In this document: piece by piece, positions 1-64,000 of the stretch
How positions within the stretch are numbered: position 1 is the stretch's first letter
Layout: each line of letters starts with the position of its first letter
DNA from: Stenotrophobium rhamnosiphilum
GTDB lineage: Bacteria; Pseudomonadota; Gammaproteobacteria; Nevskiales; Nevskiaceae
DNA length: 64,000 nucleotides
Direction of reading: 5' to 3'
Assembly (NCBI RefSeq): GCF_003052265.1
Contig: NZ_QANS01000001.1
Span: forward strand, 248,001 to 312,000
Made by a program: the position numbers and the translations under genes
The notes under the pieces: model-generated
What the model saw: only the letters and a program-made list of their open reading frames with translations
Told to the model about the DNA's origin: nothing
Database searches by the model: none

Positions 1-904
1 AGCGGTCATGCACCGTGAACTGCGAGGCAATGATGTTGTAAGGCGTGTTGGGATTGGACAGCACCGTCGGCTGGAATTTCTGCACAAAGCCATCGGCCAA
101 CCAGCCGCTATCGAACTGATACGAAGTGCGAAGCGCCAGTGATGGCACGCGCTTGTCTTGGAACTCTTCGCTTGCGTAGTCCAAGATTGAATGACGTCGG
201 AAATCGATGCCGTTGGGAATGTCCAGAACGCGGAAGAAGATCGCTTGGCCCCAGGCAATATCTTGGTTGCCCAGTTTGATCAGCAATGGCCCCTTGTTGT
301 ACGCAAAGTACAAAGAGGGCAAGTCAATCATGCCAATACGGTTGGACCATTCCAGTGGGTTGGGGCGGCTTTTGCCTTCAACGTCTTGGTGAAAATAATC
401 CGGGCGGCCATACATGCGGCCTGCAGCCAGACTGCCGACGTCACCAGGCTCGAACTCTTGATAGGCGCCGGGATCCGCTACAGCGCGCAGCCGCGCGACA
501 AAATTGAAGTTCTCGTTAAATTTGATATCGGCGCGCAGATCAGCGCGCAGCAGTTGCATATTGAAAGCGTTATGCGCGGGATCGCCAGTGCGTGTTGCTG
601 GATCTGGTGTTGCGAAAATTGTTGGTGGAGAGCCCAGCGGATAATCAAACGAAACGCGATTAACCGTTACGCCATTAAATAGATTGCCGCGTTGGTTGAA
701 CGGATTTTCGTTGGCCGTGGCAATCGACATGTCATAGCGCAGCGAGCCGGAATAACTGATATTGAAACTGGAGCTTTTACCGTCGCTTTCTGCGTTGGTG
801 GTGGTACCGCTGTAATCATCCTGGGCAAAAACCGATGCCGCAGTCAGCGCCAAAAGTCCGGCGCTCGAATAAATCCAACGACGACTCTTTCTTGTTTGTT
901 TCAC
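1..904 (-). CDS. DUF1302 family outer-membrane protein (C-terminus outside window)
   Basis: The reverse strand encodes about 301 N-terminal residues, running off the left edge. Translation starts at GTG 904 with a good GGAGA ribosome site about 5 nt upstream. Residues 1-27 form a signal peptide (basic start, hydrophobic core, cleavage at VFA|QDD). The mature part carries the family signatures WGQAIFFRVLDIPNG and DKRVPSLALR and has the alternating pattern of an outer-membrane beta-barrel. DUF1302 proteins are large outer-membrane proteins, often found beside DUF1329 genes in degraders of hydrocarbons, steroids or aromatics. That association is family knowledge; no partner gene is visible here. 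It diverges from groES. The exact substrate is unknown. Confidence 0.85.
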   Translation of the reverse strand, partial: MKQTRKSRRWIYSSAGLLALTAASVFAQDDYSGTTTNAESDGKSSSFNISYSGSLRYDMSIATANENPFNQRGNLFNGVTVNRVSFDYPLGSPPTIFATPDPATRTGDPAHNAFNMQLLRADLRADIKFNENFNFVARLRAVADPGAYQEFEPGDVGSLAAGRMYGRPDYFHQDVEGKSRPNPLEWSNRIGMIDLPSLYFAYNKGPLLIKLGNQDIAWGQAIFFRVLDIPNGIDFRRHSILDYASEEFQDKRVPSLALRTSYQFDSGWLADGFVQKFQPTVLSNPNTPYNIIASQFTVHDR

Positions 905-1166
905 TGAACTCTCCTTTAGGCGGGAGTGCGATCCGATGCCGGACCGCCCCTTTTTTTTCGCACGTTGTCTCGCAGTCCCGTGTCACTTGATGTGACTACA
1001 AGCTGCTTCACGACAATGGGACTTACCTAACCCCCTTCCGCCACCTAATCGGGTGGGAGTTCTTCTAAACGACACCGTTCAGCAGCTTTCGCTGTGCCGT
1101 TTGGCGTTTGGCGGAAAAAACTAAGTGATGAGCGCGCGGTTTTTTGCTGTTGGGCTAAAGCGTGTC

Positions 1167-1183
1167 CCCGGGTTTTACCCGGG
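1167..1183. other. Perfect 7-bp hairpin in the DUF1302-groES intergenic region
   Basis: CCCGGGT, a TTT loop and ACCCGGG form a GC-rich stem-loop about 45 nt upstream of the heat-shock promoter. There is no T-run on either side, so it is not a classical terminator. The rest of 905-1220 holds no ORF. It does contain a short inverted repeat, GTCAC-TTGAT-GTGAC (982-996), upstream of the DUF1302 gene that could be an operator; this is only suggestive. Confidence 0.5.
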
Positions 1184-1221
1184 CTGCGGGGTAGGGCGCT
1201 GGGTACTTCTGGGACCTGCCC

Positions 1222-1250
1222 CTTGAATATGGCTGGTTAGCCCCTACAAT
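1222..1250 (+). promoter_or_regulatory. Sigma-32 heat-shock promoter of groESL
   Basis: CTTGAA at 1222-1227 is followed after 13 nt by CCCCTACAAT at 1241-1250. This closely matches the sigma-32 consensus CTTGAA, 13-15 nt, CCCCATnT. It lies about 100 nt upstream of the groES ATG and runs directly into the CIRCE operator. Confidence 0.8.
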
Positions 1251-1276
1251 TAGCAGCCTCGGTGTGAGAGTGCTAA
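1250..1276. promoter_or_regulatory. CIRCE operator (HrcA-binding inverted repeat)
   Basis: TTAGCAGCC (1250-1258), nine nucleotides, then GAGTGCTAA (1268-1276). The right arm is identical to the CIRCE consensus and the left arm differs at two positions (consensus TTAGCACTC). The spacing of 9 is canonical. It overlaps the expected transcription start of the sigma-32 promoter, so HrcA binding would block groESL initiation. Confidence 0.85.
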
Positions 1277-1349
1277 CAACGGCTGTTTAAAGCTATCAGC
1301 GCCTCCCGCCACGAGACCCCTAACAAATTGATAAGACTGGAGTTTGTCC

Positions 1350-1640
1350 ATGAAACTACGTCCCCTGCACGATCGCGTGATCGTCAAGCGTCTTGAAGAA
1401 GAGAAGAAATCAGCTGGCGGTATCCTCATTCCTGATAGCGCTGCTGAGAAGCCTTTGACGGCTCAAGTGGTTGCTGTAGGCACGGGCAAGCGCACCGAAG
1501 ACGGCAAAGTGCACGCCGTTGACGTCAAGGTTGGCGACAAAATTCTGATCGGCAAGTACGCCGGCACCGAAGTGAAATTCGGCGGCGAAGAACTCGTCGT
1601 GCTGCGCGAAGACGACATCATGGCTGTCTTCAGCAAGTAA
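1350..1640 (+). CDS. groES: Co-chaperonin GroES (Hsp10)
   Basis: The 96-residue product is the heptameric lid of the GroEL folding chamber in the cytoplasm. It has the family start [14 protein letters not shown] and the typical mobile-loop region [15 protein letters not shown] that contacts GroEL. ATG 1350 is chosen because CTGGAG lies 7 nt upstream and the family normally begins MK/MNLRPLHDR; a TTG two codons earlier is less likely. groEL follows after 30 nt, so the two are co-transcribed from the sigma-32/CIRCE promoter upstream. Confidence 0.98.
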
Positions 1641-1652
1641 TCGAACTCATAA

Positions 1653-3320
<1,668 letters not shown>

Positions 3321-3351
3321 AGCTCAAGCGGTTCGAGTAAAAAGTTGTAAA

Positions 3352-3379
3352 AGAGGGCGCCTTCGGGCGCCCTTTTTTG
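3352..3379 (+). terminator. Intrinsic terminator of groESL
   Basis: GGGCGCC (3355-3361), TTCG tetraloop, GGCGCCC (3366-3372), then six T. A textbook Rho-independent terminator about 32 nt after the groEL stop. Confidence 0.93.
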
Positions 3380-3391
3380 TGTCCAGCTTTC

Positions 3392-3533
3392 CCCCTCTCC
3401 CGCTTGCGGGAGAGGGGCAGGGGAGAGGGCGCTCGCGTAGCGAGCGGTACGCATGCTCAAGTAGCGCTTCCGCTCGCTACGCGGTCTGCCCTCTCTCGGT
3501 CTCTGGCCACTCTCTCCCGCAAGCGGGAGAGAG
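3392..3533. repeat. Composite palindromic repeat (two CTCTCCCGC hairpins)
   Basis: CCCCTCTCCCGC/GCGGGAGAGGGG (3392-3417, TT loop, 12-bp stem) and CTCTCTCCCGC/GCGGGAGAGAG (3510-3533, AA loop, 11-bp stem) flank a core with several further self-complementary segments around CTCGCTACGC. The two units face each other, giving a roughly 140-bp dyad. This resembles the small non-coding palindromic (REP/BIME-like) elements scattered in many proteobacterial genomes. Only this pair is visible in the window. Confidence 0.75.
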
Positions 3534-3626
3534 GACATTGAGAAAGATTGCCCCAATTTCAAAGCAGGCTCCTACCAGCACCCCATGTCCTTTAAAATGG
3601 CGACATTAAATTCGCCCGAGCCGTCC

Positions 3627-4625
3627 ATGAAACAGATCTCCCTCACCCAATTCCTGATTGAAGAACAGCGCGCCAAGGGCAATATCAAGCCTGACTTACG
3701 CTTGCTGATCGAAGTTGTTGCCCGCGCCTGCAAGGCCATCTCGATTGCCGTCGGCAAGGGCGCATTGGGCGGCGTGCTTGGCGATGCTGGTACCGGCAAC
3801 ATTCAGGGTGAAGCGCAGAAGAAGCTGGATGTGCTCTCCAACGAAATCCTGCTGGAAGCCAACGAATGGGGCGGTCACGTTGCCGCGCTCGCTTCCGAAG
3901 AGATGGATCACTCGTATCCGATCCAGAACGAACAGTGCAAGGGCGGCTACCTGCTGGTATTCGATCCGCTCGACGGCTCCAGCAACATCGACGTCAACAT
4001 TTCCGTCGGCACGATCTTCTCGGTCCTCAAGTCGCCAGAAGGCGTAGCGCAGCCGGGTGACGATGCTTTCCTGCAGCCTGGTACGCAGCAGGTTGCCGCG
4101 GGTTACACCGTTTACGGCCCAAGCACGATGCTGGTGCTGACGGTTGGTAGCGGCGTGCACGCGTTCACGCTTGATCGTGAACTCGGCAGCTTTGTGCTGA
4201 CGCAGCGCAATATGCAGATTCCGGAAGACACCAAGGAATATTCGATCAACGCTTCCAACGCACGTTTCTGGGAACCGCCCGTGCAGCGGTACATCACCGA
4301 GCTTCAGGCCGGTAAAGAAGGCCCACGCGAGCGCGATTTCAATATGCGTTGGGTGGCTTCGATGGTCGCCGACGTACATCGCATCATCACGCGCGGTGGC
4401 ATCTTCATGTACCCGCTGGATTCAAAGACCAAGGCGCAAGGCGGCAAGCTGCGTCTGCTCTATGAAGCAAACCCGATGAGCATGATTGTTGAGCAGGCCG
4501 GTGGCGCAGCCACCACAGGCCGCGAACGCATCCTTGATCTTCAGCCGCAAAAGCTGCATCAGCGCGTGCCGGTGATCATGGGTTCGAAGAATGAAGTGGA
4601 GCGCGTGACCGGCTACCACAAGTAA
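3627..4625 (+). CDS. fbp: Class I fructose-1,6-bisphosphatase
   Basis: This 332-residue cytoplasmic enzyme hydrolyses fructose 1,6-bisphosphate to fructose 6-phosphate in gluconeogenesis. Class I signatures are visible: [14 protein letters not shown] at the N-terminus, the metal-binding [20 protein letters not shown] block near residue 115, and the active-site stretch [16 protein letters not shown] near residue 283. An upstream ATG at 3585 would add 14 residues, but the family starts at MK.ISLT, so ATG 3627 is preferred although no strong ribosome site precedes it. The gene stands alone, flanked by the palindromic repeat and a terminator shared with crcB. Confidence 0.96.
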
Positions 4626-4640
4626 ATTTTGAGAAATAAA

Positions 4641-4672
4641 AAACCCGCGCAAGTTTTCTTGCGCGGGTTTTT
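4641..4672. terminator. Bidirectional terminator between fbp and crcB
   Basis: A 13-bp perfect stem (4641-4653 with 4658-4670) and a TTTT loop, flanked by A-runs and T-runs, serves the convergent fbp and crcB genes. Confidence 0.93.
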
Positions 4673-4690
4673 GTTTGCCTGAAATCTGAC

Positions 4691-5092
4691 TTAGATTGTT
4701 TTCTGCAAAACCGGCACCAACAAACGAACAGTGAATAAACCCAACACCGTTGCGAGTAGCGAGCCGCTGACATGAATAAAAATTTCAGCAAAGCCCCAGG
4801 CAACGCGGCCGTTCATGAATGAGGTGACGGTTTCCAACGAAAACGTTGAGAACGTTGTCAGGCCGCCGCAGAAACCCGGAATCAAAAACAGTCGCATGTT
4901 CTGAGATAAGCCCAGATCGGCAGTTACTGCGCCAGCGGCTAAACCAATGATGTAACCGCCGATGAGGTTGGCGGCGAGTGTGCCTAGCGGCAGCGACGGA
5001 AGGATCGCATTCATGCGCAGACCAATCACCCAGCGCAGAACGCTGCCAGCGAGGCCGCCTGCGCCAACGGCGAGTAGTGCGATGAGGTTCAT
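4691..5092 (-). CDS. crcB: Fluoride channel CrcB/Fluc
   Basis: The 133-residue inner-membrane protein has four hydrophobic helices and works as a dual-topology dimer that exports fluoride passively. The family signature GGLTTFSTFSLE is present near residue 76, as are the N-terminal glycine-rich helix (GAGGLAGSVLRW) and the conserved Asn of LAANLIGGYIIG. No crcB-type fluoride riboswitch is evident in the short upstream region, which instead carries a repeat element. It may be an independent unit. Confidence 0.95.
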   Translation of the reverse strand: MNLIALLAVGAGGLAGSVLRWVIGLRMNAILPSLPLGTLAANLIGGYIIGLAAGAVTADLGLSQNMRLFLIPGFCGGLTTFSTFSLETVTSFMNGRVAWGFAEIFIHVSGSLLATVLGLFTVRLLVPVLQKTI

Positions 5093-5125
5093 GCGATCTG
5101 GTCCTCGGTCCTATTTATTTAGCCT

Positions 5126-5208
5126 GTCATTCCCGCGTAGGCGGGAATCCAGTTTTAGCAAACTCAATCAGCGGCAAAAAACTGGATGCCCGCCTTCGCG
5201 GGCATGAC
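5126..5208. repeat. Inverted dispersed repeat pair (dRS3-like)
   Basis: GTCATTCCCGCGTAGGCGGGAATCC (split: 5126-5150) and the inverted GGATGCCCGCCTTCGCGGGCATGAC (split: 5184-5208) face each other across about 33 bp. The left unit contains ATTCCC-8 nt-GGGAAT, the layout of neisserial dRS3 repeats; similar elements are widespread in other proteobacteria. The pair can fold into a long hairpin between crcB and cbpA. Confidence 0.75.
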
Positions 5209-5216
5209 GCGTGTCC

Positions 5217-6104
5217 TTAAGCCCGGGCATCAAATTTAAAATGCGCGCTCATGTCTTCATAGAACTTGCGATCTTCGTCTGTTGCCGCAGGCGGCGTGAC
5301 AATCTGCAAGGTGATGAACTGATCGCCCGGCGTCGTGCCCGGCAGCCCGCGACCTTTGAGGCGCATCTTCTTGCCGCCTTGCGTGCCCGCAGGCAGGTTG
5401 AGTTCGACAGTGCCACCTAGTGTGGGGACTGGCAGCTTGGTGCCGAGTGCAGCTTCCCATGGGGCGAGGTTTACATTGCAACTGATATCGCGGCCTTCCA
5501 CCTTGAACTGTGGGTGTGCGGCGAACTCAATTTCCAACAGCAAGTTGCCACCGTTGCTGCCTTGTTCTGAGAGGCGAATGGTTTGGCCGCTGGTGATGCC
5601 TTTGGGAATCTTCACATTCAGATTGCGCCCGTTGCTCAGGCTAATCGCGCGGTTGGCACCGTTGTATGAATCTTCCAGCGAGATGCTGATGCGTGCGCGC
5701 GTGTCTTCTGGTGGACCGCCAAAGCCGCCGCCACCGAAACCACCACCGCCCATGCCGCCACCGCCAAATAGCGTGGAGAAGAAATCGGAGAAGTCGCCGG
5801 GATCAGCGCCTGCATGACCACGACGACCACGGCCACCGCCGCCAAAATTCCAACCAGGTGGTGGCTGGAATCCACTGCCGCCACCGCGATAGTTGGCGCC
5901 GAGCGAGTCGTAGGCCTGACGTTTTTTCTCGTCACCGAGAACTTCGTTGGCTTCGTTGATCTCTTTAAATTTGTCTTCAGCGCCCTTGGCTTTGTTCTTG
6001 TCCGGATGAAACTCACGGGCGAGTTTGCGATAGGCACGCTTGATCTCGTCCGCCGTTGCCGTGCGCGGAACGCCTAGTATTTTGTAATAGTCTTTGTAAT
6101 CCAT
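5217..6104 (-). CDS. cbpA: CbpA-type J-domain co-chaperone (class B DnaJ)
   Basis: The 295-residue protein has an N-terminal J domain (residues 1-70) with the HPD motif near residue 33 that stimulates DnaK. A Gly/Phe-rich linker (about 75-135, with GGGG-F repeats) follows, then two C-terminal substrate-binding beta domains (about 135-285). The CxxCxGxG zinc fingers of true DnaJ are absent, which makes it CbpA-like rather than DnaJ. It lies downstream of the Hsp20 gene on the same strand, consistent with a small chaperone module. A stem-loop in between may partly separate their expression. Confidence 0.92.
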
Positions 6105-6121
6105 AGGTACAGGATAGCGAA

Positions 6122-6160
6122 AGCCCGCGCACCCGACGAGCTGCGTAGGGTGCGCGGGCT
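6122..6160 (-). terminator. Strong stem-loop between hsp20 and cbpA (terminator or attenuator)
   Basis: A 13-bp perfect stem, AGCCCGCGCACCC (6122-6134) with its complement (6148-6160), and a 13-nt loop. Read in the direction of hsp20 the stem is followed only by TTTCGC, so termination would be leaky. It may set a high-hsp20, low-cbpA ratio. Confidence 0.6.
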
Positions 6161-6219
6161 GAAGACTTCGTTAAAAGTAGCGCTGTGCCTAGGGAGACAC
6201 AACGCTACGCCGTCAAACG

Positions 6220-6636
6220 TTAATGAGTGACCGTGATTCGACGAGGCTGAACTTGCGCACGTTTGGGGATCACGATCTCCAGAACGCCGTTCCTGCCCGT
6301 GGCAGAAACTGCGTCGCCATCGGCGGTATCTGGAAGTGTAAAGGTGCGTTGGAAGCGGCCACTTCTACGCTCGGTGCGACGGCTTTCGACTTCAGCATTT
6401 TCCGCACGCGCCTCACGCACGCCGCTGAGTTTGAGCACGCCTTTCTCTAGCGTAATTTCGACATTGGCTAGATCAACGCCGGGAACGTCGGCGTAAATCA
6501 CAAACTTGTCTTTGTATTCTTCAACGTCAACGGATGGTGCCCAATTGGCATCGTTGGCGCTGGTGTCATAAGCCTGATTCACTTGCTTGAGCCATTCACG
6601 CTGCGCGGCCCAAGGATAAAAACGTAATGCTGTCAT
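6220..6636 (-). CDS. Small heat-shock protein, Hsp20/alpha-crystallin family
   Basis: The 138-residue ATP-independent holdase chaperone has the alpha-crystallin domain spanning about residues 35-138, with VDVEEYKDKFVIYADVPGV, the later SGRFQRTFTLPD and the terminal signature NGVLEIVIPK. ATG 6636 is selected because CAGGAGA sits 7-8 nt upstream; an in-frame ATG ten codons earlier lacks such a site. A sigma-32 promoter lies about 45-75 nt upstream. cbpA follows on the same strand. The product would hold unfolding proteins for refolding by DnaK, J protein and GroEL. Confidence 0.95.
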   Translation of the reverse strand: MTALRFYPWAAQREWLKQVNQAYDTSANDANWAPSVDVEEYKDKFVIYADVPGVDLANVEITLEKGVLKLSGVREARAENAEVESRRTERRSGRFQRTFTLPDTADGDAVSATGRNGVLEIVIPKRAQVQPRRITVTH

Positions 6637-6682
6637 TGCGAAATCTCCTGAGGTTAACGGGACCATTCCCGGATGACTTAGA

Positions 6683-6710
6683 AGATGGGTGACCGATAAA
6701 AATTTTCAAG
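6683..6710 (-). promoter_or_regulatory. Sigma-32 heat-shock promoter of hsp20
   Basis: On the reverse strand CTTGAA (6710-6705) is followed after 14 nt by ACCCATCT (6690-6683), one mismatch from the sigma-32 -10 consensus CCCCATnT. It lies in the divergent gap between hsp20 and the DUF486 gene. Confidence 0.78.
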
Positions 6711-6758
6711 AGCGGCGCGTTAAGATATTGCGGTATTGAATTTCTAGTGGGAGTACCC

Positions 6759-7106
6759 ATGAACTGGTCCGTCTTGCTGCAGTCCGGCGGCTTGCTGGTG
6801 TTGTCGAATATTTTTATGACGTTTGCCTGGTACGCGCATCTGCGCGATCTCAACGGCAAACCATGGTTTGTCGCCGCGATGATCTCTTGGGGAATCGCGC
6901 TGTTTGAATATTTGCTGCAAGTGCCCGCTAACCGCATTGGTTACACCGCGCTGACCTTGCCGCAACTCAAGATCATGCAAGAGGTGATCACGCTCATCGT
7001 GTTCGTGCCCTTCGCGATTTACTTTATGAAGACGCCGCTGAAGTGGGATTACCTTTGGGCAGCGTTATGTATGTGTGGTGCGGTGTATTTCATTTTTCGT
7101 AGTTAA
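6759..7106 (+). CDS. DUF486 family small membrane protein
   Basis: The 115-residue protein has four predicted transmembrane helices and conserved DUF486 features: NIFMTFAWYAHL near residue 18, SWGIALFEYLLQVPANRIG near residue 45, and YLWAALCMCGAVYFIFR at the end. DUF486 belongs to the small drug/metabolite transporter-like proteins; no substrate is established. ATG 6759 is preceded by GTGGGAG. It is a single-gene unit followed by a terminator. Confidence 0.85.
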   Translation: MNWSVLLQSGGLLVLSNIFMTFAWYAHLRDLNGKPWFVAAMISWGIALFEYLLQVPANRIGYTALTLPQLKIMQEVITLIVFVPFAIYFMKTPLKWDYLWAALCMCGAVYFIFRS

Positions 7107-7120
7107 TTCTGCTGCAAATA

Positions 7121-7146
7121 AAAAGCCCCGCAATGCGGGGCTTTTT
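7121..7146. terminator. Bidirectional terminator after the DUF486 gene
   Basis: AAAAGCCCCGC (7121-7131), AAT loop, GCGGGGCTTTTT (7135-7146). It serves the DUF486 gene and the convergent DUF1295 gene. Confidence 0.92.
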
Positions 7147-7159
7147 ATTTAATGAAGCA

Positions 7160-7927
7160 TCAGATTAAGTACGGCACCAACCACCACGTTCTATTTTTGT
7201 AATCCGCCCACTCTGGATATCGCGACATGCTGGCTTCTTTCATCACCATGTTGACGGCAAAAATGCCGCCCCAGATATAAGCCAACCAAACCCAAGGTAG
7301 CCAGTGGCAGACCATCAAAGCGAACGAGCCATAGATCATCATCTCGCCCAAGTAATTTGGATGACGAATGTGTTTATGCATGCCATCCATGATCAAGCCA
7401 CGCTTCACGCGCAGCGTGAAACATTTCTGTGCGTCAGCCGCAATCATGATGGTGCTGCCAAACATGCAGAGCGACATACACAGGCTATACCAAGCGAAAT
7501 CAGGTAGAGGGTAGTGTGGCTGCGCGGTGCCGGAGATCAACAGCCAGCCGAAGCTCCAGTACATTGCCAGCGCAAACGCCGCATAGAGTGAACTGCCGAT
7601 GGTGATGCGCCGTTGCCAACCCGGATCGGGAAAGGTCAGATCTTTTAACAGCCACGTCAGCCCATAGGTGCCGTGCATGGCCAGATAAACCCAAGCGGCG
7701 GCCGAGGTCGCGGCGGGTGTTTTATCGGAATAGAACCACATAAGGAAGCCGAGAAAGAAAAACGTGCCGGCCTTCTGTGCATTAATCACCCATGAAAACC
7801 TGAGTGGGCGCGGACCACCGCCCAGATCGTGCAGCATGTAATCATTAAACCGTCGTAGTCCGGCGGCCCATGCGGGCGCTTTTGTCGGGGTAACAGCAGA
7901 ACTTGCAGTGGGCAATGTGCTGGACAT
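7160..7927 (-). CDS. DUF1295/isoprenylcysteine methyltransferase-like membrane enzyme
   Basis: The 255-residue protein has about six hydrophobic helices. The C-terminal signatures HIRHPNYLGEMMIYGSFAL (near residue 185) and SRYPEWADYKNRTWWLVP (near 235) are those of the DUF1295/steroid 5-alpha-reductase and isoprenylcysteine carboxyl methyltransferase superfamily. These are membrane enzymes using NADPH or S-adenosylmethionine on lipophilic substrates. Which reaction this one performs cannot be told. The start is supported by AGGAG 7 nt upstream of ATG 7927. It is divergent from the amidase pair. Confidence 0.8.
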   Translation of the reverse strand: MSSTLPTASSAVTPTKAPAWAAGLRRFNDYMLHDLGGGPRPLRFSWVINAQKAGTFFFLGFLMWFYSDKTPAATSAAAWVYLAMHGTYGLTWLLKDLTFPDPGWQRRITIGSSLYAAFALAMYWSFGWLLISGTAQPHYPLPDFAWYSLCMSLCMFGSTIMIAADAQKCFTLRVKRGLIMDGMHKHIRHPNYLGEMMIYGSFALMVCHWLPWVWLAYIWGGIFAVNMVMKEASMSRYPEWADYKNRTWWLVPYLI

Positions 7928-7998
7928 GCGGCGACTCCTAAAGTCTGTGAACTGACGGTACTCTATGCGTCAAAGAAATATAAAGGGGACGGGTAGCA

Positions 7999-9480
7999 GT
8001 GATTTCCGTAGCAGAGTATCAGCAGCTTGATGGTCTTGCGCTAGCCGAACTGGTGCGCAAAAAAGAGGTGTCTGCAGCAGAGTTGCTGGAGGCTGCGCTT
8101 GCGCGCAGTGCGCAGGTCAATCCCAAGATCAATGCCATTGTTACTCCAATGCACGAGATCGCGCGCGACCGTGCCAAACAGAATCTGGATGGCCCCTTCG
8201 CTGGCGTGCCATTTCTACTTAAGGATATCCAAGAGGATTACGCAGGTGTAACTACCTCGGCGGGTAGTCGTGCGTTCCAAAATTATCGACCCACGCAGCA
8301 CGCGCATTTTGTGCAGCGTTTACTCGATAGCGGCGTGGTGGTGTTTGGTAAAACCAATACGCCGGAGTTGGCGCTCAAGGGCACAACAGAGCCAGAGCTG
8401 TTTGGTGCAACGCGCAACCCTTGGAATCTGGATCACAGCACCGGTGGTTCCAGCGGCGGGTCTGCTGCTGCGGTCGCTGCAGGCATTGTGCCGATTGCAG
8501 GCGCGAGTGATGGTGGTGGCTCGATTCGTATTCCCGCTGCTTGCTGTGGCTTGTTTGGATTTCGCCCATCGCGTGGACGTGTCAGCGCGGGCCCTGCGTT
8601 TGGCGAAGTGTGGGAAGGCGCATCCAGCGAGCATGTGATCACGCGCAGCGTGCGTGACAGCGCTGCAATTCTCGATGTGTTGCAAGGTGCTGCAAGTGGC
8701 GATCCTTTCCGCATTGCGCCACCAGAGCGTTCATATCTGGAAGAAACACAACGCGCGCCAAAGAAATTGCGCATCGCTTTTTCAACACGCTCACCAATTG
8801 ATATGGGCGTGGATCCCCACTGCATCGCCGCTGTGCAAGACACCGCACGTTTGTTGGAAAGCATGGGCCACACGGTTATTGAAGACACGCCAAAGATTGA
8901 TGGGCACGCGGTGGCGGAATGTTTCCTGAAAATGTATTTCGGTCATGTCGCCGCAACCGTTGCTTCCGCTCGAAAAATCACTGGTGCGCGTGAAAGCGAT
9001 TTTGAGATGGATACACGCGTGCTCGCGCTGATGGGTCGCAGCCTGCCTGCTGGTGAGTATGTGGAAGCGCATGCACGTTGGAACGGCTTCGCACGTGCCT
9101 TGGGTGAGTTTCATCAGCAATACGATTTGTATCTCACGCCAACATTAGCGCAGCCTGCTGCACGCATCGGTTCGCAAATCACGCCGTTGGCTGAACGCAT
9201 TGGTGTATGGCCTTTGCTGGCTCTTAATCTTGGCAAGGGCCTTCTGCGTTCCGGCCTAGTGCAAAAAAGTGCGCTGAATAGCTTGGCACGCGTGCCGTTC
9301 ACACAGCTTTCGAATATCACTGGCACGCCATCGATGAGCGTGCCGCTACATTGGACAAAAGCAGGACTGCCGATTGGCGTGCACTTCATCGCGCGCTTTG
9401 GCGAAGAGTCGATGCTATTCCAGCTTGCCGCGCAGTTAGAACAAGCGCGGCCGTGGAAAGATAAGCGTCCGTCGATCTAA
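7999..9480 (+). CDS. Amidase signature family hydrolase (first tandem copy)
   Basis: The 493-residue cytoplasmic amidase hydrolyses carboxamides. The Ser-cisSer-Lys triad is intact: Lys75 in VPFLLKD, Ser151/152 in TGGSSGGS and the nucleophile Ser175 in GGGSIRIP. Translation starts at GTG 7999 with AGGGGA upstream. The next gene, 26 nt downstream, is a close paralogue sharing long blocks such as [11 protein letters not shown] and [13 protein letters not shown], so this is a tandem duplication. The substrate is unknown; GatA is unlikely because gatB and gatC are absent. Confidence 0.9.
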   Translation: MISVAEYQQLDGLALAELVRKKEVSAAELLEAALARSAQVNPKINAIVTPMHEIARDRAKQNLDGPFAGVPFLLKDIQEDYAGVTTSAGSRAFQNYRPTQHAHFVQRLLDSGVVVFGKTNTPELALKGTTEPELFGATRNPWNLDHSTGGSSGGSAAAVAAGIVPIAGASDGGGSIRIPAACCGLFGFRPSRGRVSAGPAFGEVWEGASSEHVITRSVRDSAAILDVLQGAASGDPFRIAPPERSYLEETQRAPKKLRIAFSTRSPIDMGVDPHCIAAVQDTARLLESMGHTVIEDTPKIDGHAVAECFLKMYFGHVAATVASARKITGARESDFEMDTRVLALMGRSLPAGEYVEAHARWNGFARALGEFHQQYDLYLTPTLAQPAARIGSQITPLAERIGVWPLLALNLGKGLLRSGLVQKSALNSLARVPFTQLSNITGTPSMSVPLHWTKAGLPIGVHFIARFGEESMLFQLAAQLEQARPWKDKRPSI

Positions 9481-9505
9481 AGAATAATTACGAGGAGATT
9501 CAAAC

Positions 9506-10993
9506 GTGATATCTGCCGAAGAGTACCGTCGTCACGATGCATTGGGATTAGCTGAGTTGGTGCGCAGCCGCCAAGTTTCTGCGAGTGAATTGCTGGAAGC
9601 TGCGCTTGCACGTAGCGCTGAAGTAAATCCCAAGCTCAACGCCATCATCATTCCTATGCATGAGATTGCGCGCGACCGTGCCAAGCAAAACTTGGAAGGT
9701 GCATTCGCAGGCGTGCCATTTCTGACTAAAGATTTATTTCAGGAATATGCAGGCGTGCAAACAGCCTACGGCTGCAAAGGTTTGAAGGCAGCAAATTACA
9801 AACCCGATGCGCATGCAGAAATTACGGCACGTTGGCTGCGCGCAGGCGCAGTGATCTTTGGGCGCACCAATACGCCAGAGTTCGGCGCTAAAGGCATCAC
9901 CGAGCCAGAGGCTTGGGGCCCATCACGTAATCCTTGGAATCTCGATCACATCACCGGTGGTTCATCCGGTGGTTCTGCGGCCGCAGTTGCCGCAGGCATT
10001 GTGCCGATGGCAGGTGCGAATGATGGCGGCGGATCCATTCGTATTCCCGCAGCTTATTGCGGATTGTTCGGGCTGAAGCCTGGTCGTGGCCGCACGCCAT
10101 GGGGCCCGCAGATGAGCGAGGCCATGCACGGTGCGGCGATGAATCACGTGGTCTCGCGCTCGGTGCGTGATAGCGCAGCAATGCTTGATGCGACGCACGG
10201 TTCCGATATTGGTTCGCTCTGTCATCTCGCGCCACCTGAGCGTTCCTACTTGGAAGAAGTGAGCCGTGCTCCGGGTAAATTGCGTATCGCCTTCAGCACG
10301 CGCTCACCGATTGGAAGCGAAGTGCATCCTGAAGCAATCAAAGCCGTGACGGATGCAGCCAAACTTTTAGAGTCGCTCGGTCATCATGTTGAAGAAGCAG
10401 AGCCACAAGTTGATGGCCTGCAACTCGCAAAAGATTTCATCGTCATGTGGTTTGCGCAGTGCGCTGCCACCGTAAATGAGATCAAGCGCCGCACCGGTTG
10501 TGGCAACGAAGGCTTCGAACTGGATACCTTGGCAATGGCGGCATTCGGTGAAGCCTCGCGTGCCAGTGAATATGTGGAGGGCTATTGGCGCTGGGGTGAT
10601 TACACGCGTCAGCTTGGCGAGTTCCATCAGAAGTACGATCTCTACATGACGCCGACGCTAGCGTATCCAGCGCCGCGCGTGGGTCAGATCGCAACACCGC
10701 AGTGGCAGCACGTCGCGATGAAAATCCTGATGACACTGGGTTTGTCTCGCGTCATTCTCAAGTCCGGAATGATTGAGCAGATGGTGCAGGAAAACTTGAA
10801 GTGGGTGCCATTCACTCAACTCGGTAATCTCACTGGCGTGCCCGGCATGTCAGTGCCGCTACACTGGACTCCAGAAGGCCTGCCGATGGGCGTGCACTTT
10901 CTCTCTGCTCATGGTGGAGAGGGAATGCTGTTCCAACTTGCAGGACAGCTTGAGCAGGCCAAGCCATGGAAGGACAAGTGGCCGTCCGTGTAA
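9506..10993 (+). CDS. Amidase signature family hydrolase (second tandem copy)
   Basis: The 495-residue protein is paralogous along its length to the upstream amidase. The catalytic Lys is in [14 protein letters not shown], the cis-Ser in TGGSSGGS and the nucleophilic Ser in [11 protein letters not shown] 9506 follows a strong GAGGAGA site. Compared with copy one, the substrate-channel region differs (for example [16 protein letters not shown] versus FRPSRGRVSAGPAFGE), suggesting different acyl or amide preference. It probably shares an operon with copy one, and glnE begins 20 nt after its stop. Confidence 0.9.
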
Positions 10994-11013
10994 CGAGTCG
11001 ATAAGAACCGGTC

Positions 11014-13836
11014 ATGACAGAACAACAAGAAACACCGCAGCAATGCTTTGAACGTTTGCGTCCTGCATTAGCGGCGGCATCTCGAAAAGTATTCGCAGCG
11101 AGTCCATTTGCGCTACAGGCTTGCGAGCGTGACATCGAGGAACTGCCGCGCTGGATTGAGCAAGGCATTTTTGAGCATGCCTATGCTGAAGCTGAACTAG
11201 CGCATGTCATTACAGCGAACTGTGCAGCGGCTGCTGATGAAGCCGCCATCATGTCAGCGCTTCGTCGCGCACGTCGACGCGAGATGGTGCGCATTACTTT
11301 TCGTGATCTTGCTGTGCTTGCACCTTTAGATGAAACACTGCGCGATCTTTCTGATCTTGCCGATGCCTGTTGCGCAGAGGCATTGTCCTTCGCAGAAAAG
11401 AATTTGCAGCAGCGCTGGGGCAAACCCATCGAGGAAAGTGGCGCAGAAGCGCGCCCGGTGGTTCTCGGTATGGGCAAGCTCGGCGGCCATGAGCTCAACT
11501 TCTCTTCTGATATTGATCTGATCTTTTGCTACACCGAGGCCGGCGAGACCAACGGTACTCGCAGTGTTAGCAACGAAGAATATTTCAACCGACTCTCGCA
11601 AGATTGCGCACGAATTCTGTCTGCAAGAACAGCAGATGGTTTCGTATTTCGCGTTGACACCATGCTGCGACCTTTTGGCTCCGCTGGCGCGCCAGCGTGG
11701 AGCTTGTCGGCGATGGAGGACTACTACCAAGTCCACGGTCGTGAATGGGAGCGTTACGCATTTATCAAGGCGCGCCCGATTGCGGGTGATCTCAATGCCG
11801 GTGCGACGCTGCTCAAAACGCTGCGCCCATTTGTCTACCGGCGCTATCTCGACTACACCTCCATTCTGAGTCTGCGTGCGCTGAAAAAAATGATCAGCGA
11901 TGAAGTGCGACGCAAAGGCATGGAGCAGAACATCAAGCTCGGCTCTGGCGGTATTCGCGAAGTCGAGTTCATCGTGCAGTCATTCCAATTGGTACGCGGT
12001 GGGCAAGAAGCGCCACTGCGTGATGCACGTTTGCGACCGGTGTTACGTTATCTGGGTCAGGCGGGACATCTGGATGGCGTGATTGTCAGTGAGCTCGACG
12101 CCGCCTACGTTTTTCTGCGTCGCTTGGAAAACGCGATTCAGATGTACGGCGATGAGCAGACTCACGCCTTGCCACAATCTGATGCGGCACGTGAAGCGCT
12201 ATGTGTGGGCCTCGACATGGCGGATTGGTCGACGCTGATGACTCAACTCAATGAGACGCGTGCATTCGTCAGTCGCGAGTTTGAGCGCGTATTTGGTGAG
12301 CCTGAAGCCGCGCAACCAACATCCGATAGCGGGCTCGCCGCCATCATTGCACCGATCTGGAATGGCCTCAGTGGGCCCGGCGAAGCGACAGCTGCGTTGC
12401 AAGCTGCGGGTTTTAAGGATGACGCCGCTGAGCTGGTCGAAGCACTGCGCGATCTCAAAGGCGCGCGCTTGGTTCGCAGCATGCAAGAGGCGACGGTGCT
12501 GCGCTTGCAAGCGCTGTTAGCCCCGCTGTTCGAAGAGTGTCTGCAAAAAGAACATCCAGCGCAGGCGGTATTGCGTGCATTGAAAATTATCAATGCGATT
12601 GCAGGTCGCGCTAACTACATCACCTTGCTGCATGAGAGCGCGACCGCGCGGACGCAGCTCGTGCAACTTTGCGCGGCGAGTCCATGGCTTACAGATTTGC
12701 TGGCGCAAACGCCTGCCTTGCTCGACAACTTGCTCGACCCACGCTCTTTGTATTCACCGCCAGAGCGTGAAGATATGGCACGTGAACTGGCTGCGCGTTG
12801 TGCGCACTTTGGTGAGGAAGACACCGAGGCGGCGATGGATTTGCTGCGGCGCTATCAAAAAGAAATCACCTTGCGTGTTGCCGCGGCTGACGTGGTGCAT
12901 GCGCTGCCATTGGTCAAAGTGAGCGATCGTCTGACGTGGTTGGCAGAAGTGATTGTGGCGCAGGCCTTGGAATTTGCTTGGACAGAAATGCGCACGCAGT
13001 ACGGACAACCACAGCGCGCGGACGGAAAGCCTGCATCATTTGTCGTTATCGCTTACGGTAAGTTTGGCGGCATTGAGATGGGCTACACCTCTGATCTCGA
13101 TATCGTGTTTCTGCACGACTGCGATGCATTGGATGAAGAGAGTGTCGGCGGCGCGCGCGCGATTAATAACAATGTCTACTTCTCGCGCCTCGCGCAGCGC
13201 GTGATTAATTGGCTGGCCACGCAAACCTCAGCGGGCCGTGCTTACGAAGTGGATATGCAACTTCGACCCAATGGAAATTCAGGCGCGCTCGTCACCAGTC
13301 TCAAAGGTTTTGCTGACTATCAGCGTGATCATGCCTGGACGTGGGAACACCAAGCGTTAACGAGAGCGCGCCCTGTTGCAGGCGATGCGGCTTTAGGTGA
13401 GGCCTTCCGCGCCATTCGCGCTGAAGTGCTGATGCGCCCGCGTGATGAAGCCAAGCTGCGGCAAGAAATCATCGACATGCGCGCCAAGATGCGCGCCAAT
13501 CTCGAAAAGAAGCAGGCGGGTTTGTGGGACGTGAAGCAGGGCGAGGGTGGCATGACCGAGGCCGAGTTCATCACCCAATACTTACTGCTACGCGACGCGC
13601 ATAAGGATGCGGCGCTGGTGGAGTGGAGTGATAACTGGCGGCAGTTGGATGCGCTTGAGCGAGCAGGCTCAGTGACAGCTGAGCAAAAAGCTCAACTCAT
13701 TGACGCCTATCGCCTCTACCGAGCTTGGACACATGGACGAGGTTTGCAGATGGAGACGGCGTTGGCCGCATCCGGTCAGTTCGCCGAGCAACAAGTTGTT
13801 GTCAGCGCACTCTGGCGCAAACTACTCGGAGTTTGA
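11014..13836 (+). CDS. glnE: Glutamine synthetase adenylyltransferase/deadenylylase
   Basis: The 940-residue bifunctional enzyme attaches AMP to, or removes it from, glutamine synthetase in response to PII, setting nitrogen assimilation. It has two nucleotidyltransferase domains: the N-terminal removase with GMGKLGGHELNFSSDIDLIF (near residue 151) and the C-terminal adenylylase with YGKFGGIEMGYTSDLDIVF (near residue 679). Length matches the E. coli enzyme (about 946). It begins 20 nt after the amidase stop, so it may be read from the amidase transcript; no promoter was identified in that gap. Confidence 0.97.
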   Translation: MTEQQETPQQCFERLRPALAAASRKVFAASPFALQACERDIEELPRWIEQGIFEHAYAEAELAHVITANCAAAADEAAIMSALRRARRREMVRITFRDLAVLAPLDETLRDLSDLADACCAEALSFAEKNLQQRWGKPIEESGAEARPVVLGMGKLGGHELNFSSDIDLIFCYTEAGETNGTRSVSNEEYFNRLSQDCARILSARTADGFVFRVDTMLRPFGSAGAPAWSLSAMEDYYQVHGREWERYAFIKARPIAGDLNAGATLLKTLRPFVYRRYLDYTSILSLRALKKMISDEVRRKGMEQNIKLGSGGIREVEFIVQSFQLVRGGQEAPLRDARLRPVLRYLGQAGHLDGVIVSELDAAYVFLRRLENAIQMYGDEQTHALPQSDAAREALCVGLDMADWSTLMTQLNETRAFVSREFERVFGEPEAAQPTSDSGLAAIIAPIWNGLSGPGEATAALQAAGFKDDAAELVEALRDLKGARLVRSMQEATVLRLQALLAPLFEECLQKEHPAQAVLRALKIINAIAGRANYITLLHESATARTQLVQLCAASPWLTDLLAQTPALLDNLLDPRSLYSPPEREDMARELAARCAHFGEEDTEAAMDLLRRYQKEITLRVAAADVVHALPLVKVSDRLTWLAEVIVAQALEFAWTEMRTQYGQPQRADGKPASFVVIAYGKFGGIEMGYTSDLDIVFLHDCDALDEESVGGARAINNNVYFSRLAQRVINWLATQTSAGRAYEVDMQLRPNGNSGALVTSLKGFADYQRDHAWTWEHQALTRARPVAGDAALGEAFRAIRAEVLMRPRDEAKLRQEIIDMRAKMRANLEKKQAGLWDVKQGEGGMTEAEFITQYLLLRDAHKDAALVEWSDNWRQLDALERAGSVTAEQKAQLIDAYRLYRAWTHGRGLQMETALAASGQFAEQQVVVSALWRKLLGV

Positions 13837-13959
13837 TGAGCTACAGATAGCGCGTTAGTCGCGGGTATTGTTACTCGCTTCGTCACATCTTCTTCACATC
13901 CGCGTAATACATGAATCGTAGGATTCGCAAGAATTTATCCTTGCAGCCTGCTAAATAAA

Positions 13960-15039
13960 ATGCGGATAGCTCACGTTATTTTGTCGTCCGGGTTTGCCGG
14001 TTCGGAACGGTCTACCGCCGAGTCCTGCAATGCGCAATGCCAAGAGCATGATGTGCTATTGGTGCTGCGTAAGCAGCATCGTCAGGAAAGCACCGGTGCA
14101 AGCATTGTTGATTATTTGGATGCTCGTGTGCGCGTGGTCGAAATCCCGACTCGATTATTCGCCAAGCATTTTCTACAAGTTGCGCTGGACGCATTTCAGG
14201 CCGATGTGGTTCATGCACATTTGCGCCGGTCTACGCGTCTGCTCTCACGTTGCAAAACGAATGCCGTCAAAGTCTCGATGCTGCATCTGGGAATAAACGG
14301 GCCGCAATTTTTGCAGATGGACGGCTTGATTTGTATTTCGCCGTGGCAGCTGAAAACCATTCCGCAGGACTATGCGGGCGATGCGCGCATGATTCGGAAC
14401 TCGCTGGTTCCTCATCCGCAGATTGATGCGGCGCGCCGCAATGCACTGCGGCAGGAAATGGGCGCCGGGCCGGATACTTTTTTAATTGGTGGCGTTGGTC
14501 GCTTGGGACGCAGCAAGGGTTGGGACATTCTGCTGCGCGCTTTCACTAAGGCAGAACTGCCGAACACTCGCCTGACGTTGATTGGCGAGGGCAGTGAACG
14601 CAAAAAGCTGCAGCGTCTTGCTGGACCTGCGGTGCAATTCCTCGGCTTTCGTTCCGAGGTCAAGGACTACTATCAGGCCTTTGATCTCTTCGTTTGTCCT
14701 TCGCGCACCGAGCCGATGGGGCGAGTCATTCTGGAAGCGCTGGATGCCGGCGTGCCGGTGATTGCCAGCGATGCGGATGGGCCCAAGGAAATTCTTGCGG
14801 AATATCCCGGCGTGCTCGTGCCGGTAGAAAACATTGATGCCTTGAAGCAGGCTTTGCGCCTTTCATGGGAACGTCGAATCGAACCCGCAACACCGGCCGA
14901 TGTTTCAGCGCACTATCTGGATGCGGTCTCTGGCGATATGACGCAGTTCTACCGTGATCTGTCGCTGCGTAAACGCTCCGAAGTTAGCGCGCCCCGCGTC
15001 ATGCCGACGAATCGCTTGGGTCATTTTCAAGATGCATAA
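13960..15039 (+). CDS. Glycosyltransferase family 4-type (GT-B) enzyme
   Basis: The 359-residue protein has an N-terminal Rossmann domain beginning MRIAHVILSSGFAGSERST and a C-terminal donor domain with GGVGRLGRSKGWDILLRAF (near residue 170) and the donor motif EPMGRVILEALDAGVPVIAS (near residue 252). It would transfer a sugar to a lipopolysaccharide core or polysaccharide acceptor at the cytoplasmic face. There is no obvious ribosome site before ATG 13960. Its stop overlaps the start of the FkbM gene, so the two are coupled. Confidence 0.88.
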   Translation: MRIAHVILSSGFAGSERSTAESCNAQCQEHDVLLVLRKQHRQESTGASIVDYLDARVRVVEIPTRLFAKHFLQVALDAFQADVVHAHLRRSTRLLSRCKTNAVKVSMLHLGINGPQFLQMDGLICISPWQLKTIPQDYAGDARMIRNSLVPHPQIDAARRNALRQEMGAGPDTFLIGGVGRLGRSKGWDILLRAFTKAELPNTRLTLIGEGSERKKLQRLAGPAVQFLGFRSEVKDYYQAFDLFVCPSRTEPMGRVILEALDAGVPVIASDADGPKEILAEYPGVLVPVENIDALKQALRLSWERRIEPATPADVSAHYLDAVSGDMTQFYRDLSLRKRSEVSAPRVMPTNRLGHFQDA

Positions 15040-15880
15040 GCCGGTTCCGCGGTTCGATATTGAGCAGCCTTGGGGTTATTTTTCGCCGCGCGGTTGGCGG
15101 AATTTACTGATCAACTTGTGCCGTTGCCTTAATCCGCGCCTGCGATTTTCCTACCGGCTTTCGCTGTGGCTACGCAGCCCGATCAAGCACAACACGCGCC
15201 ATCCCTTGGATGTTCTGGTTTGGGGACTGCGCCTGCGCTTGCTGCCGCGGGGCAATATTTCTGAGACCAAGATGTTGTTCACGCCAGAAATTTTTGACCC
15301 TGAGGAGTTGGTGTGGTTAGCCTCATATCTCGGACCCGAAGCTGTCTTTGTCGATGTCGGCGCAAATGCGGGTGCTTATAGTTGGTTTATGTGCAGCCAA
15401 TTTGGCGAGAACATCCGCATCATTGCCGTAGAGCCTGATCCGGAAATGCGTCGCCGTCTTGCATTCAATCTGTCGACCAATGGCATTCACAATATCGAAG
15501 TGTGCCCAGTGGCACTGAGCGATACGCAGGGCGAGGCCGTGCTGCAATTATGCGAAGACCAGCGCGGCCAAAATGCTTTGGTGGATCAGGCATCCGCGAT
15601 CGGGCAAACCATTACCGTCCCGGTTGATACGCTGGCCAATCTTTTTGCAACGCGCAATGTTGATCGTATTGACGCGCTAAAAATTGATATCGAAGGTCAT
15701 GAAGTGCGGGCTCTTGGACATTTTTTCAGCCATGCCCCCGCATCGCTTTGGCCCAGAGCCCTAGTCACCGAATTCAAACCTGAAACCGGCGCGGACATTT
15801 TGCGAATCATGGAAGGCGCGGGTTACCGCCGCGCCAGAATCACAAAGTTGAACTGGCTTTTCGAAAGAGCTGCTGCCTAG
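15032..15880 (+). CDS. FkbM family S-adenosylmethionine methyltransferase
   Basis: The 282-residue protein has the FkbM class I methyltransferase fold: motif I VFVDVGANAGAYSWF (near residue 105), AVEPDPEMRRRLAFN, and the C-terminal LKIDIEGHEVRALGHF (near residue 216). Enzymes of this family O-methylate sugars and polysaccharides. ATG 15032 overlaps the GT4 stop codon, giving an 8-bp overlap and translational coupling. An upstream ATG in the same frame would overlap GT4 by 86 bp and is rejected. It may cap the glycan made by its neighbour by methylation. Confidence 0.88.
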   Translation: MHKPVPRFDIEQPWGYFSPRGWRNLLINLCRCLNPRLRFSYRLSLWLRSPIKHNTRHPLDVLVWGLRLRLLPRGNISETKMLFTPEIFDPEELVWLASYLGPEAVFVDVGANAGAYSWFMCSQFGENIRIIAVEPDPEMRRRLAFNLSTNGIHNIEVCPVALSDTQGEAVLQLCEDQRGQNALVDQASAIGQTITVPVDTLANLFATRNVDRIDALKIDIEGHEVRALGHFFSHAPASLWPRALVTEFKPETGADILRIMEGAGYRRARITKLNWLFERAAA

Positions 15881-15896
15881 AAAAAACTTCTCGCGT

Positions 15897-16643
15897 TTAT
15901 AGATAACGCGAAAGCCAAGGTGCCGCGCGTGTAGGGCGATACCACTTGTTACCTGCGCCGATAGCGGCTTCTTCTGGTTTCGGATGCCCGTGGAACACCA
16001 AGACTTTGGCATCAGCAGGCATCTGCGGCGTTTGCCACAGCGACATCGGGAAAGAAGGAATGCAGTCGTACTTGTAGCTAGGGCACCAGCTGCGAGGCCA
16101 GTAGCGCAGCTTGCCGATCAGTCGCATGGTATCGGAAAGAAATTCCTGTTCATTGCGATACATCGTTGCCACTGCAGGGCCGAGTTCCTGCAAGCGCGGA
16201 TACATGCCGTAATCCTGGCCGCCGATATAAAGGAATACCGAAGTGTTGCCGGTATAACGATTGCGGTAACGGATGCGTTTGTAATCTTTGATGACACTGA
16301 AGTCTTGGCCGACTTCAAAGAACGGTGCCAGCGAGCCGACGATAATCATGTCGAGATCCAGGAACAGTGTCGGTCCCTGAATGGCAGTGAGCTGGGGATT
16401 GAACAGTGCCAGCTTGCGCCAGCCACGTTCTGCACCGCCCATGCTCAGTGGCAAGTCTGGAATCGGCAGAACGGTAATGCCGGTGTCGATGCCATTGGCG
16501 TCGTCAGTGAGGCAATAAAAACGAATATCACCGGGCGTGCTTGCGCGCACCGCTTGATAGAGACGGTTAACGTCGTTGGCGGGGTACTTGGTGCCCCATT
16601 TCATGCAGACGAATTGGCGCGACTCGTGGGCGGACGACGTCAT
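15897..16643 (-). CDS. GT-A type glycosyltransferase-like protein (copy A)
   Basis: The 248-residue protein carries a DxD-type motif in TLFLDLDMIIVGSLAPFF (near residue 95), typical of metal-dependent GT-A nucleotide-sugar transferases. The N-terminal pattern FVCMKWGTKYPANDVNRLY is shared with the next gene, and both have CLTDDxxG/CLTDNHEG. The family is one of poorly described bacterial glycosyltransferase-like proteins; donor and acceptor are unknown. It is convergent with the FkbM gene (16-bp gap) and 39 bp downstream of its paralogue, with which it probably forms an operon. Confidence 0.75.
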   Translation of the reverse strand: MTSSAHESRQFVCMKWGTKYPANDVNRLYQAVRASTPGDIRFYCLTDDANGIDTGITVLPIPDLPLSMGGAERGWRKLALFNPQLTAIQGPTLFLDLDMIIVGSLAPFFEVGQDFSVIKDYKRIRYRNRYTGNTSVFLYIGGQDYGMYPRLQELGPAVATMYRNEQEFLSDTMRLIGKLRYWPRSWCPSYKYDCIPSFPMSLWQTPQMPADAKVLVFHGHPKPEEAAIGAGNKWYRPTRAAPWLSRYL

Positions 16644-16682
16644 GACTTGGAAATCCTTTTTGTGCGTGATGCCAGCACTGAA

Positions 16683-17501
16683 CTACTCGCGCCAGTTATC
16701 GGCAATCCACTGTGGGGGTATGACATAGCGCGTGAAGTGTCTCCAGCGTGCTTTTAGCGTCATGCCCGGCTTGAATGCACCACGGATATGGTCCCAGCGT
16801 GATTCATGCGCAGGCGCTTCCGGCACCCAACGGCCGAGCATCACGTCGCTAGGATTCGGGCCGCCCGGGAAGGTGACGATGCGTGAGCCTCTCGGCAAGC
16901 GGGCCTGGAAGAAATAGCGGAATGGAAAAGGCAGCATGCAATGTAGGCGGAAATGCCGCGTCCATGCTTCCGGCCAGAGTTTGATTCCGCCGGTGACCGA
17001 TGAGGTGATGTAGTGCTGCTCGTAATGGAAACGATCGGCTGTGCCCTGTGGGTCGGCGCGGAAGTTGTCCAGAATGTGCGGGTTCTTCCCGATCGGGAAG
17101 CGAAAGACGGAGGTTTGGCCCAGCCGCTGAAAAGGCTTGGCCCAGTTACGTGCGAGCAGAACATCGTCCGGCGAGCCGTAGCTGAAATAGGGGTCGAGCG
17201 AGTCGACGATCACAGAGTCGAGGTCCACAAACAATGCGGTGCCGGTCAAGCCGTGCAATTCGCGCCCCCACAGAACAACCTTCTTCCATTTGCCGTGAGT
17301 GCGCTGAGGATGTTCACAGCCCAGTTCCGGCAGATCAAAGGACTCAACCTCGGGTCGCAGGCCTTCGTGATTATCGGTGAGGCAAATTAGGCGGATGGGG
17401 CCAGTCGTGTGGCGCCGAACCATCGCATACAAACGGTTGACGTATTCCGGGCCATACATCGTTCCCCACTTAACGCAGATAATTTGTTTAGTCGTGTTCA
17501 T
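16683..17501 (-). CDS. GT-A type glycosyltransferase-like protein (copy B)
   Basis: The 272-residue paralogue of the downstream gene has the same N-terminal layout (ICVKWGTMYGPEYVNRLYAMVRR) and a DxD-type motif in TALFVDLDSVIVDSLDPYF (near residue 90). It has a longer basic C-terminus ending TRYVIPPQWIADNWRE. It is likely a cytoplasmic or membrane-peripheral nucleotide-sugar transferase; the specificity is unknown. It is first gene of the leftward pair and divergent from ilvE. Confidence 0.75.
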   Translation of the reverse strand: MNTTKQIICVKWGTMYGPEYVNRLYAMVRRHTTGPIRLICLTDNHEGLRPEVESFDLPELGCEHPQRTHGKWKKVVLWGRELHGLTGTALFVDLDSVIVDSLDPYFSYGSPDDVLLARNWAKPFQRLGQTSVFRFPIGKNPHILDNFRADPQGTADRFHYEQHYITSSVTGGIKLWPEAWTRHFRLHCMLPFPFRYFFQARLPRGSRIVTFPGGPNPSDVMLGRWVPEAPAHESRWDHIRGAFKPGMTLKARWRHFTRYVIPPQWIADNWRE

Positions 17502-17586
17502 GGATTAGCGCGGTAGTGGAGCATTCAGAAAGGCACTCTATAAGGTCAAAAGAGTGTTTCAAGACCAACCGTGAGCCAAATTAGAG

Positions 17587-17614
17587 TTTTCGTCCCGCGG
17601 TTAGCCCTTATAAT
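17587..17614 (+). promoter_or_regulatory. Likely sigma-70 promoter of ilvE
   Basis: A perfect TATAAT at 17609-17614 lies 55 nt upstream of the ilvE start; the -35 (TTTTCG, 17587-17592, 16-nt spacer) is weak. Confidence 0.5.
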
Positions 17615-17668
17615 AATCGCTTCCAGCCGCGCTTTGCGGTTCTTTCTTGTTTCAACAGGATTTTTGCG

Positions 17669-18592
17669 ATGACCAGCTTTGCCGACCGTGACGGCTTTAT
17701 TTGGTATGACGGTGAACTCAAGCCTTGGCGCGAGTGCACGACCCATGTCCTCACTTATTCGCTGCATTACGGCGTCGGTTGCTTCGAAGGCGTACGCGCG
17801 TATAAAACGCCACAAGGCACCGCGATTTTCCGTCTGCAGGATCACACCAAGCGCCTGTTTAACTCGGCCAAGATTCTCGGTATGAACATGCCGTTTACGC
17901 CGGAGCAGATCAGCGAAGCTCAGCTTGAAGTGCTGCGCGCCAACAAGCTCGAATCCGCTTACCTTCGCCCGATGGTGTTCTACGGAGCTGAAGGCATGGG
18001 TCTGCGCGCTGACAATCTCAAGACGCATTTGATCGTTGCAGCTTGGACCTGGGGCTCGTACCTCGGTGCTGACAATATGGAACGCGGCATCCGCGTGAAG
18101 ACCAGCTCGTTCACGCGCGGCTTCGCAAACTCCAATATGCATCGCGCGAAGGCAAACGGTCAGTACATCAATTCGATGCTGGCACTCAACGAAGTGCTGC
18201 GCGATGGTTACGACGAAGCGATCACGCTCGACACCAACGGCAACGTTGCTGAAGGCAGTGCGGAAAATATCTTCGTGGTGAGCGACGGCAAAATCAGCAC
18301 GCCAGATCTCAACGCCTGTCTCGACGGCATCACGCGTCGCACGATCATCCAGCTCGCTGCTGACTTCGGCATTCCAGTTGTGGAACGCCGCATCACGCGT
18401 GACGAGGTTTACATCGCAGACGAAGTGTTCTTCACCGGCACCGCCGCTGAAGTAACGCCTGTGCGCGAAGTCGACAATCGCACGATTGGTAATGGTGGCC
18501 GCGGTTCTATCACTGAAAAGCTGCAGACGGCCTACCTCAAGCTCGTTAAGGGCGAGAGCGGTACGTATCCAGAGTGGTTGAGCCACACCTGA
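17669..18592 (+). CDS. ilvE: Branched-chain amino acid aminotransferase
   Basis: The 307-residue PLP enzyme (fold type IV) interconverts valine, leucine and isoleucine with their 2-oxo acids. Signatures are LHYGVGCFEGVRAYKT near residue 34, the PLP lysine in HRAKANGQYINSM near residue 160, and the glutamate loop EGSAENIFVV near residue 194. AGGA precedes ATG 17669. In pseudomonads ilvE directly neighbours glnE; here the glycosyltransferase block separates them. Confidence 0.97.
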   Translation: MTSFADRDGFIWYDGELKPWRECTTHVLTYSLHYGVGCFEGVRAYKTPQGTAIFRLQDHTKRLFNSAKILGMNMPFTPEQISEAQLEVLRANKLESAYLRPMVFYGAEGMGLRADNLKTHLIVAAWTWGSYLGADNMERGIRVKTSSFTRGFANSNMHRAKANGQYINSMLALNEVLRDGYDEAITLDTNGNVAEGSAENIFVVSDGKISTPDLNACLDGITRRTIIQLAADFGIPVVERRITRDEVYIADEVFFTGTAAEVTPVREVDNRTIGNGGRGSITEKLQTAYLKLVKGESGTYPEWLSHT

Positions 18593-18623
18593 GTTTGATT
18601 GACGCGCTACACGCGCGTTCAAC

Positions 18624-18656
18624 ATGAAAACGCCCGCCATGAGCGGGCGTTTTCAT
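18624..18656. terminator. Intrinsic terminator after ilvE
   Basis: ATGAAAACGCCCGC (18624-18637), a 5-nt loop, and GCGGGCGTTTTCAT (18643-18656): a 14-bp perfect stem with a T-run. Confidence 0.9.
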
Positions 18657-18759
18657 TTGTACGCCTAGGCTGACAGCACTTTCAGATTGGCAGAGCCATT
18701 TTTCCCATCTTGGGTCGAGTTGATGCCGACGTAAGATCAGGTCAAAAGGGGAGTCCGCC

Positions 18760-20664
18760 ATGGACGGTAAAAATACGATGTGGGACACACTGATCAAGAA
18801 TGCTTTGGTGTTCGACGGCAGCGGTGGCCTACCGCAACTGCAAGACGTTGCTATACGTGACGGCAACATTGTTGCGTTGAACCCAAACCTATCTGCAGAA
18901 AATGTCAGCCAGGTCATCGACGCCGCTGGCCAATGGCTGATGCCCGGCTTGCTCGATATCCACACGCATTTTGATTTGGAAGTGGAGTTGGAACCGGGCT
19001 TGCCGGAAGCCGTGCGTCACGGCACAACGACAGCCGTTGTTGCCAACTGCTCGCTCGGGATTGCTTACGGCGCGCAGCGCAAAGATGGCGCTGACCCAAT
19101 CGTTGATTGCTTCGCTCGCGTGGAGAATGTGCCCAAGCCAGTACTGCGTAAAGTTGCAGATACGGTGACGTGGAATAACTCCAAGGATTATCTCGATCAC
19201 TTCAGCAAGATTCCGCTCGGCCCAAATATCGTGCCGATGATTCCGCACTCGATGCTGCGTATCGAAGTTATGGGGCTCAATGAATCAGTGTCGCGCGAGC
19301 CGACAGAAGCTGAGATGCAAAAGATGGAGCAGCTCGTCGAAAAGGGCATGCGTGAAGGCTATGTCGGTTTCTCAACAGACGCGCTGCCGTTTCACTATCT
19401 GGCGAATCGTCCGAATACACACAAACAAATCCCGACGCAGTTCGCGCCTTTTTTCGAGCTCAAGCGCCTGACGCAAATCGTACGTAACTGGGGCCGCGTT
19501 TGGCAGGCCACACCGCCGAAGGACGACAAGCTCGCAGTGTTCCGCAACTTTTTACTGACCTCAGGGCGCTTCTACGGACGCACGCTGAAAGTCACTGCAG
19601 TGGCGGCGATTGATATCACGACCAACCGTTCGCTGCTAAAGCTTGGCTTGATGATGTCGCGTCTGCTCAATTCAAAATTCATTCGCGGCCACTTCCGTCT
19701 GCAAGCGCTGTCTGCGCCGTTCAAGATTTGGAGCGATGGCGTGATCACGCCGATTGCTGAAGAGATTCCGGTGCTGCGTCGTCTTAACGAATGTGATCTG
19801 GAAGATCGCACGGGACGTCTCGCGATCATGACGTCTCCCGGCTACGCCGCAGAATTCCGCGCCATGTGGCAACACGGCAAGCGCGGCTTTGGCATTGCGC
19901 GTCTTAAACAATGGTTGGGTTTGTCAGACAACGTGCTAACGCGCGATCTGCGTGACATGACCATCGAAAGTTGCCCCGTGCCGGAGTGGAAGGGCGAAAC
20001 GATGGCCGCCATTCACGAGCGCCTGCTGTCTTGGCAGCGCAGTGCGCAGGGCGCGCGTAGCGAGATCGAGAAGCAAACCTTTGCGAGTTTTGTGCGCGAT
20101 GTTGATGACTGCGATTTCTTCCTTCATCTGCTGCGCACGTTCGATACCGATCTGCGCTGGTGGACGGTGACGGCCAACCGTAATGCCGCCATTACGAAAC
20201 AGCTGTTGTTCAACCCGTTGCTACTCCCTGGCTTTAACGACAGCGGCGCGCATCTGACCAATATGGCGTTTTATGACGGCAATCTGCGCACGCTCAAATT
20301 TGCGCAGGAAGATGGAATTCAGAAAGTGGCTCAGGCGGTGCATCGCCTGACCAAGGAACCGGCCCAGTTCTTTGGGATCGATGCTGGCGAGATCCGGATT
20401 GGCGCACGCGCTGATTTGGTGCAGGTCGACCCGGTGGCTTTGCAGGCTTACGAGCCGGAAGCCTGCGTCGAATATGTCTATCGCGAAGGCTTTGCGCACC
20501 ACCAACTGGTCAACCGGCCGCGGGGGGTCGTGACCCGAACCCTGATTAACGGCAAGTTGGCTTGGGATCAGGGCGCATATACCCCGGTTTTTGGCCGCGA
20601 GACGCTCGGGCGGGTGCTTTTAAACCGCGAACATGGGGCTTCCGCGCCGTCCTTGGCGGTATAA
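18760..20664 (+). CDS. N-acyl-D-amino-acid deacylase-type amidohydrolase
   Basis: The 634-residue metal-dependent amidohydrolase has the typical small beta domain (FDGSGGLPQLQDVAIRDGNI), the metal motif LDIHTHFD near residue 67, the family cysteine in VVANCSLGIAYG, GYVGFSTDALP near residue 203, NDSGAHLTNM near residue 492, and the C-terminal IRIGARADLVQVDP return of the beta domain. The family includes D-aminoacylases and related deacetylases. ATG 18760 has AAGGGGAG upstream; MWDTLIKN six codons later is the alternative. Length is above the usual 480-580, from insertions in the middle. The substrate is not determined. Confidence 0.82.
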   Translation: MDGKNTMWDTLIKNALVFDGSGGLPQLQDVAIRDGNIVALNPNLSAENVSQVIDAAGQWLMPGLLDIHTHFDLEVELEPGLPEAVRHGTTTAVVANCSLGIAYGAQRKDGADPIVDCFARVENVPKPVLRKVADTVTWNNSKDYLDHFSKIPLGPNIVPMIPHSMLRIEVMGLNESVSREPTEAEMQKMEQLVEKGMREGYVGFSTDALPFHYLANRPNTHKQIPTQFAPFFELKRLTQIVRNWGRVWQATPPKDDKLAVFRNFLLTSGRFYGRTLKVTAVAAIDITTNRSLLKLGLMMSRLLNSKFIRGHFRLQALSAPFKIWSDGVITPIAEEIPVLRRLNECDLEDRTGRLAIMTSPGYAAEFRAMWQHGKRGFGIARLKQWLGLSDNVLTRDLRDMTIESCPVPEWKGETMAAIHERLLSWQRSAQGARSEIEKQTFASFVRDVDDCDFFLHLLRTFDTDLRWWTVTANRNAAITKQLLFNPLLLPGFNDSGAHLTNMAFYDGNLRTLKFAQEDGIQKVAQAVHRLTKEPAQFFGIDAGEIRIGARADLVQVDPVALQAYEPEACVEYVYREGFAHHQLVNRPRGVVTRTLINGKLAWDQGAYTPVFGRETLGRVLLNREHGASAPSLAV

Positions 20665-20807
20665 CTTATGAATAGATTTGCGCGTTTTAGAGGTTTTTAA
20701 GAACGTGAAAGAGGGCATTTAGCGACGGGAAAGCGCATTTTCGGTTCGCTTCGTGAGGCTTTTGGCCTGATAATAGAGCCCCGCGTATTGCTCATCCTGG
20801 TGCCCTC

Positions 20808-22787
20808 ATGTCTGCCGATCCCTCCGAAACCACGTCTGTTAGTCCCGGTTTCCGCGACCTGGCCCTGAGCGAACCCGTTCAAAAGGCGCTGGATGACGTC
20901 GGTTATGAGTCGCCTTCGCCGATTCAGGCTGCGACCATTCCTCATCTTTTGGAAGGCAAAGACGTGCTGGGTCAGGCCCAGACCGGTACCGGCAAAACCG
21001 CTGCTTTTGCGCTGCCGATCCTCTCGAATATCAATATCGGCAAGGCTGGCCCGCAGGCGCTGGTGCTGGCACCAACGCGCGAACTGGCTATTCAGGTTGC
21101 CGAGGCGTTCCAGAAGTACGCCACTCATATCAAGGGTTTCCATGTGCTGCCGATTTATGGCGGCCAGTCCTACGAGCCACAGCTCAAAGCGCTGAAGCGC
21201 GGCGTGCATGTAGTGGTCGGTACCCCCGGCCGCGTGATGGATCACATGAAGCGCGGCACGCTGAACCTCAGCAATCTGTCCTGCCTGGTGCTGGACGAAG
21301 CTGACGAAATGCTGCGCATGGGCTTTATCGACGACGTCGAGTTCATCCTGCAGCAGACGCCTAAAGAACGTCAGGTTGCGCTGTTCTCCGCGACGATGCC
21401 TTCAGTGATTCGCCGCATCGCGCAGACCTATCTGCACGATCCAGTCGAAATCACGATCAAGAGCAAAACCGCCACCGCCACCAACATCCGTCAGCGTTAT
21501 CTGATGGCTAGCGGCATGGAGCACAAGCTCAACTCTCTGACCCGCATCCTCGAAGCTGAACCCTTCGAAGGCATGATCATCTTCGCGCGCACCAAGTCTG
21601 CAACGACTGAACTGGCCGAGAAGCTGGAAGCACGGGGCTATTCCTGTGCCGCGCTTAACGGCGACATCGTGCAGGCTCAGCGCGAGCGCACGGTTAATCG
21701 TTTGAAGAGCGGCCAGCTCGACATCATCGTCGCTACTGACGTTGCTGCTCGCGGCCTCGACGTGGAACGCATCAGCCATGTTGTGAACTTTGATATTCCA
21801 ACCGACACCGAATCCTACGTTCACCGTATCGGCCGTACCGGTCGTGCAGGGCGTAGCGGTGAAGCGATTCTGTTTGTTGCTTCGCGCGAGCGTCACCTGC
21901 TTGCAACGATTGAACGCGCGACGCGTCAGCCAGTAACGCTGATGCAGTTGCCGAGCGTCAGCGCGGTGAACGATCTGCGCATCGTGCGTTTCAAACAGAA
22001 AATCAGCGAAACGATTGCTGCTGGTGGCCTCGATACGCTGCGTGCTGCAGTTGAGCAGTACGAGCATGAAAACAATGTGCCGATGATCGAGATTGCAGCC
22101 GCACTCGCGCAAATGGCGCAGGGCGACAAGCCGCTGTTGCTTGCAGAAGGCCCGATTGAACGCCGTGCTGCGGCCGTTGCTGGCCCAGAGCGTTCGTCGC
22201 ATCGTGAAAATATGTTTGCTTCGGATCGCTCCGAGCGTTCAGAGCGTCGCCCGACGCCTGACCGTCGCACGCCACCTGTTCGCGAAGCGCGTGATTTCCG
22301 TGATTCACCACGTGCAACGATTGAAGTGGCACCACGTGCAGAACGTAGCGAGCGCCCAGCTCCGGCAGAAAGATTTGAACGTACTGAGCGTCCTGTGCGC
22401 ACCGAACGTCCAGAGCGTACTACTGCTGCTGACCGTCCGGAACGCAGCACTGAGCGTCCAGCATCTCGTCCGCGCGGTGCGTCGGAAGAGGGCATGGAGA
22501 CCTACCGCATTGAAGTGGGCCATGTTCACGCCGTGAAGCCCGGCAACATCGTTGGCGCGATTGCGAACGAAGCCGAAATCGACAGCGAGTTCATTGGTCG
22601 CATCGAAATCTTTGAAGATCACAGCTTGATCGATTTGCCAGAAGGCATGCCGAAAGAAACCTTCCGTGGTTTGCAGAAGGTTTGGGTGTGCGGTCAGCAG
22701 CTCAAGATCACCAAGGCGGGCGAGCAAGCGACTTCGGCACCAGTGCCGCGTAAGTACAGCAAGCCGAGTGGGCCTAAGCGCTTCTAG
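20808..22787 (+). CDS. deaD: DEAD-box ATP-dependent RNA helicase DeaD/CsdA
   Basis: The 659-residue helicase unwinds structured RNA in ribosome assembly and cold adaptation. It shows the Q motif region, Walker A AQTGTGKTAAFALP (near residue 57), DEAD box LDEADEML, SAT, and motif VI HRIGRTGRAGRSG. Residues of about 455-565 form a charged low-complexity linker rich in ERSER/ERPER repeats. A DbpA/CsdA-type RNA-binding domain (YRIEVGHVHAVKPGNIVGAI, about 565-640) and a basic tail ending GPKRF follow. It is a single gene with a terminator; no strong ribosome site is seen before ATG 20808. Confidence 0.96.
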   Translation: MSADPSETTSVSPGFRDLALSEPVQKALDDVGYESPSPIQAATIPHLLEGKDVLGQAQTGTGKTAAFALPILSNINIGKAGPQALVLAPTRELAIQVAEAFQKYATHIKGFHVLPIYGGQSYEPQLKALKRGVHVVVGTPGRVMDHMKRGTLNLSNLSCLVLDEADEMLRMGFIDDVEFILQQTPKERQVALFSATMPSVIRRIAQTYLHDPVEITIKSKTATATNIRQRYLMASGMEHKLNSLTRILEAEPFEGMIIFARTKSATTELAEKLEARGYSCAALNGDIVQAQRERTVNRLKSGQLDIIVATDVAARGLDVERISHVVNFDIPTDTESYVHRIGRTGRAGRSGEAILFVASRERHLLATIERATRQPVTLMQLPSVSAVNDLRIVRFKQKISETIAAGGLDTLRAAVEQYEHENNVPMIEIAAALAQMAQGDKPLLLAEGPIERRAAAVAGPERSSHRENMFASDRSERSERRPTPDRRTPPVREARDFRDSPRATIEVAPRAERSERPAPAERFERTERPVRTERPERTTAADRPERSTERPASRPRGASEEGMETYRIEVGHVHAVKPGNIVGAIANEAEIDSEFIGRIEIFEDHSLIDLPEGMPKETFRGLQKVWVCGQQLKITKAGEQATSAPVPRKYSKPSGPKRF

Positions 22788-22808
22788 TTCAGAACGTATG
22801 TTGTAAAG

Positions 22809-22838
22809 AAAATGGCCACCGAGAGGTGGCCGTTTTCG
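22809..22838 (+). terminator. Intrinsic terminator of deaD
   Basis: GGCCACC (22814-22820), GAGA loop, GGTGGCC (22825-22831) followed by GTTTT, 26 nt after the deaD stop. Confidence 0.85.
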
Positions 22839-22871
22839 TTATGCACGGTACGGTGTGCAGGCGGCGGTATG

Positions 22872-23011
22872 GATGTGTCTGTGCGTCGCCTTGCGGCGTA
22901 ACGCGGCTTGCGCTGATTGAGGTTTCTTATTCCGCGCTGAAGCGCGGGTAACTTTCTTTGATTAACGTCAAAGAAAGTCACCAAAGAAAACGTTTCTAAA
23001 AGCAAAGCCAC
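22872..23011 (+). repeat. Dispersed repeat, left arm of an inverted pair
   Basis: About 140 bp that aligns along its length with the reverse complement of 23150-23291. Landmarks are GATGTGT, CGCCTTGCGGCG, CGCGCTG.AGCGCG, the internal palindrome AACTTTCTTTG..CAAAGAAAGT, and the end GCAAAGCCAC. No ORF is credible inside. Similar TTTCTTTGxxCAAAGAAA elements are common in gamma- and betaproteobacterial intergenic regions. Confidence 0.8.
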
Positions 23012-23149
23012 TTGTGTCTTTCAGCTTTTAACGCAAAAACGATTTCTAACTGCTGTTTCCAAGGCGAGAAAAAAGTGCCGTTATCACTTTTTACATGCCT
23101 AGAGATGGAGTGCGCCATCGAGCTGACTGTCCGCTATAGAACAGCAAAA

Positions 23150-23291
23150 GTGGCTTTGCTTCTAAAGGTGCTTTCTTTGGGTTACTTTTCTTTGCACCAG
23201 CAAAGAAAAGTAACTCGCGCCGCAGCGCGAAACACGCCCATTCAATAAGCGCAGGCAGTAGCCACGCCGCAAGGCGGCGAACTAACACATC
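23150..23291 (-). repeat. Dispersed repeat, right arm of the inverted pair
   Basis: Inverted, diverged copy of the 22872-23011 element, separated from it by 138 bp of unique sequence. It begins GTGGCTTTGC, carries the palindrome GTTACTTTTCTTTG..CAAAGAAAAGTAAC and ends in CGCCGCAAGGCGGCG and ACACATC. Together the arms could form a long cruciform between deaD and the ompA-like gene. The rest of the 613-bp gap holds only terminators. Confidence 0.8.
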
Positions 23292-23351
23292 GACCAAAAG
23301 ACGTGGCTTGCCCCCTCTGCCGGTTCATTCAGGATTTACAAACGCCCAAAG

Positions 23352-23385
23352 AAAAGCCCCGCGAGATTGCTCTGGCGGGGCTTTT
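23352..23385. terminator. Terminator of the OmpA-family gene
   Basis: AAAAGCCCCGC (23352-23362), a 12-nt loop and GCGGGGCTTTT (23375-23385), just downstream of the leftward OmpA gene and functional in both directions. Confidence 0.85.
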
Positions 23386-23400
23386 TTACTTCAGTAGCTT

Positions 23401-25056
23401 TTACTCTTTGACGTTCAACTCAACGCGACGGTTCTTCGCGCGGTCTTCGTCAGTGGTGCCGTCAACCAGTGGCTTGGTCTTGCCGTAGCCAACTGGGGTC
23501 AGACGGGAAACGTCTGTGCCGCGGCTGGAGAGGTAGGTCTTGACCGAGTTAGCGCGGCGCTCAGAGAGGCCGAGGTTGTAGGCTTCGGTGCCGACGTCGT
23601 CGGTGTGACCGGCCACTTCAATCTTCAGGTCAGCGTAAGACTTGAGGGTCTCAGCTACGCCATTGAGGATTTCCTTGGCATCTGCAGTCAGACGGTCGGA
23701 ATCGAACTCGAAGTTCACACCCTTGAGGATGAACGCCTTGTTCACAGCGCAACCGTTTTCGTCGATGGCTTCGCCAGCCTTCGGCGTGCGGCAGTCGCCC
23801 TTCAGTGCGCAACCATTAGCGAGCACTTTCGCGCCAGCTGGGGTGTTCGGGCACTCGTCAATGTCATCAGGTACGCCGTCGCCATCGGTATCAAGCGCGC
23901 AACCTTCTGCGTTGACCTTGGTGCCAGCTGGGGTGTCTGGGCACTTGTCCAGGCTGTCGACAACGCCGTCACCGTCGCTGTCAGCTTCGCCAGCGGCAGC
24001 AGCCACAACTTCAACTGGGGCTTCGGTAGCAACAGGAGCCGCAGCAGCCTTGGCGCCCAATGGGATCAGTACACCGACGTTGAACACGCCTTCATAGAAA
24101 GCGCTCTGTTCGCCGCTGTGAATGCCGAGGAATTCGCGACCGTGCGAGTTCATGCGGTAGCGAGCTTCCGTACGGAGCAGGATGCGTTCGGTGATCGGCC
24201 AGAGGTAACCCACGCCGAGATCAAACACGGTGCTGCGGTAGTCCAATGAACTGACGCTGGTTGGGTTAGCCGAGAACAGTGGCTGACCGTAAGGAGCGTT
24301 AGAGCCGGTGGCGTAGTCAACGCTGACGATACCGAAAGCGTTAGGGAAGCTCGACAGTGGGAACAACAATGCCGTAAGACCGAAGCCCTTGAGCTTGGCG
24401 TCGCCGCTAAAGCCGCCGGCCTTAGCTTTGCTGTCGCCCTTCATCGTGCTGTAGAAAGCATTCAGTTCGAGGTTGAGGCCATCGGTCAGACGCTTACCAA
24501 CAGAGATCACGCCGCCCAGACCGTTTTTAACAGCGGCATCGCCGTCGCTAAGCGTGTAGGAGAACATTGGCGAAACGTAGAACGGGTGGCCTTTGATGGC
24601 CGAACCGCCTGCGCTGCTGCCGGAATCGGACGATTCGCTGGAAGCGGTTTCTTCAGCAGGAGCAGCAACTTCTTCGGCAGGAGCAGCAGATGCGTCGGTC
24701 AGAGCTGCAGCGTCTGCAGGTGCGGCTTCAGCAGCGGCTGCATCGGCAGGCGCAGCATCAACAGGTGCAGCTTCAACAGCGGCTGCATCAGTAGGAGCGG
24801 CTTCAGTTGCAGCTGCATCGGTAGGAGCAGCTTCAGCAGGGGCAGCGTCAGTCGCAGCTGCGTCGGCAGGTGCGGCTTCAGCAGGCGCAGCATCAGTTGC
24901 AGCGGCATCAGCAGGAGCAGCGTCAGCCGGTGGGGCATCAGCAGCAGGTGCTTCAGTCGCAGCAGCATCGACAGGTGCTGCTTCATCTTGAGCAAAAACG
25001 GGTACAGCGATAGCAATGCTGAGTAACGCGGCCAGCAGACCGGAACGGTATTTCAT
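23401..25056 (-). CDS. OmpA-family outer-membrane protein with Ala/Pro-rich N-terminus
   Basis: The 551-residue protein has, in order: a signal peptide (about 1-22, cut at VFA|QDE); a 100-residue Ala/Pro/Asp-rich low-complexity region (about 25-130, repeats of AAPADAA type); an eight-strand beta-barrel-like domain (about 150-340); thrombospondin type-3 calcium repeats DSDGDGVVDSLDKCPDTPAGT and DTDGDGVPDDIDECPNTPAGA (about 355-415); and a C-terminal OmpA peptidoglycan-binding domain (about 435-550; NxGLSERRANSVKTYL). It anchors the outer membrane to peptidoglycan. GGGGAG precedes ATG 25056. The low-complexity segment is unusual in length for OprF/OmpA proteins. Confidence 0.9.
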   Translation of the reverse strand: MKYRSGLLAALLSIAIAVPVFAQDEAAPVDAAATEAPAADAPPADAAPADAAATDAAPAEAAPADAAATDAAPAEAAPTDAAATEAAPTDAAAVEAAPVDAAPADAAAAEAAPADAAALTDASAAPAEEVAAPAEETASSESSDSGSSAGGSAIKGHPFYVSPMFSYTLSDGDAAVKNGLGGVISVGKRLTDGLNLELNAFYSTMKGDSKAKAGGFSGDAKLKGFGLTALLFPLSSFPNAFGIVSVDYATGSNAPYGQPLFSANPTSVSSLDYRSTVFDLGVGYLWPITERILLRTEARYRMNSHGREFLGIHSGEQSAFYEGVFNVGVLIPLGAKAAAAPVATEAPVEVVAAAAGEADSDGDGVVDSLDKCPDTPAGTKVNAEGCALDTDGDGVPDDIDECPNTPAGAKVLANGCALKGDCRTPKAGEAIDENGCAVNKAFILKGVNFEFDSDRLTADAKEILNGVAETLKSYADLKIEVAGHTDDVGTEAYNLGLSERRANSVKTYLSSRGTDVSRLTPVGYGKTKPLVDGTTDEDRAKNRRVELNVKE

Positions 25057-25249
25057 AATTCTCCCCTGAGCGGTTCCGACAGTAAAAAGCGATTCAAATG
25101 ACTATAGCAGCCGCATGTAGATGCGTCTGCCGGAAATCCGGTGATTTTTTAACATGCGGGCGGGACGGATACAACCCGCTACCGCACATAACGTGATTTG
25201 GGTTGGCACTCATCCGTTATACTTCGCGCCCTTAAAAGTGCCCAGTTCC

Positions 25250-26345
25250 ATGGAACCGAATCAGATCAAAAGTGAGATCACAGCCCTGCGAGTGCGTTTC
25301 GACGCGCTCCGGGGCTATCTTTGACTACGATGTCAAACGCGACCGCCTCGCCGAAGTAATCGCCGAGATGGAGCAGGGCGATTTTTGGGCAGATAATAAA
25401 AAAGCTCAAGAAACCGGCCGCGAACGCGCAAAACTTGAGGACGTGATTCGTCCTATCGACAAAGCCAATGCTGGTTTGAACGATGCCACCGACTTGCTCG
25501 AATTGGCTGAAGCCGAAAACGACAGCGGCACCATCGCTGAAATTGCGCGTGATATCACCGCGCTGATCCAACTCGCTGACGATATGGAATTCCGCCGCAT
25601 GTTCTCCGGCGAAATGGATCGAGCCAACGCTTATCTCGATGTGCAGTCTGGCTCCGGCGGTACAGAGGCTCAGGACTGGGCAGAAATGATTCTGCGCATG
25701 TATCTGCAGTGGGCCAACGGCAAGGGCTTCAAGACCGAGTTGATGGAAGTCTCGGCGGGTGAAGTTGCGGGCATCAAATCCGCCACCGTCTTTGTCGAAG
25801 GACCGTATGCCTTCGGTTGGCTGCGCACGGAAATTGGCGTGCACCGTCTGGTGCGCAAGTCACCATTCGATTCAGGCAATCGTCGCCACACTTCTTTTGC
25901 TGGTGTGTTTGTCGCACCAGAAATTGATGACAGCTTTGAGATTGATATCAATCCGGCAGATCTCACCGCCGTTACCTATCGCTCATCCGGCGCGGGTGGT
26001 CAGCACGTTAATAAGACTGAATCGGCTATTCGTATCACGCACGTTCCCAGCGGTATCGTTGTGGCCTGCCAAACGCAGCGCTCGCAGCACGCGAACCGTG
26101 ATCGCGCGATGAAAATGTTGAAGGCCAAGTTGTACGAGCGCGAAATGGAAAAGCGTTCGGCAGAAAAGCAGAAGCTGGAAGACTCCAAAGCGGACATCGA
26201 ATGGGGCCACCAGATTCGCAGCTACGTGCTCGATCAATCACGCATCAAAGATCTGCGCACCGGCGTTGAAATTGCCGACACCACGAAAGTACTCAACGGC
26301 CATCTCGATCCGTTTATCGAAGCCAGCCTTAAGCAGGGACTCTAA
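25250..26345 (+). CDS. prfB: Peptide chain release factor 2 (programmed +1 frameshift)
   Basis: RF2 releases peptides at UGA and UAA. Reading starts at ATG 25250 ([14 protein letters not shown]...), and after 24 codons meets in-frame TGA at 25322 within the slippery context TAT-CTT-TGA-C. A +1 shift at CTT continues as [13 protein letters not shown] to the stop at 26345, giving 364 residues (E. coli has 365). CGGGGC just upstream is a degenerate form of the stimulatory Shine-Dalgarno element. RF2 motifs SPF ([13 protein letters not shown]) and GGQ ([12 protein letters not shown]) are present. The coding segments are 25250-25321 and 25323-26345. A TATACT box at 25218-25223 may be the -10. lysS follows after 48 nt. 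Confidence 0.97.
25310..25325 (+). promoter_or_regulatory. RF2 autoregulatory frameshift site
   Basis: CGGGGC, TAT, CTT, TGA, C: internal Shine-Dalgarno-like G-run, slippery CTT codon and UGA stop. When RF2 is scarce the UGA is read slowly, favouring the +1 shift and RF2 synthesis. Confidence 0.93.
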
Positions 26346-26393
26346 TTAGCTCGCTCGCAGATGCGAGTGCGCAACATGCCGGAATAAAGTGAT

Positions 26394-27902
26394 ATGAGCG
26401 AACAAGAACAGCCACAGCAGCCGCAGGACGAGAACCACATCATTGCGACGCGTCGCGAGAAGTTGGAAAAACTGCGCGCCGCTGGTAACGCCTATCCCAA
26501 CACTTTCCGCCGCGACACTTTGGCTGATCATTTGCAAGGTGTTTACAGCAGCCACACGGCTGAAGAACTGGAAGGCGTCACCGACACGTTCCGCGTCGCT
26601 GGTCGTTTGATGGCCAAGCGCGTGATGGGCAAGGCGAGCTTCGGCACGCTGCAAGACATGTCAGGCCGCATTCAGATTTTTGTTCAGCAAGCTGCGCTTG
26701 GCGAAGAGCTGTATGCGCAATTCAAGAGCAGCGATGTTGGCGATATTTTTGGTGCCACCGGCACCATCATGAAAACCAAAACTGGCGAATTGTCGATTCG
26801 CGTCACCGCTTTGGAGCTGTTGACCAAGGGCATTCGCCCGTTGCCAGAAAAGTGGGCAGGTCTCACCGACACCGAAGTGCGCTATCGCCAGCGCTATCTG
26901 GATTTGATTGTGAATCCAGAAGTAAAGAAAGTTTTTGAAAAGCGCGGCCAGTCGGTGCGCTTCATCCGCAACTTCCTCGATAGCCTCGGCTACTCAGAAG
27001 TTGAAACGCCGATGATGCAGCAGATTCCTGGCGGCGCGACGGCCAAGCCGTTCATCACGCATCACAACGCACTGGATCGCGATCTGTATCTGCGCATTGC
27101 GCCTGAGTTGTATTTGAAGCGTCTCGTTGTGGGTGGTTTCGAAAAGGTCTATGAGATCAATCGCAACTTCCGCAATGAGGGCTTGAGCACGCGCCACAAT
27201 CCTGAATTCACCATGCTCGAGTTTTATCAAGCCTACGCAGATTATCGCGAGCTGATGGACTTGATCGAAAACATGCTTCGCGATCTCGCGCTGGCGGTGA
27301 ATGGTTCTGCGCAGCTGACGTATCAAGGCCGCGAATACGATCTGGAGAAGCCGTTCAATCGCTGGTCGATGCGTGATGCAGTTAAGCAGTTCAATCCGAC
27401 GATTGATGCCTCGCGTATCAACGAGCGTGAATATCTCGCCGAGTTCGCGAAGAGCCTGCGTTGTGACGTCAAGCCCAGCTACGGCAGCGGCAAGTTGCTC
27501 ACCGAAATCTTCGAGAAGACGGTTGAAGCGAATCTGCTTGATCCGACCTTCATCACCGAATATCCGACCGAAGTTTCACCGCTTGCACGTCGTAGCGACA
27601 CAGATCCAGACGTGACGGATCGTTTCGAGTTCTTCGTCGGTGGTCGTGAAGTCGCCAATGGTTTCTCCGAGTTGAACGATCCGGATGATCAGGCCGCACG
27701 CTTTAAGTCGCAGGTCACTGCGAAAGAGGGCGGCGATGATGAAGCGATGTTCTTCGACGCTGATTACATCCGCGCGCTTGAATACGGCTTGCCACCAACT
27801 GCAGGCGCAGGCATCGGCATTGATCGTCTGGTGATGTTCCTCACGGACTCGCCGTCGATTCGCGATGTGCTGTTGTTCCCACAAATGAGACCTGAAGTTT
27901 AA
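26394..27902 (+). CDS. lysS: Lysyl-tRNA synthetase, class II
   Basis: The 502-residue cytoplasmic enzyme charges tRNA-Lys. It has an N-terminal OB-fold anticodon-binding domain (about 60-165) and a class II catalytic domain with motif 2 [19 protein letters not shown] (near residue 263) and motif 3 [20 protein letters not shown] (near residue 471). The order prfB-lysS is the standard gammaproteobacterial arrangement and suggests a shared transcript. Its stop codon overlaps the ribosome site of the downstream exporter gene. Confidence 0.98.
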
Positions 27903-27912
27903 GGCGCAATCA

Positions 27913-29151
27913 GTGAATCCTAACGGCGCACCAAAAGATGTAGAGGTTGCGCCAACAACGGCGCAGGTTAACCTGCGCCGTTTTGTTTTTACCGCCGCAG
28001 CGGTGATGGCCATTGGCCCGCTGTCGATTGATATGTATCTGCCAAGCCTGCCTGCATTGCAGGCGCACTTCGGCGCTGATACGGAATCAACGCAGCTCAC
28101 ACTCTCTCTGTACTTTATTGGCTTGGCCATCGGCCAGCTGATCTATGGCCCGGTGTCAGATCGTTTCGGGCGCAAAAAACCACTGCTATTTGGTTTGGCG
28201 CTTTACAGTCTGGTGTCGCTTGCATGCGCGTATGCACCCAGCATGTACAGCCTCGTCATGCTGCGATTCCTGCAAGCGCTCGGTGGTTGTGCAGGTATGG
28301 TGATTACGCGTGCGATGGTGCGCGATCTGTTTCCGCCACAAGAGATGGCGCGAGTGCTTTCAACGTTGGTGCTGATCATGGGCGTGGCTCCCATTCTCGC
28401 GCCGCTGGTTGGCGGGCAAATCTTTTTGCTGTTTGGCTGGCAAGCCATTTTTCTTGCGATGACGGGTTACAGCCTACTTTGCTTTGCAGGAATTTATGCT
28501 TTGCCTGAAACTAGTCGCGGCCGCAGTGAATCTTTGCGTCTTAGCAATGTTCTCGCCGGGTATACGCGCTTGCTACAGCATCGCCGTTTCATGGGTTATG
28601 CCCTGTCGGGTGCGGTTGCTCAGGCCGGTATGTTCGCCTACATCTCGGCTTCATCGTTCGTCTTCATCAATGTTTACGGCGTATCACCAGCGCACTTTGG
28701 CTGGCTGTTTGGTTCGAATGCCTTGGGCTTGATTGCCGCTGCGCAGGTCAATTCATTCGTACTGCAACGTTATCGTTCAGAACATGTGTTGCGCATTGCG
28801 CTGATGGCTAACGCTGGCTTCGGCGTGCTGCTGCTGATTAATGCATTGACAGGTTTTGGTGGGCTGCTTGGCATCATGATTCCACTTTTCTGTGGCATGA
28901 GCTGCTTGGGTTTTTCATTCCCAAATTCCACCGCAGGTGCAATGGCGCCTTTTGGTGATCGCGCAGGCATGGCGGCGGCGTTGCTCGGTACTTTGCAGTT
29001 TGGAATTGCGGCTATCTCCGGCTCCGTCGTCGGGCATCTCTTCAATGGCACGGCGATTCCGATGGCGGCCGTCATTTGTACTTGTGCGATCAGTGCACGC
29101 GTTTTGTTGCAGCTGCTGGTGCCGGTGCCAGTTTCGCCGTTGCAAAAATAG
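27913..29151 (+). CDS. Bcr/CflA family MFS drug exporter
   Basis: The 412-residue inner-membrane proton antiporter has 12 predicted helices. Family markers are PLSIDMYLPSLPALQ at helix 1, GPVSDRFGRKKPLLFG (motif A) near residue 78 and LRFLQALGGCAGMVITRAMVRD (motif B/C) near residue 117. GTG 27913 is taken as start because AAGG overlaps the lysS stop 8 nt upstream. Starting later (GTG 28003) would cut helix 1. Codons 15-26 contain a perfect terminator-like palindrome. The substrate is unknown; relatives export bicyclomycin, sulfonamides or cysteine. Confidence 0.9.
   Translation: MNPNGAPKDVEVAPTTAQVNLRRFVFTAAAVMAIGPLSIDMYLPSLPALQAHFGADTESTQLTLSLYFIGLAIGQLIYGPVSDRFGRKKPLLFGLALYSLVSLACAYAPSMYSLVMLRFLQALGGCAGMVITRAMVRDLFPPQEMARVLSTLVLIMGVAPILAPLVGGQIFLLFGWQAIFLAMTGYSLLCFAGIYALPETSRGRSESLRLSNVLAGYTRLLQHRRFMGYALSGAVAQAGMFAYISASSFVFINVYGVSPAHFGWLFGSNALGLIAAAQVNSFVLQRYRSEHVLRIALMANAGFGVLLLINALTGFGGLLGIMIPLFCGMSCLGFSFPNSTAGAMAPFGDRAGMAAALLGTLQFGIAAISGSVVGHLFNGTAIPMAAVICTCAISARVLLQLLVPVPVSPLQK
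27957..27990 (+). terminator. Perfect terminator-like hairpin inside the exporter's first codons
   Basis: A 26-bp perfect palindrome (27957-27982, core GCGCAGGTTAACCTGCGC) is followed immediately by TTTTGTTTTT. It starts about 55 nt after the lysS stop and 44 nt into the exporter gene. It has the form of the lysS-operon terminator, yet it is in-frame coding sequence (VAPTTAQVNLRRFVF). Confidence 0.8.
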
Positions 29152-29212
29152 CGCTGTTGTGGGTTCCTGCGCATCCATGCGCTCACCCACATACAGAACA
29201 TCCTGTTCATAA

Positions 29213-29245
29213 ATTAAAAAGCCGGGCAATGCCCGGCTTTTTAAT
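29213..29245. terminator. Bidirectional terminator between exporter and cysA
   Basis: A 15-bp perfect stem (29213-29227 with 29231-29245), AAT loop, with A- and T-runs on both sides. Confidence 0.93.
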
Positions 29246-29266
29246 GAATGCTGCAATCAAGGCTTT

Positions 29267-30400
29267 TTAGCCAAGACGTCCGCGTTCGCGATGCTCTGGT
29301 ACGGCCAATGGATCAACGTCTGGCAGTGTGCGCACTGAGTCATGCGATGCGCGTGGGAACAAGCCATAAATTGCAGGCTGCAGACGAATGCTTTCGCCAA
29401 CCTTGCGATTGATGGCTTGTGGATCGAGGTGCGCTAGCTCAACTTCGACGATCTCTTTGTTGTGCTTGAGCTGCGTAATCAGACGCACGATGGCGCCGGT
29501 ACGCTGCACAGTTTTGATCGTTACATCAAAGCCGGAGCTGCCTTCTTCAACAACGCGTAGATCGTGTGGACGAACATAGATATCGACAGCACCTGCAGCG
29601 TGATCGTTGTCGGTATCCAGCGTGACGTTGGCGCCGTCGATGCTGAGCTTGCGATCCTTAACGGTGCCGGGGAATACGTTAACGCTGCCGAGGAAGTCGA
29701 ACACGAATGGCGTTGCTGGGCGCTCGTAAACATCGGAAGTAGAGCCAACCTGTTCGATGCTGCCGCGATTCATCACAACAACGCGGTCGGCCAATTCCAA
29801 GGCTTCTTCCTGATCGTGCGTGACGAAGATGGTGGTGACACCAGTCTTGTCGTGCAGCTCGCGCAACCAGCGGCGCAGATCTTTACGCACCTTGGCATCG
29901 AGTGCGCCGAAGGGTTCGTCTAACAGCAATACGCTGGGCTCAATGGCGAGTGCGCGTGCGAGTGCGACGCGCTGACGCTGACCGCCAGAGAGCTGTGCGG
30001 GATAGCGTTTTTCGAGACCTGAGAGTTGCACGAGGTCGAGAAGTTCTAGTGCACGTTTACGGATGGCATCTTTGTCCGGACGATTTTTGCTTTTACGTAC
30101 ACGCAGACCGAAGGTGATGTTGTCCAACACAGTCATGTGTTTGAACAGTGCGTAGTGTTGGAATACGAAACCGACACGACGTTCGCTAACGGGCAGCGGC
30201 GCGGTATCGACGCCCCCAAACAGAATTTGTCCGGCGTCTGGAAATTCCAAGCCAGCAATCGTGCGCAGCAAAGTTGTTTTGCCGGAGCCTGATGGGCCGA
30301 GCAGTGCAATCAATTCGCCGGAGCGAATATCAAGGTTGGCGCCACGCAGCGCAGGAAAGCTGCCGAAGCCTTTGTAGATGTCGCGGATCTGAATGTCCAT
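29267..30400 (-). CDS. cysA: Sulfate/thiosulfate ABC transporter ATPase
   Basis: The 377-residue cytoplasmic ATPase drives sulfate import. It has Walker [10 protein letters not shown] (near residue 35), signature [15 protein letters not shown] (near 137), Walker [13 protein letters not shown] and switch His [12 protein letters not shown]-terminal TOBE-type regulatory region (about 240-350) follows. It is the last gene of the leftward operon, 68 nt after cysW with a stem-loop in that gap, and is followed by a terminator. Confidence 0.97.
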
Positions 30401-30435
30401 GTTCTTCTATTAACTCTTTAAATTTTTAACTATTC

Positions 30436-30462
30436 AACGCCGTCGCCTTTGGCGACGCCGTT
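30436..30462 (-). other. Stem-loop in the cysW-cysA gap
   Basis: AACGCCGTCGCC (30436-30447), TTT, GGCGACGCCGTT (30451-30462): a 12-bp stem with one mismatch. There is no immediate U-run in the transcribed direction, so it is more likely an mRNA stability or processing element than a terminator. Confidence 0.55.
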
Positions 30463-30468
30463 CATGAA

Positions 30469-31377
30469 TTAATGTTTACGGCCAGCGGCCAACTCATCGC
30501 CATAACGCCACTCGAGAAAGCTCTTAACGCCGAGGGTAACGAGCGCAAGGCCAGCGAGTAGCGAGGCAACAGCAAAGGCAGCGGAGAACGAATATTCGTT
30601 GTAAAGAATTTCGATCTGTAGCGGCATGGTGTTGGTTTCACCGCGGATGTGACCGGAGACGACGCTGACGGCGCCGAACTCACCCATCGCACGTGCGTTG
30701 CAAAGCAGCACGCCGTAGAGCAGGCCCCATTTGATGTTAGGCAAGGTCACATGCCAGAAGGTTTGCCAACCGTTGGCGCCGAGCGACAGTGCAGCTTGTT
30801 CGCTGTCGGTGCCTTGTTCCTGCATCAGCGGAATCAATTCGCGGGCAATGAACGGGAAGGTGACGAAGATCGTCGCCAGCACAATGCCTGGCACTGCGAA
30901 CAGAATCTTGATGTCGTGATCCATCACCCACGGACCGAGATAACCCTGTCGACCAAAGATCAGTACATAGATCAAACCTGCGACGACCGGCGAGACTGAG
31001 AAGGGCAGGTCGATCAGAGAGATCAACAGACTCTTGCCGCGGAACTCGAACTTGGTGATGCACCACGCAGCGCTGACACCAAGTGCAAGGTTTAGCGGTA
31101 CTGCAATGGCGGCGGCGATCAATGTGAGCTTGATTGATGACAGTGCATCGGGCTCAACAATCGCAGCAAAGTAAGGGCCCAAGCCATTGCGCAGTGCTTC
31201 GGTGAACACGCTGATCAAAGGCAGCAGCAGGAACAGTGCGAGGAAAAGGATTGCGACAAAGATCAGTGACCAGCGCACCCACGTGGGCTCACTGATTGAA
31301 GAGTTGCGTTCGATCAGCGGCTCAAAAGGGATCTTCGGTGGATCCTGAAGTGAATAGTCGGTTGCTGGATTACTCAT
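30469..31377 (-). CDS. cysW: Sulfate ABC transporter permease CysW
   Basis: The 302-residue inner-membrane permease has about six helices and the ABC coupling loop [21 protein letters not shown] near residue 195 that contacts CysA. The N-terminal 30 residues are hydrophilic, and the protein ends in a short basic tail (GRKH). Its ATG overlaps the cysT stop by 4 bp (ATGA), indicating translational coupling. With CysT it forms the membrane pore of the importer. Confidence 0.96.
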
Positions 31378-32228
31378 TTGCGGCCACCCCGGTTGCGACT
31401 CCAGGCTTGCAAGCTATTGATCAGCAGCAGCAAGACGAAGGAAATAGTCAGCATGGTTGCTGCGATGGCGGTGGCGCCAGCGTAGTCGAATTCTTCCAGC
31501 TTGATGATGATCAGCAGCGGTGCAATTTCCGAAACCATTGGCAGATTGCCAGCGATGAAAATAATTGAACCGTATTCACCAACTGCGCGTGCAAACGCTA
31601 GTGCAAAACCGGTGAGGAGTGCGGGAAACACCGTCGGCAAAATAACCTGAGAGATGGTTTGCCAGCGATTAGCGCCCAAGGTGGCAGCGGCTTCTTCCAG
31701 TTCCTTTTCAGCTTCTTCGAGTACAGGCTGTACGGTGCGCACCACGAATGGCAGACCGATAAAGGTCATGGCGATGATCACGCCGATCGGCGTGAATGCC
31801 ACCTTGATGCCCAGAGGTTCGAGGAACTGGCCGATCCAGCCATTCGGCGAATACAGCGACGTGAGCGCGATACCAGCAACTGCGGTTGGCAGTGCGAATG
31901 GCAGATCGATCACGGCATCAAAGAAGCGCTTGCCCGGGAACTGATAACGCACGAATACCCATGCGACCAGCGGGCCAAAAACTGCGTTGATGAGTGCGGC
32001 AATCAACGCAGCACCAAAACTCAACTGGAGTGCGGCCAGCACGCGGGGCGAGCTGACGACATGCCAGATGCCATCCCAGCCGAGGCCTGCGCTCTTAATG
32101 AAGACGCCTGCAAGCGGGATTAGAACAATCAGGGACAGATAAGTCAGGGTAAACCCTAAATTAATTCCAAACCCCGGAATAGCAGAACGGGGCGACTTAC
32201 GTCGCCCCGGTTTTGATGCTGTGCTCAT
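31374..32228 (-). CDS. cysT: Sulfate ABC transporter permease CysT
   Basis: The 284-residue inner-membrane permease is also called CysU. After a basic start ([15 protein letters not shown]) it shows [21 protein letters not shown] as helix 1 and the coupling loop [21 protein letters not shown] near residue 187. It heterodimerises with CysW. It lies 22 nt downstream of the second Sbp gene. Confidence 0.96.
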
Positions 32229-32250
32229 TTAATTTTTTGCCTTGGAAAAA

Positions 32251-33258
32251 CTATTTGCCTTGGAAAATCTGATCGAACGTTCCGCCATCGGCGAAGTGGG
32301 TTGATTGTGCCTTGTTCCAGCTGCCAAATGCTTGGTCAACATCAAATACGTTGAGCTCTGGGAAGCGAGACGCGTATTTTTTCAGAATTGCTGGGTTGAT
32401 GGGGCGAATATCGTTGTTGGCAAAGATTTCCTGACCCTTATCCGAGTAATGGAAGTTGATATAGGCCTGCGCGATCTTGGTAGTGCCTTTCTTGGACGCA
32501 ACCTTGTCGACGATAGCAATCGGGTTGTCGGCGCGAACCGTCAGCGAAGGGATGACGACGTCAAACTTGTCTGGGCCGAGTTCGTCCTTAATCAGGCGCA
32601 CTTCGTTTTCGAACGTCAGCAGTACATCGCCGATGTCACGCTGAGCGAAGGTGGTGGTGGCGCCGCGGCCACCCGTGTCCAGCACTGGAACGTTCTTAAA
32701 CAGGCTGGTCACAAATGTACGTGCTGCTTTCTCGTCGCCACCATTCTTACGCTTGGCCCATTCCCATGCTGCGAGGTAGCTGTAGCGACCGTTGCCGGAA
32801 GTCTTAGGGTTAGGTACGACGACTGAAACGCCTGAACGGGCCAGATCGCCCCAGTCCTTTATGCCCTTAGGGTTGCCCTTGCGAACAACGAACAGAATCG
32901 TCGACCAGGATGGTGAGCTGTTGTTGGGGAATTTCTTTGCCCAGTCTGCCGACAGCAGGCGTCCCTTTTCAGAGATCGCATTAACGTCGAGCGGATTGTT
33001 GGAGCTGTAAATATCAGCTTCTAGGCCATCAATGACGGCGCGAGCTTGTTTGGTCGATCCGCCATGCGACTGATTGATGCGAATGTCTTGACCGGTTTTC
33101 TGCTTCCAGTCTGCAATGAAAACAGGATTGAAATCTTTGTAGAAGTTGCGCGCGACGTCGTACGACGCGTTGAGCAGTTCAGGTGTTGCTGCTTGTGCAG
33201 CGCCAGCCACAAGGCCGAATGCAACAGCCAAGGTAAGCAGTACTTTGTTTTTTTTCAT
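32251..33258 (-). CDS. Divergent sulfate-binding protein paralogue
   Basis: The 335-residue periplasmic binding protein has a signal peptide (about 1-23, AQA|ATP). It aligns end to end with the Sbp encoded upstream at 34159-35166 (NASYDVARNFYKDFNP, QSHGGSTKQARAVIDGLEAD, HFADGGTFDQIFQGK). It departs from canonical Sbp at ligand-region positions: TSGNGRY instead of TSGGARW, LTFENE instead of ISWENE (loss of the sulfate-contacting Trp), and DIYSSNNPLDVNAI instead of [13 protein letters not shown]. This suggests a changed oxyanion preference or reduced affinity. The neighbouring cysTWA presumably serve both binding proteins. Confidence 0.88.
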   Translation of the reverse strand: MKKNKVLLTLAVAFGLVAGAAQAATPELLNASYDVARNFYKDFNPVFIADWKQKTGQDIRINQSHGGSTKQARAVIDGLEADIYSSNNPLDVNAISEKGRLLSADWAKKFPNNSSPSWSTILFVVRKGNPKGIKDWGDLARSGVSVVVPNPKTSGNGRYSYLAAWEWAKRKNGGDEKAARTFVTSLFKNVPVLDTGGRGATTTFAQRDIGDVLLTFENEVRLIKDELGPDKFDVVIPSLTVRADNPIAIVDKVASKKGTTKIAQAYINFHYSDKGQEIFANNDIRPINPAILKKYASRFPELNVFDVDQAFGSWNKAQSTHFADGGTFDQIFQGK

Positions 33259-33281
33259 TTTGATTCTGCCCTTAAAATTTA

Positions 33282-33905
33282 TTAGAGGAAACGGACTTCA
33301 GACGGTTCGTAACTACGTTCTTGCGGCTGCGGGGTGGTGCCCAGTGGCAACAAGCGACGATCAATCCAACGTGTGCTGCTGAGCCATAAGCCATCCAACT
33401 CTGCACCATGCTCTTGATTGATCAAGATGATGCGACGTGCCGGATAGTCCAACAACGCCAACTTATTTTCTGGACGCAGTGCAATCTCCAACAAGCGGTG
33501 AAAGGCATTATCCAACAACACACCGGTGTGACGCTGGGCGAGGGGCCGCAGAATCTCCGAAACAAAGTGCCAGCTGTCCGACATGCCTGCAACACGTGCA
33601 TCCAGTTTAATGGTGCCGTTGTGCATCATGTAGATGCCATTGGTGACTTTGAATGGATGTGCGTTATCGACATCTGCAGCGCCGCGTGTGCGTTTACGTA
33701 AGTGCAGTACGTATTCGGAATCACGAAGCTTGCGTTCAGTGGCCAGAATTTGGTCCAGATCCACTTTAGCGTGACGCTCTACGAGTAACTCTCCATCAGG
33801 AGAAAAGCCCATGAGCCCCCAGCCATCGCGGTTAAGCGAGACGGCTGCTTCCAACAGATCTGCGGGTATTTCAGTTCCGCGCGGTTTGTGGATGATGAGG
33901 CACAT
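33282..33905 (-). CDS. Stand-alone class II glutamine amidotransferase-like protein
   Basis: The 207-residue protein starts MCLIIHKPRG, so removal of Met would expose the N-terminal nucleophile Cys2 of the Ntn-hydrolase glutaminase fold. Other family positions are recognisable: HLRKRTRGAADVDNAHPF (near residue 68), MMHNGTIKLD (near 93) and the MSDSWHFVSE acid motif. No synthase domain is attached. AAGGAA precedes the start. It is embedded in the sulfate operon between the TOBE gene and the second sbp. It might hydrolyse a gamma-glutamyl amide or donate ammonia to an unknown partner; the link to sulfur metabolism is inferred from context only. Confidence 0.8.
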   Translation of the reverse strand: MCLIIHKPRGTEIPADLLEAAVSLNRDGWGLMGFSPDGELLVERHAKVDLDQILATERKLRDSEYVLHLRKRTRGAADVDNAHPFKVTNGIYMMHNGTIKLDARVAGMSDSWHFVSEILRPLAQRHTGVLLDNAFHRLLEIALRPENKLALLDYPARRIILINQEHGAELDGLWLSSTRWIDRRLLPLGTTPQPQERSYEPSEVRFL

Positions 33906-33937
33906 GGGCTATTCCTTTTGGTTGCTAGTTCAGCTGA

Positions 33938-34156
33938 TTAGCCGAGCTTCGCCACCAACACTTCGGTCGCCTTGAAAATGGCCAAGGCGTCGTCGCCAAC
34001 GCGGAGGCGCAGGCTGTCGATGGAGCTGGACGTTACGATGGCGCCGACGATACCTGCGGCAGTTTCAATTTCAATTTCCGAAACAATCTCGCCACGGTTG
34101 ATGCCAACGATGCTGCCGCGGAACTGATTGCGTGTGTTAATGGCGGTGATGCTCAT
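33938..34156 (-). CDS. Mop-like single TOBE-domain protein
   Basis: The 72-residue protein consists of one TOBE/molbindin domain: SITAINTRNQFRGSIVGINRGEIVSEIEIETAAG, then VTSSSIDSLRLRVGDDALAIFKATEVLVAK. Molbindins assemble into oligomers that bind molybdate or related oxyanions in the cytoplasm; TOBE domains also occur at the C-terminus of CysA and ModC as regulators. It begins 2 nt after the sbp stop, so it is tightly coupled. It may store or sense sulfate/molybdate; this is inference. Confidence 0.88.
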   Translation of the reverse strand: MSITAINTRNQFRGSIVGINRGEIVSEIEIETAAGIVGAIVTSSSIDSLRLRVGDDALAIFKATEVLVAKLG

Positions 34157-34158
34157 GA

Positions 34159-35166
34159 CTATTTAACTCCGTAAATCTGGTCAAACACGCCGCCTTCACC
34201 AAAGTGCGTGGTCTGCGCTTTGTTCCAGCCGCCGAAGTCAGCAATCGTCACCAGGTTCAGCTTGGGGAACTTGCCAGCGTACTTCGCTGCAATAGCTGGG
34301 TTGGTTGGACGGTAGAAGTTCTTCGCAATGATTTCCTGACCTTCGTCGGTGTAGAGGAACTTCAGGTAAGCATCCGCAACTTTGCGCGTTCCGTGCTTGT
34401 CTGCAACCTTGTCGACGATGGTGACGGGTGGTTCAGCGAGGATCGAAATCGAAGGAGCGATGATTTCAAACTTGTCTGCGCCGAATTCGTTCAGAGCTAG
34501 ATACGCTTCGTTTTCCCAGCTGATCAGTACGTCGCCAATGCCACGCTGAACAAAGGTCTGCGTTGCGCCGCGAGCACCGGAGTCGAGCACTGGAACGTTC
34601 TTGAACAGCTTGCTCAAAAATGCCTTGGTCTTGGTTTCGTCGTTACCGTTCTGCTTCTGCGCATAAGCCCAAGCCGCCAGATAGTTCCAACGCGCACCGC
34701 CGCTGGTCTTCGGGTTAGGCGTGATTACGCTAACGCCAGGACGAGCCAGATCGTTCCAATCCTTGATGCCTTTTGGATTGCCTTTGCGTACGAGCAACAC
34801 AATCGTCGAGGTGTAAGGCGAGGAGTTATTCGGCAAGCGCTTCTGCCAATCCTTAGGGATCAGCTTGGCTTTGTCGTAAAGCGCGTCGATGTCATAACCC
34901 AGAGCCAGCGTTGCAACGTCGGCTTCGAGGCCGTCGATGATGGCGCGTGCCTGCTTACCGGAACCGCCATGCGACTGCTGAATGGTGACGGTGTCGCCGG
35001 TCTTGGCTTTCCACTGTTCAGCAAACTTTGCGTTGATATCGCGATACAGCTCGCGAGTTGGATCGTAAGAGACGTTCAGCAACTGCACGTTAGCAGCGTT
35101 GCTGATGGCCGGGAGAAGCAGCGCTGTGGTGGTCAGCGCTGCCAGGATGGTTTTAGAAAATTTCAT
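34159..35166 (-). CDS. sbp: Sulfate-binding protein (canonical)
   Basis: The 335-residue periplasmic sulfate receptor has a signal peptide (about 1-24, SNA|ANV). Canonical features are [55 protein letters not shown] and [11 protein letters not shown], containing the Ser, Gly-Gly, Ala and Trp positions known to bind sulfate in Salmonella Sbp. CAGGAA precedes the start. It is the second gene of the operon, directly after the porin. Confidence 0.95.
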
Positions 35167-35192
35167 GATGATGTTCCTGTTTAAGCCGTGAC

Positions 35193-36587
35193 TTAGTAGG
35201 CCAGCTGGACGCGAGCAATGATGGCGCGCTCATTCTGGCGATCTGTGCCCTGAAGAGCGGTTGCACCACCATCGAAGCGGGTTGCTTCGTAGTTGAGGGC
35301 GATTTTTGCGTTGGTGGTCAGATACCAGTTCGCTGCTACGCCGTATTCGGTGGCTTTGCGTGCTGCAAGGGTTGGATCAGCGAAGCTGGTGCCGCCGCCG
35401 GCGATGAAGGTGTCGGAGTCGAGCGTCAAAGCGCTGGTACGAGCAGCGATTTCAAACGCGCCCCAACCATCACCACCAATCTTGAACGGTGATTTCGGCT
35501 TTACGCCTTTAAAGCTGGCGTCTTCGCCGGTGAGAACGTAGTTGGCAGCAACCTGATAGGCCTTGTGCGAAACGCTGCGTTCGTTGAGCCCATTCTTCAG
35601 TTCTTGGCGAGAGATCACGTACTCGGCGAGGATGCCGTAGTTGTTGTTGTACCAGTAAGCCTGTGGCGCCAAATGCGTGTGCTTGCCGTTGGCATTGGTG
35701 GTGCCGCGATAAGCAAAGAAGCTGTTCTGGGCGACTGATTTGTAGTTGCTCTTGATAGCAACGGTGTTCGCTGCGCCGTAAGCGTTGCCGGTGGTGGCAG
35801 CAATGCCGACGCCCAAGTTCTGCAAGATGCCTGGGCTGTTCTTGAACGGCTCGGCAAAGACGCGTGCAGCGATGTCATGACGGTTGTCGGTGTCTGGGGT
35901 TGCAGCATCGCCAGCGTCCGCGCCGCCATTGAAGACGCCAATGGCGTAGCTCAACGTCTGGCTGAACAGCTGACCATGCAACTGAATACCGTTATCGCGG
36001 CTAGGCACGAGGCTGGTAGGCAGCGCGCGTTCGATGAAGGTGAGCGCTGGGCTGGACTGCAGATTTTCTAAGCCGACAGGCTGTTTGAAGCGACCGACGC
36101 GAACATTGGCAGCTGGGTCAAAACGCAGTTCGCCCCAGAAATCCAGAAGAGCTGGTGCATCGCCACCGAACTGAGGGGTGATCTGGAAGCCGACAAGTTT
36201 GCCGAGGCTGCCTGAGATCGTAGGTTCAACACGACGCAGCAGGAACTGATCGTTCAGTCGGCCTGGATTGCCGCCGAGGTTGTCGCCGTTGAAGAAGCGA
36301 GCATCTGCCTGAAACAAGCCACGGAACTGCAACTCGTAATCGCCTTTGGCGCTTTTGATCGAAAAGCCTTTATCGCCAGCGGTAACAACGGCGGCTTCTT
36401 TGGCTTTTGCTTCGGAATCTTCTTTCTGAATTTCGAGCTGGCGCTCAAGAATACGGATGCGCTGGTCCAAGTCCTGAACCGAAGTCGCGCCGCTGTCTTG
36501 GGCGTAAGCTGGTGCTGCGGCAGCCGCTGCAATGAGCGTCAAGGCTGACACCGCGAAAATTCCCTTTTTCTTGTTCGAGTACGACAT
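35193..36587 (-). CDS. OprP/OprO-like outer-membrane porin of the sulfate operon
   Basis: The 464-residue porin has a signal peptide (about 1-30, AYA|QDS), an N-terminal coiled-coil segment ([18 protein letters not shown], about 38-60) as in anion-selective OprP/OprO porins, then a 16-strand-type barrel with [32 protein letters not shown] and the C-terminal aromatic-ended strand [13 protein letters not shown] 36587 is chosen because the signal peptide starts there and GGAG/GGGAAG lie upstream; the ORF extends 12 codons further without purpose. As the first gene of the sulfate operon it is a good candidate for a sulfate-inducible anion channel. Confidence 0.88.
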
Positions 36588-36623
36588 GATCTTCCCGCTC
36601 CTTTGCTTGTTGATGGAGCGCAT

Positions 36624-36710
36624 CTTGCCTACTTCGGATCATTATTAAAAAGAATATATCGTTACTTTTATATATACAAAATAGAATAACGAGTAAGGGG
36701 GCGCCGTGAA
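36624..36710 (-). promoter_or_regulatory. AT-rich promoter region of the sulfate operon
   Basis: The strongly AT-rich stretch (about 36640-36695, with TATATATAC and ATTATTAAAAAG tracts) contrasts with the GC-rich surroundings. On the reverse strand TTTGTA and TATATT with 16 nt between them could be -35/-10. By analogy with other sulfate operons CysB control is expected, but I cannot assign a CysB site with confidence. Confidence 0.4.
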
Positions 36711-36728
36711 TGGCTGTCTACAAATAGG

Positions 36729-36762
36729 AAAGGCCCGCCGCAATTGCTTGCGGCGGGCCTTT
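36729..36762. terminator. Terminator of the tolC transcript
   Basis: A 15-bp perfect stem (36729-36743 with 36748-36762) and a TTGC loop, lying just downstream of tolC and upstream of the sulfate-operon promoter. Confidence 0.92.
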
Positions 36763-36773
36763 AATGAAGTTGC

Positions 36774-38099
36774 TTACTGGGCGGCGACGATCAGGTTGTC
36801 GATCACGCTCAAGTCCTGAACGGACAGGGTGCCGGCGGCGGCTTTGAGCCTTAAAAAGCTCAGCAGGTATTCGTAGCGGGATTTGTAGTAGTCGCGCTGT
36901 GACATGTACAGCAGTTGCTCAGCATTGAGGACGTCTACCGAGGTACGCGTGCCGACCTGCATGCCGGTTTCGCTGGCGCTGAGGGCGGTGGTGTTGGAAG
37001 TCACCGCTTGCTTCAGGGCTTTGACGCGGAGGGCGCCAGCAATCACGCCCAGATAGGCGTTGCGGGTCTGCTGTTCGGTAACGCGCTTCTGGCCTTCGTA
37101 CATCGCCTTGTACTGCGCATGCGTGGCCTTGGCCTGGCGAACACCGGATTGGGTCGCGCCGCCGGAGAAGATTGGCACGGTGAGCTGTAGCTGAACCTCC
37201 TTGGTGGTTTGTTGCGCACCGAACAGGCCACCTTGTTCACCGTCGGAGTACTGAGCCATCAGCCCAACAGTAGGGAGATGTTTGGCCCAAGCCACGTCGA
37301 TGCCGCGCTTGGAGATATCAGCCTGCAGCTGTGCAGTTAGCAGATCAAAATTGCCTTGCTTAGCGCTGGCAACCCAGCTGTCGACATTTTCAGGTGCGGG
37401 TGGCGGCAACAGAAACTCATCCTGAAGCGTGGTGAGTTTGGTCATGTTCTCGCCTGTAATTACGGCGAGTGCTTCCTTGTTATTCGCAAGAGTTTGCTCG
37501 GCCGAAATCAAAGAGGCCAATGTCAGGTCGTAGCGTGCCTGCGAATCTTGCACGTCAGTGATCGCAGCAAGACCCACGTCAAAACGCTGCTTGGCTTGAT
37601 CGAGCTGGCGCTCCAATGCTTTTTTCTCAGACTGGCTTGTACGCAGGCTGTCGTTGGCTGACAACACATCGAAGTAAGCCGATGCAACACGCAGAACCAG
37701 ATTTTGCTGTGCTGCGTTGTAGCTCGCTGCAGCGAGAGCGACTTGATCGTCAGACTGGCGTAGCTGTTCAAAATACTGCCAGTTGAAAATTGTTTGGTTA
37801 AGCGTGGCCTGTAGGCCATCGGTTATGAACTTCTGGTTTTCAGGAGCCGTCTGGAACGCAGGGTTGGCGTACTTGGAGTTCTGAAAGGTTTTGCCGCGTA
37901 CATAGCCGCCCGTAATCTGCGGCAGAAACGCAGCGCGCGCTTGCGGCTTGGCCTCTATCGCAGCATCACGCTGCGCAGCGGCAGCTTGAAACTGCATATC
38001 GTTCTGCTGCGCCAACTCATAAACGCGCAACAATTCATTGGCACTGGCTGCACCGGGCAGCGATACGGCCGCGCACAACAATAAAGCCTTTAAACGCAT
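36774..38099 (-). CDS. tolC: TolC family outer-membrane efflux protein
   Basis: The 441-residue protein forms the trimeric outer-membrane/periplasmic exit duct for type I secretion and RND efflux. It has a signal peptide (about 1-20, ASA|NEL) and the TolC repeats with ELLRVYELAQQNDMQFQAAAAQRDA at the start of repeat 1 and TQSGVRQAKATHAQYKAMYEGQKR in repeat 2, plus the equatorial motif TRTSVDVLNAEQLLYMSQRDY. ATG 38099 is chosen over an upstream extension because the signal peptide begins there. The rhodanese gene is 26 bp upstream on the same strand, a known neighbour arrangement. Confidence 0.95.
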   Translation of the reverse strand: MRLKALLLCAAVSLPGAASANELLRVYELAQQNDMQFQAAAAQRDAAIEAKPQARAAFLPQITGGYVRGKTFQNSKYANPAFQTAPENQKFITDGLQATLNQTIFNWQYFEQLRQSDDQVALAAASYNAAQQNLVLRVASAYFDVLSANDSLRTSQSEKKALERQLDQAKQRFDVGLAAITDVQDSQARYDLTLASLISAEQTLANNKEALAVITGENMTKLTTLQDEFLLPPPAPENVDSWVASAKQGNFDLLTAQLQADISKRGIDVAWAKHLPTVGLMAQYSDGEQGGLFGAQQTTKEVQLQLTVPIFSGGATQSGVRQAKATHAQYKAMYEGQKRVTEQQTRNAYLGVIAGALRVKALKQAVTSNTTALSASETGMQVGTRTSVDVLNAEQLLYMSQRDYYKSRYEYLLSFLRLKAAAGTLSVQDLSVIDNLIVAAQ

Positions 38100-38125
38100 G
38101 GTGACCCCAAACTCAAGATGATGAT

Positions 38126-38437
38126 TTAGTAGCGTGGAACGCTGGTGTCGATGCTGGCAGACCAAGCATCAATACCACCCACAAGATGAGCGACATCGGC
38201 AAAGCCGTTGCGTTCAAGAAATCGACTGGCCATTTCACTGCGCATGCCGTGATGGCACAGCACTGCGATAGGGGCATTGGAGTCGAGTTCGCCGAGTCGT
38301 GTCGGCAGTTCATTCATCGGAATGTTGATCGCACCTGAGAGAGCAGCAATCTCTACTTCTTCAGGAGTGCGGACGTCGAGAACAGCAACGCCCTGCGCCA
38401 TTCGATCCTTGAATTCTTGCGGGGTTAAATTTTGCAT
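38126..38437 (-). CDS. Single-domain rhodanese-like sulfurtransferase
   Basis: The 103-residue cytoplasmic rhodanese domain has the active-site loop LCHHGMRSEM with catalytic Cys near residue 61, and the conserved VLDVRTPEEVEIAALSGAINIPMNEL block near residue 20. It resembles GlpE and other single-domain thiosulfate sulfurtransferases. ATG 38437 is preferred to a TTG four codons earlier. It is co-directional with tolC and probably co-transcribed. Confidence 0.92.
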   Translation of the reverse strand: MQNLTPQEFKDRMAQGVAVLDVRTPEEVEIAALSGAINIPMNELPTRLGELDSNAPIAVLCHHGMRSEMASRFLERNGFADVAHLVGGIDAWSASIDTSVPRY

Positions 38438-38471
38438 GGATACGCTCAAAAATAGTGCGCCGAGTCTACCT

Positions 38472-39452
38472 CTAATCGGCTGGGCGTGGATGCACCAAAG
38501 CAGCTAGTTCCGTGCGGCTATAGACGCCAAGCTTGCGATAGACGCGATACAAATGGTTGGCAACCGTAGACGGCGCCACGCCAATTTTTTTGGCCGCCTG
38601 CTTAAACGACAAACCCTGAGCGACGGCGAAAACAATTTCGCGTTCACGCGGCGTGAGTCTGTCCAGCGGGCCGGTGGGCCAGAGATAGACGATAAACATG
38701 TCGCCAGCGCGTTCGCTTTTTGCACACAGATTGCCCAGCACTTCGGTCTCGCCAGAAGCCGGCAAGGGGAAGGGCAGTACATTGGGATCGGCGCGACCTG
38801 GAAAATTGGTTTCGAGGAAATCCAGAAAGCGCGGCTGAGCCTGTTGGAAGCAGCCTTCCTGATCAACCACCGCTGCGGCGCAGTTATCTGGCTTCTGGTG
38901 ATCGCGATTCAGGTGCAGGAAGAAGGCATGCGAAACCGCATTGAACAGGTGATAAGTCACGCGCTTCTGGCGTGCTCTTTCTTCGTCGGTAAAGGGATTG
39001 TTGCGATCTTTGCGATACAGCGAGACCAGCGAATATAAGCCGCTGCGCTGATCAAAATGCACGGTCGCGAGAATGCGCGAAATGCCGTGTGCACCGAATA
39101 CTTTTTTGTAAATTTCTGATTTGAAAAACTGCGCGTCGGGCAATACATCGCGCATATCAACTGGCGTATCAAGGTTCTGCAGCATGCGCGGCAGGATGGG
39201 GTTGATCTCGGTCGTTGCTTCCAGTGTGGCGCGATAGCTTTCTGGCAGGTTTGAAACGGTAAAGGTATGAAAGCGCATGCGGCTGAGGCTGCCGCTGCCC
39301 CAAATGCCGCTGTCATGGGGAATGACGCTGGCCAATTCACGCAGGGCCCAAGCTCGGTACTGCTCTGGTGGCACGGCGAACGCGGAGCGATACAGCCGCG
39401 CTACATAGCGATCAACCGGATCTACGGTGTCAGGTATTACTCTGGAATCCAT
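38472..39452 (-). CDS. LuxR-type HTH transcriptional regulator
   Basis: The 326-residue protein has a C-terminal LuxR helix-turn-helix (about 262-322): LDRLTPREREIVFAVAQGLSFKQAAKKIGVAPSTVANHLY (written in two parts, residues ~258-298), ending VYRKLGVYSRTELAALVH. The first 250 residues have no recognisable receiver or autoinducer domain and may be a GAF-like sensor (FHTFTVSNLPESYRATLE, GLYSLVSLYRKDRNNPF). ATG 39452 has AAGGA nearby. It is divergent from the possible sRNA and the Calx-beta lipoprotein, which are plausible targets. Confidence 0.85.
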   Translation of the reverse strand: MDSRVIPDTVDPVDRYVARLYRSAFAVPPEQYRAWALRELASVIPHDSGIWGSGSLSRMRFHTFTVSNLPESYRATLEATTEINPILPRMLQNLDTPVDMRDVLPDAQFFKSEIYKKVFGAHGISRILATVHFDQRSGLYSLVSLYRKDRNNPFTDEERARQKRVTYHLFNAVSHAFFLHLNRDHQKPDNCAAAVVDQEGCFQQAQPRFLDFLETNFPGRADPNVLPFPLPASGETEVLGNLCAKSERAGDMFIVYLWPTGPLDRLTPREREIVFAVAQGLSFKQAAKKIGVAPSTVANHLYRVYRKLGVYSRTELAALVHPRPAD

Positions 39453-39559
39453 CAATCCTTATCCATTGGTTTGAGCGCTATTTACTATCGTTTGCGGCAT
39501 AGACCGGCAAGCATACTCCGGAGAGACAAAATCGCCAGCACTGTTGTTTTGTGAAAAAC

Positions 39560-39703
39560 ATCAGGTGAATCAGGATTTCGCTGGCAGCCTGCAACATATT
39601 AAAGCGTGCTGCTAGCAAACGGGTTTTTGGGGAGGGAGCAGGACTCGTGGGGGCGAGTCATGCCGTTTAAGGGCCACCTCGGTAAACGAGGTGGCCTTGT
39701 TTT
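39560..39703 (+). ncRNA. Candidate small RNA ending in a double hairpin and terminator
   Basis: There is no ORF on the plus strand here, yet a hairpin GACTCG-TGGGGG-CGAGTC (39642-39659) is followed 12 nt later by a terminator (39672-39703). The upstream gene luxR runs away from it, so the terminator has no protein gene to end. A transcript starting somewhere near 39540-39600 would be an sRNA, or a leader with an attenuator for the lipoprotein gene at 39856. The 5' end is a guess. Confidence 0.45.
39672..39703 (+). terminator. Orphan intrinsic terminator
   Basis: GGCCACCTCG (39672-39681), GTAAA loop, CGAGGTGGCC (39687-39696), then TTGTTTT. A 10-bp perfect stem. No plus-strand gene precedes it. 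The following 39700-39760 is extremely AT-rich and probably carries the promoter of the lipoprotein gene. Confidence 0.85.
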
Positions 39704-39855
39704 AAAAAATAATTATAATAAATATTATTAAATAATAAAAAACAATTTTTGCGGCTGAACCAGCTTGAGCGAGTGGGATAACCGAGGCGCAAGACTTCAG
39801 TTCCACTATCAAAGCGCTCATGCATGGGGCCGCGACATGTGGGAGGAGAGAAGTC

Positions 39856-42800
39856 ATGCGTTACCAAGGTCTAACAGGCTTACGGGCGTTGTTGCTGGGC
39901 GGCGCATTGCTGCTCGCGGCTTGCGATAGCACCCCCAAACCGGGCGGCACTACAACGACGCCACCAACGGTTCCCGGAGCGGTCATTCCCAAAGTAAGTG
40001 TCGCTGATGCAACAGCGGCGCAAACCGCGGACGACAGGCTCAGATTCAATGTGGTTTTGTCCGAGGCCACCACCAGCACCGTGCACGTGACTTACAACAC
40101 CGTTAATGGAACGGCGGTGGCAGGCACTGACTACTACGGCCAAACGGGCCGGACCGTGGTGTTCAATCCAGGTGAGGTCGCCAAGGTTGTTCAAGTGCAA
40201 CCCATCGCCAATGCTGCGGCGACGGGTAATAAAACAATGACGCTGCAATTATCAGCGCCGATCAATGCAACGCTGAATAGAGCGACCGCCACCGGCACGC
40301 TGACTTATGCCTTGCCGCAGGCGGTCATCTCAGATGCCTCCGCCGTAGAAGGTGATATTGGTGGCAGCAACAAGCTGAGCTTCGCGGTGACACTCGACAA
40401 GGCAGCGGCATCAACGATCAGCATCGCTTACGTCACTGGCAGCGGTACGGCGTCTGCGGGTACGGATTTCAGCGCGTCTTCTGGCAATGTCACATTCGCT
40501 GTCGGCGAAACTAGCCAGACCGTTGAAGTGGACGTGATTGGCAATGAAGACGTGCAAGCCAATCGCACGATGAGTGTGACGCTGAGCGGCGCGAGCGGTG
40601 CAACACTCAAGCGTTCGGTTGCGACCGGTACGATTACGGATGACGATCACGCGCGCCAGATTAATATCGATGACGCGACGGCTTATCGTGTTGATGGAAA
40701 TCTTACGTTCAAGCTGACGCTGGATAGCGCCAGTGGTCGCAACATCAGCGTGAATTACGCTACGCAAGATGGCACTGCGAAAGCAGGCGCAGATTATGTT
40801 GCGAAGAGCGGCACCGCGACTTTTGCTGCAGGTACGCTGGAGCAAATCGTTGTTGTGAATACGACTGGTAGCGATGGTGCGTCTGGAACCTTGAGTTTCA
40901 AACTGCTGTTAACCACGCCGGTCAACGCAGTGCTGGCCACCGGCGCTACTGAAGCCATCGGCACCATTCAAAGCAAACTGCCGCCTGCTGCCGGCAATAT
41001 TGATTTGCAGGTGTTGCCCGATGTGCTGACGGCAGATCGCTGCGATTTCTTCGACAACCATTACTGCTTGTTCCCATGGCCTAACGATCATTTCACCAAG
41101 GCCGATAGCAGCGCCGCAACGGGCAAGCGCATCAATCTCAATATTTTGTCGATGCCTAAAAACATTGCGGGCAAATCAATCGATCCGACGGAATGGAATC
41201 GCAACGATGGTTTCTCGCCGGGACAAGCGATCTTGGTGCGTATCCCGAATTTGAACACGGTCAAAACTGGCGCTGTGCCGCTGACGAATATTCGTGACAG
41301 CTTCCGCGATAGTCAGCCGATTGTTGTGCTTGATGCAGACACGGGCGAGCGTCATCTGATCTGGAGCGAGCTTGATGCCAATCTAACCAAGTTCACTTCC
41401 TGCGATGCGATTCGTCCGATTGATGCAGTGCTCGGTATCGCGGGTGATGCGGGCTTGCCTGCGGCAGAACAGATCAAGGAAGTCGGCGAGCAGCTGCGCA
41501 CGCAGTGCAAAGCCTTGCTGCCATCGATTGAGATCCCCACGTTTGATCCTGGCCCTGCGCTGATCATTCGTCCGGCAATCAACTTTAAAGAAGGCCATCG
41601 TTACATCGTTGCGCTGCGCAATCTCAAAGATGGCAGTGGCAATACGATTGCTGCGCCGCCTGCATTCCAGATTTATCGCGACAATCACAGCAGCTTGTTG
41701 CCGCAGATCAACAGCCGTCGTGCGCATATGGAATCGCTGTTTGCCAAACTGGGCTCTGCGGGTATACAGCGCAGCTCCTTGTATATGGCTTGGGATTTCA
41801 CGGTGGCCAGCGGACGCAGTTTGTCCGAGCGCGTGCTGAAGATGCGTGACGACTCACTTGCAGCATTGGGTGACACCACGCCGGGCGACGGCAATGTCCA
41901 AGGCAATGCGCCGACCATCAGCAAGATCACCGTGCGCGACAAAGTCAGCAGCACCATCGCTCGTGAAGTGCGTGGCGTGATTACGGTGCCTTCGTATTTG
42001 ACCTTGCCGAACGGTATCGCAGGTTCAAGGCTCTACTACCCACCGGGTTCACAGTTGCCGGGGCGTAACCCAACAACGCCAACGCAGACTTTCGATTTCT
42101 TGTGCCGCATTCCATACAAGGCTTTTGGTTTAGAGCGGAATGTCGATCCTTCTACGGCAACGACCGCTGTGCCCGCGCGAGTTGCGGTTTATGGACATGG
42201 ATTGCTGGGCTCCAAGTCAGAAGGTTCCGGGCAGGTCGGCGACATGATTGAGGAGAACAACTTTGTTTATTGTTCGACCGATTGGATCGGCATGGCCTCG
42301 CATGACACCAGTATCACTGCCGGCGAATTGGATACGACGTACTACGATCCGCCGTTTGGTGACGTGCTCAATGTGGTGACGATCTTGGCGGATGTGTCTA
42401 ACTTCCCAACGTTGGCGGATCGTGTGCAACAGAGCATGATCAACTTCACTTACTTGGGCCGTGCAATGTTGAATGCGAATGGCTTGTGCTCGCAGGATGC
42501 GTTCAAGGTCAACGGACAATGTGTGCTCGATCGACGCGAATTGTTCTTCGACGGCAATTCACAAGGCGGCATTATTGGTGGTGCTTTGGTGGCGATATCA
42601 CCTGATGTGAAAGCAGGTGTGCTCGGCGTGCCGGGCATGAACTATTCGACCTTGCTCCAACGCAGCGTCGACTTCGACATGTATGCCTCGCTGCTCTACA
42701 CCTCTTACCCGGGATCACTGGATCAGCAGTTTGTGTTGTCGTTCATGCAGATGTTGTGGGACCGCGCTGAGAACAACGGGTATGCGCAACATCTGAACGC

Positions 42801-43356
42801 CACCACGCCTTACGCCAACACGCCGCCGAAACGCGTGCTGTTGACGCCAGCTTTTGGTGATCATCAAGTCAGCATGACGACAGCAGAAGTGATGGCGCGC
42901 ACCATCGGCGCCAAAGTGCATTGCCCTGCGGTGGTGGGTGGTGCTTCTTCACAACTGGGGCCTGCAGTGAAATCTGGCGCGCATCCTGCGGTTACTGCAG
43001 AAGGCGTTGCGCGACCCGATATCAGCTTTGGTCGACGTCATCCAGACGACAAGCCGTATGACTATCTGCCTTGTGCGAGCGGCGATGGTGACGCAGGCAG
43101 TGTCTTGTCGGTATGGGACAGTGGTCCACTCGTTAAAGCAGATGGCTCAGCTAATCCCAATGGTGTTGCACCTCCACCCGTCACGAATACGCCACCACGC
43201 CCAGAACTGGGTTATGGCGCAGATCCGCATGAATTCCCGCGCAGCACAATTGAGGATCGTGCGATGAAATCAGACTTCCTCAAGATCGGCGGTGGATATG
43301 TCGATCATTGCGGCGGACAACCCTGCGCAACGCGTAATTTTAATCCGGCGCCTTAA
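39856..43356 (+). CDS. Large lipoprotein with Calx-beta domains and an alpha/beta-hydrolase-like C-terminus
   Basis: The 1166-residue protein starts at ATG 39856 with GGAGGAGAG upstream. A lipoprotein signal ends in the lipobox LLAACDS (Cys23; Asp at +2). Residues of about 45-370 form three Calx-beta-like repeats, with marks such as GTAVAGTDYYG, GTASAGTDFSASSGNVTFAVGE, ITDDDHARQ and GTAKAGADYVAKSGTATFAAG. The remainder (about 390-1166) is a large secreted-enzyme region. It contains YGHGLLGSKSEG (near 780), a GxSxG-type elbow DGNSQGGIIGG (near residue 900) and TPAFGDHQVSM (near 1000), consistent with an alpha/beta-hydrolase with Ser, and Asp/His candidates. It is probably a surface esterase/lipase; the substrate is unknown. 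Confidence 0.72.
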   Translation: MRYQGLTGLRALLLGGALLLAACDSTPKPGGTTTTPPTVPGAVIPKVSVADATAAQTADDRLRFNVVLSEATTSTVHVTYNTVNGTAVAGTDYYGQTGRTVVFNPGEVAKVVQVQPIANAAATGNKTMTLQLSAPINATLNRATATGTLTYALPQAVISDASAVEGDIGGSNKLSFAVTLDKAAASTISIAYVTGSGTASAGTDFSASSGNVTFAVGETSQTVEVDVIGNEDVQANRTMSVTLSGASGATLKRSVATGTITDDDHARQINIDDATAYRVDGNLTFKLTLDSASGRNISVNYATQDGTAKAGADYVAKSGTATFAAGTLEQIVVVNTTGSDGASGTLSFKLLLTTPVNAVLATGATEAIGTIQSKLPPAAGNIDLQVLPDVLTADRCDFFDNHYCLFPWPNDHFTKADSSAATGKRINLNILSMPKNIAGKSIDPTEWNRNDGFSPGQAILVRIPNLNTVKTGAVPLTNIRDSFRDSQPIVVLDADTGERHLIWSELDANLTKFTSCDAIRPIDAVLGIAGDAGLPAAEQIKEVGEQLRTQCKALLPSIEIPTFDPGPALIIRPAINFKEGHRYIVALRNLKDGSGNTIAAPPAFQIYRDNHSSLLPQINSRRAHMESLFAKLGSAGIQRSSLYMAWDFTVASGRSLSERVLKMRDDSLAALGDTTPGDGNVQGNAPTISKITVRDKVSSTIAREVRGVITVPSYLTLPNGIAGSRLYYPPGSQLPGRNPTTPTQTFDFLCRIPYKAFGLERNVDPSTATTAVPARVAVYGHGLLGSKSEGSGQVGDMIEENNFVYCSTDWIGMASHDTSITAGELDTTYYDPPFGDVLNVVTILADVSNFPTLADRVQQSMINFTYLGRAMLNANGLCSQDAFKVNGQCVLDRRELFFDGNSQGGIIGGALVAISPDVKAGVLGVPGMNYSTLLQRSVDFDMYASLLYTSYPGSLDQQFVLSFMQMLWDRAENNGYAQHLNATTPYANTPPKRVLLTPAFGDHQVSMTTAEVMARTIGAKVHCPAVVGGASSQLGPAVKSGAHPAVTAEGVARPDISFGRRHPDDKPYDYLPCASGDGDAGSVLSVWDSGPLVKADGSANPNGVAPPPVTNTPPRPELGYGADPHEFPRSTIEDRAMKSDFLKIGGGYVDHCGGQPCATRNFNPAP

Positions 43357-43377
43357 AGCGCTCTGATGTGCTCTTGA

Positions 43378-43412
43378 GCCCTCGCTATGAAAAATAGCGG
43401 GGGCTTTTTTTT
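43378..43412 (+). terminator. Terminator of the Calx-beta lipoprotein gene
   Basis: GCCCTCGCTAT (43378-43388) pairs with ATAGCGGGGGC (43394-43404, one G-T pair), followed by eight T. Confidence 0.88.
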
Positions 43413-43593
43413 ATGGCCAAGGATGGCCTGTACGTCGCGGATGCAGGATGCATAGAGCGACGCGGTCGGATTAATTGCACTGCTAGCGTCATCATGAGCA
43501 GATACTATCGCCCAGAAGGCAGGCCCCGGCTGAACTCAGTAGCTAGATCGGGGTCACTAGGGTGCATTCACGACTAAAGAATAGGTAACGATC

Positions 43594-44235
43594 ATGCGTA
43601 AAACTCTACCGGTGGGTTTACTCACATCTCTGCTGCTCTCGGCTTGTGTCACTCAGCAACCGATTGATTCGCGTGCAGAGATTAGTGCGCCAACAGCGCC
43701 GGCCTCCGCTTCGCCAGCAGCTACAAACACAGCCGACCATGCAATTAGCAATGAGACGTACAGCGCTCAAGAGCTGATTAGCACTGCGAATCACGCTTTT
43801 GGCGATACGAGCGAAGGATTGGCCAAGGCGATTGAAAAAGCTTTTAGCGATTTTGGCAGCCCCAACGCTTACATCATTGGTGATGAAGGTTCAGGCGCGA
43901 TGGTCGTAGGTCTGCGTTATGGCAAGGGCACGCTGCATTACAAGGGTGGCGATTCCATGCCGGTGTACTGGCAGGGCCCGTCAATCGGTTGGGATTTTGG
44001 CGGCAACGCATCCAAAGTCTTCACCTTGGTTTATAACCTGCGCAGCACCTATGACTTGTTCCAGCGTTATCCAGCGGTTGACGGCAGTCTGTACGTTGTT
44101 GCGGGTGTTGGCATGAACTATCAGCGCGTCGGCGACGTTACGCTGGCACCGATTCGTACCGGCGTAGGCCTGCGTGCTGGTGCTAGCTTGGGTTACGTGA
44201 ACTACACGCGTACCAGCACGGTGAATCCGTTCTGA
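43594..44235 (+). CDS. DUF1134 (EipA-like) envelope lipoprotein
   Basis: The 213-residue protein has a lipoprotein signal (LLLSACVTQ, Cys18), a low-complexity linker (PTAPASASPAATN) and a DUF1134 domain from about residue 70: SPNAYIIGDEGSGAMVVGLRYGKGTLHYKGG and YWQGPSIGWDFGGNASKVFTLVYNL (long motif given in parts). DUF1134 includes Brucella EipA, a periplasmic beta-barrel-shaped protein that supports cell-envelope integrity. The role here is by analogy only. It is a single-gene unit with its own terminator. Confidence 0.88.
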   Translation: MRKTLPVGLLTSLLLSACVTQQPIDSRAEISAPTAPASASPAATNTADHAISNETYSAQELISTANHAFGDTSEGLAKAIEKAFSDFGSPNAYIIGDEGSGAMVVGLRYGKGTLHYKGGDSMPVYWQGPSIGWDFGGNASKVFTLVYNLRSTYDLFQRYPAVDGSLYVVAGVGMNYQRVGDVTLAPIRTGVGLRAGASLGYVNYTRTSTVNPF

Positions 44236-44307
44236 GATATAGGTTTGCTTTGGGTCTCCGTAGCGTAACCATGATTGGCTAGAATGCAGTTATGGTGGCA
44301 GACGATT

Positions 44308-44343
44308 AAACACGCCGCAGTTAGGGCTGCCGGCGTGTTTTTA
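44308..44343 (+). terminator. Terminator after the DUF1134 gene
   Basis: AAACACGCCG (44308-44317) pairs with CGGCGTGTTT (44331-44340), 13-nt loop, then more T. Confidence 0.82.
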
Positions 44344-44388
44344 AATTTATGAGGTATCCGCCGCAAGGCGTCGGAACAGGGGTGCAGC

Positions 44389-44895
44389 ATGGGATTCAAA
44401 ACAAAAACATTATTGAGCGCAGCAGCGATTTTGGTGCTCTCCGGCTGCACATCTGATTTGGGTTGGTTGCTACGTTTTTCTGGCGACTCACCGGTTGAAG
44501 TTCGTGAACTTGCACGTTCGACGCAATGCGGTACGACAGAAGAACAATCTGCTGTCAGCGTGTTTGCTGATGCCAATGAGTTTCGTAAGTGGCAGGATCA
44601 ACGCGGCATCAAATTGATTGATAGCGATGCAATGCCTGCCGGGCCTTATGCCTTGGTGGAAATGGGTCGCCGCGCTACCGGTGGTTTTGGTATTGCCATC
44701 AGCCGCAAAGCGGGTATCCGTCGTGATCTGGTTGTGCTCAAAGGCACTTTCATTAAACCTGCAGCCGATGCGATTTCGACGCAAGCCATCACCAGTCCAT
44801 GCGTATTGGTCGGGCTGCCATCTGGGTTCTATCGTGGCGTGGTGGTGTTCAACCAAGACGGTGAAATCCAGGCCACTAGTTTGTCGAAGGAATAA
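44389..44895 (+). CDS. PrcB-domain lipoprotein
   Basis: The 168-residue protein has a lipoprotein signal (LVLSGCTSD, Cys20) and a PrcB C-terminal-type domain at about 85-150: PYALVEMGRRATGGFGIAIS and VVLKGTFIKP...TSPCVLVGLP. PrcB was named as a partner of the PrtP protease complex in Treponema; in most bacteria the domain has no assigned role and may inhibit or assist a protease. It is followed 3 nt later by the next gene, whose ribosome site lies in its last codons. It is likely the first gene of a three-gene operon reaching the acyltransferase. Confidence 0.78.
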   Translation: MGFKTKTLLSAAAILVLSGCTSDLGWLLRFSGDSPVEVRELARSTQCGTTEEQSAVSVFADANEFRKWQDQRGIKLIDSDAMPAGPYALVEMGRRATGGFGIAISRKAGIRRDLVVLKGTFIKPAADAISTQAITSPCVLVGLPSGFYRGVVVFNQDGEIQATSLSKE

Positions 44896-44898
44896 TTT

Positions 44899-45552
44899 GT
44901 GAGCGCACTGCGTTGCTTGTTGCCGATGCTGCTCGCAGCATCTCTGATACCTGCTCAGGTGCAGGCGGCCAATAACAAAACGCCGCCTAAAAAAGTTGTG
45001 TCTAAAGTCGCGCCTAAAGTTGTCGCGAAGGTTGTAGCACCGCCGCCGGTTGTTGTCGCAATCCCTACACCTGCTGATGTTGTTGAAGCGTTTCACGAAG
45101 CGCTGCGCACACGTAACCGCGATGCCGTAGTGAGTTTGATGTCTCCCGATGCTTGGTTGTTCGAGACTGGATTTGTCGAAGCTTCGCGCGACGACTACGT
45201 TAAAAATCATTTAAGTGACGATGCGGAATTTGCCAGAGTCACGGACTACAAACCGACTCGTCGTAGTGTCATTACAGACGGCCAGACTGCATGGGTACTC
45301 ACGCAGGCGGTAATTTCTGGATTGTTCGGCGATCAGGATGTTGATCTTGAGCAGACGGAAACCATGATTCTGCGTCGCACCCCAACGAGTTGGGAGATCA
45401 TGCATCTGCATTGGTCAGCGCACCCGAGGCAGACTGCTGCTGAGCAAGATGCGCTGGCTGTGCCACCCGAAGCTAGAGTGGAGCCGTCATCGGCTGCGCC
45501 GACAGCTCCCGCGCAATCAGAAGCCAAACCCGAAGACATCAAAAAACCCTAA
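44899..45552 (+). CDS. Secreted NTF2/SnoaL-like protein
   Basis: The 217-residue protein starts at GTG 44899, only 3 nt after the preceding stop, with AAGGA in the overlap. A signal peptide (about 1-24, VQA|ANN) is followed by a Lys/Val/Pro-rich tether, an NTF2-like cone domain (about 55-165, VVEAFHEALRTRNRDAVVSLMSPDA...SWEIMHLHWS) and a Pro/Ala tail ending EDIKKP. The domain binds small ligands or acts as an enzyme scaffold; no catalytic residues can be assigned. Function unknown. Confidence 0.75.
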   Translation: MSALRCLLPMLLAASLIPAQVQAANNKTPPKKVVSKVAPKVVAKVVAPPPVVVAIPTPADVVEAFHEALRTRNRDAVVSLMSPDAWLFETGFVEASRDDYVKNHLSDDAEFARVTDYKPTRRSVITDGQTAWVLTQAVISGLFGDQDVDLEQTETMILRRTPTSWEIMHLHWSAHPRQTAAEQDALAVPPEARVEPSSAAPTAPAQSEAKPEDIKKP

Positions 45553-45586
45553 AATCTCAGGAAGAGCTCAAGATGGGGAATAGGCA

Positions 45587-46483
45587 ATGTTGAGTTTTCT
45601 GCCAGGACCGTTGCACGGTGCGGTCGTCATGTTGTTTCTCATCGTCAACACAGTGTTTTGGGCGACTCCGTTATACGTGATGGTTTTGTTCAAAGTGCTG
45701 ATACCTCACGGCGCTCTGCGTGATCGGTTTTCAGTTGCTGCGGCGTGGTTGGCGCAGCACTGGGCGGTGACCAATAGCATCATGGTTCAGTTGCTAATGC
45801 GCATCGAGTGGGATCTGCGCATGAATATGGACGTGTCGCCACAAGGTCAGTATCTCGTTTGCGCCAATCATCAGACTTGGAATGACATCTTCGTGCTGAT
45901 GCGCGCTTTCGGAAAACGTGCGCCGTTCTTTAAGTTTTTTCTCAAGCAAGAATTGATCTGGGTGCCAGTGCTGGGTCTTGCATGGTGGGGGCTCGATTAC
46001 CCTTTCATGAAACGCTACAGCAAGGAACAGGTCGCTAAAAATCCTGCACTGAAAGGCAAGGATCTTGAAACTACGCGCAAGGCTTGTGAGGCATTCAAGA
46101 ATCAGCCAGCGCTGGTGCTGAATTTTCTTGAAGGCACGCGTTTCACGCCAGCCAAACACGACCAACAAAAATCGCCATTCCGACATTTGCTAAAACCTAA
46201 GTCGGGAGGTTTTGCGTTTACGGTTTCAGCCTTGGGCGAGCGACTTAATTCGCTGTTGGACGTCACCATCGTTTATCCGGATGGCGCTAAAGGCTTCTGG
46301 GATTTCTGTGCAGGGCGAGTGCGCAAAGTGATTGTGGAAGTGCGCCAGCTCGAAGTGCCGCATGAATTCTACGAAGGCGATTACGAAAATGATCCGGTGT
46401 ACCGCGAACGTTTTCAGAAGTGGATTGGTACGCTTTGGTCAGAGAAAGATCAGCGCATTGAACAGTTGCTCAAGGGCCAGTAA
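45587..46483 (+). CDS. PlsC-type 1-acylglycerol-phosphate acyltransferase family (YihG-like)
   Basis: The 298-residue membrane-anchored acyltransferase has N-terminal hydrophobic helices (about 1-45), the catalytic HX4D motif ANHQTWNDIFVL near residue 97, substrate motif KQELIWVPVLGLAWW, the acceptor motif NFLEGTRFTP near residue 185 and PKSGGFAFTVSAL near 207. It resembles E. coli YihG, which acylates lysophosphatidic acid. It is the last gene of the probable PrcB-NTF2-PlsC operon and is followed by a bidirectional terminator. Confidence 0.9.
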   Translation: MLSFLPGPLHGAVVMLFLIVNTVFWATPLYVMVLFKVLIPHGALRDRFSVAAAWLAQHWAVTNSIMVQLLMRIEWDLRMNMDVSPQGQYLVCANHQTWNDIFVLMRAFGKRAPFFKFFLKQELIWVPVLGLAWWGLDYPFMKRYSKEQVAKNPALKGKDLETTRKACEAFKNQPALVLNFLEGTRFTPAKHDQQKSPFRHLLKPKSGGFAFTVSALGERLNSLLDVTIVYPDGAKGFWDFCAGRVRKVIVEVRQLEVPHEFYEGDYENDPVYRERFQKWIGTLWSEKDQRIEQLLKGQ

Positions 46484-46500
46484 CTTTTAATTGGCACCAA

Positions 46501-46528
46501 AAAAAACCCCGCCGAAGCGGGGTTTTTT
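46501..46528. terminator. Bidirectional terminator
   Basis: AAAAAACCCCGC (46501-46512), CGAA loop, GCGGGGTTTTTT (46517-46528), between the acyltransferase and the convergent TpsB-like gene. Confidence 0.95.
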
Positions 46529-46544
46529 ATTACTACGATCTGAA

Positions 46545-48128
46545 TTAGATCTTGATGCTGACACGGAAGAACAAACGTGCGTCAGATGCATCTTTGACGG
46601 CGTCGGTGATGTTCTTATCGTTAAAGCTCTTGGCATACGACACCGAAGCGTCGATCAGCTGTGTGAACTTAACGCCGAGTTCCAAGCCTGCGTCGGTGAG
46701 CGTTTGAGCGCCATCAACCTGCTGAGAAGCCGTGTTTGGGTTCGAGTAAGTTGCAGAGCCGCGTTCAACAAAGATTTTTGGACGCAGTTCCAAGCCGTCG
46801 GTGATTGGCAGCATCACTTCGGTGAACACGCGTGCCAAGTAACCCTTGTCGCCAACGATCACGCCAGGCAGCGCGCTGGTGAGGTTGCCCATGCCGCCGA
46901 GCACCCACTGCTGCTGTTCTGGAACGGAGTCGCTGCTGTACTGGCCGCTGGCTTCAATGCCGGTAGCAATGCTGTTGTTCCAGAAGAACTTGAGCGATGC
47001 AGCAGGACGGAACAACAGGTAACCCTGATCGCCATGGATAGGCGGATTGGTCAGATCAACATTGGTATCGCCGTCGCCGAAGCCTTTACGTGCGGTCACG
47101 CCGCCGGTGAAGTTCCAGGTGTGGCCAATGAAAGCAAAGTTGCTGCCATACGACGTTGATGCTTCAGCGCTGGTGTACAGCTCGCGTTGATAGACGGCGC
47201 TTGACGTGGTGCCCGTTGCGTCGACCTTGCCTTCCTTGCTGGTGCGATCAACTTTGACCTGAACATTCCAACGGCTGTTGAAGTCGGAGTAGATCGGGTA
47301 GAGCCACAGCGCTTCGCCAACCCAGATGCGACCGAGCAAGTCGGTGCTGAACGGCCCAGTGGTGGTCGTGCCAGTTGCGGTGTAGTTATAGTTGATGTTG
47401 CGGCCGTTGATGCCGAATACGCCCCAAGGCGTTACGCGGTTCCAACCCACATTCTGTTCGTGATAGTCGCCGGGCTTGCCCTTGGCGTCGAGATTCTGAA
47501 TGCCCTCTCGTGCGAACACGCGGAACTCATCACCCCAAACCGAAGCAGTTTTGATTTCCAGATCGCCGAAGTAGCGGCTGGCAAAACGGTTGCCCGGGTT
47601 GCCGAACTCAACGCGAATCGTCGTTGGGTCGCTGGCTTGATTGTTCTTTTCAAAATCCAGAACCTGACCGCCGTTGCCATCGGGTTCAAAGACAGGGAAA
47701 ACATTAATGCCTGCACGATCAGCCGCCATGCTGGCGAGCGTGCGTTTGCCTTCCAGATCGCTATCGCGCATCGGGTCAGCCGTTTCGAGACCATTGAGAT
47801 AAGGCTTCAGCGCTTCGCTGGCACGAATGCCAGAAATTTTGCCCGGCACGACCAATACATACAGGTCTTGACCGGAAAGCGCGTAAGTCACCTGCGAGGC
47901 TGGATAGCCTTCGAGGTAAGCCGCTGCGCCAATATTGCGCACGGCATTGGAAAGATTGTCGGCAAGGCTAACTGCATTCTTGACCGTTTCTTCGTTAAGA
48001 ATATCGCCGGAGCTAACATGCAACTGGTAGTTCTGAAAGGGAACAGTGATTCCGCTACCAGCTTGTGACTGCAGCTGTTCGACGGTGCCCTGTTGCGGGG
48101 TGGCGGGTGGTGGTAGTTCTACGCTCAT
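46545..48128 (-). CDS. ShlB/FhaC/HecB-like outer-membrane transporter (TpsB family)
   Basis: The 527-residue protein has an N-terminal linker (about 1-28), two POTRA-like regions (about 28-110 and 115-175, GQDLYVLVVPGKISGIRASE) and a 16-strand-type barrel (about 180-527). The barrel includes the TpsB-like block WVLGGMGNLTSALPG...GDKGYLARVFTEVMLP near residue 415 and a final strand RLFFRVSIKI. TpsB proteins export a partner across the outer membrane. Oddly, from ATG 48128 no signal peptide is seen (MSVELPPPATPQQG), and the in-frame upstream sequence back to about 48200 encodes none either. It lies 151 nt downstream of the repeat-protein gene on the same strand, so that protein is its likely cargo. 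Confidence 0.8.
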   Translation of the reverse strand: MSVELPPPATPQQGTVEQLQSQAGSGITVPFQNYQLHVSSGDILNEETVKNAVSLADNLSNAVRNIGAAAYLEGYPASQVTYALSGQDLYVLVVPGKISGIRASEALKPYLNGLETADPMRDSDLEGKRTLASMAADRAGINVFPVFEPDGNGGQVLDFEKNNQASDPTTIRVEFGNPGNRFASRYFGDLEIKTASVWGDEFRVFAREGIQNLDAKGKPGDYHEQNVGWNRVTPWGVFGINGRNINYNYTATGTTTTGPFSTDLLGRIWVGEALWLYPIYSDFNSRWNVQVKVDRTSKEGKVDATGTTSSAVYQRELYTSAEASTSYGSNFAFIGHTWNFTGGVTARKGFGDGDTNVDLTNPPIHGDQGYLLFRPAASLKFFWNNSIATGIEASGQYSSDSVPEQQQWVLGGMGNLTSALPGVIVGDKGYLARVFTEVMLPITDGLELRPKIFVERGSATYSNPNTASQQVDGAQTLTDAGLELGVKFTQLIDASVSYAKSFNDKNITDAVKDASDARLFFRVSIKI

Positions 48129-48162
48129 GACAATCCCTGTTGCTTTTCTTTGAGATGGCGGT

Positions 48163-48179
48163 ACGAGTGAGTCACTCGT
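48163..48179. promoter_or_regulatory. Perfect operator-like palindrome upstream of the TpsB-like gene
   Basis: ACGAGTGA-G-TCACTCGT: 8-bp arms around one base, 35 nt upstream of the TpsB-like start. It could be a regulator site or a small mRNA hairpin. Confidence 0.5.
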
Positions 48180-48235
48180 CCGTCCGCTTATGCCCTCAGT
48201 GATTTACAACTCCGACGTGTGGTCTATGCCACGTT

Positions 48236-48264
48236 CCGGCGCCTCAAAGCAAATGAGGCGCCGG
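48236..48264 (-). other. GC-rich stem-loop after the repeat-protein gene
   Basis: CCGGCGCCTCA (48236-48246), a 7-nt loop, TGAGGCGCCGG (48254-48264). An 11-bp perfect stem 16 nt after the repeat-protein stop. It lacks a U-run in the transcribed direction, so it may stabilise the upstream mRNA or cause partial termination, giving more cargo than transporter. Confidence 0.65.
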
Positions 48265-48279
48265 ATTTATATCGGCAAA

Positions 48280-50028
48280 TTAATTCTTTGCAGCAGCAAC
48301 CTTAACTTTTGGCACGCAAGTATCTTTCGACTTCTTGCTTTGGTTTTTCTTCAGGTCGCTGGACAAGCACTGGTTGTCTTCGTTGCTCTGGTTGCCGATA
48401 CCATGATTGCCAGGGTTGCCAAGGTTGGGCGGGATAGCTGCGCCGCCGCCGACGTTGCCGCCGATGACGCCGCCGTTGCCGGAGCCAGGGCCGTTGAGCA
48501 CGCCGCCGCCGATGACGCCGCCGTTGCCGGAGTTGGCGCCGTTCAGTACGCCTGCACCGAGCGTTTTGCCATTGCCCGAGCCGTCGCCGTTGAGCACGCC
48601 TGCGCCAGCAATTGAACCGTTGCCGGAGTTGGCACCGTTCAATACGCCTGCACCAACGCCGGTTAGGCCGTTGCCGGAGTTCGCGCCGTTGAGCACGCCG
48701 CCGCCGATGACGCCGCCGTTGCCGGAATTAGCGCCGTTAAGAATGCCTGCACCCAGAACGCCGCCGTTGCCGGAGTTGTCGCCGGTGCCGCTTGACTGAC
48801 CATTGAGCACGCCAGCGCCGATGACGCCGCCGTTGCCGGAGTTAGCCGTGTTGAGAATGCCTGCGCCGACGGTGCCGCCGTTGCCGGAGTTGTCGCCGCT
48901 GAGCACGCCAGCGCCAACAAACGTGCCGTTGCCGGAGTTAGCGCCGTTCAGTGCGCCAACTGCCAGAGGACCGCTCGCGCTGTTGCTGCCGTTGAGAACG
49001 CCAAGGCCCAGTGCAGAAGACTGTGCGGTGTTGTTGCCAGACAGAAGTGCTACGCCGAGCGCGCCGCCGTTGCCTGCGTTATCGCCAGCCAAGATGCCGA
49101 CGTTAAGCAGTGGGTTGGAGGTCGTGACTTTGCTGCCACCGATCTGGATGCCAGGGAGAATCGTTGTAACTGGGATCGCAGCCTGTGCCTGGCTGGCGAG
49201 CGTGTTCAGGCCCACCGTGTTGCCATTGACAGAGATCGAGAGCGGATCACCTGCGTTCAGCAGGCTAATGCCCAGGCCCTGAGAGGCCTTGCCGCTGTTG
49301 CTGCCAGACAGTGCAGCCAGTGCGAGGATTTGGCCGTTGCCCGAGTTGGCACCGTTGAGAACGCCGAGGCCAATCGTACCGTTGCCGGCATTGCTGCCGC
49401 TGAGTGCAGCGACGCCAGCGCCAGCTGAATTACCGGTGTTGTTGCCGTTGAGAATGCCCAAACCGAGCAGGCCTGCGCCGTTGCCCGAGTTGTTGCCGTT
49501 GAGGATGCCCAAGCCAAGCAAGCCACCGTTACCGGCGTTGTTGCCCGAAAGTGCGGCGACGCCAGCGGTGTTGCTGTTGCCGGTGTTGTTGCCGTTTTTG
49601 ATGCCAAGGGCAGCCAGACCGCCGTTGGCGTTGTTGTTGCCGGAGAGGGCAGCAACGGCGGCCAAACCGCTAGCAGCAGCGTTGGTGGTGTTGTTGCCGT
49701 TGGCAGCGCCGACGGCAAGGATGCCGCCGTTGCCATCAAGACCCAGAAGCGGGGTCACGAGGCGGTTGTTGAGCTGCTGACCAATAACATTAGGCGTCTT
49801 GCCGCCGCCGAGGCCGAGGCCCAGAACCTGACCAATACCGGAGCCGTCTGCGCCGTTGGTGAGTGCGGTAACACCGAGAACGCCTGAACCCGGCGTTGTT
49901 GGGAGGACGCTGAGGGCATTAGCAATGCCCGTCAAAAGAGGGCCAACAATTGGCAGCGTTGCAGCGGTTTGTGCCATCGCAGCACCGCTGACAAGGGATA
50001 GGGTTAAAACAGCGGTTTTCTTGAACAT
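48280..50028 (-). CDS. Secreted Asn/Gly-rich protein with 16-residue repeats
   Basis: The 582-residue protein has a signal peptide (1-19, AMA|QT). A unique N-terminal region (20-98) is followed by repeat block 1 (about 100-255), a 48-residue non-repeat insert (256-303), repeat block 2 (about 304-525) and a Lys-rich tail with two cysteines (554, 571). The unit is 16 residues, typified by AGVLNGANSGNGGVIG; Leu/Val/Ile and Asn-Gly recur at fixed positions, as expected of a beta-solenoid. I do not recognise the family. The repeats recall mycobacterial NxGxGN proteins and heptapeptide/pentapeptide solenoids but match none exactly. It is probably surface-exposed or released via the adjacent TpsB-like pore. 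ATG 50028 is chosen for the signal peptide and an upstream GGAG. Confidence 0.78.
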   Translation of the reverse strand: MFKKTAVLTLSLVSGAAMAQTAATLPIVGPLLTGIANALSVLPTTPGSGVLGVTALTNGADGSGIGQVLGLGLGGGKTPNVIGQQLNNRLVTPLLGLDGNGGILAVGAANGNNTTNAAASGLAAVAALSGNNNANGGLAALGIKNGNNTGNSNTAGVAALSGNNAGNGGLLGLGILNGNNSGNGAGLLGLGILNGNNTGNSAGAGVAALSGSNAGNGTIGLGVLNGANSGNGQILALAALSGSNSGKASQGLGISLLNAGDPLSISVNGNTVGLNTLASQAQAAIPVTTILPGIQIGGSKVTTSNPLLNVGILAGDNAGNGGALGVALLSGNNTAQSSALGLGVLNGSNSASGPLAVGALNGANSGNGTFVGAGVLSGDNSGNGGTVGAGILNTANSGNGGVIGAGVLNGQSSGTGDNSGNGGVLGAGILNGANSGNGGVIGGGVLNGANSGNGLTGVGAGVLNGANSGNGSIAGAGVLNGDGSGNGKTLGAGVLNGANSGNGGVIGGGVLNGPGSGNGGVIGGNVGGGAAIPPNLGNPGNHGIGNQSNEDNQCLSSDLKKNQSKKSKDTCVPKVKVAAAKN

Positions 50029-50192
50029 CTTCGTCACTCCAGCGGAGGTAGCTGATTCGTTAATTGGCATTTTTAAAGTTACCAACAGTCTTATGATTAA
50101 CTATTGCCCATCATCAGGCAAATTTGTAGGAACAGTACTACCCATTGGGACCGGTAAAGTTACAGTGATCCATCAGTGAAACCGTTCGCTGA

Positions 50193-50249
50193 CACACTAA
50201 CTTCATATAAATAGTGTGATAGACCGCACAAATTAATCAAATATGTCAA
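50193..50249 (-). promoter_or_regulatory. Promoter with overlapping inverted-repeat operator for the repeat-protein gene
   Basis: On the reverse strand TTGTGC (50231-50226) and TATATG (50209-50204) are 16 nt apart. An inverted repeat CACACTA/TAGTGTG (50193-50199 and 50212-50218) brackets the -10, ideal for a repressor. A consensus TTGACA lies slightly upstream (50249-50244). The leader to ATG 50028 would be about 165 nt. Confidence 0.5.
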
Positions 50250-50467
50250 TAACTCTTGCCAAAATTCCGAGTTAGGGGCTGTCAAAAGTGATGCAACTCG
50301 GCCCGCATCATTTTCCGGTTCTCGCGTAAGCGTTAGCTGACTGGAGAGCCATCTCCGGCTGACAGTACGTAAAGCATAGGCGTATGCGGACGCATCTTTA
50401 GGCCAGCGATCAGAGTAAACGTACCGTCGATCGGCGCAATGCCATCAAATGTGCGCTGCGTCTCACT
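50250..50467. other. Non-coding stretch between the repeat-protein promoter and mfd
   Basis: With 50029-50249 this makes a 439-bp gap. I see no credible ORF, no U-tailed terminator for mfd, and only a weak imperfect hairpin around 50330-50366 (GCTGAC..GGAGA/TCTCC..GCTGAC). Nothing further can be supported. Confidence 0.5.
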
Positions 50468-53400
50468 TTATTCAGGCTTAGGCGCTGCGCCGCCATACAG
50501 CGTCGTCAGTAATAGTAGCAATGGAGTGGCGCGATTCTCGGCGCTTTCCAGATTGGCGTAGTAATGCAGACGCTTTTGACCTTCTAACTTATAAGTCTTC
50601 GGCTGCGTTTGAATCAGTTTGATCAAACGCATGGAGTCGATCTTCGGCTGCTTGCCGAAATCGATAGTCGCGCTGCGTGAACCCACGCGCAGTTTTGCGA
50701 TACCCAGTGGCGCGGCCAAGGTGCGCAGCAGTGCCGCGTCAAACAAGCGATCAACTTGCGGTGTTAACAAACCAAAGCGATCGATCATCTCGACCTTGAG
50801 CTCCGTCAATTCTTTTTCAGTGCTGGCTTCAGCAATGCGTTTGTAGAGCGTCAGACGCGTATGAACATCTGGCACATAGCTTTCGGGAATCAATGCCGAG
50901 ACGCCCAGATCCACTTCGCAATCGCTTTGACCAAAAGGCTCGTCGTTGAGTCGGCCTGATTTAATTGCCTTGACGGCTCGAGCCAGCATGTCGGCGTACA
51001 TCGTGAAGCCGACTTCAGAAATCTGACCGCTCTGTTCTTCTCCGAGCAATTCACCTGCACCGCGAATTTCAAGATCGTGCGTGGCCAGTGCAAAGCCTGA
51101 GCCGAGTTCGCCGAGTGTCTCGATTGCATCAAGACGTTTCTGCGCGTCAGCGGTGATCGAACGTTTGCTCGGCACCATCAAGTAAGCGTAAGCGCGGTGA
51201 TGGCTGCGACCGACGCGACCACGCAACTGGTGCAGCTGAGCGAGACCCAGTGAATCAGCGCGATCAATCAAAATAGTGTTCGCACTTGGTACGTCGATGC
51301 CGGATTCGATAATCGTTGTACACACCAGAATGTTGAAGCGCTGGTGATAGAAATCCAGCATCACTTGTTCCAGTTCGCGCTCACGCATCTGGCCATGTGC
51401 AAAGCGCACGCTGCCTTCTGGCACCAGCTCTTGAATCTTCTGCGCAAAAACGCCGATGTCGGCGACTTCGTTGTGCAAGATGTAAACCTGTCCGCCGCGA
51501 CGTAGCTCGCGCAAGCAAGCTTCTTGCACCAGCGTATTGCTCCACTCGGAGACAGTCGTTTTAATCGCGATACGCGATGCGGGCGGTGTAGCAATGATCG
51601 ACAGATCACGCAGGCCCGACAGCGACATATTCAGCGTGCGCGGAATTGGCGTTGCAGTTAGCGTTAACAAATCTACTTCTGCACGCAGATTTTTCAAGCG
51701 CTCTTTATGGCGCACACCAAAGCGATGTTCTTCATCGACCACGATCAAGCCAAGATCTTTGAACTTGATGTCTTCCTGCAGCAGGCGATGCGTGCCGATA
51801 ACGATATCGAGCTTGCCTTCTTCCAATTCCTTGAGCATCGCCGTTTGTTCTTTGGCGGTGCGCAGACGCGAAAGTGCGCCGATGCGAATGGGAATATTGG
51901 AGAAACGATCGCGGAAATTCTTTTCGTGTTGTTGCACCAGCAGCGTCGTTGGCGCGAGCATGCAAACTTGTCGGCCCGCGCGTGCAACAGCGTAACAGGC
52001 GCGTAGGGCAACTTCGGTTTTACCAAAGCCGACGTCACCGCAAACCACGCGGTCCATCGATTTTTCAGCCTGCAAATCAGCCAGCACAGATTCAATCGCG
52101 GTTTGCTGATCGGGTGTTGGCGTAAACGGAAAGCCTTCGCAGAACGCGTTGTAATCGCCCCAATCAATTTCCAATCCCATGCCAGGGCGTGCCATGCGGC
52201 GTGCTTGGATTTGTAGAAGCTCTGCAGCAACGTCATGCGCTTTTTCACGCGCTTTGGCTTGAACCTTGGACCAACGTTCAGAACCAAGACTATGCAACGG
52301 TGCCTGTGCATCTTCAGCGCCGGTGTAGCGATGAATCAGTGAGAGCGAACCAACGGGCACATAGAGTTTGTCGCCGCCGGAATATTCCAGAACAAGATAT
52401 TCGGACTCCGTGCCGCCAGCTTCGAGCAGCTGCAAGCCAAGATAGCGACCGACGCCGTGCTGTGCGTGCACAACCGGTGAACCAATCGATAGCGCCGAGA
52501 GATCACGCAGAATGGTTTCGGGATCGCGCACCTTCATGCGCTTGCGCGAGAGTGCTGGTGCGCGTTGGCCGAATACCTGCGCTTCTGAAATAACGCTTAG
52601 ATTTTCATCTGCAATACGAAAGCCGTCTTGTAGCGGCCCAAGCGTGATGCCGTAACGATTGCGATCCGTTTCGAAATCCGGCCAGCTGTCGTGTAAGCGC
52701 GGGAGCAGACCGAGAGGTTTGAGCCAATCGAGAAATGCTTCGCGACGACCCGCAGATTCAGCAACGAACAACACGCGATCTTGCGACTCAGCCAAGTGCA
52801 CTTTGATATCGACAGCGACGGTCGACAGCGGAACGCAATGCAGTTCTTCGCCTTCGTCATGGCGATATCGCACGTGTGGATAATTTTGCAGTCGTGCGAG
52901 TGTTGAAGCCGGGTCACGGAATAAGTCGGCGGGACGCATCAGCGGACGTTCAATGTCGCCGCGATAGCGTTCAAAGCGTTCTTCGATCTGGCGCCAGTCT
53001 TCGGTGAGTGCAGCAGAAAGATCGGCGAGTTCCAGTATCAGCGTGTTCTTCGGCAGATAGTCGAACAGACATGCGGTCTCTGCGTGGAACAAGGGCAGAT
53101 AAGATTCGATGCCGCCCGGCATCAAATTCTTGCTGACCTCCGCATAGATGCGGCTGCGCGCTAAATCGCCAGTGAAATATTCGCGATAGCGACGACGAAA
53201 ATTGTCGAGGCCTTCTTTATCAGTGGGAAATTCGCGTGCAGGCAGCAAGCGAATCTCGGTGACTTTTTCTGATGAGAGCTGAGTTTCAGGATCGAACGTT
53301 CGCAGTGTTTCGATTTCGTCATCGAACAAATCGAGTCGATAGGCCGCAGCCGAGCCCATCGGAAACAAATCGATGATGGCGCCGCGTACTGCGAACTCGC

Positions 53401-53872
53401 CTTGCGTCTGCACTTCGCTAACGCTGCTGTAACCAGCGGCAACCAAGCGCGCACGGAAACTCTGTGGATCGAGCTTGTCGCCGATCTTGAGCATGAAGCT
53501 GCGGCCTGCAAGCCAGTTGCGAGGCGGCAACGGTTGGACTAGCGCATCGGCCGTGAGCAACAAAACGCCGCGCGGCATTTCAGGCAAGCGATACAGCGCC
53601 GCAAGACGATCCGACAAAATTTCTTGATGGGGTGAGAACTGGTCGTAGGGCAGTGTCTCGTTGCTGGGGAAATGCAGCAGCGGCAACGTGCCGCCGAGGA
53701 AGAAGCGCAAATCTTCTTCCAATCGATAAGCGTGTTGCTCGTCATCAACAATAACCGTGACTAATGCCGAATGCGCCTGAGCTGCGCGCGCAGCAGTCAG
53801 CGCGGCCGTACTGCCGCGTGCGCCGCGCCAGGTAATGGGCTGGCCGGGGCTGGAGGGTATTTTTAGATTCAC
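50468..53872 (-). CDS. mfd: Transcription-repair coupling factor Mfd
   Basis: The 1134-residue ATP-dependent translocase removes stalled RNA polymerase and recruits UvrA. In order: UvrB-like damage-recognition homology region (about 1-340, LPLLHFPSNETLPYDQFSPH); RNA-polymerase interaction domain (about 465-540, GSPVVHAQHGVGRYLGLQLL); RecG-like translocase motor (about 590-960) with Walker A GDVGFGKTEVALR, DEEH box VDEEHRFGVRHKE, TATPIPRT and QLRGRVGRS; and a C-terminal TRCF domain (about 1000-1110). Length is as in E. coli (1148). No strong ribosome site is seen. Confidence 0.97.
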   Translation of the reverse strand: MNLKIPSSPGQPITWRGARGSTAALTAARAAQAHSALVTVIVDDEQHAYRLEEDLRFFLGGTLPLLHFPSNETLPYDQFSPHQEILSDRLAALYRLPEMPRGVLLLTADALVQPLPPRNWLAGRSFMLKIGDKLDPQSFRARLVAAGYSSVSEVQTQGEFAVRGAIIDLFPMGSAAAYRLDLFDDEIETLRTFDPETQLSSEKVTEIRLLPAREFPTDKEGLDNFRRRYREYFTGDLARSRIYAEVSKNLMPGGIESYLPLFHAETACLFDYLPKNTLILELADLSAALTEDWRQIEERFERYRGDIERPLMRPADLFRDPASTLARLQNYPHVRYRHDEGEELHCVPLSTVAVDIKVHLAESQDRVLFVAESAGRREAFLDWLKPLGLLPRLHDSWPDFETDRNRYGITLGPLQDGFRIADENLSVISEAQVFGQRAPALSRKRMKVRDPETILRDLSALSIGSPVVHAQHGVGRYLGLQLLEAGGTESEYLVLEYSGGDKLYVPVGSLSLIHRYTGAEDAQAPLHSLGSERWSKVQAKAREKAHDVAAELLQIQARRMARPGMGLEIDWGDYNAFCEGFPFTPTPDQQTAIESVLADLQAEKSMDRVVCGDVGFGKTEVALRACYAVARAGRQVCMLAPTTLLVQQHEKNFRDRFSNIPIRIGALSRLRTAKEQTAMLKELEEGKLDIVIGTHRLLQEDIKFKDLGLIVVDEEHRFGVRHKERLKNLRAEVDLLTLTATPIPRTLNMSLSGLRDLSIIATPPASRIAIKTTVSEWSNTLVQEACLRELRRGGQVYILHNEVADIGVFAQKIQELVPEGSVRFAHGQMRERELEQVMLDFYHQRFNILVCTTIIESGIDVPSANTILIDRADSLGLAQLHQLRGRVGRSHHRAYAYLMVPSKRSITADAQKRLDAIETLGELGSGFALATHDLEIRGAGELLGEEQSGQISEVGFTMYADMLARAVKAIKSGRLNDEPFGQSDCEVDLGVSALIPESYVPDVHTRLTLYKRIAEASTEKELTELKVEMIDRFGLLTPQVDRLFDAALLRTLAAPLGIAKLRVGSRSATIDFGKQPKIDSMRLIKLIQTQPKTYKLEGQKRLHYYANLESAENRATPLLLLLTTLYGGAAPKPE

Positions 53873-54062
53873 GGTTAAGACTTGTGTTTGTTAAAGCCAG
53901 ATGTGCTTAGATGCTTATAAAAACATCTAAATACTATAAAAAATAACAACAAAACGCGCCAAACCCGCATTGCGGGTGACGTTTGCTGCCTCAAGAAGCC
54001 AATTATGGCACGCGATTCAGGTATCGCAGCAGCAGGAAAGCTCGCTTCGTATTGCGCAGTTC

Positions 54063-56057
54063 TTAGCTGCCAATCCAGCGCTTCAACCAAGCATTCACCG
54101 TCTCATGCCACTGAACACTATTCTGTGGTTTGAGTACCCAGTGGTTCTCATCGGGGAAGGTGAGGAACTCGCTAGGAACGCCGCGACGTTGCAAGGCAGT
54201 GAAGGCCCCAATGCCTTGTTCCATCGGCACACGAAAATCTTGTGCGCTATGAATCACGAGCATCGGTGTTTTCCACTTACTGACGTGGTTTATTGGATTG
54301 TGCTTTTCAAAGTTCTCGGGCTTCTCGTATTGCACGCCGCCCATTTCCCACTCATCGAACCAAAGCTCTTCAGTGGAGTAAGTCATCATGCGGTTGTCGA
54401 ATACGCCGTTGTGATTGACCAGACATTTGAAGGTGTCCTGCCAATTGCCTTCGATCCAATTAATCATGAATCCGCCGTAAGACGCGCCGAGTGCAGCGGC
54501 TTTGCTGCCGTCGAGAAAATCATATTTCTCCAGCGCGTACTTCCAACCTTTCTGCAAATCTTCGAGTGGCTTGCCGCCCCAGTCACCAGAGATGGAATCG
54601 GTGAAGGCTTGGCCGTAACCGGTTGAGCCGTGGAAGTCGATGAAGACGACGGCATAACCCTGACCTGCGTAAGTCTGCGGATTCCAGCGGTAGTGCCAGT
54701 CGTTCGCCATGCTGCCTTGCGGGCCACCATGAATAATCAAGGCGACAGGATATTTTTTGCCCTTATGATAATTCCAAGGTTTGACGACGTAACCGTAGAC
54801 AGTTTCTTTGTTCCAACCTTTGAAGTGAAACTGCTCTGCGTCGCCAAGTTGAATGCTGTTGAGCTGTGCGGCGTTGGTGTGTGTGAGCTGTGTTGCGACG
54901 CCGCCCTTGTAGCTGATGCGATAAAGCTGATCAGGTGACTGCAAGGAATTGAGTGCGTAAACAATGTCTTTCTCGCCAAGGCCAAATCCGCTAACCGTGC
55001 CATCGCCAGTGAGTTTGTCGACTTTTCCTGTGGCGACATCAATGGCGAATAAGGGCTTCTGACCAAGATCGTCTGCTGTGCAGTAAATCGTTTTGCCATC
55101 AGCAGAGAGTGCGTAAGCATCTGCGGAGCGATCCCAGTTCGGCGCGATCTCGCGTGTTGTGCCGGTTTTGAGATTCTTGATCATCAAGGCAAGACGATCC
55201 GCTTCAAAGCCTGCGTGCTTCATCGCTTTGTAGATCAGTGACTGACCATCGGGCGTGAAGAGCGGCGAGACATCCGTCGCGAGATTATCGGCAGTGTGAT
55301 TTACAGGTTTGGCTGAACCGTCTGCGGGCACCGTGAAGATGTCGAGATTAGTGCTCCACGCTTCAGTGGTGCCGGCGACGCGTGCATCGAATGCCAAAGT
55401 CTTACTGTCTGGCGACCAAGTGATTTCACTATCGTCACCAAATGGTTTGCTGGGCACATCGCCATCAATGCCGCGACTCAATAGTTTGGGTTCAGCACTG
55501 ACAACTCCGCTGCTATCAAAGCTGGCAACAAACAACTGCGCGCGCGTGCCATTGCTCCATGTGTCCCAATGGCGCATGAAGAGTTTGTCGTAAACCGTAC
55601 CGGTGGATTTTTTCGCAGCAACTTCGTCAAGACGTTTTTTGGTGCTGGCTGAATCTTTGGCATCGATAAAAACTTCCATCGACAATGCAATGCGTTTGCC
55701 GTTGGGTGACAGTACAAAAGCGTTAACGTCCAAGGGCAGGTCGGTGACTTGCTGTGCTTCACCGCCGCTCATGTCTAGGCGCCAGATCTGCGTAGAGCCA
55801 GAACGCGTAGAGCTGAAATAAATTGATTTGCCATCAGCCGACCAGCGTGGCGTATCGCTGTTGCCAGTGCTATTCGTCAACTTGCGCGGCTTGGCTTGTG
55901 CGTTGTTCAGTTCCAGCAGCCAGATATTGCGGGTGCCTTTGTTATTCGGCAGATCGGTTTCGCGCACGACGTAGGCAACAACGTGGCCATCAGGTGATAC
56001 GCGAGGATCAGAGATGCGTTCTAACGTCACCAGATCTTGAACAGTAAAAGCTTTCAT
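54063..56057 (-). CDS. S9 family prolyl oligopeptidase (acylaminoacyl/DPP-like)
   Basis: The 664-residue serine peptidase has an N-terminal beta-propeller (about 1-390, repeats such as SPDGHVVAYVV, TPRWSADGKSIYFSSTR, SPNGKRIAL, TWSPDSKTLAFDA) and a C-terminal alpha/beta-hydrolase domain (about 400-664). The oxyanion HGGPQGS, nucleophile GASYGGFM (Ser near residue 540), catalytic Asp in HSAQDFRVP and His in DENHW are all visible. No signal peptide is visible, so it may be cytoplasmic, unlike many secreted relatives. It cleaves short peptides. Confidence 0.93.
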   Translation of the reverse strand: MKAFTVQDLVTLERISDPRVSPDGHVVAYVVRETDLPNNKGTRNIWLLELNNAQAKPRKLTNSTGNSDTPRWSADGKSIYFSSTRSGSTQIWRLDMSGGEAQQVTDLPLDVNAFVLSPNGKRIALSMEVFIDAKDSASTKKRLDEVAAKKSTGTVYDKLFMRHWDTWSNGTRAQLFVASFDSSGVVSAEPKLLSRGIDGDVPSKPFGDDSEITWSPDSKTLAFDARVAGTTEAWSTNLDIFTVPADGSAKPVNHTADNLATDVSPLFTPDGQSLIYKAMKHAGFEADRLALMIKNLKTGTTREIAPNWDRSADAYALSADGKTIYCTADDLGQKPLFAIDVATGKVDKLTGDGTVSGFGLGEKDIVYALNSLQSPDQLYRISYKGGVATQLTHTNAAQLNSIQLGDAEQFHFKGWNKETVYGYVVKPWNYHKGKKYPVALIIHGGPQGSMANDWHYRWNPQTYAGQGYAVVFIDFHGSTGYGQAFTDSISGDWGGKPLEDLQKGWKYALEKYDFLDGSKAAALGASYGGFMINWIEGNWQDTFKCLVNHNGVFDNRMMTYSTEELWFDEWEMGGVQYEKPENFEKHNPINHVSKWKTPMLVIHSAQDFRVPMEQGIGAFTALQRRGVPSEFLTFPDENHWVLKPQNSVQWHETVNAWLKRWIGS

Positions 56058-56275
56058 TCGGTACTCATGCTGGGGATTGTGGCAAGTGCCATAGCAATCA
56101 ATATCGTGATGAAGTTTACCTGTATCGCCCTCCTAAAAGATTATGATAACGGTCTTGTCTGCCTGCCATCACGAGTGGAATAGAAAAGGGATAATATTCC
56201 GGAAAAGTGAGGCAGCAGTGTATCGATGTCGACTCGACTGACGTTGTTCGTTAACTGGCAATTTGAGGAATGAAA

Positions 56276-58618
56276 ATGCGGGATTGTTCAGGAAGTGCCG
56301 GTTGCAAGATCAAGACGATGATACGTGCTGTTGTGATACTTTTTGCGGCGATGTTGACCGCTTGCGGTGGCCAGGCTTTTTCCACCTCAATTTCTGTCAG
56401 CCCAAAATTAGTTACGTTCAATGCCAGTTCGCAGTCAGGCCTCCTACGGCAAAATGTGCTTGTGACATACAGGGGCGACGGGGTAGTGGCAGGCTTCGCC
56501 CCCGGAGTGTCCCAGCCTTTTTGGCTGGGAGTGAATGCGATTTCAGAGACAGCCAATACTGTTGGATTCACGCTGAGCGTCTATCCCAGGGGCATGTCCC
56601 CAGGGACGTACACGGTCAAATTACGCTTCCTGACCGGAGTGCTTCCCAGTGGAGCTTCATCGATTGAAGAAGCTACAAACATTTCTTATGTTGATCTGCC
56701 GATAACGTTAGTCGTTGCGGAGCTCAGCGTGAGCAGCTCATCAGTTGAGTTGTCCTTTGTTGATGGTAGCAACGGAACTTCCAGTGGCACATTCAGGCTC
56801 AATGTTGATGACGCGGATCGGTGGACCGCCCGGTCTACCCAATCTTGGTTGTCGGTAATGCCGCAAGCAGGTACCGGACCTGCGGATATCAGTTATGCCG
56901 TCGATACCACAGGCTTAGCGCCAGGAACGCATCAGGGCATCATTCAGATCACAAATAATTTCGGTGTAACTGTCGAAACCACCGTCACTGTTGCCATTAC
57001 CGCGCCATTGTTGACAGTGTCACCTGCCACATTGGCATTCACTGTGGGTGGCGACACATCTTCTGCGGCCCTCTCGCAAACCTTGAACATTTCCGACGAA
57101 TTAGGAGGAGCTAACGCAGCCAAGGCTTTGGATTGGGTGGTGCAGGGCATCAGCGCGCCTTGGCTCAGTATGACCCCGACGTCGGGCAACTCTTCGCCCA
57201 GCGATGTAGCGACAGTAACAATCTCGCGTGATTCATTGGCCAGCATGCCCAATGGTGATTACAGCGCAAACATCACCCTAGCTTATGCCTCGGAAGATGG
57301 ACTGAGCCATACCTTGAACGTGCCCGTTGTTTTACATTTGAACTCTCCGCTGGCCAGGATTGATGTAACTCCTGTCAGTTCAAGTGCCATACAACAGACC
57401 GCTGCGGTTCAATTCATCGCAACTGCCATCAATAGCGCCGGCTACACCTATGTAGCTACGCAGCAGGTGACTTGGACCTCATCGAGTACAGTGGTTGCCG
57501 GTGTTGATGTTCTAGGTCATGTGGCGCCGTATGCGCCCGGGCAAACAACTATTTCTGCAGCTATGCCCGGGACGACAATTGTCGGTAGCAGTCCGTTTAC
57601 GGTGAAAAAGCCCGCGGGATATGGCTATGCATTGTGTAGCGGCGCTGCATCAGGAATTCAAGCCATTTCACAATACATCTACGGGGAAGACGGCGTTCTT
57701 ACCCCGATGGCATTTAGTGCTGAGGTGTCAGCCTATGAAGGCGTCGGACCTCTGGTGTTCCTACCTTCTGGAGATTATGCGTATGCCTCTGGTCAAGGGA
57801 CGAGCACGATTGTGGAATATGTTGTTAATCAGGGCTTGCTGACAAAAGTTCGGACTGTTCCTGCCGCAGCAACTGGCATTACGGAAATTGCACCCTCAGG
57901 CAAATATCTTTATTCGATGAGCGCGGCGAATACGGATCAGTTCGCAGTTCTTTCACAATTTGTGATCGGAAGTGACGGCGCGCTTACTCCGATGCTTCCA
58001 TCTACAACGAGTCTGGATAGTTATCCGCGGACATTTACTATCGATCCGTCTGGAAAATATATCTATGTGGCAGGTAGCGGCAGTATTACGCGGTACGCCA
58101 TTGGCGCAGACGGTGTGTTGAGCAGAAAAGAAAAAATTGATACGGGTTTTGATCCCGTTCAGATCCTTGTGGCGCCATCAAACAAGTATGTATATGTGCT
58201 GGTTCGAGGCGGATCTTTCGGCGAAATCTGGCAGTACAAGGTTGAGTCTGGTGGTTTGCTCACTGCGATGTCGCCAAATAAAGTTGGAGTAGCCTTTCAA
58301 ACCAATTTGGTCGAACAAATGGCGCTTGCACCTTCAGAGCGGCATCTATATGTGACCGATGGATATCGTCAAACCGTATCGCACTTGACGGTGGATACGG
58401 ATGGGCAGGTCAGCCGAGCAGAGACGATTCGCGGCCCTTATCAGCCAACAGCAATAACCTTCGATTCCAGCGGAAAATTCCTGTATGCCGCCGAATTCAA
58501 CAAGGATTTTATTTATCAGTATGCAGTTGATCTTGACAGCGGTGTTTTGACTTTTCTGAATACTGCTGCGCATACCGGAGATAGGCCGATAAGTTTGGTT
58601 GTGAGAAAAGCAAACTGA
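56276..58618 (+). CDS. Lipoprotein with Ig-like repeats and a C-terminal beta-propeller
   Basis: ATG 56276 is preferred over ATG 56270 because GAGGA then sits 7 nt upstream. The 780-residue product has a lipoprotein signal ending LTACGG (Cys30); an internal Met15 gives the compact signal MIRAVVILFAAMLTAC. Residues of about 40-360 contain BACON/Ig-like modules with recurring WLSVMPQAGTGP, LAPGTHQGIIQI and WLSMTPTSGNSSP. A Big_2-like domain (about 365-445) follows, then a seven-bladed lactonase-type propeller (about 450-780) with repeating ISQYIYGEDGVLTPM and DPSGKYIYVAGSGSI blades. It probably binds extracellular ligands. It is divergent from the S9 peptidase. Confidence 0.75.
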   Translation: MRDCSGSAGCKIKTMIRAVVILFAAMLTACGGQAFSTSISVSPKLVTFNASSQSGLLRQNVLVTYRGDGVVAGFAPGVSQPFWLGVNAISETANTVGFTLSVYPRGMSPGTYTVKLRFLTGVLPSGASSIEEATNISYVDLPITLVVAELSVSSSSVELSFVDGSNGTSSGTFRLNVDDADRWTARSTQSWLSVMPQAGTGPADISYAVDTTGLAPGTHQGIIQITNNFGVTVETTVTVAITAPLLTVSPATLAFTVGGDTSSAALSQTLNISDELGGANAAKALDWVVQGISAPWLSMTPTSGNSSPSDVATVTISRDSLASMPNGDYSANITLAYASEDGLSHTLNVPVVLHLNSPLARIDVTPVSSSAIQQTAAVQFIATAINSAGYTYVATQQVTWTSSSTVVAGVDVLGHVAPYAPGQTTISAAMPGTTIVGSSPFTVKKPAGYGYALCSGAASGIQAISQYIYGEDGVLTPMAFSAEVSAYEGVGPLVFLPSGDYAYASGQGTSTIVEYVVNQGLLTKVRTVPAAATGITEIAPSGKYLYSMSAANTDQFAVLSQFVIGSDGALTPMLPSTTSLDSYPRTFTIDPSGKYIYVAGSGSITRYAIGADGVLSRKEKIDTGFDPVQILVAPSNKYVYVLVRGGSFGEIWQYKVESGGLLTAMSPNKVGVAFQTNLVEQMALAPSERHLYVTDGYRQTVSHLTVDTDGQVSRAETIRGPYQPTAITFDSSGKFLYAAEFNKDFIYQYAVDLDSGVLTFLNTAAHTGDRPISLVVRKAN

Positions 58619-58675
58619 ATTCCTGGCATTTGCTGCGGATTGAATTTGCCTGAACCTTTTCGGTAATTTGCCCTC

Positions 58676-60232
58676 ATGCCAAATGAATTATGGGGTCACC
58701 CGAAAGGGCTCTACATCTGCTTCTTCACTGAGATGTGGGAGCGCTTTTCTTTCTACGGGATGAAGGCGCTGTTGCTGTTGTATCTCACTAAGTACCACCT
58801 GTTTAGTGACGATCACGGTTACAACTTGCTGGGCGCTTACGGCGGTTTGGTTTACGCCATGCCGGTGATTGGTGGGCTACTCGCAGATCGTTATCTGGGT
58901 ATGCGCAAGAGTGTGGTGTTTGGTGGCGTGCTCTTGTGTCTTGGACATTTCGGCATGGCCTTTGAAGGACATGCGGCCAGCACAGTGAATGGCGTTGTGC
59001 ATCAAGACTTGGCGGCGCTGAATGTCTTTTACTTCTCCTTGTCCTTGATCATTCTCGGCGTGGGTTTTCTCAAGCCGAATATTTCAACGATTGTTGGAAA
59101 ACTTTATAAAGATAACGATCCGCGCCGCGATTCCGGATTTTCGATTTATTACGCTGGTATCAATCTCGGTGCTTTGGGTGCGAGCTTGATTGCAGCGTGG
59201 CTAGGTGAAACGTATGGCTGGCGTTTTGGTTTTGGCGCAGCTGGTGTTGGCATGCTCGGTGGGTTGCTCACTTTTACGCTTGGCCAAAAACATTTGATGG
59301 GTTATGCCGAAGCAAGCAATCCAGAAGCCTTACGCGAACGTGTGTTTGGCCCACTGTCGCGTGAGCATCTGATTTATCTCGCATCGTTTGCAGGTTTATT
59401 TGGCATCTGGGCGCTCATTCAACAGCACTCGCTGATGCTCAACTTTATTAGCTGGTTGCCAGAGATGAGCGCGGTGTTGTGGTCGATGCACGCGATCTCT
59501 GTTGTTGTGCTCACAGGCGTGTTCTGGTTCATGTTCACGCGTTGCAATTCCATCGAGCGTCAGCAGATGACGGTGCTGCTGGTGTTGATCGCCTGTTGCC
59601 TGATCTTCTTCACGCTCTACGAGCAGACCTATGGTTCATGGGTGCTGTTCTCTGATCGTGTGATGAATCGTCATTTCATCATCGACTGGACCGCAGGTCA
59701 GCTCACCTTCTTGGGCGCGTTCTTTATCGTAATCCTCGCGCCGACTTTTGCCTGGCTATGGCCATGGCTTGAGAAGCGCGGACTCAATCCGAGCAAGCCT
59801 GCCAAGTCTGCATGGGGTTTGATCTTCGCGGGATTATCTTTCGTCGTGTTGGTGTGGAGCGCACGTCATCCGCAGGAGAATGGCCTCACCAATCTGTGGT
59901 GGCTCGTGCTGGCCTATTTTGTATTGGAGGTCGGCGAGATGTTGTTATCGCCGATTGGTTTGTCTGCGGTCACGCAGCTCTCGGTGCCACGCGTTGTCGG
60001 CGTGATGATGGGCGGCTGGTGGTTGGGCACTGCGTACTCAGAAGTATTTGCTGCGCTGCTTGGCAAGCTCTCGTCAATCCAGATTCCCGAAGGTACGACG
60101 CTCAACGTTGCCGACGCTTTGGTGAAGTACGACGCTCTGTTCGTCTACTCCGCCAAGATCGGCATTGCTTGTGGTTTGGTGATGTTCTTACTGACGCCGT
60201 TGCTTAAACGGATGATGCACGGCGTGAAGTGA
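58676..60232 (+). CDS. POT/PTR2 family proton-dependent oligopeptide transporter
   Basis: The 518-residue inner-membrane MFS protein has about 14 helices and imports di- and tripeptides with protons. The POT ExxER motif is visible as TEMWERFSFYGMKALLLLYL (near residue 18). Other signatures are GGLLADRYLGMRKSV and the PTR2 signature FSIYYAGINLGALG near residue 157. It may take up peptides released by the S9 peptidase or the adjacent Lys-C-like protease. Its last 29 bp overlap the convergent protease gene. Confidence 0.93.
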   Translation: MPNELWGHPKGLYICFFTEMWERFSFYGMKALLLLYLTKYHLFSDDHGYNLLGAYGGLVYAMPVIGGLLADRYLGMRKSVVFGGVLLCLGHFGMAFEGHAASTVNGVVHQDLAALNVFYFSLSLIILGVGFLKPNISTIVGKLYKDNDPRRDSGFSIYYAGINLGALGASLIAAWLGETYGWRFGFGAAGVGMLGGLLTFTLGQKHLMGYAEASNPEALRERVFGPLSREHLIYLASFAGLFGIWALIQQHSLMLNFISWLPEMSAVLWSMHAISVVVLTGVFWFMFTRCNSIERQQMTVLLVLIACCLIFFTLYEQTYGSWVLFSDRVMNRHFIIDWTAGQLTFLGAFFIVILAPTFAWLWPWLEKRGLNPSKPAKSAWGLIFAGLSFVVLVWSARHPQENGLTNLWWLVLAYFVLEVGEMLLSPIGLSAVTQLSVPRVVGVMMGGWWLGTAYSEVFAALLGKLSSIQIPEGTTLNVADALVKYDALFVYSAKIGIACGLVMFLLTPLLKRMMHGVK

Positions 60233-61721
60233 GGCGACGACGGAACAGACCTAATGCAGCTAAGCCGAGCAGCGTAAATAGAGGCATTGAGCCAGTGCCA
60301 CGAGGAACGCCGCCGCCAGAGCTGCCGCCACTAGAGCTGCCCCCACTAGAGCCGCCTCCGCTGCTGGCAGCGCCAAGATTTTTGCCGACGAGTGACAAGG
60401 TGCCGGTGTTGTCTGGATCCAGATTGGCTTTCAGCTGACCCGAAGCGGAGCTGGTGGCGGTCCATGCAGCATTGGTGCGGCCATAGATATCTGTTGCGCT
60501 GCTACTTCCGCCGCATTTAGTTGAACCGCCTGAGAGTTGGCCAACAATCAATTTATTCTGATCATAAAGTGCGGAGCCAGAAGAGCCGCCCTCGGTCACG
60601 CCCTGCGTATAGCTGACTCTCCAGACATTCACTGAACGAGTAGACGAACAGCTGCCAGTGATGGGTAAGGTGCCAGTGCACAACGTCTGATTGTTTAAGC
60701 TCACCGCAGGTGAACTGTAGACCGCGATTTTAGTGACGTCGCCAGCGGGGTGATGAACGATGCCGCCAGATTGAGGCGCGCTGTTGCCTGCATTCCACCC
60801 AGCGAGATAAAGATTCCACGAAGTGGTCGGCTGTACCGCGGTTTTCAACAAGGTGAAATCGGAGCTGACATTGCCTGCAACCCAGATGCTGCCAGACTGC
60901 GTTTGGTAGGTGGGTTCTGCACCGTCACCGCCGCAGCGACTGTTCTGATAATTCCAATAAAAAACGACTGAGCTCGCATTGCTGCTGCTAATGCCGCAGT
61001 GATTGGCGGTGAGAAAAAACGGTGTGTTGTCTTGACGTACGTTGTTGACCAACTGGCCGCTGCACAAGGCAGTGCCGCTAATCGTAATGCGCGCAAGAGC
61101 GCGTGCTTGTGCGAGGTAAGGTTGGCCCGCGGTGCAGGCGACATCAATTTCGCAGGAGCCGGAGTCGCCAAAGCTGCCGGTGCTGGCCTTAGCAAAACCG
61201 CGATAACCGTGATTGACCTCTGCGAGTTGCAAGTGAACCTGATCTTTCGATGCAGACGACACGCGTAATTCAACGATCACCGTTTCACCGTTGACGACGG
61301 CGGTCCACAGTTGTTTATCGCTCAATTCATTGGCGGAGGTGTATGGCCCGGCAATCACTTCGCCATTAGGATCGTAAAGCCACAGTGTGGCGTCGGCAGG
61401 CAAATCAAATTGTGAGAAGTGCAGATTGAGCGATTGCGCGCCCGATGAGTAAACGCGGGTGCGCCAGCTCCAATTGCCATCATCGAGTTTCGCCCAGCTG
61501 CCATCGTCTAACGTGAGCGAGAGCGGTGCGCTTACGGCGAATTGCAGTGGTTGATCTTTTGAGATCGCAGCAGCAACGGATTTTTGCATGCTGAGTACAG
61601 GCAAGCTGTGGATCGGCAGTGCATCGAGATGCCGCAGATCAGGAATCAGTTTCGTCGCCGCAGATGCGGAGATGCTTGAAGTAAGCAGGACAATGCAGGC
61701 GAGAAACTGGCGGAAATTCAT
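60204..61721 (-). CDS. Secreted trypsin-like (Lys-C-type) serine endopeptidase with C-terminal sorting tail
   Basis: The 505-residue protein has a signal peptide (1-21, ASA|ATK), a propeptide or N-terminal domain (about 22-185) and an S1-type catalytic domain (about 190-430). Triad residues appear as His in FFLTANHCG, Asp in SSDFTLLK and Ser in EGGSSGSALYD, the pattern of lysyl endopeptidases (S1E/Lys-C). A Gly/Ser-rich linker (about 455-475) leads to a tripartite tail (GSMPLFTLLGLAALGLFRRR) of GlyGly-CTERM style: small motif, hydrophobic helix, Arg cluster. That tail suggests processing by a rhombosortase-type intramembrane protease. Convergent overlap with the POT gene is 29 bp. Confidence 0.87.
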   Translation of the reverse strand: MNFRQFLACIVLLTSSISASAATKLIPDLRHLDALPIHSLPVLSMQKSVAAAISKDQPLQFAVSAPLSLTLDDGSWAKLDDGNWSWRTRVYSSGAQSLNLHFSQFDLPADATLWLYDPNGEVIAGPYTSANELSDKQLWTAVVNGETVIVELRVSSASKDQVHLQLAEVNHGYRGFAKASTGSFGDSGSCEIDVACTAGQPYLAQARALARITISGTALCSGQLVNNVRQDNTPFFLTANHCGISSSNASSVVFYWNYQNSRCGGDGAEPTYQTQSGSIWVAGNVSSDFTLLKTAVQPTTSWNLYLAGWNAGNSAPQSGGIVHHPAGDVTKIAVYSSPAVSLNNQTLCTGTLPITGSCSSTRSVNVWRVSYTQGVTEGGSSGSALYDQNKLIVGQLSGGSTKCGGSSSATDIYGRTNAAWTATSSASGQLKANLDPDNTGTLSLVGKNLGAASSGGGSSGGSSSGGSSGGGVPRGTGSMPLFTLLGLAALGLFRRRLTSRRASSV

Positions 61722-61882
61722 GTCAGTCAGAGCAAATGATGGTGCTGGACTATACCCAATTCAAATCTCGGAAATCTTAGTTTTTCGGAGCTTTGTATTG
61801 AGAAATTTGCTTTGCCTGCATCGTTTTATTATCAATGTTTAAAATATTTTATTATATAAAATATAAATACATTCTTGCATGC

Positions 61883-62818
61883 TTAAGAAGTGATTAAAGG
61901 CTCCGGCGCGCTTAAATGCGGTCCATCGCCACTGCCAAGACGCAGTTGAGTCGATTCAGCCTGCGTCAGTTGCAAAACGATGTTGAGCAAGCTGCCGCCA
62001 TCGGCATTGACCGACTGCACCACTTCGCCAGCGGCCTGTGTTTCGCCCTCAACATAAACAGAGGTGCCGGGGACGATATCGGTCGCTGCGCTGCGAACGC
62101 GGAACATGCGGCGCTTAAGTTGGCCGAGATAGTGCAAGCGCGCGACGATCTCCTGGCCGGTGTAGCAGCCTTTGTTAAAGCTGATGCCGCCGAGTGTGTC
62201 GAGGTTGGCCATCTGAGCGACAAAGTGATCGCTGGTTTCAGCAAAAACGGTAGGCACGCCGGCCTGAATATCGAGTCGGCGCCAGTCCTGCTCGGTGCCC
62301 GCTTCCGCATCAAGCGTTAATCGCTGTTGCAGATCGGCGAGGGCGGCGGCAGGGCCGTGCACACTAAAACGTGGCAACTCGCCGAGGCGACGTAAAACAG
62401 TCAGCTCGCCATGCTGAGCACTGTCCATCGGCTGATTCGGTGCGGGCAGGGCGACGCTTTGCAGCAGTTCGACGGCGCGCAAGCCAGCGATGCCGAGTGC
62501 AGGCGTATCGCTGATCACTTCAAACGTGACTTTGGAGCGCAGTACAAACATGCGCAGGCGTTTCAGCGTGGCTTCAAACACGCTGCGGTCGATTTCCGCG
62601 ACGATGCTTTGCGCATCACGCAATAAATGCAGCACCGCCAGCATGCGGCCTTTGGGGCTGTTGTATGAGCTGATTTGCGCGCGCTCAGTCGTGAGTAATC
62701 GCACGTCATTACTAAGCTGGCCTTGTAGAAACGTCTCAGCCTCTGCGCCCAAAACGCGCACATTCGCTAGATGAGAAAGGCTTGCAACAAAGGTGTCTTT
62801 CATAAAGTTCGTTGCCAT
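61883..62818 (-). CDS. ygfZ: tRNA-modifying/Fe-S repair protein YgfZ
   Basis: The 311-residue folate-binding protein is related to the T-protein of glycine cleavage and helps maintain iron-sulfur enzymes. The diagnostic KGCYTGQEIVARLHYLGQLKRR motif (near residue 228; given from family knowledge as K-G-C-Y-[TI]-G-Q-E) is present with its conserved Cys. The N-terminal part carries GAEAETFLQGQLSNDV. ATG 62818 lacks a clear ribosome site; ATG 62803 (MKDTFVASL) is an alternative. It is divergent from the sdh operon, which encodes an Fe-S enzyme. Confidence 0.93.
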   Translation of the reverse strand: MATNFMKDTFVASLSHLANVRVLGAEAETFLQGQLSNDVRLLTTERAQISSYNSPKGRMLAVLHLLRDAQSIVAEIDRSVFEATLKRLRMFVLRSKVTFEVISDTPALGIAGLRAVELLQSVALPAPNQPMDSAQHGELTVLRRLGELPRFSVHGPAAALADLQQRLTLDAEAGTEQDWRRLDIQAGVPTVFAETSDHFVAQMANLDTLGGISFNKGCYTGQEIVARLHYLGQLKRRMFRVRSAATDIVPGTSVYVEGETQAAGEVVQSVNADGGSLLNIVLQLTQAESTQLRLGSGDGPHLSAPEPLITS

Positions 62819-62885
62819 GATGTGGTGAATTTTGTCACACTATGCGGCGTTATCGAATCACGATCCGTTCAGATCCATCTCCCTC

Positions 62886-63119
62886 GTGTCCTCACCGACA
62901 AAATCAACTGTCCAGACTTACACCCCGCCAGCACCGGCCGAAAAGGCGATGTCGTTGGCTGAGTTGCTCAAGAGCGAGCAGGCAGACGCGACGGCTTCAT
63001 CCTCCAAAGTAACGACGACAACACCCGGTGTTGTTGCTGAAATAGGCGGCCGCGTTGATGGTCCTGAACCTACCCGTTATGGGGATTGGGAAAAGAACGG
63101 TCGCTGCATAGACTTTTAG
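62886..63119 (+). CDS. SdhAF4-type succinate dehydrogenase assembly factor (DUF1674)
   Basis: The product is about 77 residues and ends in the hallmark GPEPTRYGDWEKNGRCIDF. SdhAF4/DUF1674 proteins bind flavinylated SdhA and shield it before it joins SdhB. GTG 62886 is chosen because the only earlier start (TTG 62832) would leave 13 bp to the divergent ygfZ gene, too little for two promoters. No strong ribosome site marks either start. It is followed by sdhC after 58 nt, so it is the first gene of the sdh operon. Confidence 0.85.
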   Translation: MSSPTKSTVQTYTPPAPAEKAMSLAELLKSEQADATASSSKVTTTTPGVVAEIGGRVDGPEPTRYGDWEKNGRCIDF

Positions 63120-63177
63120 CCGCAAATTCGCCCACACCGATTTTATTAAGCATCGGCAAGATTCAAAGGAAGCCAGA

Positions 63178-63585
63178 ATGAGCCACCAACCGCCCAAAGG
63201 ACTACCGTCCCGGCCCATGTCACCGTTTATGCTGGGGCAGTATTACCGCTTTCAGCTGACTTCTCTGCTGTCCTTTGTCCATCGCCTGACCGGCATTGGC
63301 CTGAGCATCGGCACCATGTTGCTCGCGGCTTGGCTGATCACCCTCGCTGGTGGTCCAGAAACCTACGGCATGTTCGCCAAGCACCTCACGGCTTGGTACG
63401 GCCAAGCACTGTTGTTCTGCTGGAGCTGGGCACTGCTGTATCACCTGTGCAACGGCATCCGTCACCTCGGTTGGGACATCGGCAAGGGCTATGAGCTCAA
63501 AACCGCGTATGCGACTGGCTACGCCGTCGTCATCGTCTCTCTTCTTCTCACGGCCGCGGTTTGGGCCGTGGCTTACGCCAAATAA
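63178..63585 (+). CDS. sdhC: Succinate dehydrogenase cytochrome b556 subunit
   Basis: The 135-residue inner-membrane subunit has three helices. It carries RPMSPFMLGQYYRFQLTSLLSFVHRLTG at the quinone/haem region and LLYHLCNGIRHLGWDIG, whose His near residue 84 is the family haem ligand. With SdhD it anchors the enzyme and forms the ubiquinone site. AAAGGAAG precedes ATG 63178. Confidence 0.96.
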   Translation: MSHQPPKGLPSRPMSPFMLGQYYRFQLTSLLSFVHRLTGIGLSIGTMLLAAWLITLAGGPETYGMFAKHLTAWYGQALLFCWSWALLYHLCNGIRHLGWDIGKGYELKTAYATGYAVVIVSLLLTAAVWAVAYAK

Positions 63586-63595
63586 GGAGTTGCCC

Positions 63596-63976
63596 ATGAG
63601 CATGCGTTCTCCGCTTGGCCAGGCACGTGGTCTCGGTTCTGCTAAAGACGGTACCCATCATTTCTGGGTGCAGCGCATTTCCGCTGTCGCCTTGATTCCG
63701 CTGTCGCTCTGGTTTGTGTTCTCGGTCGCCCAGCTTGCTGGCGGCGATTTCTACATGGTCCGTCACTGGGTGCACGCACCGTCAGTGGCGATCACGCTGG
63801 TGCTGTTTATCGTGGCCGCGCTGTATCACTCGATGCTGGGTGTGCAGGTGGTGATTGAAGACTACATCGGCAATGAAGGCAGCAAGATTGTTTCACTGCT
63901 GCTCAACAAGTTTCTGCACGCAATCGTGGCCGTGTCCACGATCTTCGCGGTGCTCAAGGTTGCACTGGGATCATAA
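63596..63976 (+). CDS. sdhD: Succinate dehydrogenase membrane anchor subunit
   Basis: The 126-residue protein has three helices: GTHHFWVQRISAVALIPLSLWF, HAPSVAITLVLFIVAALYHSMLG and the final AIVAVSTIFAVLKVAL. The YHSMLGVQVVIEDYI segment holds the conserved haem-ligand His and quinone-site Asp/Tyr region. ATG 63596 with AAGGAG upstream lies 10 nt after sdhC. A much longer in-frame ORF begins inside sdhC and is not the start. Confidence 0.95.
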   Translation: MSMRSPLGQARGLGSAKDGTHHFWVQRISAVALIPLSLWFVFSVAQLAGGDFYMVRHWVHAPSVAITLVLFIVAALYHSMLGVQVVIEDYIGNEGSKIVSLLLNKFLHAIVAVSTIFAVLKVALGS

Positions 63977-63978
63977 GA

Positions 63979-64000
63979 ATGGCTTACGAAATTATTCATC
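63979..64000 (+). CDS. sdhA: Succinate dehydrogenase flavoprotein subunit (first codons only)
   Basis: Only MAYEIIH is inside the window, starting 2 nt after the sdhD stop. Identity is inferred from operon order (sdhC-sdhD-sdhA) and the typical MAYxIIxHxFDAVVVGAG start of the family. Confidence 0.8.

Follow-up and report, generated by a model that had tools for sequence, protein, structure and literature searches.

A signal-peptide-less TpsB-like pore beside a 16-residue-repeat protein: a candidate divergent two-partner system

The two genes described here lie side by side in a 64,000-nucleotide stretch of Stenotrophobium rhamnosiphilum DNA (the window), and we read them, with a probability of about 60%, as a divergent, surface-anchored two-partner (type Vb-like) system in which a long repeat protein would be secreted through the adjacent pore. 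This reading is favored because the genes are adjacent, because no TPS domain is found in the repeat protein, and because a pair of cysteines at its C terminus resembles the disulfide tail of some TpsA proteins. The pore has a TpsB-like fold, yet it fails two tested defining features of canonical TpsB/Omp85 proteins. An earlier note on this DNA had proposed a noncanonical two-partner pair in which the novelty lay in the cargo; a two-partner pair is still the best reading, but the pore turns out to be noncanonical as well, having no leader, having lost the VRGY/F motif, and carrying Glu in place of a conserved Asp. We consider the leaderless pore to be the most interesting point of the system; it was not among the claims of the earlier note and is new here.

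Results

When the open reading frames were re-read, the coordinates, the shared strand, the 582-residue size of the repeat protein, and the 151-nt spacing first reported for the pair were all reproduced, with the repeat gene lying upstream and both genes on the minus strand (Table 1). The hairpin between them is not followed by a T run on the operon strand and is therefore not a classical terminator; plausibly, it sets expression of the cargo above that of the pore. Intergenic hairpins of 8 to 14 bp, unrelated in sequence, were seen at many other pore loci but not at all of them. On its other side, the pore gene is separated by a terminator-like inverted repeat from a convergent acyltransferase-like gene. 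Elsewhere in the window (39820-43356) is a gene for a 1178-aa lipoprotein-like protein that, judged by eye, combines Calx-beta-like repeats with a hydrolase-like C-terminal part.

Table 1. Coordinates of the features of the locus, numbered from the first nucleotide of the window
Feature	Position	Strand	Description
Repeat (cargo) gene	48280..50028	-	582 aa, ATG start, Sec signal peptide, 16-residue Gly/Asn/Leu repeats, two-Cys tail
Cargo signal peptide	49972..50028	-	Residues 1-19, MFKKTAVLTLSLVSGAAMA; read from sequence
First 16-residue repeat block	49255..49719	-	Residues 104-258; in the model each repeat forms one beta strand, pLDDT about 60-76
Nonrepeat insertion splitting the repeats	49108..49254	-	Residues 259-307; also in homologues
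Second 16-residue repeat block	48454..49107	-	Residues 308-525; from model and autocorrelation
C-terminal tail, Lys-rich	48283..48453	-	Cys554 at 48367-48369, Cys571 at 48316-48318
Intercistronic hairpin	48235..48265	-	12-bp perfect stem, z -5.2; between cargo stop and pore start
TpsB-like pore gene	46545..48128	-	527 aa, without signal peptide; two POTRA domains and Omp85-type barrel
Conserved N-terminal tag of pore	48093..48128	-	MSVELPPPATPQ; family M-A-[IV]-x-L-P-P-P-x-x-P-Q
L6 region of pore	46839..46922	-	Residues 403-430, PEQQQWVLGGMGNLTSALPGVIVGDKGY; site of VRGY/F in canonical TpsB
Terminator-like inverted repeat with A/T runs	46500..46529	(.)	By eye; absent from inverted-repeat scan output

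The signal peptide attributed to the repeat protein is seen directly in its sequence, and the mature protein would be about 51 kDa. The 16-residue repeat that had been noticed is not a product of chance: the lag-16 autocorrelation of the protein was 0.290, whereas shuffling its residues gave 0.136 ± 0.014 (z 11.4). The Lys-rich tail with two cysteines was likewise found as described, and Cys554 and Cys571 are the sole cysteines of the mature protein. In the predicted structure, strands recur with a spacing of about 16 residues and fall into two blocks (residues 104 to 258 and 308 to 525), with a mean pLDDT of 55, values of about 60 to 77 in the repeat core, and values below 50 in the tails. 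A Foldseek search with this model gave no significant match, and the weak ones (E of 0.39 and worse) were mostly beta-helices. A beta-solenoid is the likely fold on the strength of the model: the regular solenoid that the earlier note had looked for is apparent in the strand spacing, but the confidence of the prediction is only moderate.

Consistent with the claim that the cargo has no visible TPS domain, no Pfam domain, the TPS domain included, was detected in the window repeat protein at E values up to 1, searches of NCBIfam and PDB returned no sequence matches, and an N-terminal NPNG motif is absent. Nor was a Pfam-detectable TPS domain present in any of the 10 repeat proteins (the window protein and nine relatives), a very diverged one being conceivable. 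The C-terminal Cys pair recurs in 13 of 14 solenoid proteins, with the first Cys at most 36 and the second at most 15 residues from the C terminus. By analogy with known systems, the pair may form a disulfide loop that anchors the repeat protein, and after adjacency it is the strongest clue to the mechanism.

The pore gene is present in 41 of the 85 genomes of the order, and full-length members also occur outside it (G195, G311, G167, G290, and G644); named records include Hydrocarboniphaga effusa, Panacagrimonas, Solimonas aquatica, Abyssibacter, and a Nevskiaceae MAG. No relatives were found in viral contigs. The repeat protein is more restricted, having relatives in 12 of 194 related genomes, and in 10 of these 12 carriers its gene directly adjoins the pore gene (named records with the pair include Panacagrimonas, Abyssibacter, and a Nevskiaceae MAG). 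In G069 the repeat gene ends at a contig edge, and in G073 there is no pore gene within the 13 kb read around it; the pore gene of that genome is on a separate contig, next to a gene for some other small protein. Two genomes from outside the order, G195 and G167, encode more diverged repeat proteins near the pore gene. Across 340 genomes of the class, the repeat profile matched nothing beyond its own genome at an E value of 1e-10, although G167 and G195 do encode diverged ones. Adjacency conserved across genera had been proposed as support for the pairing, and repeat proteins occurring mostly without the pore gene as evidence against it; what we found is same-strand adjacency, in several genera.

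In other pore clades, the place of the repeat gene is taken by genes for different signal-peptide proteins, among them a 125-aa class (eight loci), a coiled Arg/Gln-rich class (three loci), an EF-hand class (three loci), and further types. Other branches of the pore family have a different small secreted partner, so the family has several types of cargo, the repeat protein among them. When partners were assigned by eye over 50 pore loci, 28 loci had a plausible one encoded immediately upstream in the same orientation, about 7 more had a candidate close by but differently arranged, and about 15 had none; the H. effusa locus has no obvious partner, though it is the sister of a repeat-bearing locus. 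The suggestion of a new cargo class for TpsB proteins is supported by the lack of a detected TPS domain but is incomplete: the repeat protein is not the only partner type, and roughly one in three pore loci has no obvious partner at all. Partner class follows the pore tree, requiring 4 changes compared with a shuffled mean of 14.2 and a minimum of 10, in a test on 28 rows with a class common to several loci in which near-identical rows add to the signal.

Several of these loci have further features of their own. S. aquatica (L051) carries two tandem pore copies, each after its own 141- to 156-aa partner of a single class, and in L057, L059, L060, L062, and L066 the 125-aa partner is present in two tandem copies upstream of one pore gene. 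Beside diverged pores, the signal-peptide proteins of L136 (5345-6475) and L069 (4089-5129) are OmpA-like by eye; for that of L140 (13279-14307) the likeness is less clear.

The pore was predicted to consist of two POTRA domains and a barrel (pLDDT 82, pTM 0.78). Its best structural matches were CdiB (6wim, Z 27.8) and FhaC (4ql0, Z 27.1), to which the model aligned over 420 to 454 residues, and BamA and TamA scored below them; the pore is therefore TpsB-like in fold. The likeness to ShlB/FhaC claimed for it is weak when the window protein is taken by itself, since that protein matched Pfam ShlB (PF03865) with an E value of 0.012 and did not reach the curated cutoff, but it is upheld by the CdiB/FhaC fold and by the relatives, since 22 of the 26 members of the family alignment matched PF03865 at E 0.01 (best, 1.4e-10). 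The pore family is monophyletic and forms its own clade, separated from the canonical TpsB controls by a branch with support of 100. Outer-membrane barrels usually have an aromatic final residue, and this is so in 39 of 48 pore proteins; the barrel strands and, mostly, the aromatic residue are conserved in relatives down to about 23% identity.

At L6, none of 46 family members has the VRGY/F motif, in place of which most have x-x-A-[YFW]-L-P-G. The salt-bridge Arg of L6 is kept in 10 of 48 pores and lost in 38, compared with retention in 23 of 25 controls, and the L6 Gly is replaced by Ala or Ser in 47 of 48. The Asp of F/GxDxG, which controls keep in 22 of 25 cases, is Glu in 46 of 48 pores (FxExG). 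In known Omp85 structures, this Arg-Asp pair positions L6 (PMC5422565).

Such changes to the hallmark residues of L6 and beta13 are among the arguments for an alternative in which the barrel sits in the outer membrane but has ceased to secrete, and its partner is a periplasmic or surface accessory (a plug, lid, or anchor) within a structural complex. The partners also fit this alternative, being diverse and often small (108 to 170 aa), some with EF hands, and so under the size range of TpsA proteins (PMC5422565), as does the presence of OmpA-like proteins beside some members of the pore family. We nevertheless regard a nonsecreting barrel as unlikely, since the POTRA domains are retained and, in the solenoid class, the partner has the length, the repeats, and the terminal Cys pair expected of a surface-anchored TpsA.

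To cross the inner membrane, a bacterial outer-membrane barrel is expected to use a signal peptide. We found none in the reading frame of the window pore or in those of its family, and the N terminus is devoid of a hydrophobic core; nearly all pore sequences examined begin instead at a short tag, typically M-A-[IV]-D-L-P-P-P-x-x-P-Q. The first 12 residues ranked 9th of 515 windows by information content, level with the L6 and POTRA-barrel junction blocks. A DNA-pattern search for the tag in the pore's own genome was uninformative: it gave one unconnected match and missed the window pore gene, because the second codon of that gene is AGC. If the leaderless pore has an element for targeting or assembly, the tag is the obvious candidate. 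No precedent for a leaderless Omp85/TpsB protein was found in the open-access literature, which does not prove that none exists.

Because the pore has no signal peptide, its location in the outer membrane is not assured. It might be a cytoplasmic or otherwise repurposed Omp85 relative, with a neighbor linked to it for some other reason, and the strongly conserved N terminus without a hydrophobic core, together with the want of any consistent signal peptide in other frames at 42 loci, would suit a protein that is not exported. This is improbable, given that the conservation of barrel strands and C-terminal aromatic residue would be unexpected for a soluble role and that, where a partner is present, the neighbors mostly bear signal peptides.

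Less probable still is that a signal peptide lies hidden, through a frameshift, a distant start, or provision in trans, and that this is an ordinary two-partner system with unusual cargo. What speaks for a hidden leader is that 24 of 25 canonical TpsB controls from the same searches have a signal-like core (pores and controls being screened with our own hydrophobicity rule, not a trained predictor). At the 42 pore loci, however, in-frame stops occur 2 to 45 codons upstream in most cases and a signal-like hydrophobic core in any frame is present at only 4, in differing places, which makes a leader gained by frameshift or from an earlier start unlikely. The tag is, moreover, among the most conserved blocks of the pore, and many pore starts are preceded by a rightly placed Shine-Dalgarno-like sequence. 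Accidental adjacency, with the repeat protein secreted by another route, is the least credible account, for although partners are missing at some pore loci and the repeat gene of G073 is not linked to a pore gene, the linkage holds in most carriers over several genera and partner class tracks the pore tree.

Discussion

We favor a two-partner system in which the Sec signal peptide would take the repeat protein across the inner membrane, the POTRA domains of the TpsB-like barrel would capture it, and threading through the barrel would follow. Outside the cell, the protein would fold as a beta-solenoid and may serve as a surface fiber. Its C-terminal cysteines would join in a small disulfide loop, retained in the periplasm, that keeps the fiber attached to the surface, as in TpsA proteins of the HMW1/HxuA type, in which two C-terminal cysteines lock the tail in the pore (PMC5422565); for some TpsA proteins, a C-terminal disulfide is known to remain periplasmic and to act as the anchor (PMC5422565; PMC8151025). 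Counting against the two-partner reading are the missing leader and altered L6 residues of the pore, the lack of a detected TPS domain in the cargo, the pore loci with no obvious partner, the unlinked repeat gene of G073, and a cargo model whose overall confidence is low and which found no significant structural match.

A more general proposal is that a whole clade of Omp85/TpsB-type barrels needs no Sec signal peptide to reach the outer membrane, is delivered there by way of the M-A-[IV]-x-L-P-P-P tag, and secretes classes of cargo without a TPS domain. We offer it tentatively and consider it doubtful as it stands. A pore family that keeps its barrel, swaps the leader for a short tag, and alters L6 offers a direct test of the signal-peptide rule. 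On the cargo side, the system would provide TpsB-type pores with partners that have no detectable TPS domain, some of them very small, and such partners would help to tell what the pore itself needs for recognition from what the known TPS domain adds.

With respect to known systems, an ordinary canonical TPS was rejected because neither a TPS domain nor VRGY/F was found. The window pore and its family share with TpsB proteins (FhaC, CdiB, and ShlB; PF03865) the two POTRA domains and the Omp85-type barrel, as well as a partner gene that adjoins the pore gene, mostly on the same strand. They differ from them in having an N-terminal LPPP tag and no signal peptide, an altered VRGY/F, FxExG for FxDxG, and a separate place in the tree (support of 100), and the Pfam ShlB score of the window pore itself falls below the cutoff. 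The repeat protein resembles TpsA proteins of the HMW1/HxuA type in its signal peptide, in repeats expected to form a beta-solenoid, and in its two C-terminal cysteines, but differs in its strict 16-residue Gly/Asn repeats and in having no detected TPS domain or N-terminal NPNG; no sequence match to it was found, and at its mature mass it is smaller than TpsA proteins, which are about 100 to 650 kDa (PMC5422565). The open-access literature yielded no precedent for TpsB cargo without a TPS domain, which does not prove absence. BamA and TamA have the same barrel fold and POTRA domains as the window pore, which differs from them in having only two POTRA domains and in its linkage to a secreted partner.
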